Source of the DNA: a cyanobacterium endosymbiont of Epithemia clementina EcSB
GTDB lineage: Bacteria > Cyanobacteriota > Cyanobacteriia > Cyanobacteriales > Microcystaceae
Length of the DNA stretch: 64,000 nucleotides
NCBI RefSeq assembly: GCF_029919255.1
Contig: NZ_CP123991.1
Coordinates: 2,705,833-2,769,832, forward strand
Reading direction: 5' to 3'
Part shown: positions 1 through 64,000 of the stretch, one piece after another
How positions within the stretch are numbered: position 1 is the first letter of the stretch
Layout of the letters: each line of letters begins with the position of its first letter
Made by a program: the position numbers and the translations under genes
The notes under the pieces: model-generated
What the model saw: only the letters and a program-made list of their open reading frames with translations
Told to the model about the DNA's origin: nothing
Database searches by the model: none

Positions 1-397
1 CACAGGGTACCCTATTTCTGAACAACAGGGAGAGAATCCCCCATCCTATCCTATCGTACAAATTGGGTTATATTGTGAGCCAAAATATTTACAAGAACGA
101 ATTAAAAAACGAACCGAAGACATGGTTAGCATGGGGTTAGTTGAAGAAGTTGAAAAAATTATTCAAAAATACGGTTGTAATTTACCTTTATTAAACACCC
201 TAGGATACTCGGAGATCAAACAATATCTTCAGGGAGATCTGTCTTTAGAAGAAGCTAAAACAGCAATTGTTGTACACACCCGTCAATTCGCAAAACGTCA
301 GAAAACTTGGTTTCGCGCCTATGAAGAAATTGAATGGTTTGATATAAATTCACCCAGTTTTGTAGAAGAAGTTTGGTCTAAGTTAATCTCTCACTAA
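1..397 (+). CDS. miaA: tRNA dimethylallyltransferase, C-terminal part
   Basis: MiaA transfers a dimethylallyl group to adenosine 37 of tRNAs reading UNN codons. Only the last ~131 residues are in the window; the frame is open from base 2 and the start lies upstream. Visible family features are the QIGLYCEP stretch, the segment GLVEEVEKII, the motif NTLGYSEI and the C-terminal TRQFAKRQKTWFR, which belongs to the tRNA-binding end of the protein. The stop is at 395-397, so the C-terminus looks complete. The next gene on the same strand starts about 1 kb downstream, so no operon is apparent. Identification rests on motif recognition; a closely related prenyltransferase is unlikely. Confidence 0.9.
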   Translation, partial: TGYPISEQQGENPPSYPIVQIGLYCEPKYLQERIKKRTEDMVSMGLVEEVEKIIQKYGCNLPLLNTLGYSEIKQYLQGDLSLEEAKTAIVVHTRQFAKRQKTWFRAYEEIEWFDINSPSFVEEVWSKLISH

Positions 398-1423
398 AGT
401 CGTATTTTAGTCAGTAGATAATCGTTTGATATTGTAAAACTAAATGATTATTTGTTTATCAATTGGATTGAGAATTTACTACATTTCTAAGAAAGACTAC
501 CTCATCTAAATCAGAATAATTCAATAACATTCATAGGGAAACAAATTTTAGGAATAGTTGTTTAAAAAACTGATCAAGAAGCTAAATTTATTAGAAATAA
601 TTTGTTCAATTTAATTCTCAACAAAACAATGGCAACAAGGTCAATCTTATTGTAATAAGTTCAATTTTCTTGAGCTCTCAAAGAGAGAGAACTATGATTT
701 AATAGTCAAATTCGTCTATTTTTTGCTTAAGATGTTTTTCTTATAACTGCTTTAATTTTGCCAGAATCTTTTCCATTTATCAAGATCACAGAGAATTCAA
801 AATAGAGAGGGAATAGACAACATCCGTAGAAATAAATTATCACATTTATTCAACCAGAAAAAAACGCCTTCAATTAGCGGTTAAAATTTCGGATAATCTA
901 TAGAGTTTTCGGAATGAAACATAAGTCAATTATCTTAAAATTCTGTATATGCTCATGGAAACTGGACAGTCGGAGTAGAGTATATTCGACAAAAAAAGTT
1001 TTCACAGTTTTAGTGATAATTGATGATCTAATTTCAAGTCTTGATATTTATAACTTTTCTCTTCTCCCTTAATCTCTATTTAAGATTTTTTATAAGTTTA
1101 ATCGTTGAATCAAAGAAAAAAGTAAGATTTGAGTTATTTTTTACAAAAGTTAATTTTAGTTAATCGTCCCACGTTAACTCTAGCATAAACTCATACAAGA
1201 TTTTTTTGAGAAAAAATTAAAGCAATGATTTATCCTTTTAATGTAAATTAATGTTAAGCAATTGTTAACTTAATCTGAAATATATCAAAACCTTTATACT
1301 AATTGATGCAAGAAAGATAGACTGTTCAGTAGAATCTGACTAGCTGTTTAAACCAAACCTATCTTCAAGAGAGTAAACACTCACTGTGAAGACATAAAAT
1401 GTTTAACAAAGCATTAGAATGCT
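398..1423. other. gene-free AT-rich stretch between miaA and ctaA
   Basis: About 1 kb with frequent stops in all frames. Short coding-like fragments appear, for example GNWTVGVEY near 960-990, but none could be tied to a family. It may be a fully eroded gene. A ctaA promoter is expected near its right end, but I found no convincing -35/-10 pair. Confidence 0.5.
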
Positions 1424-2386
1424 ATGACAGATTCGGTTCTTCAACCCCAAATTAAAGTTACTGGCGACTGCCCCCGAGTCCAGAAATGGATGCGCTTCCT
1501 TATCTGGAAAATCACCATTGCTACTCTACTTTTGATGGCAGTGGGCAGTGCTACACGAGTAATGAATGCAGGACTTGCCTGTCCTGACTGGCCACTATGC
1601 TATGGTCAATTGGTTCCCAGTCAACAGATGAATCTACAAGTGTTCCTAGAATGGTTCCATCGTCTCGATGCCTCTCTCATTGGCTTGAGTACTCTTGTTC
1701 TTGTCGGACTCTCATGGTGGTTTCGCAGAGAACTCCCCAAATGGCTGCCTTGGGCATCGGTAAGTGCGCTGGGGTTAATTGTCTTCCAAGGAGTTTTAGG
1801 AGGACTTACAGTGACTCAATTGCTACGATTTGATATTGTCACTGCCCATCTTGGAACCGCCCTGCTCTTCTTAGGAACCCTTATTATTATTGCTGTGTGT
1901 CTTACACCCTATCAAGGAACCACCAACGCCAAAAAATTGAGTTGGGGAGCAACCATAGCTGTTACTTTAGTCTACCTGCAATGTTTATTAGGAGCCTTAG
2001 TTGGGTCTAGATGGGCGGTACATCAATGTTTTGGCGGTTCGCAACTATGTGCCGTGATGAATAGCCATATCATTGGTGTTTTTCCAGCTACTATTGCTAC
2101 CCTCAGCGTTGTGTTTATCGCTTGGCGCACTTCTGCCCTCCATCCCTGGTTACGGAAACTCGCTTGGGTTGCTGGAGGCATGGTTGCTCTACAAATCTTG
2201 TTAGGGGTTGCCACTTTCCGATTACATCTACAAGTAGAACCTTTAACTGTGGCTCACCATACCTGTGGTGCTGCCCTCTTTGGTACGTTAGTCGCCTTGA
2301 CAACGTTAGCCATTCGCGATGTCAGAAGTTCCTCGCTTCCGTGCGGTGCGACTGCACAGAAGTTAGAAGTTAGAAGTCAGAATTAA
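1424..2386 (+). CDS. ctaA: haem A synthase (CtaA/COX15 family)
   Basis: CtaA oxidises the methyl group on haem O to give haem A for aa3-type cytochrome oxidase in the membrane. The 320-residue product is a polytopic membrane protein with about eight hydrophobic segments. The four expected haem-ligand histidines are seen in WFHRLDASLIG, VTAHLGTALL, MNSHIIGVFP and TVAHHTCGAA. Cysteine pairs occur in LACPDWPLC and HQCFGGSQLC. It lies 106 bp upstream of ctaB on the same strand, the usual cyanobacterial order, so the two are probably co-transcribed. The last ~20 residues are low-complexity and come partly from a tandem heptamer repeat, suggesting the original stop was overrun. No ctaC/D/E gene is in this window. 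Confidence 0.9.
   Translation: MTDSVLQPQIKVTGDCPRVQKWMRFLIWKITIATLLLMAVGSATRVMNAGLACPDWPLCYGQLVPSQQMNLQVFLEWFHRLDASLIGLSTLVLVGLSWWFRRELPKWLPWASVSALGLIVFQGVLGGLTVTQLLRFDIVTAHLGTALLFLGTLIIIAVCLTPYQGTTNAKKLSWGATIAVTLVYLQCLLGALVGSRWAVHQCFGGSQLCAVMNSHIIGVFPATIATLSVVFIAWRTSALHPWLRKLAWVAGGMVALQILLGVATFRLHLQVEPLTVAHHTCGAALFGTLVALTTLAIRDVRSSSLPCGATAQKLEVRSQN
2362..2382 (+). repeat. heptameric tandem repeat at the 3' end of ctaA
   Basis: Three consecutive heptamers, GTTAGAA, GTTAGAA and GTCAGAA, span the last codons of ctaA. Short tandem heptamers of this kind are common in cyanobacterial intergenic DNA. Here the repeat has become part of the reading frame. Confidence 0.65.
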
Positions 2387-2492
2387 AACCTTTGACCGAT
2401 TTAGGTTTCCAAAGAAGTTCTGTTTTCATTAATGCTTCAAGAACAATAACTGACAAAAACTCAAGTAAATCAACAGAATTTGGTGTGTATTA

Positions 2493-3464
2493 ATGATTGG
2501 GACTGATGTTGCCCCCCGTAATGAAAACTGGCTACAAGTTGTAAAAAGCTATTATCAGCTAACCAAACCCCGTATTATCCCCCTATTATTGATCACCACC
2601 ACCGCAGCCATGTGGATTGCTGGTGAGGGCCGGGTGAATCTATTTACCTTATTTATTACCTTATTAGGGGGAACTCTTGCAGCTGCTTCAGCCCAGGTAA
2701 TGAACTGCATTTATGACCGTGACATTGATTATGAAATGTTGCGGACTCGAGCCCGCCCTATCCCTTCTGGACGAGTACGCTCACGCCATGCCTTCATTTT
2801 TGCTGTCATCCTTGCCATCTTATCTTTTTGCCTTTTTGCCTTATTTATCAACGTTGTCAGTGGTTTATTAGCTATGTCCGGCATTGTTTTCTATATGCTG
2901 GTATACACTCACTTTCTTAAGCGTAATAGTACCCAAAACATTGTCATTGGTGGGGCAGCTGGTTCTATCCCTCCTCTGGTGGGTTGGGCGGCAGTAACAG
3001 GGGAGTTAAGTTGGGCCTCTTGGGTTTTATTTACCATCATTTTCCTGTGGACTCCTCCCCATTTCTGGGCGTTGGCATTGATGATAAAAGAAGATTATGC
3101 CCAGGTCAATGTTCCTATGATGCCGGTCGTAGAAGGAGAAGAGTCTACAGTACGTAAAATTTGGTGGTATACTTTGCTGGTTATACCTTGCACTTTCCTT
3201 TTGGTTTATCCCCTAGGAGTATCTGGAATAATCTATGGTACGATTGCAGTGGTTTTAGGGATTAAATTTATCGAAAAAGCTTGGCAGTTAAAACAAGATC
3301 CCTTTAATCGAGAATTAGCGCGATCACTGTTTAAATTTTCCATCTTTTACTTAATGCTTCTCTGCACAGGAATGGTTCTTGATAGTCTGGCTGTGACTCA
3401 TCAATTGATTGCAACTGTCGGAGATAATTTGAAGACGTTGATTAATTTAATTTCCTTCGGATAA
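2493..3464 (+). CDS. ctaB: haem O synthase (protohaem IX farnesyltransferase)
   Basis: CtaB attaches a farnesyl group to protohaem to make haem O, the substrate of CtaA, in the cytoplasmic membrane. The 323-residue protein has the UbiA-prenyltransferase architecture of about nine membrane segments. The first Asp-rich motif is NCIYDRDIDYEM near residue 70, followed by RTRARPIPSGR. The second conserved loop reads FLWTPPHFWALA, followed by KEDYAQVNVPMMPVV. Length is typical. The start follows ctaA by 106 bp and the pair is probably one transcript. A hairpin with a T-rich 3' side follows the stop. Confidence 0.93.
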   Translation: MIGTDVAPRNENWLQVVKSYYQLTKPRIIPLLLITTTAAMWIAGEGRVNLFTLFITLLGGTLAAASAQVMNCIYDRDIDYEMLRTRARPIPSGRVRSRHAFIFAVILAILSFCLFALFINVVSGLLAMSGIVFYMLVYTHFLKRNSTQNIVIGGAAGSIPPLVGWAAVTGELSWASWVLFTIIFLWTPPHFWALALMIKEDYAQVNVPMMPVVEGEESTVRKIWWYTLLVIPCTFLLVYPLGVSGIIYGTIAVVLGIKFIEKAWQLKQDPFNRELARSLFKFSIFYLMLLCTGMVLDSLAVTHQLIATVGDNLKTLINLISFG

Positions 3465-3478
3465 TTTAGGATTTTCCT

Positions 3479-3540
3479 GTCAGAATACCCTGCCCTGAGA
3501 AGGTATAGGGGATTCTGACCAGTGACTTCTTTTTGTTCCA
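3479..3540 (+). terminator. probable ctaB terminator
   Basis: Arms GTCAGAAT (3479-3486) and ATTCTGAC (3512-3519) pair perfectly, and the inner ACCCT/AGGT segments add partial pairing. A T-rich stretch (ttctttttgtt) follows about 5-10 bases later. It sits 15 bp past the ctaB stop. Confidence 0.55.
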
Positions 3541-3921
3541 AGACTAAGTTTATATGCTAAAAGCAGTGTGTATTGAGAGTTGGTGCGATGAACATAAAAT
3601 CTTATCCTATACTTACCAAAGTGTTTTTTGATATAGACTACTTCTCTCGAAGATTAAAGTAGAATCTTGATTCTGTTCCTTTTTGAGGATATACTTAAAA
3701 ACCATCGAAAAGGACTTTTTTATTAACTTTTTGGGCTGGACTTACCTTTTACTTTTTATAAAACAATAATCTAAGTTCTAATTTATCGAACTAACCTTGA
3801 CAAGTGCTTTTAATATTCTCTCAATTTCGAGAGCATTACTATAGCAACGAGAAATAGTTCACTAAATATTTTAAATTCTCCATCCCAGTACTCTCCTAAA
3901 CTTAGATATAGTTTTCATAAC
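3541..3921. other. gene-free stretch between ctaB and hypC
   Basis: About 380 bp of AT-rich DNA between two convergent genes. No open frame or recognisable remnant was found. Confidence 0.5.
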
Positions 3922-4176
3922 TCATAACTTATTGCCATCTGATTGTAAAATTGTCTCCATTTCTTTAAATTCAGCTAGACTTTTTTGCGCAGCTTCTTCA
4001 TCCAAAATACTGAGAGCAAATCCTACATGTACAATCACATAACTACCCACTTCAACATCAGGAACATAGGCTAAACTAACTTCTTTAATGACTCCACCAA
4101 AACTTACTTTTCCCTTTTTGATTAAAGGTTCATCTCCAATGATACTAACAACTTTCCCTGGAACAGCTAAACACAT
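3922..4176 (-). CDS. hypC: hydrogenase maturation factor HypC
   Basis: HypC is the small chaperone that carries the Fe(CN)2CO group with HypD and delivers it to the large subunit of [NiFe] hydrogenases. The 84-residue product begins MCLAVPGKVV, with the essential Cys2 and the HypC/HupF signature. Length is typical. The start is preceded by a good ribosome-binding site (ggagg) about 10 bases upstream. In relatives it sits in a hyp cluster; here hypF is on the same strand upstream, but about 1.1 kb of dead photosystem DNA lies between them. An intact HypC implies a functional uptake hydrogenase elsewhere, consistent with a nitrogen fixer. Confidence 0.93.
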   Translation of the reverse strand: MCLAVPGKVVSIIGDEPLIKKGKVSFGGVIKEVSLAYVPDVEVGSYVIVHVGFALSILDEEAAQKSLAEFKEMETILQSDGNKL

Positions 4177-4394
4177 CTTCTATTGTCCTCCACAAAGAAC
4201 TACTCATTAACAATCCTGAGAATAAGACTGCCCGGCCTTCAGACTACCAAAATCTCAACAATTTTTTATAAAGTAAATCTTTAATTTTTTAGAGAAAAAA
4301 CTGTTAGCAAGTAGGATCTACTAACTTTTTTTAAACCGAATTATCAATTTTTATCTTAATAAGGGGAACCAATAAATAAAAAGATAGATAAAGA

Positions 4395-4520
4395 TCAAAT
4401 CAGGCTTCGTTGGCAACATAGTATAAATAAAAATTCCATTACTGCAAAGGCAAGGACAGCAGGCATGGAAACTAAACCTACAGGTAAATAAGCAGCTGGG
4501 TAGGAACCCGTTATTTGCAT
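4395..4520 (-). pseudogene. possible relic of photosystem I subunit VIII (psaI-like)
   Basis: A 41-codon minus-strand frame begins MQITGSYPAAYLPVG and continues with one hydrophobic segment ending in LFIL. PsaI is a single-span protein of similar size whose N-terminus usually reads GSYAASYLP followed by a hydrophobic helix. The resemblance at GSYPAAYLP is clear. The conserved acidic C-terminus (YIE-type) is replaced by CCQRSLI, so the gene appears frameshifted or corrupted. It lies ~200 bp from the dead psaL, its usual partner, but on the opposite strand, which would need an inversion. A chance frame cannot be excluded. Confidence 0.4.
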
Positions 4521-4725
4521 ATTATTTTATAGACTTATGAGTCTAACACTATGATTGTTCGGCAACAGATAAGATAATAACATCAAAAATATTACTGGGA
4601 ACTTTAGCTCAATAGGGCAATTATAAAGATTCTCAAGTCTTCTAAAGTAAGAAAGGTTAAAGAGAGCGGTACAGTGAATGTACTTTAGGAGAGTTTAACA
4701 ACTTACATCGAAGTGAAGTACTGAT

Positions 4726-5176
4726 ATGAGAATAGACGCAGTTGGGCATGGTGGAGCTCCCCAAGTCTGCAACACCGCTACTCCTCTTAATTCTTCAAGG
4801 GTTTTCGTCGCGTTTATTCAGAAACCTATCCACCTATCGCCAAAAACTATCCCCTAACTATCGCTGGTTAAAATTGGTATGGCCCACAGTTATTTCCTCT
4901 TGCTTTGCTGGGTCCTTTGCGGAACACTCATATAGCTAGTAAAGCAAGGTTGTCGGCTTTTGTGTAAGTATAATAGCTATTTTGACAATTGCTTTATCAA
5001 TGTATCCTGTTGCAGGAGTTACTAAACGGACTGAAACCCTAACCACTCCAGAAATCCATGAAAAAATTGGTATCTAAGAAGATTTAGTAGAATTTGCTGA
5101 TATTTTTTTATTGATAGTTGTGGCGATATATTTTTTGCCTATTTTCTTTGCTAAAATCTTTATACTTACCTTGTAA
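4726..5176 (+). pseudogene. psaL: photosystem I subunit XI (psaL), frameshifted remnant
   Basis: PsaL forms the trimer core of photosystem I. Pieces of it are read in order across several frames: ATPLNSS, then LSTYRQKLSP, then IGMAHSYFL, then LLGPLRNT, then ILTIALSMYPVAGV, then ETLTTPE and EFADIFL. These correspond to the psaL order of ATPI(N/S)SS, LPAYRxGLSP, GMAHGYFL, LLGPLR, the second helix, ETLTTP and the EF(A/S)xGFL helix. Frames change at least three times and there are in-frame stops (taa after KIGI). No product can be made. It lies between hypC and hypF. Confidence 0.82.
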
Positions 5177-5271
5177 AAACAATATTAGGTTAGGTAAGTT
5201 ATTGCAACACAATGAAAAAATAACAATTACTCGTTAATTATTTCCAAAAAAATGCTTGCTAACACCAAGTT

Positions 5272-7581
5272 TTATCGGTTTAGTGTTTGCTTTATCCCTG
5301 CCATAATTTGTCCTAAAGCAATTCCACCATCATTGGGAGGTACTTTTCGGTGCCATACAGGGATTAATTGTTCTTGATTTAAGCGACTGATTGCTTGTTC
5401 AATTAAATATTTATTTTGAAAACATCCTCCTGTTAAAACAACTTTCTTTTCTGAGATAATTTGGGAAATTTCAATTATTACTTCAACTAGGGTGTTATGA
5501 AACTTAGCTGAGATTTCTTCGATAGATAAATGCTCTAAAATATCATCTAAAATTCCTTTTATAATTAGTTGCCAATCAACAATTAAAGGGAGATCGTTTC
5601 CTAATATTTCATAGCGGTAGACTTGGTCTGTTTTATAATCGATGGCCTTGTATTCTAAGGCCATCGCTCCTTGTCCTTCAAAACTGGTTTGTTGACAAAT
5701 CCCCAAAATAGAAGCCACCCCATCAAAAAGTCGTCCCACACTTGAAGTGAGTGGAGCATTCAAATTGCGAGATAACATTTGTTGAATTAATTTTAATTCT
5801 TGATCAGAAAAACCTTCAAATAATTGAAATATTTTTAAGCCATCAAAAGACCCAAAAATTTCATAAAGTATACCTAAAGCAATACGCCTCGGTTCTTTAA
5901 CTGCCTGATGTCCTCCAGGCAATTTAAAGGGTCGAAAATGGGCAACTCGTTGGTAACCATTATCAGTAATTAACAAAAATTCTCCCCCCCAGATCGTACC
6001 ATCTTCTCCATAGCCTGTGCCATCCCAAGCAACTCCTAAAACAGGCGCAGTAATTCCATTTTCTGCTATACAGGAGAGAACATGAGCATAATGATGTTGG
6101 ACCTTAACTACTGAAAAACCTTGGGACTGAGCAAATTTACTTGAAAGGTAGTCCGGATGTGCATCACAAGCGATAATTTTAGGTTCAAAGTCATAAAGTA
6201 CTTTTAAACTGTCTATCACCTGATAAAATGCACTTAAAGTTTTATAATTGCTTAAATCTCCAATATGTTGACTGATAAATACTTTATTACTCCGTAAAAT
6301 TGCTACCGTGTTTTTTGACTGCCCACCGGTTGCTAGAATGGAGGTGGATGGAGGTAAATGTTCAACTTCTGCATTTTGCATTTTGCCTTCTGACTTTAAA
6401 ATAATGGGAAAAGGTGTATATCCTCTTGCGCGACGGAGAACTACTTCTCGCTCTGCCATAACGCGAACCACAGAATCATCTACAGATCGTAGAATGGGAC
6501 GATTGTGGACTAGAAATACATCGGCAATATGTCCTAGTCTTTGTATGGCTTCGCCTTCATCAATACAGATGGGTTCATCAGAGATGTTCCCACTCGTGGC
6601 GACTAAAGGGAATTTTATATTTAAAAATAACAAATGATGTAAAGGAGTATAGGGTAACATGACTCCCCAATAGGGATTATTCGGAGCGATAGACTCCCAT
6701 AAGTTGGTATAATTTGCTCTACGTCTGAGTAAAACAATAGGAGATTCAGGAGAGGTTAATAATTCTTCTTCTAAAGGACTAACATGACAATGGTTTTTAA
6801 TTAACTCAAGGGATGGATACATTAAAGCAAAGGGTTTTTCAGGGCGATCTTTGCGCTGTCGCAGTTGCTTAATGGCATCAGGGTTACTTCCATCAGTCAT
6901 TAGATGGAATCCTCCTAATCCTTTAACTGCTATGATTTTTCCCTCTTTTAAAGAATTTACTGCAATTTTAAGGGCTGAGTCTTGAGTAGCTATACTGTTT
7001 CCTTGCTTATCCCAAAGGGCTAATTGGGGACCACAACAGGGACATGCATTCGGTTGGGCGTGAAATCTACGATCATGGGGGTTTTCATATTCCTGCTGAC
7101 ACTCAGAACACATGAAAAACTCTTTCATTGTAGTTTGAGGGCGATCATAGGGTAAAGTTTCAATGATGGTATAACGCGGACCACAATTAGTGCAGTTAGT
7201 GAAAGGATAGCCATATCGTCGATTTTGGAGGTCAAAAATATCTCGTAAACAGTCGGGGCAGGTGGCTAAGTCAGCCGGGATTATGGCATTTTTTTCTCCA
7301 CTTACGCTGTGATGAATGTCAAAGGTGGTGTACCCCGTATAATCTAAATAAGTGGTTTCTATTGATTGAATATGTGATCGCGGTGGACTTTCTGTTTGCA
7401 CCCTTGACAAAAATTCTTTTATAATCTCAGATTCTCCTTCCACCTCAATAGACACCCCTGACGCAGAATTATAAACCCATCCTGTAAGATTTAATTCTGT
7501 GGCTAGTCGATAAATAAAAGGGCGAAATCCCACCCCTTGAACTGCCCCAAATATTAGTAATTTTAATCGTTTTTTAATCAT
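5272..7581 (-). CDS. hypF: carbamoyltransferase HypF
   Basis: HypF makes the cyanide ligands of the [NiFe] active site by transferring carbamoyl phosphate, via carbamoyl-adenylate, to the HypE C-terminal cysteine. The 769-residue protein has all domains in order: an acylphosphatase domain (GAVQGVGFRPFIYRL, residues ~13-27), two zinc-finger pairs (CPDC...CTNC and CSEC...CPCC, ~110-190), a YrdC-like domain (~205-390) and a Kae1/carbamoyltransferase domain with HHYAHVLS and GGCFQNKYL. Length is typical. Between YrdC and Kae1 a short insert (KSEGKMQNAEVEHLPPS) is encoded by heptamer repeats. The gene looks functional. It works with hypC, which lies downstream on the same strand. Confidence 0.95.
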   Translation of the reverse strand: MIKKRLKLLIFGAVQGVGFRPFIYRLATELNLTGWVYNSASGVSIEVEGESEIIKEFLSRVQTESPPRSHIQSIETTYLDYTGYTTFDIHHSVSGEKNAIIPADLATCPDCLRDIFDLQNRRYGYPFTNCTNCGPRYTIIETLPYDRPQTTMKEFFMCSECQQEYENPHDRRFHAQPNACPCCGPQLALWDKQGNSIATQDSALKIAVNSLKEGKIIAVKGLGGFHLMTDGSNPDAIKQLRQRKDRPEKPFALMYPSLELIKNHCHVSPLEEELLTSPESPIVLLRRRANYTNLWESIAPNNPYWGVMLPYTPLHHLLFLNIKFPLVATSGNISDEPICIDEGEAIQRLGHIADVFLVHNRPILRSVDDSVVRVMAEREVVLRRARGYTPFPIILKSEGKMQNAEVEHLPPSTSILATGGQSKNTVAILRSNKVFISQHIGDLSNYKTLSAFYQVIDSLKVLYDFEPKIIACDAHPDYLSSKFAQSQGFSVVKVQHHYAHVLSCIAENGITAPVLGVAWDGTGYGEDGTIWGGEFLLITDNGYQRVAHFRPFKLPGGHQAVKEPRRIALGILYEIFGSFDGLKIFQLFEGFSDQELKLIQQMLSRNLNAPLTSSVGRLFDGVASILGICQQTSFEGQGAMALEYKAIDYKTDQVYRYEILGNDLPLIVDWQLIIKGILDDILEHLSIEEISAKFHNTLVEVIIEISQIISEKKVVLTGGCFQNKYLIEQAISRLNQEQLIPVWHRKVPPNDGGIALGQIMAGIKQTLNR
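6371..6391 (-). repeat. heptamer repeat inside hypF
   Basis: On the + strand, GCATTTT, GCATTTT and GCCTTCT run in tandem within hypF. The repeat encodes part of a linker between the YrdC-like and Kae1-like domains, so it is tolerated. It resembles mobile heptamer repeats in related genomes. Confidence 0.55.
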
Positions 7582-8099
7582 CTGTATGCTAGAAACTGGC
7601 GAATAAAGTTCAGAAAAAACAATTCAACGGCTCCTATTTCCAGGACTAAAATAAAGCTGACAGTAATCGAAAGACTTATAAAGTCTTGCATACCTGACTA
7701 TTTGTAAATCCTGTCTACTTTAATCATCTAACTTTTATATCTTCCTTCTCAATCTGTCTCTAGACTTTTTATATTTTCTTCGAGTTTAATTTGCCGCATC
7801 TTAGCATCTTAATTTTTTAGTAAAATTTTTGTGTGGGTTGTTTGACTTGGTCTTAAACTTCTCATCTATCTAATCTAATTTGTTGTTTCTATATTTAAAT
7901 AGTTCCTTAGCAAGGAATAAGTTCCCATTTCTTATGTTCCTTTGAGTTACTTTCACTATGCTCTAATTATTTATTAGAATATATAGACTCCTGGTTATTT
8001 TCTAGATAACTAAAAATTTAAAGTTTAGAAGATAAATGGGGATAAAGATTATATTTTCTCTATTTAAAATCCCCAGTTGCTTATTAATGATTTCTCAAC
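7582..8099. other. gene-free stretch between tldD and hypF
   Basis: About 520 bp of AT-rich DNA downstream of tldD and upstream of hypF, both on the minus strand. It should hold the hypF promoter. No open frame, strong hairpin or coding remnant was recognised. Confidence 0.5.
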
Positions 8100-9569
8100 T
8101 TATCGTCCCCCAACAGTAATTCTATCAACTTTTAAATGTGGTTGTCCCACAGTAACGTAAATGCTTCCACTGACAGAACCACAGAAACCAGGAGCCAACT
8201 CTAAATCTTGGGAACACATAGAAATCTCTGTCATAATATCTTTGGCAGTTCCAATCAGAGTTGCACCTTTGAGGGGTTTAGTCACTTTTCCCTTTTCAAT
8301 CATATAAGCTTCAGAAACGGAAAAGTTAAACTCACTAGTAGGTCCAACACTTCCCCCTCCCATTTGTTTACAATAAATTCCTTTATCGACTGACGCAAAC
8401 AGATCATCAATAGAATAATCACCGGGGGCAATATAAGTATTTCGCATCCGTGAAGCTGCAGCATAAGCATAACTTTGACGACGACCACTTCCTGTACGAG
8501 GATGTCCAGTACGAACTGATCCAGTACGATCAGCTAGAAAGTTCTTTAAAATGCCGTTTTCAATTAATAAGGTGCGTTGTGTGGGCATTCCTTCATCGTC
8601 CATGTCCAAGGTCCCAAACTCCTGATCGGATAACCCCTCATCCCAAGCAGTTAAGCTTTCGTGGGCAATTTTTTCACCTTTTTTATTCATAAAAGGAGTG
8701 GTTTTATGCTCAATCTGGGTAGTTTCTAACAAATGTCCGCAGGCTTCGTGGAAAATGACCCCACCAAACTGATTAGCCATAATAATGGGATAATTTCCTG
8801 ATTCTACATAATCCGCATAAAGCATTTTACCCGCAGATTCAGCTACTTCTTCAGCAGAAGTATCGTAGTCCCATTCCCGTAGGAAACCAGGATCACTGGT
8901 ATTGCCAAACCGTTTACCAATAGAGGCGCGGTGTTCCCCATCGGAACATAATAGTGAATGACCAATAGATTGCGTCAGACGAATATCTCTAGCGAAAACC
9001 CCGTCACTGGCGGCAACTAAGATTTCCTGCCAGTCACGAAAATACATAACCCGACGAGATTGGATATGATTGGCTTTTTGTCCTAGTTTTGCGTTAGCTG
9101 ACAAGAGAATATCACCCATTTCTGACATGGAACTACAGTTACCTAACCAAAATTCCTTATCTTTTACTTTTGCATAGTCTCGCATCATTTCTAGGTTAAT
9201 TTCAGGAATATAAGCGTTAGGAGAAGGACAGGTTAACCCTAAAATAGATACTGCTTTTTCTAAGGCAGCTTTTAGCCCGGAAAAAGAGATATTATTAGTG
9301 CTGACATAACAATCTTCTTTACCTCGAAATACACGGATACCAGCCCCTGTGGAGAGACGAGGGGATAGGCTGGTGATGGTGTCTTGTTCTGCTAAACAAC
9401 TGATATAGTTTACCCGTTCAAGAAAAAATTCGACAAAATCCGCCCCGGCTGCCCGTCCCAATCCTAGTAAAGTGGATAAGGGATCCTGCCAACTTTGGTC
9501 AAAGTGATCACTGCTAGAATGATAAGTCAGGTCGGGGAGTTCTTTAGACGTTAATAGTGTGGGTATCAT
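8100..9569 (-). CDS. tldD: metalloprotease TldD
   Basis: TldD is the zinc protease subunit of the TldD/TldE complex, which degrades unfolded or modified peptides and in enterobacteria matures microcin B17 and processes CcdA. The 489-residue protein has the metal-binding HEACGH (HExxxH) motif within [14 protein letters not shown] near residue 275. The conserved glycine-rich C-terminal region ([17 protein letters not shown]) is also present. Length is typical. The start is ATG at 9569. Its partner tldE is intact ~45 kb away in this window. There is no neighbouring operon partner. Confidence 0.92.
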
Positions 9570-10527
9570 AAATTGTGTTCCTTAACTAGCTCTCAATAAT
9601 ATTGCTGATTTGTAGGGGCGCATTCGTTAGTTTAACTCATCTTTCAACGAGCTTATCTTGTATTTATCAAGGATTTAATGAAGATTTGATGAATCAATGT
9701 TCCCCTTACAACTGCAAAGCTTCTTTTAAGATTCTCTCACTAATGCATAAATCTGCTTACAACAATGCTGACATTAACAGTTCGATTTTGGACATAATTT
9801 TCTTACGCTTTCCTCGCAACTGCTTTCCACTGTTTCTAATTACTTTCAAATCAAATGGTCTGGTAAAATAACATATTTTTTTGTTATTAACAGTTAGCAA
9901 AATATCTTCTGATCATATCACTGCTTAAAGGTTATATTAATTATGATAATTGTTTTTTAAACATTAATTATCTAGAAAAAATATATTTTTTTACTTTGTA
10001 AATCTTCTTAAGAAGAAGACAGGTAATTAAATTGACTAAAATTAGATAAATCTAATTATTAACTCTTATTAAATAAATTTGCTTTCCTGGAACTAAATCT
10101 AGTTTGATTCTAGTAATAGGTATTACTTCAATTACTTTAATACTAATTGCTTATTAACTTAGAAAAGTTGGCGATGTGCTACCTAACTTAAATGGAGCAA
10201 TAGTAATAATTATATTGGTATTTATTTATGCTTGTGATCTTTTATTGCACTATTTTTTAAATAAATTTTATTCCCAAAAATACTAAATTTAACTCAATAA
10301 CTTTCATGAGTAAATAATGTAATTGTTTTTGATATGTACCTGTTTTATTAAGTGATAAGTGTTAGTAAAACAGTCTATTGATTTGTTTTTTCAAAAAAAC
10401 ACTCAAAATATTCATCTTTAGATTGAAATATTAGCCCACAAATACACCACTATGATATGATTTGTCCGATGCTTAAAATGTAGCTGTTAAGGTGTTAGTT
10501 AAAATTACAGGCTAAAAAAAATCACCA
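9570..10527. other. AT-rich stretch upstream of tldD and ccmK3 remnant
   Basis: About 960 bp with no intact gene. The segment around 10080-10290 on the + strand has coding-like character and is listed separately. A weak + strand frame at 9602-9871 has no family features and I do not regard it as a gene. Confidence 0.45.
10080..10290 (+). pseudogene. possible membrane-protein remnant, unidentified
   Basis: One + strand frame reads SSLILVIGITSITLILIAY, a stop, then LRKVGDVLPNLNGAIVII and LVFIYACDLLLHYFLN. The pattern of two hydrophobic segments joined by a polar loop looks like a decayed membrane protein. I could not name a family. Chance in AT-rich DNA remains possible. Confidence 0.3.
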
Positions 10528-10800
10528 TATCTTAAGCTGTTAGTATCATTAAAACCATAGGATTTCCTGCTGTTTAGCAGCTGATTAAATAGTTAAAAGG
10601 GGATGTATTGCTCTAGTTCATTTCGATAAAGCTAAACGTAGACAATTTATTGTTGGTATTCGCGGATTTGTTTCTGAGGTAAAACTTGCCATAGAAGTAG
10701 AAAAGAAAACCACAGAAGCTTCTTATGGAGGCGATGCAGTGAGTCACTACGTCATTACCCAATCCCCCAGAAAATCTCTTGACTGTTCTAAGTCTTGACT
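10528..10800 (+). pseudogene. ccmK3: carboxysome shell protein CcmK3-like, remnant
   Basis: The + strand reads AVSIIKTIGFPAV followed by stops, and then, after a frameshift, LVHFDKAKRRQFIVGIRGFV, SEVKLAIEVEKKT and GGDAVSHYVI. This matches the bacterial-microcompartment fold of CcmK3: AVGxIxTLGFPxV, LVxFDKAxxxxFxVxIRG, VSEVxxAxxAG, and the SHYIxPxPxxN end. There are at least three stops and one frameshift, so no shell hexamer can be made. The ccmK4 remnant follows 160 bp downstream, as in the conserved ccmK3-ccmK4 pair. Confidence 0.82.
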
Positions 10801-10962
10801 ACACTGAGAAAGTAGAGGAATTTCGGGTCTGAAATTTCGCTCTGAATATTTCTAATTCATATCGTTATTGATAGTTAAGAATTGACTGTTTCTACTTATA
10901 GTTTAGAGTTATTGAGAATTTTAATTAATTAACCACCGAAATTTTAGGAGAACTAAAAGTTT

Positions 10963-11174
10963 ATGCAATCACAATCTGCCGTGGGATCAATTCAAACAAA
11001 GAGTTTTCTATGGATTGTCGCTGCGGTTGATGCCATGGAAAAAGCAGCTCTGATTACTAAGGAGCAACTCAAGTTTCTTGGGTTATTATTCCTCGTCTTC
11101 ATGACAACCTGATTGAAGTTTTTCCAATCGATTATAGCGATCTTTTTTATCAGGACTTTATTGAAATTTCTTAG
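10963..11174 (+). pseudogene. ccmK4: carboxysome shell protein CcmK4-like, internally deleted
   Basis: The frame begins MQSQSAVGSIQTKSF and continues VAAVDAMEKAALITKEQ, matching the CcmK4 N-terminus (AVGSIQTxGFPxIVAAxDAMxKAAxIT). The middle of the BMC domain, about 45 residues including the IRG segment, is missing. After a frameshift the C-terminal motif resumes as SWVIIPRLHDNLIEVFPIDY, where the intact protein has SWVIIPRPHENVxxVLPIxY. A ribosome-binding site (aggag) survives 12 bases before the start. It is dead. Confidence 0.85.
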
Positions 11175-11184
11175 CTAGAGCATA

Positions 11185-12105
11185 TTTATCTTTAAATATC
11201 TTTAAAAGAACTTTGTCAACTACGATTTAATACCATTTCTCCTCTATTCAATTTAGTTATAGACAAGAAAATACCAGAATATATAATTTATATTATTGCT
11301 GTTTTTGTTTGGCTTTAACTAAACTACTTGTATGCACTTGGTTATTATCAATAACAATTAATGTCTTTATCTCTTTATCTTTGCTGTATTTTTAAACTCT
11401 ATCTATTTATTTATATATTTTTTCTAAAAAAATTATCTTTTTCAGACTGCCTATTGATAGAGTGTAATTAAAACTTATTCATTTTATATATCACTATAAT
11501 ATTTGGTTTATTTATTTATATTTTTTGTTTTAATAATTTTTAATCTTAAATTTTTTATATCAGCAATGCGTACTAAAAGAGATATAATAAAGTTTATTTT
11601 GTTTAAGTATTTAAGCTTTATATCCTCTTTCTTTTTGAAAAAAGAAAGAGGATATTTAAATCAGTTTTATTTGACTTTTTTCTTGTTTTAATCTAATTAA
11701 TCAATTATTGTTATCAACAATATTGTTTCTATTTTTAACCTTTGTTTTAAAACCAATACAAATCCTTACTAAAATAAAATTTGCTTTTTACTCTTTTTTA
11801 GCTTTTAAGTAATTATTAGTTAATATCAGTACAAATTTTGTTCTATTTTTTGGATAAGACTATAATCTTTATGTTTTTTGAATAGTCTATATAGAAATTG
11901 TTTTTCTGATTGATTCTCTTTTGTGATAGTTCTATACAATCTACAATTTTTTTAATGTTTTGTCTTCTTGTATTTGAATAAAATATTTCTACTCTTGTTA
12001 TCGTTATCGAAAAAAATTTTGGATAACGAGTCAATTTCAATAGTTCTCGCTCTCCTAACTCTGTTAATTCCATTCTTATGCAGGCTGGCATCTAGTAATC
12101 ACACT
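11185..12105 (-). mobile_element. decayed IS630-family transposase, copy A (near full length)
   Basis: Minus-strand reading gives an N-terminal helix-turn-helix region, TELGERELLKLTRYPKF, then TRRQNIKKIVDCIELSQKRI (11843-12091). After several frame breaks comes the DDE segment KTLIVIDNNQVHTSSLVKAK (near 11370-11320), and near 11290-11230 LVFSCL, a stop, LN, a stop, IEEKW, corresponding to the IS630 LPxYSPxLNxIExxW signature. The whole ~0.9 kb element is present but full of stops. It starts 11 bp after the ccmK4 remnant. Confidence 0.75.
11620..11655. repeat. 17-bp perfect inverted repeat inside IS copy A
   Basis: Arms ATATCCTCTTTCTTTTT (11620-11636) and AAAAAGAAAGAGGATAT (11639-11655) are perfectly complementary with a 2-nt spacer. 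It lies within the decayed IS630 element, where no known terminal repeat is expected. Confidence 0.8.
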
Positions 12106-12325
12106 TTAAAAAATACTTTTTTAGTTTATATTTATTTAAGTTTCTCTACTGACAAATAATTTTTTATTAGCAATTATTTTTAATAAAAATTAATAATTAT
12201 TCATTCAACTTGGTAACAAACTAAGCAGAGTTGATCACCAGTTAGGGAGTATAAGAGAGAAGGCAGACTCTAAAACAGTCCCTCATTTTGTCCTTATTCT
12301 TCATAAAATTTTAAATTTTTCTCTT

Positions 12326-12502
12326 ATGCAACATACTATTAAACCCTTTAAACCAGATAAACTCTATGAAGTCGTTGTTAGTGCTTGCTTCTCCATTAAA
12401 GCGACTTCAGAAGAGGAAGCTAAACAAAAACTAGAAGCGTTACTTAGTGAAATTGATGCAGATCACTGGGAGTTCGAACGTATTAGTGAAGCTGAACATT
12501 AG
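12326..12502 (+). CDS. small conserved-looking protein, 58 residues
   Basis: A complete short gene starting MQHTIKPFKPDKLYEVVV and ending HWEFERISEAEH. It is acidic and soluble, with no membrane segment or cysteine cluster; composition (SEEEAKQKLEALLSEID) suggests an amphipathic helix between two strands. Its codons and length are well kept in a region where neighbouring genes have decayed, which argues that it is expressed. I do not recognise a named family and assign no function. It lies between the IS630 copy and hpnH. Confidence 0.65.
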   Translation: MQHTIKPFKPDKLYEVVVSACFSIKATSEEEAKQKLEALLSEIDADHWEFERISEAEH

Positions 12503-12970
12503 AGTTGATAATCGATAGTTAATAATAAATAGTTTGGCTGCAATTAATAATTTTTCAAATTGATGTAACAATCTGCGATTATTTTTTTGTGGCTAAATTA
12601 AAATTACCACAAGCTAAAACAAATTAATTTATTGTGGTTAAATCTTACATAGATCCTAATAGATAGCAATATTTGACTAAAATTGCTATCAAAAAGTACA
12701 TGATAAATGGATTATTTAGGCGTTTGAAGATGAGAAATATCTGTCCAGCGTTATACGTTTAATTCTCTTTTTGCTGAGTTAAGAAAATAAATCAATTAAG
12801 AGCATTTCTATTAGGTTCTAACTTTACCTTAGCTTTTTATCCTAAAGTATTTCACAATTTTTTTGCATGAGTTGAGAGTTGATCTACTCTTTTAAAAGTT
12901 TTTAACATGGTGTTGTTTATTTATGTTCAACTGTCTCTATTGTAGATATTTTCATCAAATAAAAAGGATG
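12503..12970. other. gene-free stretch before the hpnH terminator
   Basis: About 470 bp of AT-rich DNA between two convergent genes. No remnant was recognised. Confidence 0.5.
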
Positions 12971-12973
12971 ATA

Positions 12974-13006
12974 GATATAAAAATAAACCTAGGAAAAACT
13001 CCTAGG
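12974..13006 (-). terminator. probable hpnH terminator
   Basis: Arms CCTAGGA (12988-12994) and TCCTAGG (13000-13006) form a 7-bp stem with a 5-nt loop. Read on the minus strand it is followed by a T-rich run (tttatttttata). It lies ~50 bp past the hpnH stop. Confidence 0.6.
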
Positions 13007-13052
13007 CTAACATAAAATCATCCAATCTTTAATAATTTATTTTTGATAAACT

Positions 13053-14069
13053 TTAAGCACTAAATAGACCTTCTAAAGCACGGCCCATATTAGCGAGTTT
13101 TATTGCATCTGCAGCCGCAGTTGGTTCATAACCACAATGTACCATACAATCAACACATTGAGGATTACCACTCTTGTGACCATAATTATCCCAATTAGTT
13201 TCTTCCAGCAGTTCTTTAAAGGTTTTATAATGACCTTCATTCAAAAGATAACAGGGTTTTTGCCAACCAAGAACACTATAACTTGGACTTCCCCAGGGAG
13301 TGCATTCATAATCTTTCTCTCCTAATAGAAAATCTAAAAATAGAGGATTGTGATTAAAATTCCATTTCTTTTTACCTAACTTCCAAGGACTTAGGATTTC
13401 CCGGAATAATGTCTTAGTTTGTTCACGTGTTAAGAAATGATCTTGATCGGGAGCCCATTCATAACTATAACCTGGAGAAATCATCATGCCATCGGTTTTC
13501 AAGGTTTCGAGAAAATCAAAAAAATTCTGCATTTCTTGAGGGTCAGACCCTTTAAAAACCGTTGTATTCGTAGTCACTCTAAATCCTTCTGCCTTTGCTG
13601 CTTTAATTCCAGTGATCGCTTTATCAAAAACACCTTGACGATCAACACATTTATCATGTTTTTCTTGTAACCCATCAAGATGAACACTAAAAGTAAGATA
13701 GGGGGAAGGTTTAAACTTGTCGAGACTTTTCTTTAATAACAGAGCATTAGTACATAAATAAACAAACTTTTTCCGTTGTACCAATCCTTCGACAATTTCA
13801 TCAATTTGCGGATGTAATAAAGGTTCTCCTCCTGGGATAGATACTACTGGTGCGCCACATTCTTCTACCGCAGCAAAGCATTCTTCTGGGGTCAAGTTGC
13901 GCTTAAGAATTTCTGCCGGATGTTGAATTTTCCCGCATCCTGAACAAGCTAGATTACAACGGAATAGGGGTTCTAACATCAATACTAAGGGAAAACGTTG
14001 ACGACCCAATAAACGTTGACTTATTATATAAGTTCCCACCTTGAGTGCTTGTCGCAATTGAATAGCCAT
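13053..14069 (-). CDS. hpnH: adenosyl-hopene transferase HpnH (radical SAM)
   Basis: HpnH adds a 5'-deoxyadenosyl group to diploptene, the first step towards extended C35 bacteriohopanepolyols. The radical-SAM cluster motif is CNLACSGC (CxxxCxxC) near residue 40, followed by [11 protein letters not shown]. The C-terminal part has a cysteine cluster, [13 protein letters not shown]. Length is ~338 residues, typical. I place the start at the ATG of [12 protein letters not shown] (14069); a GTG four codons upstream (14081) is an alternative. It stands alone between a short gene and a long empty region. Its retention implies continued hopanoid synthesis. Confidence 0.9.
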
Positions 14070-14202
14070 AAATCTCTTCACACCTCTGCATTTCTAAACA
14101 TTATAGACACAGGGGTTACGAGTTGACAAATTATGTAGAATATAAATTCTCTAGAATAGATAAAATAATTGCCGTATATTGGGCAAACTTTAAATTAATT
14201 AA

Positions 14203-14248
14203 CAAGAATTAAACATTTTTTATAAATACAAAAAATGTTTAATTCTTG
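14203..14248. repeat. 19-bp perfect inverted repeat upstream of hpnH
   Basis: Arms CAAGAATTAAACATTTTTT (14203-14221) and AAAAAATGTTTAATTCTTG (14230-14248) pair perfectly around an 8-nt loop. It lies ~135 bp upstream of hpnH. It lacks a clear terminator tail for either strand. Confidence 0.85.
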
Positions 14249-14425
14249 CCGAAACAGTTAGTTCTAGTTAAAGTTAAGTAGAAATATTTTTCACTTAGCT
14301 AAAGTCAACTTTAAGTTTTACTTTAGAAAATATTTATTTAAGTCAATCAAATCAATATTGAGTTGTTTTTTGTTGGCGTATTTATACTTTTTTACGAAAA
14401 AAATATTGACATAAGATTGCTGATT

Positions 14426-14468
14426 ATAAGTTTTTTATATAAATAAATTCTTTTTATAAAAAACTTAT
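14426..14468. repeat. 13-bp perfect inverted repeat
   Basis: Arms ATAAGTTTTTTAT (14426-14438) and ATAAAAAACTTAT (14456-14468) flank a 17-nt spacer. It is AT-only apart from one G/C pair, so chance is more likely here than for the other repeats. Confidence 0.6.
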
Positions 14469-15583
14469 TTATATTTCACTGTAAGTTGGTATTTTAAGTT
14501 TAAAATTTATTCTGATTTTTTTAAAACAAAAAATAATTTTTAAAATATTTTTTATTTTTAAGTTAAAACTAATTATAGTCTTCTTTTTGATTTTCTTCCA
14601 CTACTGACTATTTTAAATAAATTATTTTTTCTGTAAGTTAATTTATTTTTTTCTTCTTTCAGAAGATTAGATAATTGTTAGGTATCACAAGTTGTTTAAC
14701 CTTTTAAAGGTACTACTTGAAATATCTCATATCTCTTTTTTTATAGATTTTTTTAGCTGTCCTGAAAATATGACAACTTTTATTTTTTTAAAAAAAATAA
14801 ATTAATAAAATATTTTTCTAGTTTTTAAAATAAAAGCTTTGCCCGATTTATAATATATTTACTTTTAATTCTCTTGTATTTCAAGATAATATTTATGCCT
14901 TTGTTCTCTTATCAGAGTTAATTTTTACGTAATTCAATATTTATAGTTTTTACCATTCCAATTTTATTAGCTCAATTTTTGCTTAGACTTACATCTAATG
15001 ATTGTTATTTAACAATTATTTTTTTAAAAAAAGAAATGTATATTTTTGTAAAAAAATGATAACTTTACTTAAGTTAGTATTGCTATGGCTGTCTAATTAA
15101 TACTTATAATTCTATCTATAAAAATTAGATTTTATGTCATTAGACTGTATAAATAAAATTATTATTCTTTCTTAGCAAAAAAGAGTTTTTTCATGAGATA
15201 AGTCGTCAAATATTTTGAATCAATAATTACGGACTAAGTATTGTACTTTAGTGAATATCCTAAGTATAAGAGCATGAATGAAACTTATTATATTACTTTT
15301 TGGCAATAATTTTAATGGCTATCAATTATTTTGATATACCCTTAATATATATTCAGCTATCTGTTATCTGTTCTATTTCTAGTAATTATATTAATGTTTT
15401 TAAGTCCCAAAAATCATAATATATCAGTGTAGTATATTCAAGCTCGTTTATACAACATATAACTCCTACCTAAAAAAAATAGGGAACTTTTATGATTTCT
15501 AGTTTGATCTGTGAGAAAATGGTCAAGGAAAACTAACTTTTAAGAACAAGATCGATCCTTAATCCTAGGGTCTTGATATCCCT

Positions 15584-17362
15584 ATGCAACCGCGACCCCT
15601 ATTTCGTCGAACTAAAATTGTTGCCACTGTCGGCCCAGCTACTCAGAATAAAGAGGTGCTACGACAGCTTATCTTAGCTGGTGCTACAACTTTTCGTCTT
15701 AATTTTTCCCACGGTGACCACGATTACCATCAACATACGATTCGCCTCATTCGTCAAACAGCCTTTGAACTTAATGAACCTGTGGGTATCTTACAGGATT
15801 TACAAGGGCCTAAAATTCGTCTTGGTAAATTTACTTGTGGATCTATCAGTCTAAAAAATGGTGATCCTTTTATTCTCACTAGTCGTAAAGTTGAATGCAC
15901 TTCAGAAATTAGCTACGTTAGCTATGAACATCTAACCGATGAAGTCCCTAATGGGGCAAAGATTCTCCTCGATGATGGCAAGGTAGAAATGCGAGTGGAG
16001 AAAATTGATCGCGTTAGTCGAGAATTACACTGTCGAGTAGTAGTTGGGGGTATTCTCTCTAGTAATAAAGGAGTTAACTTTCCAGGAGTTTACCTCTCGG
16101 TTAAAGCGTTAACTGCTAAAGATAAAACCGATTTGATGTTTGGACTCGACCAAGGAGTCGATTGGGTTGCCCTCAGTTTTGTCCGTAATCCCCAAGATAT
16201 CTTAGAAATTAAGGACTTAATCGCTAATGCGGGAAAAGCAGTTCCAGTAATCGCCAAGATTGAGAAACATGAGGCAATCGAAGCAATGGAAGAAATTCTT
16301 ACTCTCTGTAATGGAGTAATGGTAGCTAGGGGAGATTTAGGGGTAGAGTTACCCGCCGAAGATGTACCAATTCTTCAAAAACGCCTGATTCTCACGGCTA
16401 ATAAATTGGGAATTCCTGTGATTACGGCGACCCAAATGTTGGATAGTATGGCCAACAATCCCCGTCCTACTCGTGCTGAAGTCTCGGACGTGGCTAATGC
16501 TATTCTCGATGGAACTGATGCTGTGATGCTTTCGAATGAAACGGCAGTAGGTAAATATCCCGTCGAAGCAGTAGCTACTATGGCTACTATTGCCGAACGT
16601 ATGGAACAAGAACCTGTCTTTATTAAACCTTCTTCTAATCCCAGACAATCAATAACTAACGCTATTTCTTCAGCGGTTAGTCAAATTGCCCAGGAATTAG
16701 ACGCGGCGGCCATTATGACCTTGACGAAAACGGGATCAACAGCACGAAATGTTTCTAAATTCCGTCCCCCTAGACCAATTTTGGCTATCACTGCTCATGT
16801 AGATGTAGCTCGACAGTTACAGTTAGTTTGGGGAGTCAAATCTTTGTTAGTTCTCGATTTTCCCTCCCCCAGTCAAACATTCCAATCAGCTATTAATATT
16901 GCTCAGGAAAGTGAGTTAGTCCAAGATGGAGATTTAGTGGTAATGACAGCTGGAACCCTTCAAGGGGTCTCCGGATCAACGGATTTAATTAAAATAGAAA
17001 TGGTCAAGGCTATTTTAGGAAAAGGAGTAGGAATTGGCCAGGCTTCTGTCACTGGACGGGCGAGAATTGCCCAAAATCCTCGTGAATTGGGAGATTTTAA
17101 AGCTGGAGATATTCTAGTAGTTCCCCGAACTAATGCTGACTTTGTGGAGATGATGCGAAAAGCTTCAGGCATTATTACCGAAGAATCTAGTCTTACCAGT
17201 CATGCGGCAGTCATCGGAATTCGGTTAGGTGTTCCTGTCATTGTTGCTATGAAAGATGCTACTCAAATTATTCGTGAAGGAGCAATCGTAACTTTAGATG
17301 CTGAAAAAGGCCATGTTTATTCTGGAGCTATAACTAGAGGTAATGGAAACGAATTATTTTAA
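15584..17362 (+). CDS. pyk: pyruvate kinase with C-terminal PEP-utilising domain
   Basis: Pyruvate kinase converts phosphoenolpyruvate and ADP to pyruvate and ATP, the last step of glycolysis. The 592-residue protein has the (beta/alpha)8 core with NFSHGDH, the catalytic-lysine region PVIAKIEKHEA, MVARGDLGVELP and ITATQMLDSM. A C-terminal swivelling PEP-utiliser-type domain follows, with ITEESSLTSHAAVIG near residue 535. That extra domain explains the length of ~590 residues and is usual in cyanobacteria and bacilli. The start ATG gives MQPRPLFRRTKIVATVGPAT. It is intact, as expected in a cell living on sugar. The DUF4346 gene follows 93 bp downstream. Confidence 0.95.
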   Translation: MQPRPLFRRTKIVATVGPATQNKEVLRQLILAGATTFRLNFSHGDHDYHQHTIRLIRQTAFELNEPVGILQDLQGPKIRLGKFTCGSISLKNGDPFILTSRKVECTSEISYVSYEHLTDEVPNGAKILLDDGKVEMRVEKIDRVSRELHCRVVVGGILSSNKGVNFPGVYLSVKALTAKDKTDLMFGLDQGVDWVALSFVRNPQDILEIKDLIANAGKAVPVIAKIEKHEAIEAMEEILTLCNGVMVARGDLGVELPAEDVPILQKRLILTANKLGIPVITATQMLDSMANNPRPTRAEVSDVANAILDGTDAVMLSNETAVGKYPVEAVATMATIAERMEQEPVFIKPSSNPRQSITNAISSAVSQIAQELDAAAIMTLTKTGSTARNVSKFRPPRPILAITAHVDVARQLQLVWGVKSLLVLDFPSPSQTFQSAINIAQESELVQDGDLVVMTAGTLQGVSGSTDLIKIEMVKAILGKGVGIGQASVTGRARIAQNPRELGDFKAGDILVVPRTNADFVEMMRKASGIITEESSLTSHAAVIGIRLGVPVIVAMKDATQIIREGAIVTLDAEKGHVYSGAITRGNGNELF

Positions 17363-17455
17363 GTAGTTAATCGTTTTTTGCTTAACCTTACTTAACTTGT
17401 TCTATTAGTTAGAATAATAAATCGTGTTCTTATTCCAAAAAGAGCTTAATTCCTA

Positions 17456-17839
17456 ATGACTCAGATGCTAGAGAAAATTGGTTTCGTTGATAATGAATTG
17501 TCAAAACGTTTTATTGCTCTTGATCCTGGGGGCTACTTTATTATTTATCTTGAGCGTGAGGATCAGTTAATTTGTGCGGAGCATTTTACTAATGTTATTA
17601 ATGAACAAGGGTTGGCTGCTGATCCTAAAACAGGTAAAATAATTGCCTGTAAAGGAGAAGTTGAACGTACTTTTGAGACAGTGTATAGGGGAAGAACAGC
17701 TAAAGAATTGTGTGTCAAAATCTTTGAAGAAATTAAACCTTGTCCAGTCACTATGTTAGACCATGCAGCCTATTTAGGGCGCGAATTTATTCGTGCTGAA
17801 ATTGCTTTGATTAATGGGACGGAGTATATACAAGATTAA
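17456..17839 (+). CDS. DUF4346-type conserved cyanobacterial protein
   Basis: The 127-residue soluble protein has the conserved blocks DNELSKRFIALDPGGYFIIY, GLAADPKTGKIIACKG, VYRGRTAKELC, PCPVTMLDHAAYLGREF and RAEIALINGTEYIQD. From memory these match the DUF4346 family, which occurs alone in cyanobacteria or fused to dihydropteroate-synthase-related proteins. Function is unknown. The start ATG is at 17456. It follows pyk on the same strand by 93 bp and may be co-transcribed with it. The family assignment should be treated as probable. Confidence 0.65.
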   Translation: MTQMLEKIGFVDNELSKRFIALDPGGYFIIYLEREDQLICAEHFTNVINEQGLAADPKTGKIIACKGEVERTFETVYRGRTAKELCVKIFEEIKPCPVTMLDHAAYLGREFIRAEIALINGTEYIQD

Positions 17840-18545
17840 TATTCAATGACGATATGCTAAAGTAAGCAACCTAACTAAGGAATAAACAGGTTTAATTAAG
17901 TCGCTAAATGGCGAAGTTCTATTTACAGTTGGTAATTATAACCACCAACTGCAGCCGCTGTGGATGTATTATCCTAGGTTTTATTGAAAAAATCAGAATT
18001 GTTAAAGCTTTAATATTAATTTTTTGAGCTTAATTAAAGATAATTGTTTATTAAACTCAAATAGTTTTAAGTTTGCATTAAGTTCTTTTAACTTAGGTCT
18101 TAAATAACGTAGGTTTGACTAATTTTAAAATCCTAGTTGTTATTCTTAATATTTATATAAAACACATGAAAAAGTTAACAACTATTTAAAATAATAATCG
18201 CCAACAATTAAGGCTGAGATTTTATTTAAAAGTAGCGCAAAGTGCGATTATATTATTTTTTTATCTTAACGAAAAGAATATTTTTGAAAATTATATATAA
18301 ATAACTAGTCGATAAAAAAAGATAAATATACTTTATTTTATAAATGTTTAGTTTGAGATATATTTCCAGTTTAGTCGTTAACTAGTAATATCAAAAAAAC
18401 TCTGGATAAAGTCGACTAATGTTAATTAGTTGTACTAATTTATACATAGTTTTATGTTGATAACAATGAATTTATTAAAGTTCTTGTTGATAGAGCTTTT
18501 TAAATATTTTTTGTGTAAAATATACTCAGCTTCTAAAGAATTTAC

Positions 18546-18583
18546 CAATTAACTTTTTCCTGAGTTAAGGAAAAAGTTAATTG
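18546..18583. repeat. 15-bp perfect inverted repeat
   Basis: Arms CAATTAACTTTTTCC (18546-18560) and GGAAAAAGTTAATTG (18569-18583) pair perfectly around an 8-nt loop. It is 700 bp past the nearest upstream gene, so it is not an obvious terminator. Confidence 0.8.
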
Positions 18584-18798
18584 TCGTCTGTGTTGCCTAG
18601 GGTTAAGTTCAATACTTTTTTGCAATGGAGAAAAACCTGTAATTTATAAAATTTTCTAAAAGTTCAGTGTTATGACCTATCAAAAGCAATTTGAATAGTC
18701 AGGACTTAAACTGTTACAGTTAGAGAACATTATCTTGTTTCTAGAAAATCTCCCAATTAAGGAACAAAATTGTAACGCTGTTAAAATTTTTGATAGAA

Positions 18799-18812
18799 GT
18801 GATCTGGATCAC
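18799..18812. promoter_or_regulatory. CRP/SyCRP1-like palindrome without a gene
   Basis: GTGATCTGGATCAC has the GTGA-N6-TCAC layout of cAMP-receptor-protein operators. A TATAAT-like hexamer (taatat) lies ~25 bp downstream on the + strand, but no gene follows. It may be the control site of a lost gene. Confidence 0.45.
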
Positions 18813-19115
18813 AAAAAACTTTGGTGGAATCGGGATAATATTTTATGTCCGTAGCACTGGATCGTAACAAATGCTGTTTCTAGCATAGAGCTACCGTTTT
18901 TCTTTCTCTCTATAACTTTTGGTCGAACTTACGTTGATATAAAGCGTTGACATAAAGCAATTTGTAGAAACTCAACAATACCAGAAGTCTCAAACTCAAA
19001 TTTTACCCAGTTGAAAACATGCTAGTTCAGTATTGACTTGATCTAACTTCGAGCTAAAAAACTTTCTCAACTCCACTTTTTAAATTTTTAGAGAATTACA
19101 TAAAAGAGATAGCGT

Positions 19116-19152
19116 TAAAAAGCCCTGCTGTTATTAGCAGGGCTTTTTTTTG
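19116..19152 (-). terminator. porin transcription terminator
   Basis: A 10-bp GC-rich stem, AAGCCCTGCT (19120-19129) with AGCAGGGCTT (19136-19145), has A and T runs on both sides. It lies 20 bp past the porin stop and could act on either strand. It is one of the strongest intrinsic terminators in the window. Confidence 0.85.
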
Positions 19153-19165
19153 AATTTACACTAGA

Positions 19166-21163
19166 TTAGAAGGAAAAAGTACCTCGAAGGGTTCCAACGA
19201 CCTCACCGTCAGATCCTTGCATATTCACAAATTGCTCAGGCTTGGAGATCCAAATCACACCAGGAGTTAGAGAAATGTTGTCTGTAACCTGATAGCGATA
19301 GAATACTTCAACTGTTATAGGGTTTTGCAAAGGTAATTCGTAATACCCAGCAGTGGTGGGACGATCACTATCACCCTGATAAGGTTGAACCCCAGCAAAT
19401 ACACCTAATAAGTTACCCTCTTTGAACAAATCAGGAAAGGCGAAGCCACCGCCACCGGTCCAAAGTTCACCACTCATACCACGACCAAGATAGCGAACGT
19501 TGTGGAATGAACCAAACGCACTGAAGTTAACCCACTCGTAAGGCCGCCAGGTCCCAGCAACACCGTAACTGTTGGTGACTTTACCACCCCAGTCAAAAGG
19601 ATTAACTTCCAACCCATCTAGAGAGTTACGTCCACTTCCATTAAAGGAGCTAGTGCTAGTTCCTGGATCTCCTACGCTTCCACCAGCAAAAGCATTATTC
19701 AGAGTAGAACGTGAACCGTTAGCAATGGAAGTACCAACAATTCCAGGACCCTTGTTAATGCCTTCACCGAAGATAGGGCTGTCGGGTTTGTGGTAAGCGT
19801 GAACATAGGTGAAACCAATGTTTACACTGTCAAAAATATTGGTATTGATCTGAGCTAAAGCACCGTAGTTACCATTGAATAGACCGTTACCACCATCACT
19901 TTCAGCGTAGGGTTTGCCGGTCACAGGGTTAGTACTTTTGCCACTGTTACATTTACTGCCACCATCACCATTCACACAAGGACTGTTGGGGGTTCCTGCT
20001 AAATAACCGAAGCTGATAGATGTGGGACCGAGAACGTTATCTAACCAGTCAAGCTGAACACTCGCACCAGCACCAGCACCACCCCCAATTCGGTAAATGG
20101 GGTTACGTTGAGAAAAGGTACTTAAAGAACCTTTACCACCGTCGAAATCCTCGAAGAAGGGGTTCAAAGTAGGGACGAAGTCATACCACTTACCACCCCA
20201 AGCAGATACGTAGGTATCAACCTTGAAGTTATTGAAGATTTCGATTGGAGCGTAGTAACCAACCCAGTCAATGACAACGTCATTGTCTTCTTCATTCCGC
20301 CGTGGCCCAATGTTAAAGGTTTGGGTGGCAGTAGGATTGATGACGGTATTCTCCTCAAGAGAAATCCCGATAGGTTGACCTGTATCGGGGTTAATCACCC
20401 GTAGATCAGGCTGGTTCATAGTAAAACGATTACTTCCAGTTCCCGTACTAGCAGATAAACGAGTTACTAAAAGGTCTTCTCCACTGAAACTACTGTTGAA
20501 GCTTAAGCGAACTCTATCTTGTAGAACAGCTTGGTTATCCTCGGATGAACGGCTACCACCTGCTCCAGTAACAGCGAAAATGACCTCCCCAACCAATTTT
20601 GTGGTAGTGGAAAATTGATGATCTTCTAAGAAAGCTACCCGTCCCTCTAAGTTATCGACCCGTGCGCCTAAAGCAGCAAGTTCTGCTTCAAATTCCTGCA
20701 TTAACCGCTTGAGTTTATCGATATCTTCCCGCAGAACCGCGACGTTTTCTTGAATTAAACGCTCCATGGTGTTTAGACAAGCGTTCAACCCCGCAGCAAA
20801 TTCCCAACGAGAGGTAGCACGGTTACCTCTGAAAGTACGGTCAGGATAACCAACAATACAACCATAACGTTCAACTAAACTACGAAGAGCTTCATAAGCC
20901 CAGTCAGTAGGAGACACATCACGCAGTTCGCTAACACTAGTTACTTGTTGGTTAGTTTCTACTCCATCCTCGCCGCTATAAGTTTCTAATTGTTCGATCA
21001 ACTGAGATTGCTTAAGTTGAGCAATCTCAGAACCTATAGTCTCGTTCTGAGAAACTCCAGCCTGTAACTTGGTTTCGGCTGCCGTTGCAGCGGGTGAGAC
21101 GGCTAAAGCCATTCCCAACAGGGCTGGACTAACTAACAATGATTTCCAAAATGGTCTAAGCAT
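19166..21163 (-). CDS. SLH-domain OprB-type porin
   Basis: This is a major outer-membrane porin of the cyanobacterial Som/iron-uptake-porin type. The 665-residue product has an N-terminal signal peptide (cleavage likely near AVSPAATAAE). An SLH domain follows (DVSPTDWAYEALRSLVERYG, ~83-150), which binds peptidoglycan-linked polymer. Next come a coiled coil (~140-185) and a C-terminal OprB beta-barrel ending in aromatic F (GTFSF). Length is normal. It has its own promoter upstream and a strong terminator. Solutes passing through such porins include sugars and inorganic ions; a role in exchange with a host is my inference. The gene is intact and well maintained. Confidence 0.9.
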   Translation of the reverse strand: MLRPFWKSLLVSPALLGMALAVSPAATAAETKLQAGVSQNETIGSEIAQLKQSQLIEQLETYSGEDGVETNQQVTSVSELRDVSPTDWAYEALRSLVERYGCIVGYPDRTFRGNRATSRWEFAAGLNACLNTMERLIQENVAVLREDIDKLKRLMQEFEAELAALGARVDNLEGRVAFLEDHQFSTTTKLVGEVIFAVTGAGGSRSSEDNQAVLQDRVRLSFNSSFSGEDLLVTRLSASTGTGSNRFTMNQPDLRVINPDTGQPIGISLEENTVINPTATQTFNIGPRRNEEDNDVVIDWVGYYAPIEIFNNFKVDTYVSAWGGKWYDFVPTLNPFFEDFDGGKGSLSTFSQRNPIYRIGGGAGAGASVQLDWLDNVLGPTSISFGYLAGTPNSPCVNGDGGSKCNSGKSTNPVTGKPYAESDGGNGLFNGNYGALAQINTNIFDSVNIGFTYVHAYHKPDSPIFGEGINKGPGIVGTSIANGSRSTLNNAFAGGSVGDPGTSTSSFNGSGRNSLDGLEVNPFDWGGKVTNSYGVAGTWRPYEWVNFSAFGSFHNVRYLGRGMSGELWTGGGGFAFPDLFKEGNLLGVFAGVQPYQGDSDRPTTAGYYELPLQNPITVEVFYRYQVTDNISLTPGVIWISKPEQFVNMQGSDGEVVGTLRGTFSF

Positions 21164-21228
21164 TTTCAGCTTTTCCTCACACCTTATAGATTGACTACAA
21201 AAAGTTTCATAGTCTTACTTCTCATCTC

Positions 21229-21255
21229 ATTATACACAGCTTTTTTGGATAACAA
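21229..21255 (-). promoter_or_regulatory. probable porin promoter
   Basis: On the minus strand a perfect TATAAT (21234-21229) lies ~65 bp before the start codon, with TTGTTA (21255-21250) 15 bp upstream as a possible -35. A downstream ribosome-binding site (aggaaa) precedes the ATG. This makes the porin transcript independent of the structured locus upstream. Confidence 0.55.
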
Positions 21256-21337
21256 TGTAAATAAGTTTATCTTTTGTTTTAATTTGTATATGATTATTTT
21301 TTTTGATATTAAAAACTTTTTTAGTAAAGAAAGTTAA

Positions 21338-21389
21338 AACCCCAGCCAGTTCTGCTCACTTGTGTGAAAGAGTAAAACTAGCTGGGGTT
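21338..21389 (-). terminator. strong terminator of the structured small transcript
   Basis: AACCCCAGC (21338-21346) pairs with GCTGGGGTT (21381-21389), and the stem extends inward through AGTT/AACT and TGCTC/GAGTA. On the minus strand it is followed by ttttaactttcttt. It ends transcription from the element at 21408-21560 and lies upstream of the porin promoter. Confidence 0.75.
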
Positions 21390-21407
21390 ATTGGGGTTAT
21401 TTTAGAG

Positions 21408-21560
21408 GGGGTCTTCTGATCGAAACCTAACTGCCGGAAGGAAAACTAGCAACAGTACTAGAACTGACTACTAGAGAGCAGCTCCGGCGCACAGCTGGCT
21501 TACTTCGATCAGGAGACCCATACTTTCACTAATGTCTGTCATGGGCATCACCTCCCTTAT
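21408..21560 (-). ncRNA. candidate structured RNA / small-peptide transcript
   Basis: On the minus strand a 15-bp helix with one mismatch closes ~112 nt: GGGTCTCCTGATCGA (21519-21505) with TCGATCAGAAGACCC (21423-21409). Inside, GCCGGA (21488-21483 region) pairs with TCCGGC (21438-21433). A second helix, CCCAT/ATGGG, would compete for the closing strand. The segment is clearly more GC-rich than its surroundings and ends at the strong terminator. It also overlaps a short frame with an excellent ribosome-binding site (listed separately). I do not recognise an RNA family; SRP RNA, tmRNA, RNase P RNA and cobalamin riboswitch were considered and not supported. Confidence 0.55.
21471..21542 (-). CDS. 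possible 23-residue peptide within the structured transcript
   Basis: A short frame begins MTDISESMG at 21542 and ends LCAGAAL followed by two consecutive TAG stops. It is preceded by ggaggtgat, a near-perfect complement of the 16S rRNA 3' end, eight bases from the ATG. Such a strong site in AT-rich DNA is striking. The peptide could be a leader peptide whose translation switches the RNA helices, or a small expressed protein. The codons overlap the closing helix of the RNA structure, so the coding signal may be fortuitous. No family was recognised. Confidence 0.4.
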   Translation of the reverse strand: MTDISESMGLLIEVSQLCAGAAL

Positions 21561-21598
21561 TGCCTAAATGGTTTATCTCAAAATATATGTAACTGCAT

Positions 21599-23035
21599 TT
21601 AGTTTAGCTTACTTGACCTCAAAAAATCAAGACAGTGACCTAAAAATTTTCTAAGAAACTCAGAATGTCCACCAAAATGAAGATGAATATAGGAAGCATG
21701 AAGTTGATGTATTTTCCATCCTTCTTTCTCTCTAAGTGAATTAGATTGCCAGTCTTGTACAGAAAATAGGGGATTTTTAGATATAAAAGTTAAGTGTGAA
21801 CGGTGAAATTCGTGTCCCCAAATTGTTTGTCCGATGGTCAACAAAGGACCATCTTGGAGAGCAGTGGCTTGACGATAACCTAAGTTCAGATTTTTTCTCA
21901 TTATAGCTGTGGTTGGTAGTATTCCCACCATTGGCCATTTTTGAGCTTGAAAATCAATGATTTGCTGACAAAGATACATTAACCCCCCACATTCGGCATA
22001 AGTAGGAATTTGACTGACAATCGCAGCTTTTACCGCTTCTCGTACCCGATAATTCCTTGAAAGATCTTGAGCAAACATTTCAGGAAACCCTCCCCCGAAA
22101 TAGAGACCATGAATATCTTTAGGTAAGTTTTCATCCTCTAAAGGGCTCCAGGGAATAAGCTTTGCGCCCAAGGTTTGTAAGATATCTAGATTGTCTTGAT
22201 AGTAAAAACTGAAAGCGTTATCGCTAGCTATGGCAATCTTTATGGGAGAGGAATGAATAAGAGGATGAACGGGTGAGGGGGTAAGAGAATCAAGAGGTGA
22301 GGGGGTGAGTAATGGGAAGAGATACTGCCAATTAAAAGCGGTTTGAGCCAGGTTGGCAAGTTGTCGAAATAAAGACTCTAAGTGAGTCATTTCGGTGGTC
22401 GGGATTAAACCGAGGTGTCGAGTAGGAATTGTTAGAGAATCTTTACGGTGTAAGGTTCCTAGAATAGGGATATTAAGGGTATCTAGAGACTGTTGGAGTA
22501 GGTGAAGGTGGCGATTGCTACCGACCCTATTTAAAATAACTCCTACTAAATTAATATGAGGATCAAGAGAACTATAACCGTGGGTGATCGCCGCTACTGA
22601 CCCCGACAAATGAGAACAATCAATCACAAGAACCACAGGAATGTTTAAAAGTCGAGCAATATGGGCCGTACTTCCATAATCTAGTGAGCTTATTTTCTCA
22701 GACGTTTTTATGGTTGCTCCCTTAAGCCTTGTGCTATCTGCCCTTTTATAGGGAATACCGTCAAATAACCCCATTAGCCCTTCGACTAAAGCATATTCAA
22801 CCCCTTGACAGTGTTTAGTAAAACATAATTGAACATAAGTTTCAGAAGTTAGAATTGGGTCTAAATTACGACAGGGACGGCCAGTAATAGCAGAGTGAAA
22901 CATTGGGTCAATATAATCAGGCCCTACTTTAAACGATTGTACTCGGTGTTTTTGGGATGCTAAAAAAGCAAGTAGTGCTAGGGTAACCGTTGTTTTCCCT
23001 ACGCCACTGCGATCGCCTGCAATCATTAATGCCAC
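21599..23035 (-). CDS. cbiA: cobyrinate a,c-diamide synthase
   Basis: CbiA amidates the a and c side chains of cobyrinate during B12 synthesis, using ATP and glutamine. The 478-residue protein has an N-terminal dethiobiotin-synthetase-like domain with P-loop GDRSGVGKTT (residues ~7-16) and KVGPDYIDP. A C-terminal class-I glutamine amidotransferase domain follows, with the nucleophile in YAECGGLMYL and the catalytic histidine region HQLHASYIHLHFGG. The start is GTG. A proline/serine-rich linker near residues 245-270 (SPLDSLTPSPVHPLIHSS) is made of short repeats and lengthens the inter-domain connection. No other cob gene is nearby. It appears functional. Confidence 0.92.
   Translation of the reverse strand: MALMIAGDRSGVGKTTVTLALLAFLASQKHRVQSFKVGPDYIDPMFHSAITGRPCRNLDPILTSETYVQLCFTKHCQGVEYALVEGLMGLFDGIPYKRADSTRLKGATIKTSEKISSLDYGSTAHIARLLNIPVVLVIDCSHLSGSVAAITHGYSSLDPHINLVGVILNRVGSNRHLHLLQQSLDTLNIPILGTLHRKDSLTIPTRHLGLIPTTEMTHLESLFRQLANLAQTAFNWQYLFPLLTPSPLDSLTPSPVHPLIHSSPIKIAIASDNAFSFYYQDNLDILQTLGAKLIPWSPLEDENLPKDIHGLYFGGGFPEMFAQDLSRNYRVREAVKAAIVSQIPTYAECGGLMYLCQQIIDFQAQKWPMVGILPTTAIMRKNLNLGYRQATALQDGPLLTIGQTIWGHEFHRSHLTFISKNPLFSVQDWQSNSLREKEGWKIHQLHASYIHLHFGGHSEFLRKFLGHCLDFLRSSKLN
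22245..22318 (-). repeat. imperfect tandem repeat in the cbiA linker
   Basis: On the + strand, units of the type gaggtgagggggt and gaggatgaacgggtgaggg recur with gaatcaa/gaatgaa spacers. It encodes the Pro/Ser linker between the two CbiA domains. Repeats of this sort are mobile in related cyanobacteria. Confidence 0.55.
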
Positions 23036-23726
23036 TTGTTCATCTACCTAAAATATTTTGTATCTTCATATTTATCTCTTTTACACAAATGGTTTAACTA
23101 TTTCGATAACAGTGTCGATATTGTGGATATATATCCATTAATCAACTAAAATATCCAATCTATGGAGTAAAAATCATATTTTCTTCATTTAAGTACCACT
23201 TTCAAGAACTTTTTCTAGTAAATCGTACAAGATATTGTTTGGCAATATTGACTGATATTATCTTCTTTCATTCCAAAAATGGAATCTTAAGGATAAGGAA
23301 AACAAAAATATTTTAACTTTCAAAGGATTAGTTTATTAGATAATTTCTAGCCACAGTTCAACTATAATGATGAGTATTTCTAGGCGTAACCGACTTTATT
23401 TGGATCTCACCCCTCATTTGTTCAGAACAAATGTCAATCATTTAGATTGCAAAGATTCTCTTTTAAGACGATAGATTCTCTAGAGTTCTTTGAGGATTTG
23501 AAGGAATTAAAAGTTGAGCGTTGACAAAAGACATTAAATGTGTTTTACCTGAAATAAATGAAGCGAATACTGTCGTATATTATCGAACCAACTCAGAGTT
23601 ACTTAATTAAAGTTGCTTAATTAATGGATAACCAAACTTATTAAAAAATAAGGGGGCTAAATTCTAATTTGAATGCTCTAGAATAAAATTACCATTAACT
23701 TGATTAGCTTCAAGAGATAATCCTCT
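23036..23726. other. gene-free divergent region between cbiA and an unknown gene
   Basis: About 690 bp. It contains a short palindrome (tttgttc-a-gaacaaa, ~23418-23432) of unknown meaning. No coding remnant was recognised. Confidence 0.5.
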
Positions 23727-24413
23727 TTGAAAGTGAATTGCTCAATAGACCCCGTGGAATCCTTGCTACAGTCTGACAACAAAACCATAAACCAAATGGC
23801 AGTATTACTAGACTGTTACGGATTTGATCTGCAAGAACGTTCTCCGGCTGAATATATTGACTACTGGTTAACCTCTTGTTCAAGATACTGGATTCGTTTG
23901 GCAATCATCGAAGCTTTATATCAAGGACGTTACAAAGCCGTTTCTGTTGACCATATTCTCCGTCTATGGAAACGAAGAGGACACCCTACATTTCACTTTC
24001 CTCATGAATTTGAACGGTTGATCTGTCGTAATGTTTTTGTTAATCAAGAAAATATTGACAAAATTGAGTCCCAATCTTCAACCACAAAGTTTCAAGAAAC
24101 TAAGAAAGTTGATCAACCGGATAAAAAAGATATTCAGCCTCAACCATTAAATAACCTAAATTCTTTAGCAATGCGCAGGTTAACTCAATTTTCTCAAGAT
24201 ATACCCCTAAAATCGGAATTATCTTCTCCAACTATTAATTTCAATAATGGGAATTTGGACAATGAACTGCCAGTTGATGAATTTGTTTCATTAAATACAA
24301 AGTCCAAAAAAGTAAAGTCCAAGCGTTCGATTCACCAATTCATTCCCCATTCGGACTCTTCCCAGTTGTATATTAAGCTAAGAGCCGCTGTTTATCAAAA
24401 ATTAGCCCAGTAA
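23727..24413 (+). CDS. conserved-looking cyanobacterial protein of unknown function
   Basis: A 228-residue soluble protein. Residues ~24-95 look like a compact helical domain (DCYGFDLQERSPAEYIDYWL, then RYWIRLAIIEALYQGRYKAV, then DHILRLWKRRGHPTFHF). The rest is low-complexity, rich in S, N and K, with a basic C-terminal patch (KSKKVKSKRSIHQF) and a short end QLYIKLRAAVYQKLAQ. The first domain could bind nucleic acid or protein, but I cannot name a family. The longest frame starts with TTG at 23727; ATG at 23796 is an alternative that keeps the domain. It has no operon partner. Confidence 0.7.
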   Translation: MKVNCSIDPVESLLQSDNKTINQMAVLLDCYGFDLQERSPAEYIDYWLTSCSRYWIRLAIIEALYQGRYKAVSVDHILRLWKRRGHPTFHFPHEFERLICRNVFVNQENIDKIESQSSTTKFQETKKVDQPDKKDIQPQPLNNLNSLAMRRLTQFSQDIPLKSELSSPTINFNNGNLDNELPVDEFVSLNTKSKKVKSKRSIHQFIPHSDSSQLYIKLRAAVYQKLAQ

Positions 24414-24528
24414 ACCTAGGGATAATCATAATTTCTTGTAGTTAATCCCCTTTAAGACTTAAAAAATTTATCTAGGCGGGCTTTATTTATCTGGCTTAAC
24501 TATCAATGTAAGAAATTGAATCTATTTT

Positions 24529-25335
24529 CTATCTAAATTTATCTAGCTCCAACATCCAAGGGCTAGAGGGTTTTGTTCGAACAGAAGTAGGATTATCCCG
24601 TAATTGAAAACCTGTTCCCCCATCACTTGGATCGAGAAAAGGTCGTAAGTCAATGGCATTATTTGAGGGAGATGGATTATTCTGTCGGGGTAAATTCCCA
24701 TGAAAAATTCGACCCAATTGATTGATGATCAACCCACTAGTATTACCGTCAGTAAAAGCATTAACGCCTTGGGTATATTGTCCTTCTTCTGCTGCTATTA
24801 AGGTTTGGAAAATTTCATTGCGGGTAATCTCAGGATTTTTACCCGGAGGAATGGTTAAAATAATCCGACACGAACGATTTTGTTGAGTGGTAACACAGAT
24901 AGTGTCGTAATTGTTTTCCCTTCCTGTTTTTAATTCTAATAATCCATCAGGTCGATACATTTCCAGACGACGACTAATTTCATTACAACGTCGTTGTGCT
25001 GTCCAACCACTTCCTAACTCACTGGGAATTGCCCAAGGGTAAAGCCGACGATCTTGATTTTGAGGATAGTACATGACAGTATATCTACCTCTTTCTAACT
25101 GACAGATAAACCGTTCATTTCCTAAACTAGTATCAAAAGGTGTAGGAGGGGGAGAATTTGGTGGATCAGTTTCAATAACAACGTCTTCAATAACGACGTC
25201 AGCGGAGTTTGTAGGGGTATTATAATTATTAGATTGAGCTATCACTCTTGATTGTATAAGAACAGAAACAATAATTAAAGAAAAACCTATTTTTTTGATT
25301 GGAGAATTTCTATTTGCCTTGACTGAATTTATCAT
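24529..25335 (-). CDS. secreted COP23-domain protein
   Basis: The 268-residue protein has an N-terminal signal peptide (basic start, hydrophobic stretch, cut near VIAQS). A COP23 domain follows: FICQLERGRYTVMYYP, PWAIPSELGSGWTAQRRCNE, SRRLEMYRPDGLLEL, TICVTTQQNRSC and a C-terminal NEIFQTLIAAEEG. COP23 proteins were described as circadian-oscillating membrane-associated proteins in Cyanothece; their function is unknown. Two conserved cysteine pairs (FICQ...RRC, TIC...SC) suggest disulfides outside the cytoplasm. A proline-rich segment lies before the domain. It is not in an operon. Confidence 0.8.
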   Translation of the reverse strand: MINSVKANRNSPIKKIGFSLIIVSVLIQSRVIAQSNNYNTPTNSADVVIEDVVIETDPPNSPPPTPFDTSLGNERFICQLERGRYTVMYYPQNQDRRLYPWAIPSELGSGWTAQRRCNEISRRLEMYRPDGLLELKTGRENNYDTICVTTQQNRSCRIILTIPPGKNPEITRNEIFQTLIAAEEGQYTQGVNAFTDGNTSGLIINQLGRIFHGNLPRQNNPSPSNNAIDLRPFLDPSDGGTGFQLRDNPTSVRTKPSSPWMLELDKFR

Positions 25336-25499
25336 AATTAAAATTTACCTAAAAGTCAGCATAAAGTGGAAAGTTTCCTATTACAAGTAACCTCTTACAC
25401 TAAGATTAACCTTATTTAAATGTTTTTTAGTATATGAATGTGACAGTTTAATTACCGCAACAATTACTTATTATTGATGATTTATTTGGTAAATTTTTA

Positions 25500-25830
25500 T
25501 AACTAATTTAATTTATGATTAATCTAATTTTTTTTCAAACACTAAGCTACCATATTCAGTCGGTAAACATAAAGTTTGAGAGTTCGAAAGAGTATAAATC
25601 GCTTGTACTGAACTTTTGTGCTCAATTAAAATTGATCCTTTTAGACAGTTTTTACGAAGTTCCTGTTTAACTACTTTTCCAAATCAAGTAACTTACAAAA
25701 CTGAGAATAGTTTCGTCAGCTAATTTTATTGGTTTGGCGCGATTTTTCCCTAAAAATGAGACTGTTATAATCCTCCCTAGGATGCGGTTAGCATTATCCG
25801 TTTTAAGATTATAATGACGTCATTTGGACT
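25500..25830 (-). pseudogene. unidentified minus-strand coding remnant
   Basis: One minus-strand frame reads KQELRKNCLKGSILIEHKSS followed by VQAIYTLSNSQTLCLPTEYG and SLVFEKKLD, 48 codons ending at a stop near 25520. Upstream frames add RILGRIITVSFLGKNRAKP and KLADETILSFVSYLIW with breaks between. The amino-acid pattern is protein-like rather than random AT-rich translation. There is no start codon or ribosome-binding site before it. I could not identify the family. It is probably the 3' part of a decayed gene. Confidence 0.4.
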
Positions 25831-27600
25831 TTCAAATACCGGAAGATTTTCGAAAAAATTTGTAAGTTAAAGTTTCTGACAATAACTAAAAAATTTGTGT
25901 AATTATCATGGATTAGTAACTATTTTAAAATATGAGGGTTTCTCTATAGAAGCAATTAGATGTGAAGTTAAAGCTGATTGATCCTTGCATTCTCAATGCA
26001 CTATTGAATGACTTTTACTCAACGAACTTTTATTAATTAATTTAGAGATTTAGGGATATGTTTAAAAACAACATATAATTTATGTTAAAATTCATCCCTT
26101 TTAGTTAAAAGAAATAAGAAAAAATGATCTAAAAAGATGAAGAACTAAATTGTAAGTTGTTAAAATATTTGAGGTTTTTATTTTTTTCAAAACAATCTGT
26201 AATAATGTTGGATAATTATGAATATAATTCACAATCAATACTCTTTCTTATAAAAGATATTATGAAGATTATTTAAAATAATAACTATCAGGTTTATCAA
26301 AAATGTATAGTCTTTCAAGGTAAAATTTATACTATCTTAAATAAAGAAAGTTAGGTTTCAGTTTTTTTGATTTATTGTTTACCTATAATATAAAAAGATA
26401 TGAGTAAGATAATTTACAAGTCTAAACTCGTAAATGATTAAAAGTAATTATTTAGATTTTTTGTTTTTAAATCGTTTCAGTTTATTTAACTATCCTGTCT
26501 TAAATAGAAGTTAAAAATTGAAGTAATTCTTAGTTAAAAAAGCCTAAGCTGATCTAGAAAGAATTATTTATAAAAATAGTTTAATTTATAAAATTTAAGA
26601 TTATTAAAAATAATAAATAACAGAAGAACATCATTTTAATAATTAACTTATTAGTGATACTACTCTAAATTTTAATAAAAACTTAAATCGTATTTTTTAT
26701 TAGAAAGATTAATGCTAAATATTGTTACCTCGATTTGAAAGTCGATTATAACACTCAAAGTTTTATTATTTTCCTTGTTGTTTTCAATATTTTTTTTGTT
26801 TTAGATAATACATTGTGACTTTTTATTAAAGTGATAAGTTACTAAAATATAAAAATATCTATTTTTTTATAAACTTTTAAAAACTATTTTTGTATTTATC
26901 TTATCATTAAGTTTGATAAGATTGCCAATCCATGAATCTAGCTCTACTATTAAAAATAGCGATTTTTATGTAAATACTTTTTGATAGACAGTTTAATCAT
27001 AATCTTATTTAACTAAGCTATTAAACCCTGATTATTTCTATTGCAAAATACGAAGCATTAACTCGAAATAATAGACAATATAACTAGAAATAAGCAGTTG
27101 ATTAAACTTGAATAATCTTATAATTCTGTAAAAATCTCAATGACTATGAACTATACGCAGTTACCTTAACTATTATTAACTTAATAGATAAACAGCTGAT
27201 ATATAATCATTGATTATTTTTGTCACTTTTAACAAATTCTAAACCGATATAATAAATCCAAAGGCAGGAATTAAATATATAGTTAGTTGCAATTTTTGTG
27301 GCTTTTTCCGAAAAATATCACTATTGATAGGAAACCATAAATATTTCAAAAAATTAAATTAATTTCTAATGTATTAACAAATTTTGTAAAAAACGTAAAT
27401 TTCATCCAACAACCCATTGCAAACTATCTCTCCTTTGAGGAGAGAAAAGTTGGTGGATTGGATAAAGTAAGACATTTATTACAGTTTCAGAAATTAACCA
27501 TAACACAACAATGTACTTCTACAGTATAGACTACAGCTCTTCTAGACTGAGAATAATAAATAAGTAGCAGATAATTTATTATTTTTTTATTTATTGACCA
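25831..27600. other. 1.8-kb empty AT-rich region
   Basis: Part of one of the longest gene-free stretches (25.3-27.7 kb). Base composition is extremely AT-rich with stops in all frames. A small structured-looking patch lies at 27400-27465 (ctctcctttgaggagag with flanking ccaac/gttgg). No gene or named remnant was recognised. Confidence 0.5.
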
Positions 27601-27614
27601 TATTTTATAATTAC

Positions 27615-27647
27615 AAAAACTTATTTAATCACAAAAAATAAGTTTTT
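27615..27647 (-). terminator. probable argS terminator
   Basis: Arms AAAAACTTATTT (27615-27626) and AAATAAGTTTTT (27636-27647) form a perfect 12-bp stem about 95 bp past the argS stop. On the minus strand the stem ends in a T run. It is AT-rich, so the stem is weak for an intrinsic terminator. Confidence 0.45.
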
Positions 27648-27739
27648 ATAATTCTTGGTAACCTTGGAACGCAAGACTTTAAACTTTTCTATTTTATTAG
27701 GCTGTTGTTACAGCTAGTCTAGAAAGACTGAAAGTTTCG

Positions 27740-29497
27740 TTACATTCTTTCCAAAACAGAAATACCTAACAGAGACAAACCTAATTTCAGGGTTCTTGCC
27801 GTTAAATCACACAGTAATAAACGAGATGTTTTCAAAAGTTTTTCAGATCTAAGGACTGGACAATTTTCATAAAATCGGTTGAACTTTTTACTTAGTTCAT
27901 ATAGATAATCACATAAACGATTAGGGAGCAGGGTTCTTTCAACTTCCTTAATGACTTCGTTGAATCTTAATAAGTATTGTCCTAGGTCAATTTCAGTGTC
28001 TTCTTTGAGAATAATGTCAATATCTTTTTCTAACTTCTGAAAATCAATCTTTCCCTCTCGACTAATACTTTGTATCCTTGCATAAGCATAAAGCATATAA
28101 GGGGCTGTATTCCCTTGTAATGTTAGCATTTTTTCATAACTAAAAACATAATCACTAGTTCGGTTTTGACTTAGATCTGCATATTTAACTGCACTGATTC
28201 CCACAACTTGGGAAACTTTATCAATGAACTCTTTAGATTCTTTTCTTTGTTCTTTCTCCAGTCTTTTTTCAAGATCTTGACGTGCATGATTAACGGCTTC
28301 ATCTAACAGGTCTCGTAGTTTCACTGTTGTTCCTGAACGAGTTTTTAATCTTTTGCCATCTTCTCCTTTAACTAAACCAAAAGGAACATGAATAATCTCC
28401 AACTGATCAGAGATTATATTAGCTTTTTTAGCTACTTGAAAAACTTGGGCAAAGTGATTAGCTTGTCCCGCATCAGTAACATAAATAATTCGTTCTGCTT
28501 TATCTTCTTCAACACGATATTTTAAGGCAGCTAAATCACTAGTCGCATAATTGTAACCTCCATCAGACTTTTTAACAATTAATGGGAAAGGGTCACCTGC
28601 CTTATTAATAAATCCATCTAAAAAGACACATTGTGCTCCTGCATCTTCTTTCAGTAACTCTTGTTTGTCTAATTCTTTAACAATATCTTCCAAGAAAGGA
28701 TTATAAAACGACTCTCCTCGTTCAGTTAATTTAATATCTAAGCGATCATAAATTACCTGAAATTCTCGACGTGACTGAGCACATAATAATTGCCAAGCAT
28801 GACGTGTTTCTTTATCCCCTGCTTGTAGTTTAACTACTTTGTTTCTAGCAGTTTTTTTAAATTTTTCATCTTTATCAAAACGTTGTTTAGCCTGTTTATA
28901 AAATGTTTCTAGATCTCCAATATCTAAAGCATTTGTTGTGGTTAAAGCATCAGGGTAAACTTCGCCTAAATAAGCAATCAACATCCCGAATTGTGTTCCC
29001 CAATCTCCCAGATGATTAAGCCTTAGGACTTGATGACCTCTAAATTCTAAAGTTCTGGCAATACAATCACCAATAATAGTAGATCGCAAATGTCCAACAT
29101 GCATTTCTTTAGCAATATTTGGACTAGAAAAATCAACAATTACCTTTTGAGAGAAGTCAGTTTTTTCTATGCCTAAACGAAGATCAAATCGACTTGCTTT
29201 AAGCTGATTTTCAAGATAAGTTATCTTCAGCCTAATATTAATAAATCCTGGTCCAGCTATGGTGGGAGTTTCTCCTAACTCTTCCAAAGCTAAGTTGTCA
29301 ATAATTTTTTTTGCGATGTCTCTCGGGTTTTTTCCTAATTTCTTAGCTAAAACTAGGGCAATATTTGATTGATAATCTCCAAATTTAGGATTACTTGCCA
29401 GAACTATTAACGGATCAATTTCAGCAAAATCAGTTCCGAAAGCGTTAACTAATGCTTGGCAAAAATATTGGTTTAATTGTTTGCTAATAGAAATCAT
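27740..29497 (-). CDS. argS: arginyl-tRNA synthetase
   Basis: ArgS charges tRNA-Arg. The 585-residue class-I synthetase has an N-terminal Arg-tRNA-synthetase domain and the HIGH-type motif HVGHLRS near residue 132. The core region [15 protein letters not shown] and the DALR anticodon-binding domain with [19 protein letters not shown] follow. No canonical KMSKS is present, as usual for Arg[15 protein letters not shown] occupies that place. The start ATG is two bases after the bioD stop, so bioD-argS are translationally close and probably co-transcribed. Length is typical and the gene is intact. Confidence 0.95.
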
Positions 29498-29499
29498 AT

Positions 29500-30192
29500 T
29501 TAATATAATAAAAAATTATCAAATAAACACTCTAAATCTAAATCAGAAGAAACCTGAGCTAATCTATCGAGATTATTGATATCTGGTAAGTAGGGCAGAA
29601 CTCCTAATACTCGAACTCCCGTCAATCGTTGAATTAACTCAATAGGAGTCCAATCGGTTAACTCCTGTTCAGAAACAGACTTAGAGCAGCTTAAAACAAT
29701 ACCTTTGAGTTTAACATTGCTTTGACGAGCTAGGGCTACATTGGCTACCGTTTTGGCGATTGCTCCTAATTTTACCGGAACAACCAACACTGTCGATAAC
29801 CGCCATTCTCTCGCTAAATCAGCCACTGTTAACTCCCAAGTTACCGGAGATCCCAAACCACCTAATCCTTCAACTAAAATAAAATCAGATGTTTGCTGCA
29901 AGGAGACTAAATTTTGCCAAACTTCTTGTAAAGGAATGGATCTTCCTTCACGTTGGGCTGCGATGGGTGGGGCGATAGGGGTTTGAAAAGACAAGGGATT
30001 CACTACTTGTACCAAGCTTAAATCAGCAAACAACCGTTGATAATATTGGTAATCTCCTTTTCCTGTTTGCAACAATTTCATCAACCCTAAAGGTTGATTG
30101 GAATAATATTTTTGCCAATAAGCTGCTAAAGCAGCTGTAACAATAGTTTTACCGACTCCTGTATCTGTTCCTGCAATTAACAATGTTGTCAT
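29500..30192 (-). CDS. bioD: dethiobiotin synthetase
   Basis: BioD closes the ureido ring of dethiobiotin from 7,8-diaminopelargonate, CO2 and ATP, the penultimate step in biotin synthesis. The 230-residue protein has P-loop GTDTGVGKT (residues ~8-16), the substrate-contact region with [10 protein letters not shown], and [10 protein letters not shown]. Length is normal. It is upstream of argS by two bases on the same strand and divergent from prs. It looks functional, so biotin synthesis is probably kept. Confidence 0.92.
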
Positions 30193-30441
30193 TCTATCAA
30201 TCTAAAAAAGCTCTTGAAATTTTCTGATAATTGTTCAGTTTTGTTTAAGTTTAGGGAACAATGAAAACAATTCTTCTTAATTGTCTCATTAGTTTGCCAA
30301 CTTCTCAGAAAAATTACCTAAAACTTTCAAGTATAAAAACTATCTGTGCATGTATATCTATTAAAGGGAGCGTTCGATATGATCGTACGTAGAGAAGAAA
30401 ACTCACTCAGGCAAGCAAAAAACCTGAGATGATGGATTTGC

Positions 30442-30447
30442 TATAAT
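30442..30447 (+). promoter_or_regulatory. extended -10 promoter of prs
   Basis: TGCTATAAT gives an extended -10 (TGnTATAAT) with the hexamer at 30442-30447, 21 bases before the GTG start. No clear -35 is visible, as allowed for extended -10 promoters. A short leader with aaaggga follows as the ribosome-binding site. Confidence 0.55.
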
Positions 30448-30468
30448 TTAAAGGGACAAAAGTCTGCT

Positions 30469-31461
30469 GTGAGTCACACTCCTATATTAACGTTAGATCC
30501 GACAGCGCCAACACTGTCAGAGAATAATCGCCTGAGTCTTTTTTCAGGGTCTGCTAACATTCCTCTTGCCCAAGAGGTTGCCTGTTATTTAGGAATGAAC
30601 ATTGGGCCGATGGTTCGCAAAAAATTTGCTGATGGGGAACTCTATGTTCAGATTCAAGAATCTATTCGGGGATGTGATGTTTATCTAATCCAACCCTGTT
30701 CTCATCCAGTGAATGATCACTTCATGGAATTGCTGATTATGATTGATGCTTGTCGTCGGGCATCAGCGCGGCAAATTACTGCCGTCATTCCCTACTATGC
30801 TTATGGACGGGCTGATCGCAAAACTGCCGGGCGTGAATCGATTACTGCTAAACTAGTAGCTAATTTATTCACTGAAGCTGGGGCCCAACGGGTACTGGCG
30901 ATGGATTTACATTCGGCCCAAATACAAGGTTATTTTGACATCCCCTTTGATCACGTTTATGGATCTCCCGTAATCGTTAATTATTTAGCTAGTAAACAAC
31001 TTTCCGATTTAGTCGTCGTCTCCCCTGACGTGGGAGGTGTAGCTAGGGCAAGGGCATTTGCTAAAAAATTAAATGGGGCCCCCTTAGCAATTATTGATAA
31101 ACGCCGTCAAGTTCATAATGTGGCTGAAGTGTTAAATCTAATCGGGGATGTTCAAGGAAAAACCGCCGTCTTAGTCGATGATATGATCGACACAGCCGGC
31201 ACTATTTTAGAAGGGGCTAGACTGTTGCGCAAAGAAGGCGCAAGACAAGTTTATGCCTGTGCAACTCATGCTGTCTTCTCCGAACCAGCCATTTCTAGAT
31301 TATCGAGTGGAATGTTAGAAGAAGTTATTGTGACTAACACCATTAGCGTTCCCAAAGAACATCGTTTTAAACAATTAACGGTTCTCTCGGTTGCTAACTT
31401 GATCGGTGAGGCTATTTGGCGTATCCATGAAGATACTTCTGTTAGTAGTATGTTCCGCTAG
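30469..31461 (+). CDS. prs: ribose-phosphate pyrophosphokinase
   Basis: Prs makes 5-phosphoribosyl-1-pyrophosphate from ribose-5-phosphate and ATP, feeding nucleotide, His and Trp synthesis. The 330-residue protein has KFADGELYVQI, the ATP-binding loop and DLHSAQIQGYFD. The PRPP signature reads AVLVDDMIDTAGTI near residue 225. The start is GTG at 30469, supported by the nearby ribosome-binding site and an extended -10 promoter. It is divergent from bioD. Ribose-5-phosphate can come from the oxidative pentose-phosphate genes in this window. Confidence 0.95.
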   Translation: MSHTPILTLDPTAPTLSENNRLSLFSGSANIPLAQEVACYLGMNIGPMVRKKFADGELYVQIQESIRGCDVYLIQPCSHPVNDHFMELLIMIDACRRASARQITAVIPYYAYGRADRKTAGRESITAKLVANLFTEAGAQRVLAMDLHSAQIQGYFDIPFDHVYGSPVIVNYLASKQLSDLVVVSPDVGGVARARAFAKKLNGAPLAIIDKRRQVHNVAEVLNLIGDVQGKTAVLVDDMIDTAGTILEGARLLRKEGARQVYACATHAVFSEPAISRLSSGMLEEVIVTNTISVPKEHRFKQLTVLSVANLIGEAIWRIHEDTSVSSMFR

Positions 31462-31549
31462 TTATCTAGTCATTTCTTCTTGCTTTAAAATAATTGGTAA
31501 TTGATTATCAATTGCCGATTATTAATTGTTAATTATTGGTTAATGATTT

Positions 31550-31966
31550 ATGAATTGCCATCAAAAAGAGCTATCTATTTCGACCAGAGGAAAAGACTTT
31601 TGTCGCATTACCTCTAAGGTAGAAGAAGCGGTTGTTGAGTCTGGAATTCAAACAGGATTGTGTACTATCTTTGTACGTCATACATCAGCATCATTGATAA
31701 TTCAAGAAAATGCTGATCCTGATGTTTTAGTAGATTTATCTAATTTCTTTGCCCAATTAGTTCCAGAATCAGAACAATATATTCATAGTACCGAAGGACC
31801 TGACGATATGCCTGCCCATATTCGCTCAGTGTTAACAAAAACCTCTGAACAAATTCCTATTAGTCAAGGTAGATTAGTGTTAGGTACTTGGCAAGGAATT
31901 TATCTTTGGGAACACCGAACAGGCAGTCATACACGGGATGTTATTATTCATATAAGTGGAGTTTAA
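31550..31966 (+). CDS. YjbQ/UPF0047 family protein
   Basis: A 138-residue protein with all UPF0047 signatures: VRHTSASLIIQENADPDVL, then STEGPDDMPAHIRSVLT, then GTWQGIYLWEHR and the end RDVIIHI. Conserved histidines (RHTSAS, MPAH, WEHR) form a metal site. Some members have weak thiamine-phosphate synthase activity; the physiological role is not settled. It follows prs by 88 bp on the same strand, with short AATT-rich repeats between the genes. The start ATG is at 31550. Confidence 0.88.
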   Translation: MNCHQKELSISTRGKDFCRITSKVEEAVVESGIQTGLCTIFVRHTSASLIIQENADPDVLVDLSNFFAQLVPESEQYIHSTEGPDDMPAHIRSVLTKTSEQIPISQGRLVLGTWQGIYLWEHRTGSHTRDVIIHISGV

Positions 31967-32774
31967 ATACACAATGTAAGTAGATTGATTAGCAGTATTT
32001 TTTTGTATTGCTAGTCAATCTATGACCAGGTCTTAAAAAATAAACTTCTCTAAAAAACTCTATCGATATTTCCCGTATTTATTAATACATACTTAAATAC
32101 ATCATATGTTTTATGGTATCAATAAAATATTTATATTCTAATCGTTAGAGACTGTTTTTTAACCGCAACGAGGTGAATATAGTCTTAAAAAAGAAGATTA
32201 TGTCAAAAAGATGGTATTTTTACGATCTAAAATTTTTTACAAAGAAATAAACCACATTTAGAAATGTATCAATCAGACTATGGAAAACACATGCTTTTTT
32301 TTAGAAAAAAAAGCGTTTATCTGTCATAAACTTTCTTGGTAATCAGACAATAGTTCGAATTTTATTAATTTTTTGAAAGAGAATAATTGTGTTTACATAA
32401 TCTACAGGCTAAGTGATAATTACCTCTCAAGAACAGACAATAGAAGTTCAAAAACTAAAATAATAGTTGGGAATTTTAGGCATTAAGACTAATGGATTAA
32501 TTACTATAAAAATTTGTGTTGGATCCTTCGATTACTATTTCAATTACTATTATTAGTATAATTTAGAATCTTTTCCTGTGTTCATTTTGATTTGATCAAT
32601 ATCAATAATCCAGACATAACCTGAAGCTAATCTAAAGTTATTGGGCAAAGCAGCAATCATTGATTAAGATCGATGACAAGCAAAATCATTGATTTAAGTA
32701 TCGATGACAAGCAATATATTATGTCGATGAAGTCAAACTTATGACTTCTTAACTTTTGACCGGATGACTTCATT
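31967..32774. other. intergenic region upstream of fbp
   Basis: About 800 bp with no recognisable gene remnant. Its right end holds a pair of ~29-bp direct repeats, listed separately. Confidence 0.5.
32656..32713 (+). repeat. two ~29-bp direct repeats before fbp
   Basis: Units at 32656-32684 and 32685-32713 share ATCATTGATT and TCGATGACAAGCAA, with one or two changes between them. A third partial copy (tgtcgatgaa) follows. They end about 60 bp before the fbp start and could be operator repeats. Confidence 0.65.
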
Positions 32775-33833
32775 ATGACTAGCTTCCAGCCCGTAGTTGT
32801 TCCAGAATGCAGCCTTGATCGTGACTGTACTACTCTTTCTCGCCACATTCTCCAACAACTTCAAAGCTTTTCCCCGGAAGCCCAGGATCTTAGTGCTATC
32901 ATGACCCGCATCGCCTTGGCTGGGAAACTGATTGCCCGTCGCCTTAGCCGTGCCGGTCTGATGGCTGATGTTTTGGGATTTACGGGAGAAACCAATGTTC
33001 AAGGAGAATCCGTCAAAAAGATGGATGTCTACGCTAACGATGTCTTTATTTCTGTATTTAAGCAAAGCGGCTTAGTTTGTCGTCTCGCTTCTGAAGAAAT
33101 GGAGGACCCCTATTATATTCCAGAAAATTGTCCTATTGGACGCTATACTCTCCTTTATGATCCCATCGATGGTTCCTCCAATGTGGATATTAATTTGAAC
33201 GTGGGATCCATTTTTGCCATTCGTCAACAACAGGTAATGGATGAAGATGGAAAAGGAGCGGATTTATTGCAAGATGGCAAAGGACAACTAGCGGCCGGAT
33301 ATATTCTCTATGGTCCTTCGACCATGTTAGTTTACTCTATTGGTCATGGAGTTCACTCTTTTCTTCTCGACCCCAGTTTAGGGGAATTTATCCTTGCTCA
33401 AGAAGATATTAAGATTCCAGATCATGGACCGGTTTACAGTAACAATGAAGGAAATTTTTGGCAGTGGGATGAAGCTATTCGAGACTATACCCGTTATGTT
33501 CACCGACATGAAGGATACACCGCTCGTTATAGTGGAGCCTTGGTCGGAGATGTACACCGAATTTTAATGCAAGGGGGAGTTTTTCTTTATCCAGGTACAG
33601 TAAAAAAACCTGAAGGAAAATTGCGATTGCTTTATGAAACTGCGCCCCTCGCTTTTTTGATTGAACAAGCAGGAGGAAAGGCTAGCGACGGCACCACAAG
33701 AATCTTAGATATCGTTCCTGATAAACTACACGCAAGAACTCCATTAGTGATCGGTTCTAAAGATGATGTTAAGCTCGTTGAGTCATTTATTGAAGATCGC
33801 AAAAATCGAGGAAGTGAAACAGCAAAGGCGTAA
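32775..33833 (+). CDS. fbp: class I fructose-1,6-bisphosphatase
   Basis: Fbp hydrolyses fructose-1,6-bisphosphate to fructose-6-phosphate. Beside the oxidative pentose-phosphate genes it can recycle triose phosphates into hexose phosphate. The 352-residue protein has [11 protein letters not shown], the metal-binding motif [17 protein letters not shown] near residue 135, and [15 protein letters not shown] with the C-terminal [20 protein letters not shown]. Length is typical. The start is ATG at 32775. zwf and opcA follow on the same strand, the conserved fbp-zwf-opcA order, but with a 0.9-kb gap containing a long palindrome. It looks functional. Confidence 0.94.
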
Positions 33834-34773
33834 TATTTTGGTCTATTCCTGATAGAGTCTTTTTACTAATAAAAAGAGGCTTGTTTTCTTTCATAGATAG
33901 TTACAAAAAAAGCTACGGACGTGGGTTTTCCTGACTCTGGGAGCAACAGACAAGAACCTTATGGCTCCTAGGTTTCAATTGAAACCTAGGAGCTATAAGG
34001 TTCTTGTGGAAATTTTGAGCTTACCAAGTGGCAGAGAGGCAGACTTTTAAAAGCTAAAATACTAACTTTACAAAGACTTAACTCGTTCAAACTTATGGAA
34101 TGAAAACATCCTATCAGCATTTAAAAAACAGAAACAACGATAATACAAAAGTTTTTAAGTAAAAAGAGAACTCGATTTTTTTAATTTTTTTTTTACTACT
34201 AATTCTCTTCAGGGAAGGCAGTTTACAGTGGATTAGTTCTTTTTCCAGAAAAGAAAATATAATTAGCCGCACACAAGTGAGAGTAAAGTTCACTACTCTA
34301 AAATAAGTTTTTAACTTTTGTTTTAATAGGAAAAAATTAACATTTTTGAACCCTTTCTATAGAGGGTTACAAAAATATTGAAATTATTATCTACTTGCAT
34401 TTTCAACAGTTATTAAAGTTGGCAAGACTGAGAAATTGTGATTGACTTCATATCATTAAAATCAAACTCTCTTTTTTTCATATATTTTAATACCAGCAAA
34501 TATTTATCTTTTTTTGTTAAAAAAATGCCGCAATCTTGTAAAAATCTCATCTTTAGTTAATCAAAAATATCGCTACAGCTAGTCTGAAAAAGCTAAAATT
34601 TGGAAGAATTGAAAAGTTGCTTTCTTTGTGTTTTCTTTTATCTTCTACCACTCTTCCCAAGAGATCTGAATACAGAATATGATGACCAAAGCTTAATTTT
34701 CTGTGATAAGTTCCCTGAAATTAAAGAAGTTTTCGGTACACTGGAGATTAACGAAGGAGCATTTGAAAACTCT
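33834..34773. other. spacer between fbp and zwf
   Basis: About 940 bp. It contains a 56-bp near-perfect palindrome (listed separately) and otherwise AT-rich DNA. The frame that extends zwf upstream (34600-34773) has no family similarity and is not counted as coding. Confidence 0.5.
33951..34006. repeat. 56-bp near-perfect palindrome between fbp and zwf
   Basis: The left half runs CAAGAACCTTATGGCTCCTA then GGTTTCAA; the right half is its reverse complement with a single mismatch (G/A at the 13th pair) and no loop. The stem is 28 bp. No T run follows, so it is not a standard terminator. It sits ~115 bp after the fbp stop. Confidence 0.9.
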
Positions 34774-36303
34774 ATGGTAACGCTGCTAGAAAACCCCTTC
34801 CGCGTAGGACTACGCCAAGAACGAACTCCAGAACCCCTAATACTCGTAATTTTTGGGGCTTCTGGCGACCTTACTCAACGGAAACTCGTTCCCGCCGTCT
34901 ATAAAATGAAACAAGAACGGCGACTTCCCCCAGGATTAACTATCGTAGGGGTCGCCCGTCGGGACTGGAGTCACGATTTTTTTCGGGAACAAATGCGTAA
35001 GGGAATTGAAGAATTCTCCGATGGCATCGGCAATGAACAACTCTGGAATGATTTCGCCCAAGGCTTGTTCTATTGCCGTGGCAACATGGATGAGTCAGAA
35101 AGCTATCACAAACTTAAAGCCTTCCTAGAAGAACTTGACAGTAAGCGAGGAACACGAGGAAACCGTGTCTTTTACCTCTCGGTTTCTCCTAATTTCTTCC
35201 CTCCTGGCATAAAACAACTAGGAGCGACGGGAATGCTAAGTGATCCTGTTAAACACCGCATTGTCATTGAAAAACCTTTTGGTAAAGACTTAAGTTCAGC
35301 CCAAGTTTTGAACCGGATTGTTCAAAATGTTTGTAGAGAAGAACAAGTTTATCGCATTGACCATTATTTAGGCAAAGAAACTGTTCAGAACTTGCTGGTT
35401 TTCCGCTTTGCTAATACCATTTTTGAACCCCTTTGGAACCGTCAATTTGTAGATAATGTTCAAATTACTGTGGCTGAAACCGTCGGGGTCGAAGATCGTG
35501 CTGGTTATTACGAAAGCTCTGGGGCTTTACGGGATATGTTGCAAAATCACTTAATGCAGCTGTTTTGTCTGACGGCAATGGAACCTCCTAACGCTCTGGG
35601 TGCTGATAGTGTTCGTAACGAAAAAGTAAAAGTCTTGCAAGCGACACACCTCGCAGACCTTCACAACCTAGAAAACTCGGCAGTTCGCGGACAGTACAAA
35701 GCAGGATGGATGAAAGGAAAATCTGTTGCTGGCTATCGGGAAGAGCCAGGGGTTAACCCCAATTCCACTACCCCCACCTATGTCGCCATGAAATTAATGA
35801 TTGATAACTGGCGTTGGAAAGGGGTTCCTTTTTATCTACGGACAGGAAAACGTCTACCTAAAAAGGTTACTGAAATTGCCATTCAATTTAAGGAAGTTCC
35901 CCTACTGATTTTCCAATCTATTGCCCATCAAACTAATGCGAACGTATTAAGTATGCGAATTCAACCTAATGAGGGTATTGCTCTAAGGTTTGAAGCCAAA
36001 ATGCCTGGGTCAGAATTAAGAACCCGTACAGTGGAAATGGACTTTAACTATGGGTCTTCTTTCGGTATGGCAACCGCCGATGCTTACCATCGTCTCCTCC
36101 TCGACACTATGTTAGGAGATCAAACTCTATTTACTCGTGCCGATGAAGTGGAAGAAGCTTGGCGTGTCGTCACTCCTATTTTATCTGCTTGGGATGGCGA
36201 AGCCGACCCGTCTACCGTTCCTCAATACGAAGCCGGAACCTGGGAACCCGAAGAAGCTGAATTGTTGTTGAACCGCGATGGTCGGCGTTGGCGACGATTG
36301 TAA
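34774..36303 (+). CDS. zwf: glucose-6-phosphate 1-dehydrogenase
   Basis: Zwf oxidises glucose-6-phosphate and makes NADPH, the entry to the oxidative pentose-phosphate pathway; in diazotrophic cyanobacteria this reductant can feed nitrogenase. The ~509-residue protein starts [20 protein letters not shown]. It has the nucleotide-binding motif [14 protein letters not shown] and the active-site signature [15 protein letters not shown] choose ATG 34774 because it has an aaggag site about 14 bases upstream and matches the usual cyanobacterial N-terminus; the frame is open further upstream to 34600. opcA follows by 46 bp and is co-transcribed in relatives. Confidence 0.95.
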
Positions 36304-36349
36304 TTGAGGAAACAATTGTTAATTGTAGAATGTAAACGAAGAACCAACC

Positions 36350-37720
36350 ATGACTACCCAAACTCCCCCTCTAGTTTCCCTACAAGACCCAAAGGATGTT
36401 TCTATTAATGTTATTGAAGCTGAACTAGCCAGTATCTGGCAAAATTACGGCGACAATAAAGATGGGATAGCTGCTACTAGGGCAACCACTTTTACCTTTG
36501 TGGTTTATGAACCTGAACCCACCCAACATTTGTTAGCTACCTTAGGCTTTTATACCGGTCCAGTAGATGGCATCGCTGGACCTCGGACCATCGCCGCGAT
36601 TAAATCAGCCCAGAAAGCTTATGAGATGGAGGCAACAGGGAAATCTAACCAGACCTTACTCGATAGGTTAAAAAAAGAACTTGACAAAGCCAAAGCTGAA
36701 GGAAAATTAACCGATGTACAGCAACGGGCTTCTCAAGAATATCCTCCCGACTTGGAAGGAACAGGAATTGCCGATACCATCGCTTCGGCAAATCCTTGTC
36801 GAATCATCACCCTTTGTCCTACCGTTGGCGAGGATAATGGAGTCAAAGCTCAAGTTTCTGCCTATTGTCCAGTCAATAAACGCAGTCAACATACCCTAGT
36901 TTGTTGTGAGTACATTACCTTACGCGGAACCGCAGAGGCATTGGATAAAATTGGAGAAATTATCTCTGATTTGACCATTAACGGGCTATCTACTTTTGTC
37001 TGGTGGAAAGCTGAACCTGCTCCTGAATATGGCTTATTTAAGCGTCTAGTATCCAAAGAAAATACCTTAATTATCGATTCTAGCATCTTTAGCAATCCTG
37101 AAGAAGATTTATCTCACACTATTGAAATGTTAGCCGATGATGTTTTTCTAGCTGATCTAAACTGGGCTCGTTTGGGTGCGTGGCAAGAGTTAACTTCCGC
37201 TGCATTTGATCCTCCCGAACGTCGTGATGCTGTCAGAGAAATTGATCGGGCAACTATTGATTATGAAAAGGGCAATCCAGCACAAGCATTGATGTTTCTT
37301 GGATGGATCGCCAGTCGCTTACAATGGAAGCCTGTTAGTTATGAGTACGAAGATGGAGAATACGATGTTCGACGGGTTAAGTTTATCAGTGGTGATAATA
37401 AATCCATTGAAGTAGAATTATCAGGAGTTCCCTTAACAGACTGGGGTGAAGTTTTAGGGGACTTAATTAGTCTTAAGTTGAGTTCGACTAATCTTAAAGC
37501 AGACTGTTGTACCGTCTTGTGTTCAGGAACTACTGGATGTATGCGAATGGAAGCTTCTGGCGGTGCGCAGGCTTGTCGTATTGAACAAGTAACTTCCTTA
37601 GCAGATCAAAAAACTGACCACCTGTTAAGTAAGCAATTGCAACGGTGGGGTCAAGATGTTCTTTACAAAGAAAGTATGGAAGTTGTGGACCAAATTCTTA
37701 AATTGGCGAGTCAATCTTAA
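36350..37720 (+). CDS. opcA: glucose-6-phosphate dehydrogenase activator OpcA
   Basis: OpcA is the cyanobacterial assembly or allosteric effector of glucose-6-phosphate dehydrogenase and makes Zwf active. The 456-residue protein contains a peptidoglycan-binding-like segment (LGFYTGPVDGIAGPRTIAAI, ~64-83) and the OpcA domain with RIITLCPTVGEDNG, FVWWKAEPAPEYGLF, LADLNWARLGAWQELTSAAF and FLGWIASRLQW. C-terminal cysteines (CCTVLCSGTTGCM) are in the region proposed for thioredoxin control. It is 46 bp downstream of zwf and obviously part of the same unit. It is complete. Confidence 0.93.
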   Translation: MTTQTPPLVSLQDPKDVSINVIEAELASIWQNYGDNKDGIAATRATTFTFVVYEPEPTQHLLATLGFYTGPVDGIAGPRTIAAIKSAQKAYEMEATGKSNQTLLDRLKKELDKAKAEGKLTDVQQRASQEYPPDLEGTGIADTIASANPCRIITLCPTVGEDNGVKAQVSAYCPVNKRSQHTLVCCEYITLRGTAEALDKIGEIISDLTINGLSTFVWWKAEPAPEYGLFKRLVSKENTLIIDSSIFSNPEEDLSHTIEMLADDVFLADLNWARLGAWQELTSAAFDPPERRDAVREIDRATIDYEKGNPAQALMFLGWIASRLQWKPVSYEYEDGEYDVRRVKFISGDNKSIEVELSGVPLTDWGEVLGDLISLKLSSTNLKADCCTVLCSGTTGCMRMEASGGAQACRIEQVTSLADQKTDHLLSKQLQRWGQDVLYKESMEVVDQILKLASQS

Positions 37721-39174
37721 GAGTTAACTTATTCTCAATATTTTAGGGCAAGTTTAAAGATAAAGCTATCTTTTAAAACTGCCCTTTGTTTATGGTTTGT
37801 ATATTGCGTATAATAAATTGTTGGAGCCCTTGCAAAGCAAAACATTTAGCCGATAATTTTTCTTGAGATAGACAGTTTTTTCTGTCCAAAGCAAGTGTCT
37901 AATAGTTCATTGACTATTCTAATAAATTTTTGTAATGCTTAGACTAATATGATTATGTAACTTTAAATATCCTTCTGACAATCTGACAAATTTTTATTTG
38001 ATGCTATTTCTTTTTTATTATATTTAGTTCTGGACTATAAGTTTATATCTAAAACAGATATAGTTCTTTTTCTTCCTGTTTTTTTAGTTAAGCTTTAACT
38101 AAACTAGTTGTGTGAACGTTGTGTTAACTAACTCATTATCATCTCTATTCCTTTATTTTTGAAGTATTTTTTAGTTTCACTTACCTATTTGTATGGTTTT
38201 TTATTGATATAAAATCACTTAAATTTTTGTCTTATTTCTATATAAAAATTATATGTTATTTTTCTTTTTTTACTTTGTGTAATTACTTTATTCTTTCTTT
38301 TTCCCACGCTTTTTAAAATTAAATACTACTTTTATTGCTCGAATAATGTACCTAAAAGCCGTATTTTACAAAACTTTCTATTTTCATTTCGACTCAACTT
38401 AAAATGATTAACTGATAGTTAAAAATTGGGAGCAGGAAATGGGAAGCAGTTCAGAGAAAAAAAATAAAAAAAATGTCAGTTCTTAATAATTAGAAATATT
38501 TAAAAATAAAAATACATAGATACAAAAAAGTGCCATCTATTTACTAAAGTATTTGCTCAATATGAACTATATAGTCTAATTTTCTAGATTAGAAGCATTA
38601 ATACCTCAAATTGAGCTAATTCATTTCTATGAAAGTAGATATGCTATATGGACTATCTCCAGACTTTTGTTTCCATGTTTTATAGACGGATTACAATTCA
38701 TAAATTTTAAATTCATCAAGATAGTCAGCACAATTATAGAGGAAAAGAAAACATTATTGACACTATTAATTTTTACACTATTAATTTTTCTCTGTACTAA
38801 AAACTGATGAAGCACTAAATTTCTGAGCACTAACGTATTACACAAAACGATGTGTCGTTGAAAACGATACACTTATATAGTATGTAAAGATATTGTGCAT
38901 AGCAGATAACAATAAATTCTTGACTTGATATATTTACTGCCACTCTATTATTCTTAGTCTAGAAGAGCCATAATTGCTTCTTTTAGAAATTATGCTGAGT
39001 GCAACCTTTCCAGAAAGCATTAGACTCAAACTACTTAGACTATTTTTGGGAGCAACTCATCTGAACTATCTAGCTAAACCAAAAAATTTTCTCTTCTCAC
39101 GGATAGGAGTCAGTGTGTTATTGTTAAGATGACATTATTATGACTGAGATGTATTACCTGCTAAGGAGAGACCT
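37721..39174. other. 1.45-kb region downstream of opcA holding IS debris
   Basis: Contains IS630 copy B (listed separately). Beyond ~38210 only AT-rich DNA with stops in all frames is seen. A minus-strand frame at 38627-38872 has no family features. A short dispersed motif (tcttagtctagaagagc, ~38951-38968) recurs elsewhere in the window. Confidence 0.5.
37975..38200 (-). mobile_element. decayed IS630-family transposase, copy B (C-terminal part)
   Basis: The minus strand reads KKYFKNKGIEMI, then after a frameshift NVHTTSLVKA, a stop, LKKQEEKELY, and TYSPELNIIKKK with a stop before HQIK. The IS630 signature (DNxxxHTSSLVKAK, then PTYSPELNxIExxW) is obvious and parallels copies A and C. The N-terminal half is not recognisable. 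Confidence 0.7.
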
Positions 39175-39486
39175 ATGCTACATCGCAAGATTTATCAAAT
39201 CTGTACAGAGGGTCGTGAAGTCTGTCTTTTCTTGCGGGACCAACAGCGTTGGATTGAAGGGGCTACTATAGTCTCCCTAGAAGGAGACTTAGTCACAATT
39301 CGTTATGAAACCGAAGAAGATGACGAGATTAGCTCCTGGGAGGAAATGATTCGACTCGAGAGTATTGGTTCTTTGAGTCAAAAACTAGCGTCCGTTTCAA
39401 GATACAATTTTGAGCTCCCTATTTCTGATGAATGTCCTAGCGAGGAACAAATTCATCCCCATTCTCCCGAATCAAATCAAGAGTAA
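39175..39486 (+). CDS. small acidic cyanobacterial protein (DUF6679-like)
   Basis: A 103-residue protein starting MLHRKIYQICTEGREVCLFL, then RDQQRWIEGATIVSLEGDLV and TIRYETEEDDEISSWEEMIR. The C-terminal third is acidic and probably unstructured. The first 65 residues look like a small beta-barrel with conserved charged positions. From memory this resembles the DUF6679 family found across cyanobacteria; function is unknown. A ribosome-binding site (aaggagag) lies before the ATG. It stands 170 bp upstream of a dead molybdoenzyme gene. Confidence 0.65.
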   Translation: MLHRKIYQICTEGREVCLFLRDQQRWIEGATIVSLEGDLVTIRYETEEDDEISSWEEMIRLESIGSLSQKLASVSRYNFELPISDECPSEEQIHPHSPESNQE

Positions 39487-39658
39487 ATCCTTCGCGGACT
39501 TTCGTATACAGTGCAGATTTCTTGACCTTGTTCATGAGATTGTCTGAATGATAGATTATCATGGCCGGTTCTACATCTTAATCCCAGAAAATCCCATGTC
39601 GTACATCTGCGCGATTTATATGGGAACATTTCACTGTCGTCAATGACTTTAGTAACTT

Positions 39659-40215
39659 ATGTTGAATAAGTTTTTCGAAAAATCCAAATCTGATAAGAGC
39701 GGTTACGTTACTCCTAGACCGTGTTTAGCCGAAAGGTTTCCAGCGTTAATCTATGGAGATATCCCCCAAGTTAATCTCCAGGATTGGGAATTTCTAGTCT
39801 GGAAATTAGCTACTCCTAAAATATTTAGTTGGTCGGCGGATTTGATGAAACTTTCCTATCAGGGGTGTACTAAGGACTTTCACCGTGTTACCTTTTAATC
39901 TAAATTAGAAGTTGAGTGGAAAAGAATTAAAGTCATTTATTTTATGAAGTTAGTAAAACTCGTTCTGTAAGTAGCCTATGTCATACGACATTGTTTATGA
40001 GGGATATGCGATAAATCTTCTCCTTGAAGATTTTGCGGGAGAGACTAACTTCTTAGTATTTGGATTGTTCGGATAATCTCTACCTCCCAGTCATAATAAG
40101 CAAATGCGATCAATAGTTTCTCATTTATTCTTTTGGAAGAAAGCTAAATGAATTAATCGATTAGAATTTTTGCTTAAAAATAAGCCGAATTTTGGAAACA
40201 TAATGGCTATCCCTG
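39659..40215 (+). pseudogene. sulfite-oxidase-like molybdopterin oxidoreductase, broken
   Basis: The first 79 codons are open and read VTPRPCLAERFPALIYGDIP, then LQDWEFLVWKLATPKIFSWS and DFHRVTF. After a TAA the same frame continues SKLEVEWKRIKVIYFMKLV. One inserted base then shifts the frame, and YEGYAINLLLEDFAGETNFL, VFGLFG, a stop, SLPPSHNKQMRSIVSHLFFW, KKAK, a stop, and INRLEFLLKNKPNF follow. This is the order in the oxidoreductase molybdopterin-binding family (DFHCVTRWSKLxVxW, EHCYxGYTxNLPLEDF, GExLPPEHGGPxRxxVPHLYxWKSAKWxxGxEF). Its cofactor cysteine in the HCVT motif is replaced by Arg. It is dead, with at least three stops and one frameshift. Confidence 0.82.
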
Positions 40216-40405
40216 ACAGTGAGAGCCTTAGCAGAAGAAGCGTTATTGTGGCTACAATTGGTTGTGGTAATATAAATAATTACCTAAAAATCAATCAGAA
40301 GTTCTATGATTGATTTTATTTTAGACTTTAGCTTAAGTATCATGATTTTACTTCTCAATCAAAATCTCTTCTTTCGACCAACAATTTTTTATTTTTATTA
40401 GATTT

Positions 40406-40894
40406 TTAGGAAACAGTAAGATTAGATAATATTTGTTTTATAATTTTTTCTGGAGTTGGACCAATATCGAGAATGATCGCGTTTTTTGGTTCTTCTAGGT
40501 CTTCAAATTGAGACTTGAGCATCTGACTTTTCATAAAGTGTTCTTTTCGTTTGTTCAGTCTTTCCAAAATTTGCTCAAAACTCCCTTTAAGATAAATCCA
40601 AACTAGATCTTGATGATTACCTTGGAGTAATTGCCTATAGGATTTCTTGAGAGATGAGCAGGCAATAACAGCATTTTTTTGATGTTGTTGTAGATTATTA
40701 ATTAAGTGACTCAGAGATAGTAACCAGGGCTGGCGATCTTTGTCGTTAAGAGGAATTCCTTGACTCATTTTTTTAATATTTTCTGATGAATGTAAATCAT
40801 CTGCATCATAAAAATGATAGTCCAACTGAAAGCTAAGTTGCTTTCCTATAGTTGTTTTTCCCGAACCAGATACACCCATTATGATATAAATCAT
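40406..40894 (-). CDS. gntK: gluconokinase
   Basis: GntK phosphorylates gluconate to 6-phosphogluconate, feeding the oxidative pentose-phosphate pathway. The 162-residue protein has the P-loop MGVSGSGKTTIGK (residues ~6-18), YDADDLHS, NIKKMSQGIPLNDKDRQPWL and ACSSLKKSYRQLL, all typical of the thermoresistant gluconokinase family. Length is normal. It works on the product of the route served by zwf, opcA and pgl, although these are several kilobases away. No gluconate transporter is seen nearby. A shikimate kinase is less likely given NDKDRQPWL. Confidence 0.88.
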   Translation of the reverse strand: MIYIIMGVSGSGKTTIGKQLSFQLDYHFYDADDLHSSENIKKMSQGIPLNDKDRQPWLLSLSHLINNLQQHQKNAVIACSSLKKSYRQLLQGNHQDLVWIYLKGSFEQILERLNKRKEHFMKSQMLKSQFEDLEEPKNAIILDIGPTPEKIIKQILSNLTVS

Positions 40895-40975
40895 AGAATT
40901 ATTTTTGTTTCCTTTAAAAAATAAATTAACAGGCGTTAGTTAAGCTATGATTTTTAATCTAAATTTTTTTAACTC

Positions 40976-41140
40976 ATGAACTTACTGGTTTTAGTCTTAA
41001 TATTACTAATATTTAACTGGATTTTTTCCCATACTTTAACAAGTATCCCTATTATCTTGTTCCATAACCTTAGGTCGTTATTCTGGAATTTACTAAGTAT
41101 TCTATGCTTGATTATTATCATTTGGTTTTTTGGAGAATAA
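40976..41140 (+). CDS. small membrane protein, 54 residues
   Basis: A short frame starting MNLLVLVLILLIFNWIF and ending CLIIIIWFFGE. It has two hydrophobic segments separated by a short polar loop (SHTLTSIPI...HNLRSLFW). The composition and the intact frame suggest a real small membrane protein. It is convergent neither with nor overlapping any gene; gntK is divergent, 80 bp to the left. I recognise no family. AT-rich DNA often produces hydrophobic short frames, so confidence is moderate. Confidence 0.45.
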   Translation: MNLLVLVLILLIFNWIFSHTLTSIPIILFHNLRSLFWNLLSILCLIIIIWFFGE

Positions 41141-41621
41141 TTTAGGGGTAAACAAAATTATCGATAATAAAACATGAGTTAATTTAGAAAGATTTAAGAT
41201 CGAATGATTATCTAGAAAAATGATACTTATTCAAGGATCTATGGTAAAATCCCACCATTTTATGACAAAAAAAACCTACCGTAAAAATCACGTTAAAATG
41301 ATAGAGTAATCTAGAAAATGTGTCTAATCTAAATTAGATCTTTATTTCTAAATCTTTATGTCAAAAGATTTAGAAATACTTTGTCTTGCCGATCAATCAC
41401 AGGAAGACCCGAAAGTAACCCTAGGTATCCTTCTGTGTGTCGATAAAGTAGTTGAATATACGGTTAACCATCCTAATTGCCTTTTACACTCCATAGAGTT
41501 GTCTCATTGCCAAATTTTTCTAATGAAATGCTAGACTCTGACCGCAGTTAGTTAAAAATCTCTGAACCTCTTAATATTAACTTCCATTATTAACCATCTC
41601 TTCTCACTAAACTACTTGCAG
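41141..41621. other. stretch between small membrane protein and DHH gene
   Basis: About 480 bp containing a perfect 14-bp inverted repeat (41344-41377). No coding remnant was recognised. Confidence 0.5.
41344..41377. repeat. 14-bp perfect inverted repeat
   Basis: Arms ATTTCTAAATCTTT (41344-41357) and AAAGATTTAGAAAT (41364-41377) flank a 6-nt loop. It is 240 bp before the DHH gene. A smaller palindrome (tctaat-ctaa-attaga) lies just before it. Confidence 0.75.
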
Positions 41622-42890
41622 ATGAAATCAACCTTACTTACTCCTAGTAACCATAAGACCTCGCAGACAAAGTTAAGATCGCAGTTGACTCCGGGGGAAA
41701 CTGAGCTAACGAACACGGATTCTGATGAGAACAGTTCAACAACTATCATTCCTAGTCATGGAAAGAAAAATCATGATGTACTCCCGGGACAACTTGCTCA
41801 CAAGTTACAACAGTCTTTAGAACATCATCAAGGAGAATGTCAAATTGTTATAATTCAGGATTTTCCCGATCCTGATGCCCTCTCAAGTGCCTGGGCTTAC
41901 CAACTCATTGCCCAACCTTATGATATTAACTGTGATATCGTCTATGCCGGAACCCTATCCCATCAGGAAAATATTGCCTTAGTTAAGTTAACTGGACTAC
42001 CTGCTAAACGATGGAGTGTTAATACCCTTAAAGAACGAGATCTTTCTATTTATCAAAGTTGCGTGTTAGTGGATAGTCAAGGGAATACCAGTCAATTGAT
42101 GCCGTTGGTTAAACAAGCTAAAATTCCCATTGCTGTTGTTATTGACCATCATGGCAAACAAGGGGACATTAGAGCAGAATTTCTTGACTTGCGGCCTCAA
42201 ATTCGTGCCACCGCAACGATTATTACTCAATACCTACAGGCAGGACTATTAGACCTTGATAGCAGTGATAACGTTCATGTGAAGTGTGCAACTGCTTTGA
42301 TGCATGGCATTCGTTCGGATACTAATAATTTACTCCAAGCTCAAGAACAAGACTTATTAGCAGCAGCTTATTTATCTCGTATCTATGACTCCCAGTTACT
42401 TAATGCCGTGCTACAATCAGCGCGTTCACGGCGAGTTATGGATGTGATTGAGCGATCACTGAAAAATCGTTGGACTCAAAACAGTGTTTCTATTGCTGGA
42501 GTAGGTTATTTACGTTACGAAGATCGAGATGCAATTCCCCAGGCTGCTGATTTTTTAGTCACAGAAGAAAATATTCATACTGCTGTGGTGTATGGCATTA
42601 TCCACGATCAAGATAATGATATTGAAGTAGTAATCGGTTCTCTGAGAACCAATAAGCTTACCCTCGATCCTGATGAATTTCTGAAGGAAGCTTTGGGAAA
42701 AAATAGTCAAGGTCGATACTATGGAGGTGGAAGAGAAATGGCTGGTGGGTTTGAAATCCCCATTGGTTTTCTTGGGGGAAGCAACGACAACACTAACTAC
42801 ACCAAACTTAAATGGGAGGTCTTTGACGCCCAAATCAAGCAAAAACTTTTAAGATTAGTAAATCCTGAAGATAAAGTGATTCATGCCTGA
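41622..42890 (+). CDS. DHH-family phosphoesterase (NrnA/oligoribonuclease-like)
   Basis: The protein belongs to the DHH/DHHA1 phosphoesterase superfamily, whose bacterial members hydrolyse short RNA oligonucleotides, cyclic-dinucleotide products or 3'-phosphoadenosine-5'-phosphate. The metal-binding motifs are seen as DFPDPDALSSAWA (~86), VLVDSQGNT and VVIDHHGKQ, followed by the DHHA1 domain with GGGREMAGGFEIP near the C-terminus. It is ~422 residues long, with a ~65-residue polar low-complexity N-terminus that may be unstructured. I choose ATG 41622; a TTG two codons earlier is possible. Substrate is not determined by the sequence. Confidence 0.85.
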   Translation: MKSTLLTPSNHKTSQTKLRSQLTPGETELTNTDSDENSSTTIIPSHGKKNHDVLPGQLAHKLQQSLEHHQGECQIVIIQDFPDPDALSSAWAYQLIAQPYDINCDIVYAGTLSHQENIALVKLTGLPAKRWSVNTLKERDLSIYQSCVLVDSQGNTSQLMPLVKQAKIPIAVVIDHHGKQGDIRAEFLDLRPQIRATATIITQYLQAGLLDLDSSDNVHVKCATALMHGIRSDTNNLLQAQEQDLLAAAYLSRIYDSQLLNAVLQSARSRRVMDVIERSLKNRWTQNSVSIAGVGYLRYEDRDAIPQAADFLVTEENIHTAVVYGIIHDQDNDIEVVIGSLRTNKLTLDPDEFLKEALGKNSQGRYYGGGREMAGGFEIPIGFLGGSNDNTNYTKLKWEVFDAQIKQKLLRLVNPEDKVIHA

Positions 42891-43212
42891 CCCCTCATAG
42901 AGTCATCTAGAAGGTACGAGATGACCTTCATCTTAATCAGATTACCATTTCTAGCCGATAATAAACGAGCTCTGCCTCAACTTTTCGCCCATTTCTTATA
43001 ATTAGTTCAAAGTAACCCTAGATCTAAAAATGATATAACTGACTATAATCAAAAGTTCAGATTTTCTACACCTTGAGCAAATCTTATTAGCTATTTCTGA
43101 AGGATTCCATGGTAATAAACTCACTATCTATTATTTTATGGGTAAATTGAGCGCCAGAATCTTTGCTTCTAAAAAGTATAGACATATCTTTATTCTTCTC
43201 CACACATCGATT

Positions 43213-44139
43213 ATGACAGAAAAACCTCATCCAGTTTCCAGCAATAACAACCCTTATAAATCTAGAAAACCAACGATAAGAAAACAAAAATCTTCATTGA
43301 GAGCAAATATTGTCCCTAAGACTCCACAGGAAGATGATGAAACTAATGATCTAGTTTATGGTCGCCACTCCGTTCTTACGGCCTTAGAAAGTGGTCGCCA
43401 ATTAAATCGAATTTGGATCACGAACAAACTCCATTATGATACTCGCTTTCATTCCTTACTCCAAATAGCGAAAGCTAAAGGAACAGTAATTGATGAAGTT
43501 AACATTCAACGCCTAAATCAAATTACTCACAGGGGAAATCATCAAGGAGTAGCAGCCCAAATTGCTCCCTATACCTATCAAGATCTGGATGAGTTGATTT
43601 CTCAGTCCAAAGCTAGTATAAAAGAACCAGTCATCATAATTGCTGATGGCATTGCTGATCCCCACAACCTAGGGGCAATAATCCGCACGGCTGAAGCGTT
43701 AGGAGCACAAGGATTAGTGATCCCTCAACGACGGGCAGCTGGAGTGACTTCTACTGTAACTAAAGTAGCCGCAGGGGCATTAGAATTCTTTCCTGTGGCT
43801 AGGGTTGTAAATCTAAGTAGAGCTCTAGAAACCTTAAAAGCAGCTGGTTTTTGGATTTATGGCACTACAGCTGAGGGGGGTAAACTGTTACACAGTATAG
43901 AACTTCGAGGCGCGATAGGATTGGTGATAGGCTCAGAGGAGAATGGATTAAGTTTATTAACTCAACGCTTTTGTGATCAACTTATCTCCATTCCTTTAGA
44001 AGGAAGAACCCCAAGCCTAAATGCTTCTGTAGCAGGGGCTATCACCATGTACGAGGTATATCGTCAACGTTGGTCAGCTAAGCTTTATCTGGGGTCTGAA
44101 CCATACTCTACAGTTAAAGAACTTAATTTGGACTCATAA
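43213..44139 (+). CDS. rlmB: 23S rRNA (guanosine-2'-O-)-methyltransferase (RlmB/TrmH family)
   Basis: A SpoU-family methyltransferase that probably 2'-O-methylates G2251 of 23S rRNA. An N-terminal substrate-binding domain ([20 protein letters not shown]) is followed by the trefoil-knot catalytic domain. The three SPOUT motifs are [31 protein letters not shown] and [20 protein letters not shown]. The frame is open from 43138, but I prefer ATG 43213 ([12 protein letters not shown]). About 308 residues, normal length. It is a single gene downstream of the DHH gene. A tRNA TrmH function cannot be excluded. Confidence 0.88.
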
Positions 44140-44273
44140 CTCACCTACCATAAAAAACTAATGAAAAGCGAGGAGTCAATAAAACGCTAAAAATTTTCTT
44201 AAAAAGAGAACGTTACAATAGCACTTCAAAAACAGTCAAAATTGTCATAAAGGGAATGAGGATAAAACAACCT

Positions 44274-44521
44274 ATGCTTACAATCTTGAATTTTTTTGGA
44301 CTAGCTTACTGGGTAGAAATTATTACAAAAACTCCCCAATGTATTTAATATTTTGGTCCGTTTGTCCGGAAAGAATTAGCAAGAGCCAGCTACGGAGGTT
44401 ATCTCAAAGACTTACAATCTGAAGGAGCTCAAGAAATTCAAGTGATTAAACAATTTTTAAGGAAAAAGGAAGTATCCAACAATTTCAAGAGATGTTTCGT
44501 TTCAATCGTCAGTCCTTCTAA
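44274..44521 (+). pseudogene. DUF1816 protein, broken
   Basis: The frame begins MLTILNFFGLAYWVEIITKT and PQCI, meets a TAA in place of the expected Tyr, then continues YFGPFVRKELARASYGGYLK and DLQSEGAQEIQVIKQF. After a frameshift it ends KGSIQQFQEMFRFN. This follows the cyanobacterial DUF1816 pattern (WWVEIxTKxPxCxYYFGPF, AxxGYxxDLxxEGAxxI), a family related to phycobilisome linker-type sequences. At least one stop and one frameshift disable it. Its loss fits the loss of photosynthesis. Confidence 0.7.
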
Positions 44522-44557
44522 ATTGCTTTAATTCCCTATTCCAAAGTCTCCTAATTT

Positions 44558-45208
44558 TTAGGTGGGGTCTTTAGGGCTTATTGATTTTCTCAATTGTTCG
44601 GTTAATCGCCGTAAAACTCCATTGATGAAACGATAACCCTCGTCGTCAGAATAACGCTTAGCTATTTCTACCGCTTCATTAATGGAGACCTTGAGAGGGA
44701 TATTGAGAAAAAGAATCTCTGCCGCTGCTATTCTTAGGATATCTCGATCAATTCTGGGCAAACGGCTCAATTGCCAATCTACAAGGACAGACTCAAGCTG
44801 TTGGTCGATTTCGAGTCGGCGGCGATAAACAGTCTTGATCAACTCCAATGTATACTCTACCACTTCATATTGATTCGAAAGCTGAATCATTTCGGGTAGT
44901 TCGATTGCATAAACTAAGCGGTTAATAGCTCCTTGAACTAGTTCAATAGCTTCGGACACCATGGCTTTTGCACTTTGAACATCAGCCGCTCGAGTCTCAC
45001 TTTTTAGCAATCGTTCATGACCACGTGTTAACTCTGCTGCAGCGGTTTCTAAACTATCTTGTCCTTCAGTGGTTAAAGTACGAATTGCCGCTAAGACTAA
45101 ATTACTAAACTCTTTTTGTTCAAGTTTTTCGGAACTCCCCTTAATTTGACTAAGACTCAACAGGGCCAATTCACGGGAGATTCGGCGAGGTTTCTGATTA
45201 GAAGGCAT
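44558..45208 (-). CDS. nusB: transcription antitermination factor NusB
   Basis: NusB binds boxA RNA with S10 and supports rRNA transcription. The 216-residue protein has the cyanobacterial N-terminal start [15 protein letters not shown] and an insertion typical of cyanobacterial NusB. The conserved C-terminal domain reads [39 protein letters not shown] and FINGVLRRL. It is longer than the E. coli protein (139) because of the insertion, as usual in this phylum. The DUF502 and HpsJ-like genes lie upstream on the same strand with 160- and 120-bp gaps. Confidence 0.93.
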
Positions 45209-45370
45209 AGTACGATGATATCAAAAATCAAAAGTGAGAGAAGAAGAAAAATGCCAAAGTAGACTGTACAACTGCACTCGTAGTCAATGGGCAATAGGTT
45301 CGTACTCAGAAATTCATAAGGCTATGACAAACAATAAACCATTAACCGCATAGTTTATGATACCCATTCA

Positions 45371-46111
45371 TTAGGTTTCGTCTTCCGTTGAAATGATATC
45401 AGCAGATTCTTGAATGATAGGTTTTTCTAAGGAAACTAACTTTTGATCATGAGATTGAGATAAGGTGACTGAAACCGATTCCGTAGCATGAGGACTGACT
45501 ATACCGCCAGAAATCAAGACTTTAAAGGCATCTTCGATGGAAATAGATAAATTAATCACATCATTTTCAGAAACGATGGTATACCACCCAGAGGTAGGGT
45601 TAGGAGTCGTCGGAATAAAAACACTAAGCATTGGCTCATTAAGATGGGATTGTAATTGAGCACTCAACGCTCCAGTGACAAAACCAAGACTCCATACTCC
45701 TTGACGGGGGTACTCAATCATGACGACGCGGCGAAACTTACTTTTAGAATCCTTAAATAGGGTTTCTAAAATTTGTTGAAGGGTTTTATAAACAGCTCCA
45801 GCCAAGGGAATTGATTGTAAAATTCGTTCTCCTAAATCCAACAACCAACGGCCTGCAATATTGCGGGCCATTAAGCCAATAATTAAAATGCAGAGCAGAG
45901 GAACGGCTAACCCCACGATCAAATTAAGACAGTAGCTCAAAATTGGATCAAGCCCGTCAAAAGGATTAAGCTGCTTAGGAATTTGCGTCAGCAAATTAAC
46001 TACCCAGCTAGCAACAGTAATAGTTAGCCAGATGGTTGTTGCTAGAGGAATCACCACTAACAAACCGGCAATTAGATCATTTTTTAGATCTTGCTTGAAG
46101 CGTTGAAGCAC
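45371..46111 (-). CDS. DUF502 membrane protein
   Basis: A predicted inner-membrane protein of the DUF502 family, with two strong hydrophobic segments (AGLLVVIPLATTIWLTITVA and YCLNLIVGLAVPLLCILIIG). A soluble part contains GERILQSIPLAGAVYKTLQQ and VVMIEYPRQGVWSLGFVTG. The family is widespread and its function is unknown, though plant members (LCV-type) are involved in membrane traffic. The frame is open to 46189, but the typical N-terminus (xLQRFKQDLKNDLIAGLLVV) begins at a GTG at 46111, which has a gaagag site before it, so I use that start. It is upstream of nusB. Confidence 0.85.
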   Translation of the reverse strand: MLQRFKQDLKNDLIAGLLVVIPLATTIWLTITVASWVVNLLTQIPKQLNPFDGLDPILSYCLNLIVGLAVPLLCILIIGLMARNIAGRWLLDLGERILQSIPLAGAVYKTLQQILETLFKDSKSKFRRVVMIEYPRQGVWSLGFVTGALSAQLQSHLNEPMLSVFIPTTPNPTSGWYTIVSENDVINLSISIEDAFKVLISGGIVSPHATESVSVTLSQSHDQKLVSLEKPIIQESADIISTEDET

Positions 46112-46311
46112 ATCCGCAAACTCTTCAATAAGAAGGTAATCAATCCCACTTATAGTATCATAGTTTGTTCGGAGTTTAGGGGACATCAATCTGACTAATC
46201 GTGCTGAGTCTAGTCATTGTAGGCTTTTTAGGGATTGCTAAAAAAGTATTTGAGTCAAAAGGGCAAAAATATAATCGGAAATTTAGCTATGATGGTTTTT
46301 CTTCTTGAAAT

Positions 46312-47109
46312 TTAAGAAGTTTTGCTCCCCATCACAACTTTCAATCCAATCCAGCCAACAGTACTATAAACAATGGCTAGCATCAAACTACTTAACCCAA
46401 TACGTAAACTTTGCTTAAGAGCTTGAGCTTTAGCTTTATTTTCGGCCTGTCTGCGTCGATCAATTAACTGTCCTTCTAATTGTTCAGTCAACTCATTAAT
46501 GCGATTTTTGTATTCTGTTGGATTTTTGGATAAGTCCTGTAATTGTTCGAGTTGGGTACGTTGTTGTTGTAATTGTTCCAGCTGTTGATCATTGAGGGAT
46601 TGTCCTTGAACTTGTCCTGACTCAACTACCTGATTTAACTGTTGAATCTGTTGGCTAAGACGTTGGGGATTCTTAGATAATTGATCGATCTGAGTTAAAA
46701 AAGCTTGAATTTGGTCAGCCCCCTGTCCAGCTCCTTGCTCAATTTGATTCAGGGCATTAACTTTGGCTTCATTAAGATTATTGAGGTGAAGCGGAACAAT
46801 TAACAAAAACATAAGCCCCATGATGGTAGCCAGGATATAAATAGGGACTCGTAAATCGAATTCAGAGGATTTACGAGGATTAGCCTCGTTTAAGTTTTCG
46901 ATAAAATATCCAACTAAAATTAACCCTATCCCCACCAAGGGAACGATTCCACGATCAACAATACTTGTAAGCAATCCAATTTGCCATTGAGAACTTTGCA
47001 AGTTTAAAGGAATAGCTAGAGTGATATAGTCCAACAAGGAAGATAGGAGCAAAACTACTCCAATGAGTTTAAGCGAAAGAGAGGTAAAGGCACGGTTATT
47101 CATCGTCAT
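46312..47109 (-). CDS. HpsJ-like membrane protein
   Basis: The 265-residue protein has four hydrophobic segments: LSLKLIGVVLLLSSLLDYIT, VPLVGIGLILVGYF, YILATIMGLMFLLIVPLHL and a C-terminal IGLSSLMLAIVYSTVGWIGL. Between the third and fourth lies a long Gln-rich coiled coil (residues ~115-230). This arrangement matches cyanobacterial HpsJ-family proteins, named for hormogonium polysaccharide synthesis in filamentous species; in unicellular species the role is unclear. The start is one of two nearby ATGs (47109 or 47103). It lies upstream of the DUF502 gene on the same strand. Confidence 0.65.
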   Translation of the reverse strand: MTMNNRAFTSLSLKLIGVVLLLSSLLDYITLAIPLNLQSSQWQIGLLTSIVDRGIVPLVGIGLILVGYFIENLNEANPRKSSEFDLRVPIYILATIMGLMFLLIVPLHLNNLNEAKVNALNQIEQGAGQGADQIQAFLTQIDQLSKNPQRLSQQIQQLNQVVESGQVQGQSLNDQQLEQLQQQRTQLEQLQDLSKNPTEYKNRINELTEQLEGQLIDRRRQAENKAKAQALKQSLRIGLSSLMLAIVYSTVGWIGLKVVMGSKTS

Positions 47110-47144
47110 TTTATCTGCTTGGCTGTTGATTCATTCAGTGGAGA

Positions 47145-47435
47145 TTGATGGAAGAGGTTAAGCCATACCTGACAATAATAGGGTTCACCACGATTAAGAG
47201 GCAATTTAAACACCGAAAATAGCTACGGAATCATACTATTTTTGGCAAGCCCTCTCCCCAAAAAATGGATGGATGTTTTTGGCGAATTGACAGGTTAACC
47301 CTTTTCTCAACCATCCTGTTAAAACATTAGGTACAAATTTGTCAGGATAACAATCACTGTCAATATGATAGTATTTAGTGGTCCAATTGGTTTGTGCCAA
47401 AACAGCTAATAAAACAGCTAATAACTGAGAACGGT
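47145..47435 (-). pseudogene. unidentified minus-strand coding remnant
   Basis: One frame reads LAVLLAVLAQTNWTTKYYHI, DSDCYPDKFVPNVLTGWLRK and GLTCQFAKNIHPFF. A second frame continues FWGEGLPKIV, a stop, FRSYFRCLNC, and a third gives NRGEPYYCQVWLNLFHQ. The three pieces overlap in order, as in a gene hit by two frameshifts. The composition is clearly protein-like. I could not name the family. It lies between the HpsJ-like gene and pgl. Confidence 0.5.
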
Positions 47436-47601
47436 TTTAGAATTTGAAGAAATTTGTTCTCCTCAGTTACTTTAGGTTGACACTGTCTCTCGGTGAAATC
47501 ACATCGAAAAACATAGATTCGGTGTCTCTTTGTACCTTCTGTCTAAAAGCCTTGCTCAAAAAGAGTCTACATAGGTTACAGTTGAACGCGATTTAAAAGC
47601 A

Positions 47602-48324
47602 ATGAAAAAATTGATTGAAGTCTTACCAAATAAAACTGCTCTCATTGAACGATCTCTGTCTCTAACGGTGGAAAAAATAACCAATGCTATTCAAAACAGA
47701 GAAAAATGTAGCCTAGCTCTATCTGGGGGCAGCACTCCTAAACCATTGTATGAAGCCTTAGCTAAGCAATCCTTACCCTGGGAAAAAATACATATTTTCT
47801 GGGGAGACGAACGTTATGTGAGTTGTAATCATTCGGACAGTAATCAACGGATGGCACGTCAAGCTTGGCTCAATCAAGTCCCTATTCCAGCAGAAAATAT
47901 TCATCCTATGCCCACAGAGTCAGGTGATCCAGCCGTTGATGCCCAAACTCACGAAGCTGAATTAAGAGAGTTTTTTCAGGTTGTTCCAGGAGAGTTTCCC
48001 GCTTTAGATCTCGTATTACTTGGTATGGGGGATGATGGACATACAGCTTCTTTGTTTCCTCAAACAGCAGCCCTCGATGTTCGTGATCGCTTAATTACTG
48101 TGGGTAATAAAGATGGACAGCCTCGCCTAACCTTCACTATCCCTTTGATTAACCAAGCTCATTGTGTGATTTTTATTGTGGCTGGCGAGAATAAACGTCC
48201 GGCTTTAGCTCAAATTATGGCTCCTAAGTCCGATGACAAAACTTATCCCTCACGTTTTATTAAGCCCCAAGACGAACTCTGGTGGTTACTTGATCAAGCA
48301 GCTGGGGCTGAACTCAAAAGTTAA
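47602..48324 (+). CDS. pgl: 6-phosphogluconolactonase
   Basis: Pgl hydrolyses 6-phosphogluconolactone, the product of Zwf, to 6-phosphogluconate. The 240-residue protein has SLALSGGSTPKPLYEAL, IFWGDERYVSCNHSDSNQRM and the active-site region LVLLGMGDDGHTASLFP, all diagnostic of the family. The C-terminus includes LTFTIPLINQAHCVIFIVAG. Length is normal. It is 10 kb from zwf-opcA and apparently monocistronic. Together with zwf, opcA and gntK it keeps the oxidative pentose-phosphate route complete as far as 6-phosphogluconate. Confidence 0.94.
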   Translation: MKKLIEVLPNKTALIERSLSLTVEKITNAIQNREKCSLALSGGSTPKPLYEALAKQSLPWEKIHIFWGDERYVSCNHSDSNQRMARQAWLNQVPIPAENIHPMPTESGDPAVDAQTHEAELREFFQVVPGEFPALDLVLLGMGDDGHTASLFPQTAALDVRDRLITVGNKDGQPRLTFTIPLINQAHCVIFIVAGENKRPALAQIMAPKSDDKTYPSRFIKPQDELWWLLDQAAGAELKS

Positions 48325-48606
48325 CAGAAAGAGCCATTTTGGTGCCGATAAGCTATTTTGTATCAACTCTGAGGGTCAGCAGAGTAAATACCATGAATGT
48401 TTTGCTATTTTTCTCTTACCATAGAGGTTATATAATCTACATTTAAGGAACTATAGCTTATAGTTTGTACTGAACTATTAGTTCTCACCCCTCTGCAAAC
48501 TCTTATTGTAGATGATCTATCGGCGAGCTCACGGCTGATCAGACTCCCCTTAATCATCTACTGAACCTAGCTAACTTCACCTCGCCTGATATCCATACAA
48601 GAAAAC

Positions 48607-49757
48607 CGGTAAATCAGCTCTTTATTTAAGAATCCCTATGCATCTTGATTCCTCTTAAGTTTTGGCTTTTAATTCTAGTCTTGATCGTTCTTGTTCATGC
48701 TCAAGGTCTTATAAACAAGGTCTTATAAACTAAGAGTTAACAAACAATATCCCTAGCTTAGGGTGGTTAACTTAGCTAATTTAATTAATTATTTTGTCAC
48801 TATTTAGTTCAGCCTTACTTCATTAATGAGGGCATAGCCTGGTTGCTTGCGCTCAAAATATTGTATTAGGTTTAATTTTATTACTCTGTTCTTATTTGGA
48901 TGACTATCGCCGGTCCTTTGTTGAGTTTATGCTTATGTGTTCTCTTTTTTAGCCTTACTAAATAGGTATTAAAAAGATAATAAGGTATTTTTAGGGTATA
49001 TGAAGGAAGATTTGTCCCAAATTAATTTAGTTTTAGGGATTTTAAATCTGATTCTAGGACTAACTCTTAATGGGGGGGGACAAATTCTTAAGGCTATTGT
49101 CTGGAAAATAACCAATGATCGCTTGGAAGGAGGTGTTTGGCTGCTACAAGCAGTAAATTTGTTGGTTCATTCAACAGCTCTGCAGGGATCTTTTTTATTC
49201 TGGCAACTAACACATCAGGTCCAGTATGGATCGCTTTAATTGGTTAACTTATTATGTGTAACTCCAACAATTATTAACATAATACTTGTCTACAATAGAG
49301 TTAAAACGACCATAGTTAGCAACAAAGTAATAACTCGTAAGTTTTGGGTTGTCAGTAGTTATCTTACTCTCGATGAATTTGCTCAAGGATATATTTTCAA
49401 AGATTTCTATACCTCTATTACCTATTTGCTACTTCCGAAGGACATTGTGGTGGTCTGATTCGTCTCGAAGACTTACCGTATATAGAACAAACATGTAGAG
49501 AAATAAAATCTTGACCGAGATTTCTCATACCTTAATTGATATTTCCGTTATATCAGAAACCTTCCCTTGTAATTGAACAATCGGAATTAACTTATGATTA
49601 TCGTTTAACCATTTTATCGCTAGCCGGAGTGGTGATAGAAGTAATTGATCGTACAGATATTGTTAGAGCAGTGGCGACCTATCATAATTTGTACATTCCA
49701 GATAGTGAGATTAAACGGAACAAAGCCAAAGGACGTTATTCTCCTATTTACAGTTAA
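48607..49757 (+). pseudogene. site-2 (M50) metalloprotease with CBS domains, broken
   Basis: Fragments in order resemble a cyanobacterial site-2 protease: RIPMHLDSS, FWLLILVLIVLV, SLVALAQN (HELGHSLVA-type region, His lost), IAGPLLSLCLCVLFFSLT, then DLSQINLVLGILNLILGLTL and GGGQILKAIVWKITNDR (49000-49239). Next come YNRVKTT, TRKFWVVSSYLTLDEFAQGY and FKDFYTS with RLEDLPYIE, and a CBS-like end VVIEVIDRTDIVRAVATY (to 49757). The second zinc motif (LDG, here LNGGG) is altered. Several stops and frameshifts make it dead. Typical intact homologues are ~365-500 residues. Confidence 0.75.
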
Positions 49758-50614
49758 CCGCAATGATACAAAGTTCTCAGCATTAGGAAATTTATGTTAA
49801 GGAGAACATTCAGAGAACTTGATCTTCTGTTTGAGTTGATAGCTTTTATAGACTAGCTACAACAAAGTTACAAAAAGTAAAAATAAAGTTTTTAGAAGTT
49901 ATTAATAGCGAATTCATCATACTTCAGTCTAGAAGAACCCAGGTTATTAAGATTAGGCACTATGATTTCTTGAACTTATTGCTTTTGATGCAAAAGAATA
50001 TAATTTATTTCAGTGTATAGAAGTTTGAGATGTTGATCAATCAGTTGAAGTAGTTGAAGAACTTGAATCATAATTAGACTGACTGCTTCGATTAATTTAG
50101 TCAAATTTAAACTGTTGTTAGTTTTTTTAGAAAAATCTTTAAAAGACTGGATATAGATGTAATTTATTACAAATACAAAGTCTAACTGTTGACTAAAATT
50201 AATTTTAATAAACTTATTTTTTGAAAATTTTTATGATTAAAAACATTATTTGATCAAATATATATTTGATTTTAAAGTTGTTTAAGTATGATCTTTTAAT
50301 CTTGGGAAGAAGATAAACCGGACATCCCATGTTTGAAATCAGTCTCTGTTCACACTCCCCACATTTCCCAAACTTCCAATACAATGAGAAGGGACCGATA
50401 TCAAAATCGGTTCACGACGACTAAACACAGTCATCTGTTGTACGGAAAGAACTGTCAGAATTTGCACCTATGGGAGATATTCCCCAAGAGGTGGCTATTA
50501 TTCAAAGATGGCACATAGAGGATGACATTGGTTTGGCACCGAACTGAGCCAAGAAAACCTCGTGCAACAGTGGTGAGGTTGTTCGCATCGTTATTTCCCA
50601 ATTATCAATCGGTT
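49758..50614. other. stretch between the dead protease and the ABC transporter
   Basis: About 850 bp. It holds one copy of the dispersed tcagtctagaaga motif (~49923-49935). The segment 50330-50614 is less AT-rich and may be a remnant, with frames such as GKNCQNLHLWEIFPKRW, but no family was recognised. Confidence 0.45.
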
Positions 50615-51634
50615 ATGATCCCTGCTATTGTTATTGAGTCCCTAAAAAAAAATTACGGTACTCTTGAAGCCATTAAAAACATCTCCTTTAAAGTCCAACC
50701 GGGAGAGATTTTTGGCTTATTAGGTCCTAATGGAGCGGGAAAAACCACTACCATACGCTGTTTATGTACTTTAGCTAAGCCTGATGGTGGTAGCATTGAA
50801 GTAGCGGGAATTTCCGTTCTTGAGCGACCCAAAGCGGCCCGTCGCCGCTTAGGATATGTGTCCCAAGAAGTAGCCTTAGATCAAGTATTAACAGGACGGG
50901 AATTATTAGAACTGCAAGCCGCCCTTTATCATCTTCCCCAAAAAGAAGCCAAAAATCGTATTGCTGAATTAATCAGCTTACTGGACTTAAAAAACTACGC
51001 TGATCGCAAGACTGGAACCTATTCAGGAGGTATCCGTAAACGCCTAGATTTAGCAGCTGGTTTGCTTCATCGACCAGAGGTATTGGTATTAGATGAACCC
51101 ACCGTAGGGTTAGACATAGAAAGTCGGTTCGTTGTTTGGGAATTCTTACGGAAATTGCAAAAAGCCGGCACTACTGTCTTGATTACCAGCCATTACCTTG
51201 AAGAAATTGATGCCCTGGCTGATCGCTTAGCGATTATAGATCAAGGGCAAGTTATTGCCGAGGGAACCCCTTCTCAGTTAAAAAATAGAGTGGGCGGTGA
51301 TCGCGTTACCCTAAAAATCCGGGAGTTTTCTCCAGTAGAAGAAGCCCGACAAGCCAAAACCTTACTTCAAGATTTGCCCTTTGTTGAAGAGGTGATAATT
51401 AACCACTGCCAAGGCAATTCTCTTAACCTTGTGGTGACCATGGGGAGTAATTGTTTAAGTCAAATTGAACAATCTTTAATAAAGTCAGGACTGCCTATTT
51501 TCAGCTTAGCTCAATCGCGTCCCAGTCTTGATGATGTCTACTTAGCCGCCACTGGTCAAACTTTGATGGATGCTGAATTGGAGTCCGCCAGTATTCGAGA
51601 TCTAAAGGCTGAGAAAAAACAACAAATGAAATGA
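50615..51634 (+). CDS. ABC-2 type exporter ATP-binding protein (DrrA-like)
   Basis: The nucleotide-binding subunit of an ABC-2 exporter. Walker A is GPNGAGKTTT, the signature is YSGGIRKRLDLAAGLL, Walker B is VLVLDEPTVGLD and the H-loop is TSHYLEEID. About 339 residues from MIPAIVIESL; the extra N-terminal residues of the frame open from 50522 are not conserved and I exclude them. A C-terminal DrrA-type extension follows the ATPase domain. The permease gene lies 164 bp downstream. Substrates of this family include lipids, polysaccharides and drugs; the sequence does not decide. Confidence 0.9.
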   Translation: MIPAIVIESLKKNYGTLEAIKNISFKVQPGEIFGLLGPNGAGKTTTIRCLCTLAKPDGGSIEVAGISVLERPKAARRRLGYVSQEVALDQVLTGRELLELQAALYHLPQKEAKNRIAELISLLDLKNYADRKTGTYSGGIRKRLDLAAGLLHRPEVLVLDEPTVGLDIESRFVVWEFLRKLQKAGTTVLITSHYLEEIDALADRLAIIDQGQVIAEGTPSQLKNRVGGDRVTLKIREFSPVEEARQAKTLLQDLPFVEEVIINHCQGNSLNLVVTMGSNCLSQIEQSLIKSGLPIFSLAQSRPSLDDVYLAATGQTLMDAELESASIRDLKAEKKQQMK

Positions 51635-51798
51635 AGTTATCCTACTCTAAGAGTAGATATTACTCATCTTGGATTTAAGTTCTACTTTTTTACTAAGACG
51701 GAAAATAAACAAGAAAAAATGGGTTAATTTAGTTTTTAAGTACAAATTTATGTCAGCATGCCAATTTTTAGATATTGTGATCAGGGAGGAATAACCAC

Positions 51799-52695
51799 AT
51801 GAGTCAAACTATGACCCCTTCTAAGGCCAAGTCTGCTTTATCTCCGAAAAAACAAGAAATAAGCTCTATAGATGAAGATGGAAATATTTTTAGTGAATTT
51901 ATTCAAGAAACCTTTGCTATGACAAAGCGTCTGTTCATCCAACTGCAACGTCGTCCATCGACCTTGATTGCTGGTATTATTCAACCGTTTATGTGGTTAG
52001 TTTTATTCGGCGCACTATTTTACAATGCTCCTCAAGGGTTATTTGGAGAAGAGCTTAATTACGCTAAGTTTCTTGCTCCTGGTATTATAGTTTTTACTGC
52101 TTTTTCAGGCGCATTGAATGCGGGGTTACCCGTGATGTTTGACAGAGAATTTGGTTTTCTCAATCGTTTATTAGTTGCCCCATTAGCTTCTCGTTATTCG
52201 ATTGTAGCCGCTTCTACCATCTATATAGTTGTTTTGAGTTTAATTCAAACGGCAGTCATTGTGGGAGCTAGTGCCATTTTAGGGGCTAGTTTGCCAAGCT
52301 TAGTTGGGTTAGGTACAATCTCCCTAATTGTCTTTTCTATCGTCTTAGGAGTAACGGGATTAAGTTTGGGACTAGCTTTTGCTTTACCAGGTCATATTGA
52401 ATTAATCGCAGTAATTTTCGTAACGAATTTGCCTTTATTATTTGCAAGTACCGCTTTAGCTCCTTTATCATTCATGGCGAAATGGCTACAAATTATCGTC
52501 AGTTTGAATCCCCTTACTTATGCCATTGAAACGATTCGTTATATATACCTCAATGAAGATTGGTCTTTGAATAGTTTAGTCCTACAAACGCCTTGGGCGG
52601 ACCTAAGTTTTGGATTGGTTTTATTTTTATTGTTAGCCTTTAATGCGTTAATATTAGTAGCAATTCAACCTTTGTTGCGTCGCCGTTTCGCTTAG
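51799..52695 (+). CDS. ABC-2 type exporter permease (DrrB-like)
   Basis: A 298-residue integral membrane protein with six hydrophobic segments. It carries the ABC-2 permease pattern: IAGIIQPFMWLVLFGALFYN, KFLAPGIIVFTAFSGALNAG, MFDREFGFLNRLLVAPL and LNPLTYAIETIRYIYL. The first ~40 residues are polar and cytoplasmic. A ribosome-binding site (gggagga) precedes the ATG. It follows its ATPase partner on the same strand. The pair is retained where many neighbours are dead, suggesting a needed export function, but substrate is unknown. Confidence 0.9.
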   Translation: MSQTMTPSKAKSALSPKKQEISSIDEDGNIFSEFIQETFAMTKRLFIQLQRRPSTLIAGIIQPFMWLVLFGALFYNAPQGLFGEELNYAKFLAPGIIVFTAFSGALNAGLPVMFDREFGFLNRLLVAPLASRYSIVAASTIYIVVLSLIQTAVIVGASAILGASLPSLVGLGTISLIVFSIVLGVTGLSLGLAFALPGHIELIAVIFVTNLPLLFASTALAPLSFMAKWLQIIVSLNPLTYAIETIRYIYLNEDWSLNSLVLQTPWADLSFGLVLFLLLAFNALILVAIQPLLRRRFA

Positions 52696-52749
52696 GGTAG
52701 TTTCAATTTGAAATGTTTAATGTTTGGTTGTACGTAGAAGTGAGTCTTA

Positions 52750-53097
52750 ATGATGTCTATTAACCTGCCTTTGAGACAATTATTTTGTATTTTAATTAGT
52801 AGTTTAGGAACAGTGGGCGGAATTCCTCAGATAATATTAGCCCAGTCTGTTGATGTTATTAATGAGGAAAATAATTATCAAAATAACGAACAAGATCCTG
52901 CTGGGGAACTTGGTAACATTTTTAATCCAATGGATCTAATGCACCGTTCTAATTTACAACGAAGTCGTAACGCCGGTGACTTTGCTGAGGATACGAATAA
53001 TAATCTCAATAAAGCGGCTCAAGAATTTAAGCTAATCCAACAAAGAAGATTACAACAAGAATCCTCTGAGCCTTTTTCTAATTCGACCAGTAATTAA
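52750..53097 (+). CDS. small secreted protein of unknown function
   Basis: A 115-residue product with a signal peptide (hydrophobic LFCILISSLGTVGGIPQIIL, probable cleavage after LAQS). The mature part is polar, rich in N, Q and E, with a central NPMDLMHRSNLQRSRNAGDF and a coiled C-terminal stretch. No cysteine or catalytic motif is visible. It lies 54 bp after the exporter permease on the same strand and may belong to that operon. ATG at 52750 or 52753 could be the start. I do not recognise the family. Confidence 0.6.
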   Translation: MMSINLPLRQLFCILISSLGTVGGIPQIILAQSVDVINEENNYQNNEQDPAGELGNIFNPMDLMHRSNLQRSRNAGDFAEDTNNNLNKAAQEFKLIQQRRLQQESSEPFSNSTSN

Positions 53098-53986
53098 CTT
53101 TGGCCCTTCTAGAGTAGCTGTGACAAAACCATAATAAATGACTCCAAAAAATTGTTTTTGATAGATATCAGGTTTTTGGGGTTATGGAACATAGTCGTAA
53201 TAAGAGTGTTGGAAGTCATTAGCTGCCGATTTATCATGATCGGTCTAGGAGAGCCTTATCTCAATTCTACTAAACCAGTCATGTAAAGTCTTCATATTAA
53301 TGTTCTGAAAGCCTTAATGTGGAAATTGTTCGAATTTTTAACAGTTTGCTGGTTGTTAAAATTATTGCCAAAATTCCTAAGATTGGTTCAATACAAAAAG
53401 AAGTTAGTACAAAATTTTAGCTTATAACCAATGTTTTAATACTAATTAGATAGTACCAAAAAACATCCACACCTATAAAATCTCATAACAAACATCTCGA
53501 TTGTAGATGGAGACTTTTCTCGTGTCAACGTGAGTTTGACTAAATTCAAAACACAGTTATTATTCTCAATATTTAAAACAAAATCTGACGAGGTTGACAA
53601 TCATCTGATATCTGAGTGATGGCAACTGCTAATAATTAAGATTGCAATTGTTGTTGAAAATAGCCTAAAACAAGGTTAGTTTATCTTGTGACCCTAAATC
53701 AAGAAAAAGTTTTTTAGGTAACTAGGTGTAAGCCATCAGTTGAGTAAAAAAGTAAACAAAACAATTCCAAAATACTGCGATTATTCTAATGTGAAATCTA
53801 AGAAATATTTTCAAGAGTCGTTGACCGTTTCAATCACAGAACGTTTAGGAAATAAGATTCTATTACTAGGTTTAACTAGCACCCACAATCTTCCTTTTAA
53901 CTATAATTCCGGAGAGTAAACTCTCCCTCATCAGATTCAATGAATGTTTTATCTATAAACTGTCTCTTATGGCAAAGACCAATTAA
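53098..53986. other. stretch downstream of tldE and the secreted-protein gene
   Basis: About 890 bp between convergent genes. A 16-bp perfect palindrome (ggagagtaaactctcc, ~53913-53928) lies ~60 bp past the tldE stop and may help end its transcript, though no T run follows. No coding remnant was recognised. Confidence 0.5.
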
Positions 53987-55327
53987 TTACTCTCCAGTAA
54001 CAGATAATTCATTAATCCAAACTCGCGGACAAATTCCCCCGGGAAGAACTTCTGCTTCAGACTCAATATAAATGATTGACTTTAATACATCTTGTATATC
54101 CCCAGCTACGGTTGCCGCATCAATACTGGTTAATTCTCCTCTATTGACTAACCAACCATCAAAGGGTAGAGAAAATGAGCCCTGTAAGGAATTAACTCCC
54201 GCATGAAGTGCCTGTAAACGATCAATTAAAATAACTCCATCTGATTCTTCTAAACTCAATTTTTGGGCATATTTTTCCGAAGCAAAAACATGATAAAAAT
54301 GAGAGCTAACTGTAACTTTTGAGCCAATATTTGCATGACCTGTTGGTTTTGCGTTCATTCGTTTTGCGGTTCCAGCACTGTGCAACAAACCCGATAGTAT
54401 TCCATTAATAATTAATTCTACACGACGAGTGGGAGTTCCTTCTCCGTCAAAAGTTTCTTTTACAACATTAAAAGGATGAAGGGCATCATCACATAGACAT
54501 AAAAGAGGGGAAGCAATTTCTGTTCCCAAAGAATCTTGGGTAGAAAGACTTTGGTTATCTAAAATATTTTGAGCATTAAAGATATTAGAAAAAGCATCAA
54601 TCAAGCTTAAAAATGAGGTAGGAGAAAAAACAATTCGATATTTTCCTGATGGAATAGACTTATAATTTATGTGACTAATTGTCTTTTTAATCACTTCTTT
54701 TAAACAGCCGTCAATGTCTAACTCTGGTAAGCTATGAGCAATTTTAACTGAACTAGCCCCTCGCGGTTTTTTACCTTCCTCTTCAGTGCGACTGTAGAGG
54801 TAAATAGATGAATAAGACCCTTCTTCTTGGCGAAGGGCTCCTTCACTGTTAAGATAAAACCGCGCTCTAATTTCTTGAGATAAGCCATTGTAGGGAACTC
54901 CGATAATAGCTTGGTGTGCTTCTAAAAGATTTTTTTCGGCCTTGATTAAAGTATCGACAAGAGTAGGAACAGGTGCATGATTCACCGAATTATGGGATAA
55001 CCCGGCAATAAGGTTTTTAGCTTCTGGACTGAATTCAGGAGTATTGTCTTCACTGCCAAATGCACTCGCTTCTTTAGCTGTTTCTAAGGCTAATTTGATG
55101 CCTTCGTCGTCTAAATCTGTAGTAGTTGTCACTCCAACTGTTTTCCTTTTATTCCACACACGAACAATAACGCTCGATCGGTTTGATGCTTGGACTTGTT
55201 TTGGTTCACCGCTATCAATCTCAACACTGGTCTCGTCGATAGATAAACCATAAATGTCATATCTATCAATTTTCAATTCTTTAGCACTTAATTTGGCACA
55301 ATCGGCAATTTTTTTTATATTCAGCAT
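53987..55327 (-). CDS. tldE: TldE/PmbA, partner of metalloprotease TldD
   Basis: TldE (PmbA) forms a heterodimer with TldD, which holds the catalytic zinc. The ~446-residue protein has the family features: SVEIDSGEPKQVQASNRSS near the N-terminus, GVTTTTDLDDEGI, the middle block IVFSPTSFLSLIDAFSN and the C-terminal SLQGSFSLPFDGWLVNRGEL. No HExxxH motif is present, as expected for this subunit. I choose ATG 55327 (MLNIKKIADCAKL); a TTG five codons upstream is possible. The gene is intact. tldD is 45 kb away in the window. Confidence 0.88.
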   Translation of the reverse strand: MLNIKKIADCAKLSAKELKIDRYDIYGLSIDETSVEIDSGEPKQVQASNRSSVIVRVWNKRKTVGVTTTTDLDDEGIKLALETAKEASAFGSEDNTPEFSPEAKNLIAGLSHNSVNHAPVPTLVDTLIKAEKNLLEAHQAIIGVPYNGLSQEIRARFYLNSEGALRQEEGSYSSIYLYSRTEEEGKKPRGASSVKIAHSLPELDIDGCLKEVIKKTISHINYKSIPSGKYRIVFSPTSFLSLIDAFSNIFNAQNILDNQSLSTQDSLGTEIASPLLCLCDDALHPFNVVKETFDGEGTPTRRVELIINGILSGLLHSAGTAKRMNAKPTGHANIGSKVTVSSHFYHVFASEKYAQKLSLEESDGVILIDRLQALHAGVNSLQGSFSLPFDGWLVNRGELTSIDAATVAGDIQDVLKSIIYIESEAEVLPGGICPRVWINELSVTGE

Positions 55328-56022
55328 ATTGAGGGTTATCAAGGATTGTTAATATATTTATCTATATAATATATAGAGAGTTAACATACTTTACGCACAT
55401 GCAGGAAGTACATTTTCCCGGACTTGTGTATAAGAATTACTCAATCATTCGTACTGCCTAAGTATCTCTACTCTCGTGGCAGTCAAACATAGATACAAGT
55501 GTTTTTAGTCGTCTAGTTAGTTTATCAGTTTAAGGAATGTTCTCCGCTACTGTTTACTTCCAATTTTGGCTGACTCAAGTCATCGGAAACTCCGTTACTT
55601 TCCTAGCTGTTTCTCCCATATTTCTGCGATCAGAGGTTTTTAGTTTTAACTTTTCCAGACGCTTTGTTTTGTTTTTATTAACCACGTTGCAATGAGCGTG
55701 GTATAATCACTGTGCGTGATTATACCACAAAATCTCCCTACAAGGTAGAGGTTTTAGCACCCTTTTAAAGAAGATAAAGTGAGCATTTTAGAGAAAAATA
55801 GCTTTTATTCTTAACCAAAAAAATCTTTATAAGTATTATCGGCTAGTTGTATTTAAAGCGGGCTAGTATTATCTACTTTGCCAATCCATGACCAATGGCT
55901 AAAGAATTCTGATATAGTAATTTTGTCTTTGCTTGCTAATTGTGGTGTGTTGTGTGTTGATAATAAACATAGTTTATTATCAAATAATTATTCTTATTTT
56001 CGGCAGAGGAAGAATTATAGAA
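55328..56022. other. upstream region of the DUF2079 gene
   Basis: About 700 bp. A weak 52-codon frame (MFSATVYFQF..., ~55539-55697) is present but unrecognised. The region contains three competing inverted-repeat arms, listed separately, about 300 bp before the DUF2079 start. Confidence 0.45.
55681..55728 (+). promoter_or_regulatory. attenuator-like competing hairpins
   Basis: ACCACG (55681-55686) can pair with CGTGGT (55697-55702). The overlapping GTGGTATAATCAC (55698-55710) pairs perfectly with GTGATTATACCAC (55716-55728) around a 5-nt loop. The two hairpins share GTGGT and exclude each other. A T run does not follow directly. Confidence 0.5.
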
Positions 56023-57417
56023 ATGACCCAGAAAAACTTTAATTACCATTCTGTAATAATTATGATCATAGTGAGCACTTTAGTTTTATTAACTTGTAGT
56101 AGCTTAAGACATATTTTATTTCAATCTACTGCTTATGATTTAGCGATTTTTGATAATGGTATTTATTTAATTAGTCAGGGAAAAACTCCTTTTGTTTCCT
56201 TACGAGGTATACATATATTAGGAGATCACGCTGCATTTATTCTTTATGCAATTGCTGGATTATATAAGATTTACCCTAGTGTTTATTGGTTATTTGGATT
56301 ACAAGCAATTGCCCTTTCTTTGGGAGCATTACCAGTCTGGCAATTGGCAAGATACGCAAATTTAAACTCAAACTTAGCAACAGTTATCGCGGCTTCTTAT
56401 CTTCTCTATCCCCTAATTTTTAACCTAAATTTATTTGATTTTCACCCCGAAACATTGACATTACCTGCTTTTTTTTGGGCATTACTAGCTGCAAAAAGAA
56501 ATAACACTTTTGCGTTTAGCTTAGCACTAATTTTTATTTTAAGTTGTCGGGATGCTTTATCTTTAACTGTAACAGCAATGGGAGTTTGGCTGATATTAGG
56601 AGAAAGAAAAATAAAGTTTGGGGTAATTTCTTTAGGTGTAGGAATAGTTTGGTTTGTTTTAGCCACTAAAGTAATTATTCCTCAATTTAGTGGAGAACAG
56701 GTAGCTGCTGTTGCTAGATATAGTTTTTTAGGAGTGTCTTTACAGGAGATTGTTTTTAATCTTTTTTTTCAACCACAAGTTGTTCTAAATCATCTCTTTA
56801 CTTTAAATAACTTAGAATATTTATTGTTGCTTTTGTGTCCTTTAATTTGGGGACTATTTCCTAAATATTTTGCTCCATTAATCGGTGCTTTTCCTATTTT
56901 ATTTTTAAATCTATTAACTGAAAATAAAGAACAAAAAGACTTATTACACCAATATTCTCTTCCAATTTTACCTTTTTTAATTCTAGTAGTGATTGCAACT
57001 TTAAGTGCGGGACAAGGATGGTTACAAAGACCTAAATATATTATTTTATGGTCATTAGTTACTTTTTTTGCTTTAGCTAAAGTTGGCTATTTTACCTCTC
57101 GTTATCTTGAATCTATAGATACTTGGTCAGCAACAAGAGAAGCGTTAACCCAGGTAACAAAAGACGGTAATGTGTTAACCTCAGCTAATATTGCCCCCCA
57201 TGTTACCCATCGGACTAAAATTGAATTAGCAATTGAAGGTTCACAAGAGATTAATCTTCAACAATTTGACGATATATTGTTAAATAAACGTCATCCAGGT
57301 TGGAATAGTTCACCAGAATTAGTTGATACTCTAATAGGAAGAATTGAACAAATTCCCGATTTTAAATTAATCTATGAAAAAAAACAAGTCTATCTGTTTG
57401 GACGCATCTCATCTTAA
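56023..57417 (+). CDS. DUF2079 polytopic membrane protein
   Basis: A 464-residue membrane protein with about ten hydrophobic segments. It has the DUF2079 hallmarks AYDLAIFDNGIYLISQGKTP, ILGDHAAFIL, NLFDFHPETLTLPAFFWALL and SCRDALSLTV. The C-terminal soluble part contains NVLTSANIAPHVTHRTKIEL. DUF2079 proteins are GT-C-like in organisation and are thought to be envelope glycosyl- or lipid-modifying enzymes, but this is unproven. I choose ATG 56023 (MTQKNFNYHS), which has an agagga site about 12 bases upstream, over the open frame from 55933. It is monocistronic. Confidence 0.85.
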   Translation: MTQKNFNYHSVIIMIIVSTLVLLTCSSLRHILFQSTAYDLAIFDNGIYLISQGKTPFVSLRGIHILGDHAAFILYAIAGLYKIYPSVYWLFGLQAIALSLGALPVWQLARYANLNSNLATVIAASYLLYPLIFNLNLFDFHPETLTLPAFFWALLAAKRNNTFAFSLALIFILSCRDALSLTVTAMGVWLILGERKIKFGVISLGVGIVWFVLATKVIIPQFSGEQVAAVARYSFLGVSLQEIVFNLFFQPQVVLNHLFTLNNLEYLLLLLCPLIWGLFPKYFAPLIGAFPILFLNLLTENKEQKDLLHQYSLPILPFLILVVIATLSAGQGWLQRPKYIILWSLVTFFALAKVGYFTSRYLESIDTWSATREALTQVTKDGNVLTSANIAPHVTHRTKIELAIEGSQEINLQQFDDILLNKRHPGWNSSPELVDTLIGRIEQIPDFKLIYEKKQVYLFGRISS

Positions 57418-57528
57418 TAAAATTAATTATGGATGGATATGCATTTGTATTAGAAGTAACTAAACACCTCAATTTCTGCATAATTACTAGCTGGATTGCA
57501 TTTCCAGTATGTTTGTAAGTAGGCGGAC

Positions 57529-57605
57529 CTAAAGAAATATAAATCTAAAAAAAAAATAGATTTATATTTCTTTAGATCATTAGAATTAGATTTATATTTC
57601 TTTAG
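57529..57605. repeat. 19-bp perfect inverted repeat with a duplicated arm
   Basis: CTAAAGAAATATAAATCTA (57529-57547) pairs perfectly with TAGATTTATATTTCTTTAG (57557-57575). An exact second copy of the right arm is at 57587-57605. It lies 112 bp after the DUF2079 stop and just before IS630 copy C. Confidence 0.9.
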
Positions 57606-57639
57606 TAATTTTTTTATAAAAGCTTATTTAATAAGTACT

Positions 57640-58300
57640 TTATCTATCTACCTTAGCTAAATTGTATTTATTGTATTTATCTTCAAATATTCTTCTGGCA
57701 ATTTCACGAGCTTTTATTTTACGCTATTCCTCTCCTATTAGAGTTAGCTATAGACTACAAAGTCAGTATAAAGTATATATATTATTTTTTGATTTCTATT
57801 GTTTAAGTTTAGTTTAAACTAAATTGCTTATATGTATTAAGTACATGTCAATAATAATTAACGGATCCATCTTTTTATTTTTATAGTATTTTTTAACTCT
57901 ATTTGCTTTTTATAAGAAATTTATATTTTTTCTTTTTAAGCTATTTATTCATAAAATTTAATTGGAACTTTTATTCGGTTTATGTATTTTAATAGTATTA
58001 AGTATAATTTATTTTTTTACTATTTTTATAAACTTTGATCTCTTTTTTAAGGCTTTACATACTTAGATATTTATTGACCATAAAAACTATTATATCTTTC
58101 TTGACCATTTTTTTGCTCATTTAAAATATTTACTATATTTTTATTTTTATTTATTAGCTAAAAACACTTTTTATCAGCAATTAATACTATGTGCATTTTC
58201 TATTTTTTAGTATTATTATTAAATAATAAATATACTTTCGTTGTTATTTCGAAGGTTTTTCATTATTAAGAATTAATTATCATGGTACTTACTCTTCTAA
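57640..58300 (-). mobile_element. decayed IS630-family transposase, copy C
   Basis: The minus strand begins near 58283 with KTFEITTKVYLLFNNN and HIVLIADKKCF, then, after many stops, KNKKMDPLIIIDMYLIHISN and LV near 57850. Further on it reads ENIYTLY-type fragments and LTLIGEE with KIKAREIARRIFEDKYNKYN near 57660-57740. This parallels copies A and B and the IS630 signature. The element is inactive. Confidence 0.7.
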
Positions 58301-58483
58301 TTTTATTAGTTAGATTTTAAGCTTGGTATACAATAAAACCCCTTTTTTAACTACTTTTCTGTCTTAGGCTTCTTTAAGCCCACCCACTTACTGTTAAAGA
58401 AAGCCTTAAATTTAGTCTGATAGCATCAGATTTAAACCTATTGTTAGATATAGTCAAAAACAATAGTCTTTCAATAAAGGTCC
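58301..58483. other. spacer between IS copy C and the DsrE genes
   Basis: About 180 bp that must hold the promoter of the DsrE-type genes. No clear hexamers stand out. Confidence 0.4.
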
Positions 58484-58804
58484 ATGGGTCAATATTTTTT
58501 AATCGAGTCAAAAAGTCCTTTCGAGTCTACAGAAGTTACACACGATTATCAATTGGCATCTGATCTAGCTAAGTCAGGACACGAAGTGACTTTATTTTTA
58601 GTAGAAAATGGTGTACTAGCCACCCGTTCAACTATTATTCCCCCTGAACTAGCCAACCTCAATTCAGTTAAAGTCTTGGCAGATAGATTTTCCCTCGAAG
58701 AAAGAGGAATTGAGCCTTCTGAAGTGAATCCTGGTATTCAAGTTTCTACCATATCTTCAGTAGCTGATGCTATGGGACAAGGACAAAAAACCTTGTGGTT
58801 ATAA
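58484..58804 (+). CDS. DsrE/F-like protein 1
   Basis: A 106-residue soluble protein of the DsrE/DsrF-like (TusD/YchN) fold: MGQYFLIESKSPFES, the DYQLASDLAKSGHEVTLFLV core with the ENGVLATR loop, then VKVLADRFSLEERGI. Members carry or transfer sulfur in sulfur-relay pathways. The usual catalytic cysteine is not seen; the loop has N/G instead, so it may be a non-catalytic partner. It is followed by two further DsrE-type genes on the same strand, implying a small operon. Confidence 0.7.
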   Translation: MGQYFLIESKSPFESTEVTHDYQLASDLAKSGHEVTLFLVENGVLATRSTIIPPELANLNSVKVLADRFSLEERGIEPSEVNPGIQVSTISSVADAMGQGQKTLWL

Positions 58805-58881
58805 ATCAAGTCAAGGGTCTAGACGCGATAGCCTATGACCAAAAATTACCTACTGATTACTGTTTATTAGTAACTAAAAAA

Positions 58882-59292
58882 ATGAGTACAACAACCCTTA
58901 CATTTCTCTTAATGGATGCGCCATTTGAACAAGCGAGAACAACCACAGCTTTTCGGCTGATGGATGCCGCCTTAGAAAAAGGTTATAATGTTAATGTTTT
59001 CGCTTATGAAGGAGCAGTTTCCTTAGCCTTTTCTCACCAGAGACCTCACGCTAATAGTATTCATGGGCGTACTTTCGAAGAAGAAAATCATCCATTAACT
59101 AAAGATTGGGTGGCAGCGATGCAAGCCAAAGCAAAAGATAAGGGCTGTCAATTTGATTGGATTAATTGTGGTCTTTGTGTTGATGAAAGAGGTGTACAAG
59201 AAGCGATTGAAGGGTGTCGTCGCGGCGGACCTCAAGATTTTTTGCAATGGGCGACCGAGTCTACATCAACATTAGTTATTGGCACAAAATAA
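58882..59292 (+). CDS. DsrE/F-like protein 2
   Basis: About 136 residues from MSTTTLTFLLMDAPFEQART. It has the DsrE core (TTTAFRLMDAALEKGYNVNV, FAYEGAVSLAF) and the cysteines in KGCQFDWINCGLCVDERGVQ, where DsrE-type sulfur carriers hold their catalytic Cys. I choose ATG 58882; the frame is open from a GTG at 58795 that overlaps the preceding gene. It is the most likely catalytic member of the trio. A sulfur-relay role is inferred from the fold and neighbours. Confidence 0.75.
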   Translation: MSTTTLTFLLMDAPFEQARTTTAFRLMDAALEKGYNVNVFAYEGAVSLAFSHQRPHANSIHGRTFEEENHPLTKDWVAAMQAKAKDKGCQFDWINCGLCVDERGVQEAIEGCRRGGPQDFLQWATESTSTLVIGTK

Positions 59293-59366
59293 GCTAAAAC
59301 CTATTCAAAGTAAGTTTTAGTAAGGTAAGGGATAAAAGGATTCTGAATCTTTAAGGAGCATTAAGT

Positions 59367-59747
59367 ATGAAAGCATTACAAATTATTGAATCAGCTTATC
59401 GTTGTATCGTTGAAGAACAAGATGATCCGGTTATTTGGATAGTTCAAGTTTTAAAGACAGCCGGTGGCGAAGTCGATATTTTGTTACGAGGAAATGCCGT
59501 TAATTATGCCGTTAGTGGCCAAGGGAATGATGGGTTTACTTTAGGTTCTTGGCAACAAACTTGTCCAGCCAAAGTCGATCAAGATTTACAACAAGCTCTT
59601 GATAGCGGGTTAAAAGTGTATGCAATCGCAGAAGATATTGCCCAAAGAGGTATTCCTCAAACAAAATTACTTAGTGGAATTGAAAAATTGTCTCGTCGGG
59701 ATTTACCTAATTTGTTTGAACAATATAAACAAGTTTGGCGTTGGTGA
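59367..59747 (+). CDS. DsrE/F-like protein 3
   Basis: A 126-residue protein starting MKALQIIESAYRCIVEEQDD. It continues IWIVQVLKTAGGEVDILLRG, NAVNYAVSGQG, and a C-terminal RDLPNLFEQYKQVWRW. The N-terminal half has the alpha/beta arrangement of the DsrE/TusB-D group with one Cys in SAYRC. A ribosome-binding site (aaggagc) lies before the ATG. It completes a three-gene cluster with the two preceding DsrE-type genes, 75-78 bp apart. Family assignment is less sure than for protein 2. Confidence 0.6.
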   Translation: MKALQIIESAYRCIVEEQDDPVIWIVQVLKTAGGEVDILLRGNAVNYAVSGQGNDGFTLGSWQQTCPAKVDQDLQQALDSGLKVYAIAEDIAQRGIPQTKLLSGIEKLSRRDLPNLFEQYKQVWRW

Positions 59748-60135
59748 TTCAGTAATTAACACGCGCTTGACGGAAACTATAACTTCTATTTTGCTCTCAT
59801 AATAAGCTAAGTTCTTTGTTTTGATCAAATTTACCTAATTAATTAGGGTCTGCAGGGTCTGCTGGAAAAACATGAAATCTTTTTTCTTTCCTAAAGACCC
59901 TTTCTTTTTAGCAAATCCTGTACTTAGGGTTCTAGTTTATCAACTAGACTTCCCTTATTGCACAATATCAAAAAAATATTTATTATAAATAATATCTAAA
60001 GAAGAACTAAATCACTTATACTGTTTTCTAACACGTTACAAATATTCCTGAAAACCGAAGCGATAATATAGCTGGACTAAATTTTGGTACTTTTTAAAAT
60101 GAAATAGCTCTATATAGATGGGGTGATTCATTAAG
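59748..60135. other. spacer between DsrE genes and DUF790 gene
   Basis: About 390 bp between convergent genes. No coding remnant or strong hairpin was recognised. Confidence 0.45.
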
Positions 60136-61350
60136 TCATTCTAATAAATTTAAGATGGCTTTGGGGTTTAGCTTATCTTTAAACCAAACAATCCTCGTGG
60201 GAGTATCTGTGAATTTAACCCCTGCTTTTTCTAGATTCAATCGTTCAGAGATAGCTAGAATTAGATTATCTACACCGGAATTTTGGACTTGATAAAATTT
60301 CTTTTGTAAATATTCTTGTCGCCAATACCCAACAATTTCTAATAGGAAATCTCGCCCATCGGGATGCACTAAACGAAAGTCTGGAATCATCACACTCCCA
60401 CGTAAAGGAATTAAATCCACTTCTCTTTCTAGTCGCCATTGGGGTTTCAATTTTTCCCATCGTTTGGCGAAGGATTCTTCCAACATACTATCATAAGTTT
60501 TTTCTTTAGGATAATGACTAACTAAACCACAGCAATCATCCAAACTAAAATGACTAGTTTTAATTTTTCCGGTATAACTATCTTTAATTTGTAATTTAGT
60601 TTCGAGACTCCATTTACTAACATGGAGTAGAGCCGGAATCATTTTAGCTAAGGCTAACCCATAACGGGTACTAGCTTTAAATAGACTTGTCGGTCCATCC
60701 ATCATAATGGTAAATCCTGTGTCTGCATCTCCTTCGATATAAGCCATTAATTGAAATAATTTAAGATAACGAAATAGCAATTTATATTCCCCTGGATCAT
60801 TGCGATAAGCATTAATTCTAATGTGACTAGAACGATAGAAAATTCCTTGAACTTGTGATAAATTATAACGATGAATTAATTCTTCTGAAGTGGGAGACCC
60901 AAAATCAGTTAAGATACGATTTTCTTGTAAGTCTGCATAGAGTCCCCGTTCAATTTCACTAGGTAAGATCTCTCGATTTAATTCATCACTTAATAGACTG
61001 GCAATGTTATCTAACAGATAGGAACGGTTAGCGGGAATAGGGAGAGATTCTGCAGCGCGACTAAATACCAGTTGTCGTAGTTGTTCTGGTTCGAGGGGAC
61101 TAACAATTTCAAAAGTTGAAAAATTATTTTTTAACAGATGGGCCAACCCTCGTTTAACCCGATAATTTAAATCATCTCCTTCTAGAATTAGAAGGAGATG
61201 ATTTAGTTGTTCTTGAGTACTTCCTAGATTATCTTGAAAACAATCAATTTGTTCAGAAGCTAGGGTTAGCGCGTCACAATCTAAAGGGAGTTTTTTAGGC
61301 AAAATAGACTCGCCACTATAACGATAAATTAATAAATCAGAAGGCAACAT
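60136..61350 (-). CDS. DUF790 (Bax1-type) nuclease-like protein
   Basis: The ~404-residue protein matches DUF790: MLPSDLLIYRYSGESILPKK near the start and the central block RIRINAYRNDPGEYK-type (here HIRINAYRNDPGEYKLLFRY). GDADTGFTIMMDGPTSLFKA and the C-terminal PD-(D/E)xK-like core (VMIPDFRLVHPDGRDFLLEI) with VGYWRQEYLQKKF follow. Archaeal Bax1 proteins of this family partner XPB-type helicases and cut DNA. No helicase gene is next to it here. I prefer ATG 61350 over an upstream TTG at 61359. It is intact. Confidence 0.85.
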   Translation of the reverse strand: MLPSDLLIYRYSGESILPKKLPLDCDALTLASEQIDCFQDNLGSTQEQLNHLLLILEGDDLNYRVKRGLAHLLKNNFSTFEIVSPLEPEQLRQLVFSRAAESLPIPANRSYLLDNIASLLSDELNREILPSEIERGLYADLQENRILTDFGSPTSEELIHRYNLSQVQGIFYRSSHIRINAYRNDPGEYKLLFRYLKLFQLMAYIEGDADTGFTIMMDGPTSLFKASTRYGLALAKMIPALLHVSKWSLETKLQIKDSYTGKIKTSHFSLDDCCGLVSHYPKEKTYDSMLEESFAKRWEKLKPQWRLEREVDLIPLRGSVMIPDFRLVHPDGRDFLLEIVGYWRQEYLQKKFYQVQNSGVDNLILAISERLNLEKAGVKFTDTPTRIVWFKDKLNPKAILNLLE

Positions 61351-61359
61351 AATATTCAA

Positions 61360-61589
61360 TATGTGTTTAATAACAACATATAATTGTTACACAGTCATTG
61401 ATAAATAAATCATAAATTATGCATTTTTTACTTAAAACCCTAATAAAACCTATACTAGTAAATATCCCCTATTAACCCCTAAAGTAGCACTTCGATAGTT
61501 ATTATGGTTGATATCAGCAAGGAAGTCTATTGCAGACTAGATAGGGGAGTGTTCATTAGTTACAAAAAGCCTTAGTAAGGATACTCCAA
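61360..61589. other. upstream region of DUF790 gene
   Basis: About 230 bp with no recognised feature. Confidence 0.35.
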
Positions 61590-62020
61590 TAACTATTTGC
61601 TTTGGTACAACCCGGTATGAAGTTATAAAAATTCGAATACTATAAAAAGGCTGTTGTCAGCTACCAAAAGGTTCAACAGAAGAATTACTCAGAATGGTGC
61701 GATCAAGACTTTATTTATCTTGAAAGGTTACAAGAATACAATAAAGCCCTCAATTGTTTGAATCAACCTGTTAAACATTGTTCTAACGAATATTGAGAGT
61801 AGTTCCGTATGAAAAGCTTTAGGGATTAAACTGTATTATTATTGGGTATGGTGTCGTCAAAGGCAAATTGAAGAATAATTAAACTATCTCTATGAAGAAA
61901 TTAACTTTTATCAAAAAGATATGAATACTGCACTCAAAGATGACTATCTTGATAAGAACAAGTCTGTTATAAAGTTTTACCAAATTATCCATATAAAGCT
62001 ATTATTTATCTTTGCCTAAT
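61590..62020 (+). pseudogene. TPR-repeat protein remnant
   Basis: The + strand reads FEYYKKAVVSYQKVQQ, then NYSEWCDQDFIYLERLQEYN and KALNCLNQPVKHCSNEY. After breaks come YYYWVWCRQRQIEE and YEEINFYQKDMNTALKDDYL. The spacing of W, Y/F, L and A matches tetratricopeptide repeats of cyanobacterial type (WxxxGxxLExLxxYxxALxxxxxA). Stops and frameshifts break it repeatedly. It cannot be assigned to one TPR gene. Confidence 0.55.
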
Positions 62021-62143
62021 TTTAAGCTAAAAAAGTTTACCAATCTAGTTCATAGTTATGACGAAATATCTACCTCGATTTATGCTCTCCATTTTTTATT
62101 CTTAAATTTAGTTAAAATTACAAAACCTGTTAAGATAAGTCAT

Positions 62144-62655
62144 ATGCTTTCTAAAAAGAATAGCTCAATTTTATGAAGTTTTTAGTAACCTGCCAGAGCA
62201 AGTTATGGATGAACAGATGTATTATTATTATGTATAATAATACAAGTGACTATAAAATTAATCGTCGTCAATTTCAGATATATTTAATTGAAAAATTACT
62301 GAATTTAGTTCAGGTTTAAAACAGCAGTAAACCTAATTAATGTTAATTCTAAAATCAGAAAAAGCGCTTTCTATTTAGCTCAAAAATTCAAAGCAAATTA
62401 GATTGAAATTCTCCTATCTCCTGTGTAAGCTACTAGAGCTGATAAAAAAATAAAAATTGATAGAAATAGTTAATTTCTAGATAGCTAGTACTTCTGTTTA
62501 AGATGATAATTTTGACCTAGTGTAGTTTCTTGAAAATTGCGAACATATACTCAATAAAACTAAATGGCTTAATAAATGTTATCGAGTTCTTAGAGCAGGA
62601 GTGATTTTAATTTTAGCAACTTGGAATCATCGTCCTATTAATTCTTTGTAAGAGA
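62144..62655 (+). pseudogene. tocopherol O-methyltransferase-like gene, broken
   Basis: Pieces in order are KRIAQFYEVFSNLPEQVMDE with QMYYYY, YKINRRQFQIYLIEKLLNLV, SAFYLAQKFKAN, ILLSPV with ATRADKKIKI, and LENCEHILNKTKWLNKCYRV plus LRAGVILILATWNHRPINSL. This follows the gamma-tocopherol methyltransferase family (IQxFYDxSSxLWExxWGEHMHHGYY, RRxAQxDLIExLL, GGSSxYLAxKFxAxVTGITLSPVQA, SGEHMPDKxxFLQECxRVLKPGGxLxxATWCHRP). There are at least four frame changes or stops. It would have made an O-methylated tocopherol, a photosynthesis-related antioxidant. Confidence 0.78.
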
Positions 62656-63065
62656 CTTAACTCTTCTTTTAATTTATTTAAACATTGATTGTGTTTGACC
62701 TAACAAAAATTAATTCTGAGATAGATTGACTTTTTTTTACAATACAAATCTATATTAAAATTAATTATATAGTCTAATCTTATTAGACAATAGTTACTTT
62801 TAAACCTATCTTGATAACAAGTGAAACTATTCCTATCTCATTAAATATCTAATCATAAGTAATGATGAGTATTTTAAAATTTATAATCTTATCGATTAAA
62901 TTGAGTGGAGTATTTGATGTCATATGTGCAAAACGAGTGAAGACATTAAGTCTAGCATAATCCAACTTAAATACAAAACCAGCTAAAACATCGTCTATCT
63001 AAATGGGTATGGCTTTTGAAACACCTATTATTTGTAATCAGACTATGTCTTTTTTACGTTAAATC
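62656..63065. other. stretch between dead methyltransferase and LysR gene
   Basis: About 410 bp of AT-rich DNA. It may hold further debris of the methyltransferase 3' end, but nothing clear was read. Confidence 0.4.
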
Positions 63066-63995
63066 TCAAACTTTTGCTAAAAGATTAACAGGAGGAACAG
63101 AAAATTTTGTGCTCTCTTGAAGTAGATAGTCTAAAAACGCTTGAGCTACTACTGATAGTTGTTTACTCTCCCAATATGCTACATACCAACGACGTTTGAT
63201 CGGAAAATGTTCTACATCAAGTATAGTCAGTTCGCTATCCTTTCCCTCAGAAATCAGCGTATGTTGAGAAAGAATAGAAATCCCTAAGTTACCTGCAATT
63301 GCCTGCTTAATCGCCTCATTACTTCCTAATTCTAGGCGTACTTCAACAGATACACCGTGTTGATAGAACAGCTTTTGTATTGCCTGTCGAGTACCTGATC
63401 CTGATTCACGCATGATGAAGACTTCACCATCAAGATTGGTGATAGGAATGTTCTGTTTTCCAGCTAATGGATGGTTTCTAGGAGCAATCACCACTAAAGG
63501 ATTATCAAGAAAGGGTTGAGTTGATAATCCCATGCCATCAGGGGGTTCACTTACAACATACAAATCATCTCGGTTTTCCATTATAAGTTCCTGGATATGT
63601 TGATGATTGGTGACATTTAAAGAGATATCAATGCCAGGATATTGTTGACAAAACGTACCTAAAATTCGAGGAACAAAGTATTTTGCTGTGGTAATAACCG
63701 CTAATCTTAATTGTCCCCGTCGGGTTCCTTTTAAATCCGCTACTTTCATCTCAAAATTTTCTAACTTTCCAAAGATATCCTGACAGGTTTGAAGTAATTC
63801 TTTTCCAGCTTCAGTTAGATAAAGACGTTTACCAATTTGTTCAAACAACGGTAGACCGATAACTTTTGTTAGTTGTTTAATTTGGCTTGATACTGTAGGC
63901 TGAGTAATTAATAATTCTTCTGCTGCACGGGTAAAGCTTCCATGACGGGCCATAGTCTGAAAAACTTTTAACTGATGTAGAGTGGCTTGAATCAA
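63066..63995 (-). CDS. LysR-family regulator, CmpR-like
   Basis: The ~309-residue protein has an N-terminal winged helix-turn-helix (LHQLKVFQTMARHGSFTRAA, EELLITQPTVSSQIKQL) and a LysR effector domain with LRLAVITTAKYFVPRILGTF, DNPLVVIAPRNHPLAG and LELGSNEAIKQAIAGNLGIS. It closely resembles cyanobacterial CmpR/NdhR-type regulators of carbon-concentrating genes. The start shown is TTG at 63995, six bases from the window edge; the true start may lie outside. It is interesting because its presumed targets (CO2 uptake) would be pointless without a carboxysome. An alternative is a paralogue with another regulon. Confidence 0.82.
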   Translation of the reverse strand: MIQATLHQLKVFQTMARHGSFTRAAEELLITQPTVSSQIKQLTKVIGLPLFEQIGKRLYLTEAGKELLQTCQDIFGKLENFEMKVADLKGTRRGQLRLAVITTAKYFVPRILGTFCQQYPGIDISLNVTNHQHIQELIMENRDDLYVVSEPPDGMGLSTQPFLDNPLVVIAPRNHPLAGKQNIPITNLDGEVFIMRESGSGTRQAIQKLFYQHGVSVEVRLELGSNEAIKQAIAGNLGISILSQHTLISEGKDSELTILDVEHFPIKRRWYVAYWESKQLSVVAQAFLDYLLQESTKFSVPPVNLLAKV

Positions 63996-64000
63996 TGGGC

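Follow-up and report, generated by a model that had tools for sequence, protein, structure and literature searches.

A conserved, rod-forming RNA with a 23-codon open reading frame downstream of cobB in the cyanobacterial endosymbiont of Epithemia clementina

Here we characterized a short minus-strand locus within a 64,000-nucleotide stretch of DNA (the window) from the cyanobacterial endosymbiont of Epithemia clementina EcSB. By its features, rather than by sequence comparison, the locus is very probably the local homolog of the abundant free-standing RNA published as Sye_sRNA1 and ncl0160. The RNA is real, conserved, and in all likelihood functional. Our preferred reading, put forward tentatively, is that it is an independent RNA, both structured and translated, whose rod frees the start codon of a tiny open reading frame (ORF) and is opened by translation, with the RNA constrained more than the peptide. 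The family itself is already reported, as abundant transcripts; what is new is the covariation at scale, the diverged homologs in a family designated f34, and the comparison of constraint on RNA and peptide.

Layout and pairing of the locus

Read 5' to 3' on the minus strand, positions 21338–21560 contain a Shine-Dalgarno sequence, a 23-codon ORF, a rod, and a terminator-like hairpin. The extended Shine-Dalgarno GGGAGGTGAT (21556–21547), recognized from the sequence and the 16S 3' end, precedes the ORF MTDISESMGLLIEVSQLCAGAAL (21542–21471), which runs from an ATG at 21542 to a TAG and is directly followed by a second TAG (21470–21468). A sequence-only reading of the window had described just such a Shine-Dalgarno and 23-codon frame with a double stop. 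The rod, defined by folding and covariation, occupies 21519–21409 and consists of H1 (21519–21514/21414–21409), H2 (21512–21504/21424–21416), H3, which has one bulge (21499–21493/21432–21425), and H4 (21488–21482/21439–21433), with the second half of the ORF as its 5' arm. H4 is the inner GCCGGA/TCCGGC helix of the earlier reading, found here as GCCGGAG/TTCCGGC. The 15-bp closing helix of that reading is also present, although it is really 6 bp, one mismatch, and 9 bp (21519–21504 with 21409–21424).

For the first bases of the rod's 5' arm there are two alternative partners, the 3' strand of the rod downstream or the region around the start codon upstream. In the second arrangement, CCCATG (21545–21540) and TATGGG (21522–21517) would form an alternative minus-strand hairpin (21545–21517) that would hide the start codon. 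The GGG is common to both structures, so that the CCCAT/ATGGG helix and the closing helix are mutually exclusive, as had been proposed.

Downstream of the rod, AACCCCAGCTAGTTTTACTC and GAGCAGAACTGGCTGGGGTT are predicted to form a terminator-like hairpin with a stem of 19 pairs and a 12-nt loop, followed by an imperfect T-tract (21389–21338, minus strand). Of the strong terminator claimed from the sequence, the long stem holds, but the U-tract is imperfect and a simple terminator scan (loops of 3–8) reported none at the locus. A hairpin of this type lies downstream in 94 of 100 homologs, compared with 74 of 300 shuffled controls that preserve base composition only, and in the predicted fold it has no strand in common with the rod. 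At the other end, a putative minus-strand promoter (21630–21601) was recognized by eye and is absent from the consensus promoter scan; it consists of TTGATT (21630–21625), an 18-nt spacer, and TAAACT (21606–21601), and would place the transcript start near 21594. This putative promoter sits inside the last codons of cobB. In Synechocystis 6803, according to passages of PMC6091082, the cobB frame even continues into the sRNA.

Stability of folding does not by itself identify the strand, because the plus strand is also well folded (z = −3.85, against z = −4.76 for the minus strand, where none of 200 shuffles was as stable). The minus strand was assigned because the Shine-Dalgarno and ORF are conserved in relatives.

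Pairing in the rod was evaluated in two alignments. The first, A1, holds 24 rows from 30 loci of the endosymbiont's family, after removal of the near-duplicates L013, L014, L017, L028, L030, and L031. The second, A2, draws on 100 of 168 loci, leaving out duplicates, 6S loci, loci set aside, and others beyond 100; the last 15 of its 115 rows were dropped, of which 14 lie antisense to the RNA within loci already represented and one (L024:1023–1106) is from elsewhere. These 100 homologs are a non-random sample, with 13 already in A1, and counts on them omit L091 and L094, which are true matches with a Shine-Dalgarno, start codon, and rod. L091 (1501–1748) has an enlarged rod tip, giving 248 bases instead of about 160.

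In A1, 96.5% of rod cells are paired and 7 of 29 pairs have changed on both sides, with slid pairings reaching at most 51.7%. Across the 100 homologs, 95.3% of 2828 cells are paired (at most 49.5% in slid pairings and 86.3% in 200 shuffles), in an alignment to a covariance model that was built on the rod structure and favors it. Double changes occur in 24 of the 29 pairs and total 307 cells, compared with 77.5 on average and at most 109 in the 200 shuffles; these folding statistics use related sequences, and their p-values overstate certainty. All of the structured elements that had been proposed for the minus strand are present, and conservation and covariation place the observation beyond chance. 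The covariation search in other cyanobacterial genomes that the earlier reading had suggested is answered by the compensatory changes in these 24 pairs.

Distribution among cyanobacteria and neighboring genes

Blastn with a 241-base query found homologs in 45 of 50 genomes of the endosymbiont's family, and a covariance model from 24 sequences found them in 177 of 195 genomes of its order and 291 of 388 genomes of its class, the last two samples overlapping. Conservation in related genomes, on which the sequence-only reading had made its case depend, is borne out by these counts. The class count includes G507, whose locus L103 was judged a chance match (as was L108), and G382, whose locus L102 is degenerate and without the inner rod. 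Nearly always, there was one match per genome in the order and class searches. G284, the genome of L106 and L291, carries a second copy at C1:2023818–2024006, 72% identical to the first and about 5 kb from it.

In the phylum sample, 45 of 117 genomes match the covariance model, and the sole match outside the class (G623, C14:104399–104473) is weak (E 2.5e-5) and perhaps due to chance. The model finds little in family f34, which we guess to be the marine Prochlorococcus/Synechococcus clade; there, blastn with a diverged homolog matches 72 of 121 genomes, a count that includes the genome of the query. Among named genomes, scanning by pattern gave at least 118 stretches, and the genome names of the 80 listed are presumably all cyanobacterial. 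Distant blastn found no match in phages and plasmids with homolog L054, or in phages with an f34 homolog.

The five family genomes without a blastn match are G002 and G003 (1.4–1.5 Mb), G014 (85% complete), G016 (79% complete), and G032; the four that were retested with the covariance model (G002, G003, G014, and G032) likewise gave no match. A smaller search with laxer filters did not find the RNA in G002, G003, G184, G248, or G266, all at least 99% complete, and these are possible losses. Within the window's genus, the RNA has been retained in all four genomes of 2.5–3.1 Mb (G000, G037, G040, and G041); the other three genomes of the genus are 4.6–5.2 Mb. This retention, together with the compensatory changes and the conserved tiny ORF, supports in kind the original suggestion of a regulatory RNA or small protein.

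In the window, the locus lies between cobB, encoding cobyrinate a,c-diamide synthase (21599–23035, minus strand), upstream and an OprB/SomB-type porin gene (19166–21163, minus strand) downstream. Gene names here come from Pfam and NCBIfam profile matches to the neighbors' products. In all 30 family loci examined, the window included, cobB is upstream. Across the 100 loci, the upstream gene is psbD in 29, where the psbD fragment covers part of the psbD model and falls below the Pfam and NCBIfam whole-protein cut-offs, cobB in 21, and neither in 50. On the same strand downstream, there is a porin in 38 loci, a pterin dehydratase in 24, and either in 51; neither was seen in the remaining 49, some of them short. 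Eight loci (L064, L065, L072, L133, L153, L123, L113, and L093) have a same-strand porin without cobB or psbD upstream, and the downstream link may be older. We consider the RNA an independent gene because its upstream neighbor varies and its terminator-like hairpin recurs in the homologs; variable, partly kept neighbors and an own terminator fit such a gene.

The short frame and access to its start codon

A start codon lies 13–15 bases from the start of GGAGG in all 100 homologs (ATG in 98 and GTG in 2), and all have a stop after 16–34 codons (TAG in 49, TAA in 46, and TGA in 5). The ORF has 23 codons in 73 homologs, 24 in 14, and 17 in 8, with one homolog each at 16, 25, 26, 27, and 34 codons, so that 88 fall within 23–25. 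A GGGTC element was found in 99 rows, and in 97 of them it keeps one and the same reading phase to the start, which would somewhat favor the peptide. Nine homologs stop early, at 16–17 codons, and lack the common C-terminus; TGTTCT is still present after the early stop in three of them (L082, L087, and L098, all of family f58), which would fit constraint on the RNA, and is not kept in the other six, which counts against it. In L150, a small change shifts the frame and extends it to 34 codons, which speaks against strict conservation of peptide or stop. All 30 f34 homologs fetched encode another peptide, of 17 codons and with a TGA stop. A frame that remains short and closed although the position of its stop shifts suggests a role for translation.

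To judge from the alignments, the peptide looks less constrained than the RNA. In the 73 rows with a 23-codon ORF, the coding permutation test is weak, the frame 0 score being reached by 37 of 500 column permutations over the whole ORF, by 104 of 500 over codons 2–9, and by 51 of 500 over codons 10–23. Several codons change non-conservatively along with the helix, and by eye codons 2, 7, 10, 11, 13, and 14 show non-conservative changes in these rows; codon 4 is AGT in 65 of the 73 and codon 5 in 69. The other two frames (+1 and +2) have lower scores than frame 0, and in codons 17–23 the third positions are more variable (0.66 bits) than the first and second (0.37 and 0.35), both of which would fit selection on the peptide. 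The ORF ends in RLCAGAVL in 32 of 100 homologs and in AGAVL in 57. Three versions of the peptide had no match in NCBIfam. The peptide conservation that the sequence-only reading had asked about is thus present as a short, closed frame in all 100 homologs, but the peptide sequence looks less constrained than the RNA.

Within the Shine-Dalgarno, the 9-nt GGAGGTGAT is complementary to the 16S 3' end CTGGATCACCTCCTTA. When scored against the window genome's 16S tail, which was used for all homologs in place of their own, 89 of 100 have at least 9 contiguous complementary bases, and up to 13. In the window genome, GGAGGTGAT is followed by ATG within 2–10 nt at four places. Those outside the locus are at C1:766681, 2189764, and 2418476 of G000.

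The hairpin that would hide the start codon is plausible, with little covariation. Taken with a GGA/TCC extension on the Shine-Dalgarno side, it has 97.2% of cells paired and zero double changes in the 24 sequences. In the 100 homologs, 90.3% are paired, with 3 double-change cells, values matched by 1 and 3 of 200 shuffles, respectively. The extension is poorly kept, one of its pairs being present in 44 of 100 homologs. Five homologs have an altered shared GGG: L080 and the weak match L104 change all three strands together, L099 keeps the rod and not the hairpin, L096 keeps two of three rod pairs and has no hairpin, and in L088 the hairpin is broken. A further candidate hairpin within the ORF, CCGGC/GCCGG, is 94.2% paired across the 24 sequences but shows no double change; it was uninformative and was set aside.

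In predicted ensembles, the start codon has an unpaired probability of 0.38 in the full RNA, compared with 0.16 when the RNA is cut at the stop and 0.17 when its 3' part is shuffled with base composition alone preserved. Relative to the cut RNA, 62 of 100 homologs show an increase in opening of more than 0.1 and 10 a decrease; relative to the shuffled RNA, 60 show an increase and 6 a decrease. The Shine-Dalgarno changes less (0.41 in the full, 0.36 in the cut, and 0.32 in the shuffled RNA), opening in 33 homologs and closing in 19 when compared with the cut RNA.

Relation to known RNAs and candidate functions

Rfam 15 gave zero matches at or above gathering in the whole window, and relaxed thresholds gave only below-gathering matches in the window stretch and 10 homologous loci. 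The initial impression that no family matches therefore stands for Rfam but not for the literature, where the features match Sye_sRNA1 and ncl0160. The 6S RNA (RF00013), which is also folded and of similar length, has no match at the locus; the genome's one 6S match is at a separate site (C1:1082408–1082591), and 6S RNA was detected in all 13 genomes searched.

In the relevant passages of PMC6091082, Sye_sRNA1 of Synechococcus elongatus UTEX 2973 is about 200 nt long, with a ~200-nt Northern band, and outranks every other sRNA in abundance under two conditions; its 53 homologs have a conserved structure and lie mostly downstream of psbD or cobB. Compared by description, it resembles the locus RNA in size, conserved secondary structure, and position, and it differs in that the passages of PMC6091082 on peptides and ORFs mention none for it. 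In passages of PMC4734099, ncl0160 of Synechocystis 6803 has a 23–25 aa ORF with a ribosome binding site and uses all three stop codons. A survey of 89 genomes, which left out the marine Prochlorococcus/Synechococcus lineage, counted 83 homologs, and ncl0160 was judged likely translated, with RNAcode run on the alignments (same passages of PMC4734099). Again by description, the locus RNA has the same kind of ORF and ribosome binding site; covariation and RNA-level constraint, studied here, are absent from those passages on ncl0160. The locus in the window combines the published traits, with cobB upstream, a 23-codon ORF preceded by a ribosome binding site, and a covarying rod, a conserved secondary structure that may be the published one. 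From such features, we infer that Sye_sRNA1 and ncl0160 are one family. The passages of PMC6091082 and PMC4734099 give no function for either, and no functional study appeared in the literature searched, which lies mostly outside subscription journals; sequence strings of the RNA were not found in the literature text searched. Table 2 of PMC5126843 begins at 26 aa, so that a 23-aa ORF could not appear there.

According to our preferred reading, the RNA would span about 200–250 nt, run from a promoter to a terminator of its own, and hold the very short ORF inside. Formation of the rod would free the start codon, and a 30S subunit would then bind via the extended Shine-Dalgarno. In translating the 5' arm, the ribosome would open the rod until its departure at the stop. 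The RNA would in this way switch between two forms, one folded and one bound by a ribosome. Both steps, opening of the start by the rod and of the rod by translation, are suggested by the predicted unpaired probabilities and the 16S complementarity. The functional product would be the folded rod, whose internal loop is conserved; the rod may act in trans, and the peptide would be mostly a by-product. A related reading, which we regard as fairly unlikely, is that translation of its own tiny ORF gates the fold of this class-wide RNA; the act of translation, and not the peptide, would set whether this RNA, among the most abundant small RNAs in cyanobacteria, takes its active rod form, and the RNA would report ribosome activity.

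The signals in the ORF could also reflect a small mRNA, with a 16–25 aa peptide as its product and the rod controlling translation or stability. This is somewhat unlikely. The start and stop shared by all 100 homologs, the kept reading phase, the shared ORF endings, the variable third positions of codons 17–23, and the likely translation of ncl0160 in the passages of PMC4734099 agree with it, but the whole-ORF permutation test is weak, nine homologs lack the common C-terminus, the f34 peptide is different, and NCBIfam does not match any of the three peptide versions. SgrS/SgrT and RNAIII are dual-function sRNAs with a short ORF within a structured RNA, and the locus RNA differs from them in that the ORF itself is the rod arm. 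A strict dual function, in which peptide and base-pairing RNA both act as in SgrS/SgrT, is improbable here, even with peptide-type and RNA-type signals both present.

The ribosome sponge, an abundant RNA whose extended Shine-Dalgarno occupies 30S subunits, would account for the long 16S complementarity, for the rarity of GGAGGTGAT with ATG in the genome, and for the abundance of homologs reported in passages of PMC6091082. It would leave the covarying rod and the kept stop unexplained, and we consider it very unlikely. We have equally little faith in a cis leader or read-through cassette (an "actuaton" in passages of PMC5386190) serving the downstream porin or pterin dehydratase; one or the other gene follows in about half of the loci though the upstream gene differs, but the hairpin is separate in 94 of 100 and neither gene was seen in the other loci, some of them short. 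The same evidence lends weak support to the leader-peptide attenuator ahead of the porin that the sequence had first suggested: the porin or pterin dehydratase link speaks for it, but in the predicted fold the terminator is separate from the rod, and the downstream gene varies, leaving neither a terminator–antiterminator alternative nor one cis-regulated gene.

The RNA is mostly single-copy and occurs in most of the cyanobacteria examined, publications describe its apparent homologs as highly abundant, and it has no match in Rfam. The alignment and covariance model provide a working definition of the family, with which the choice between RNA and peptide becomes a testable question.
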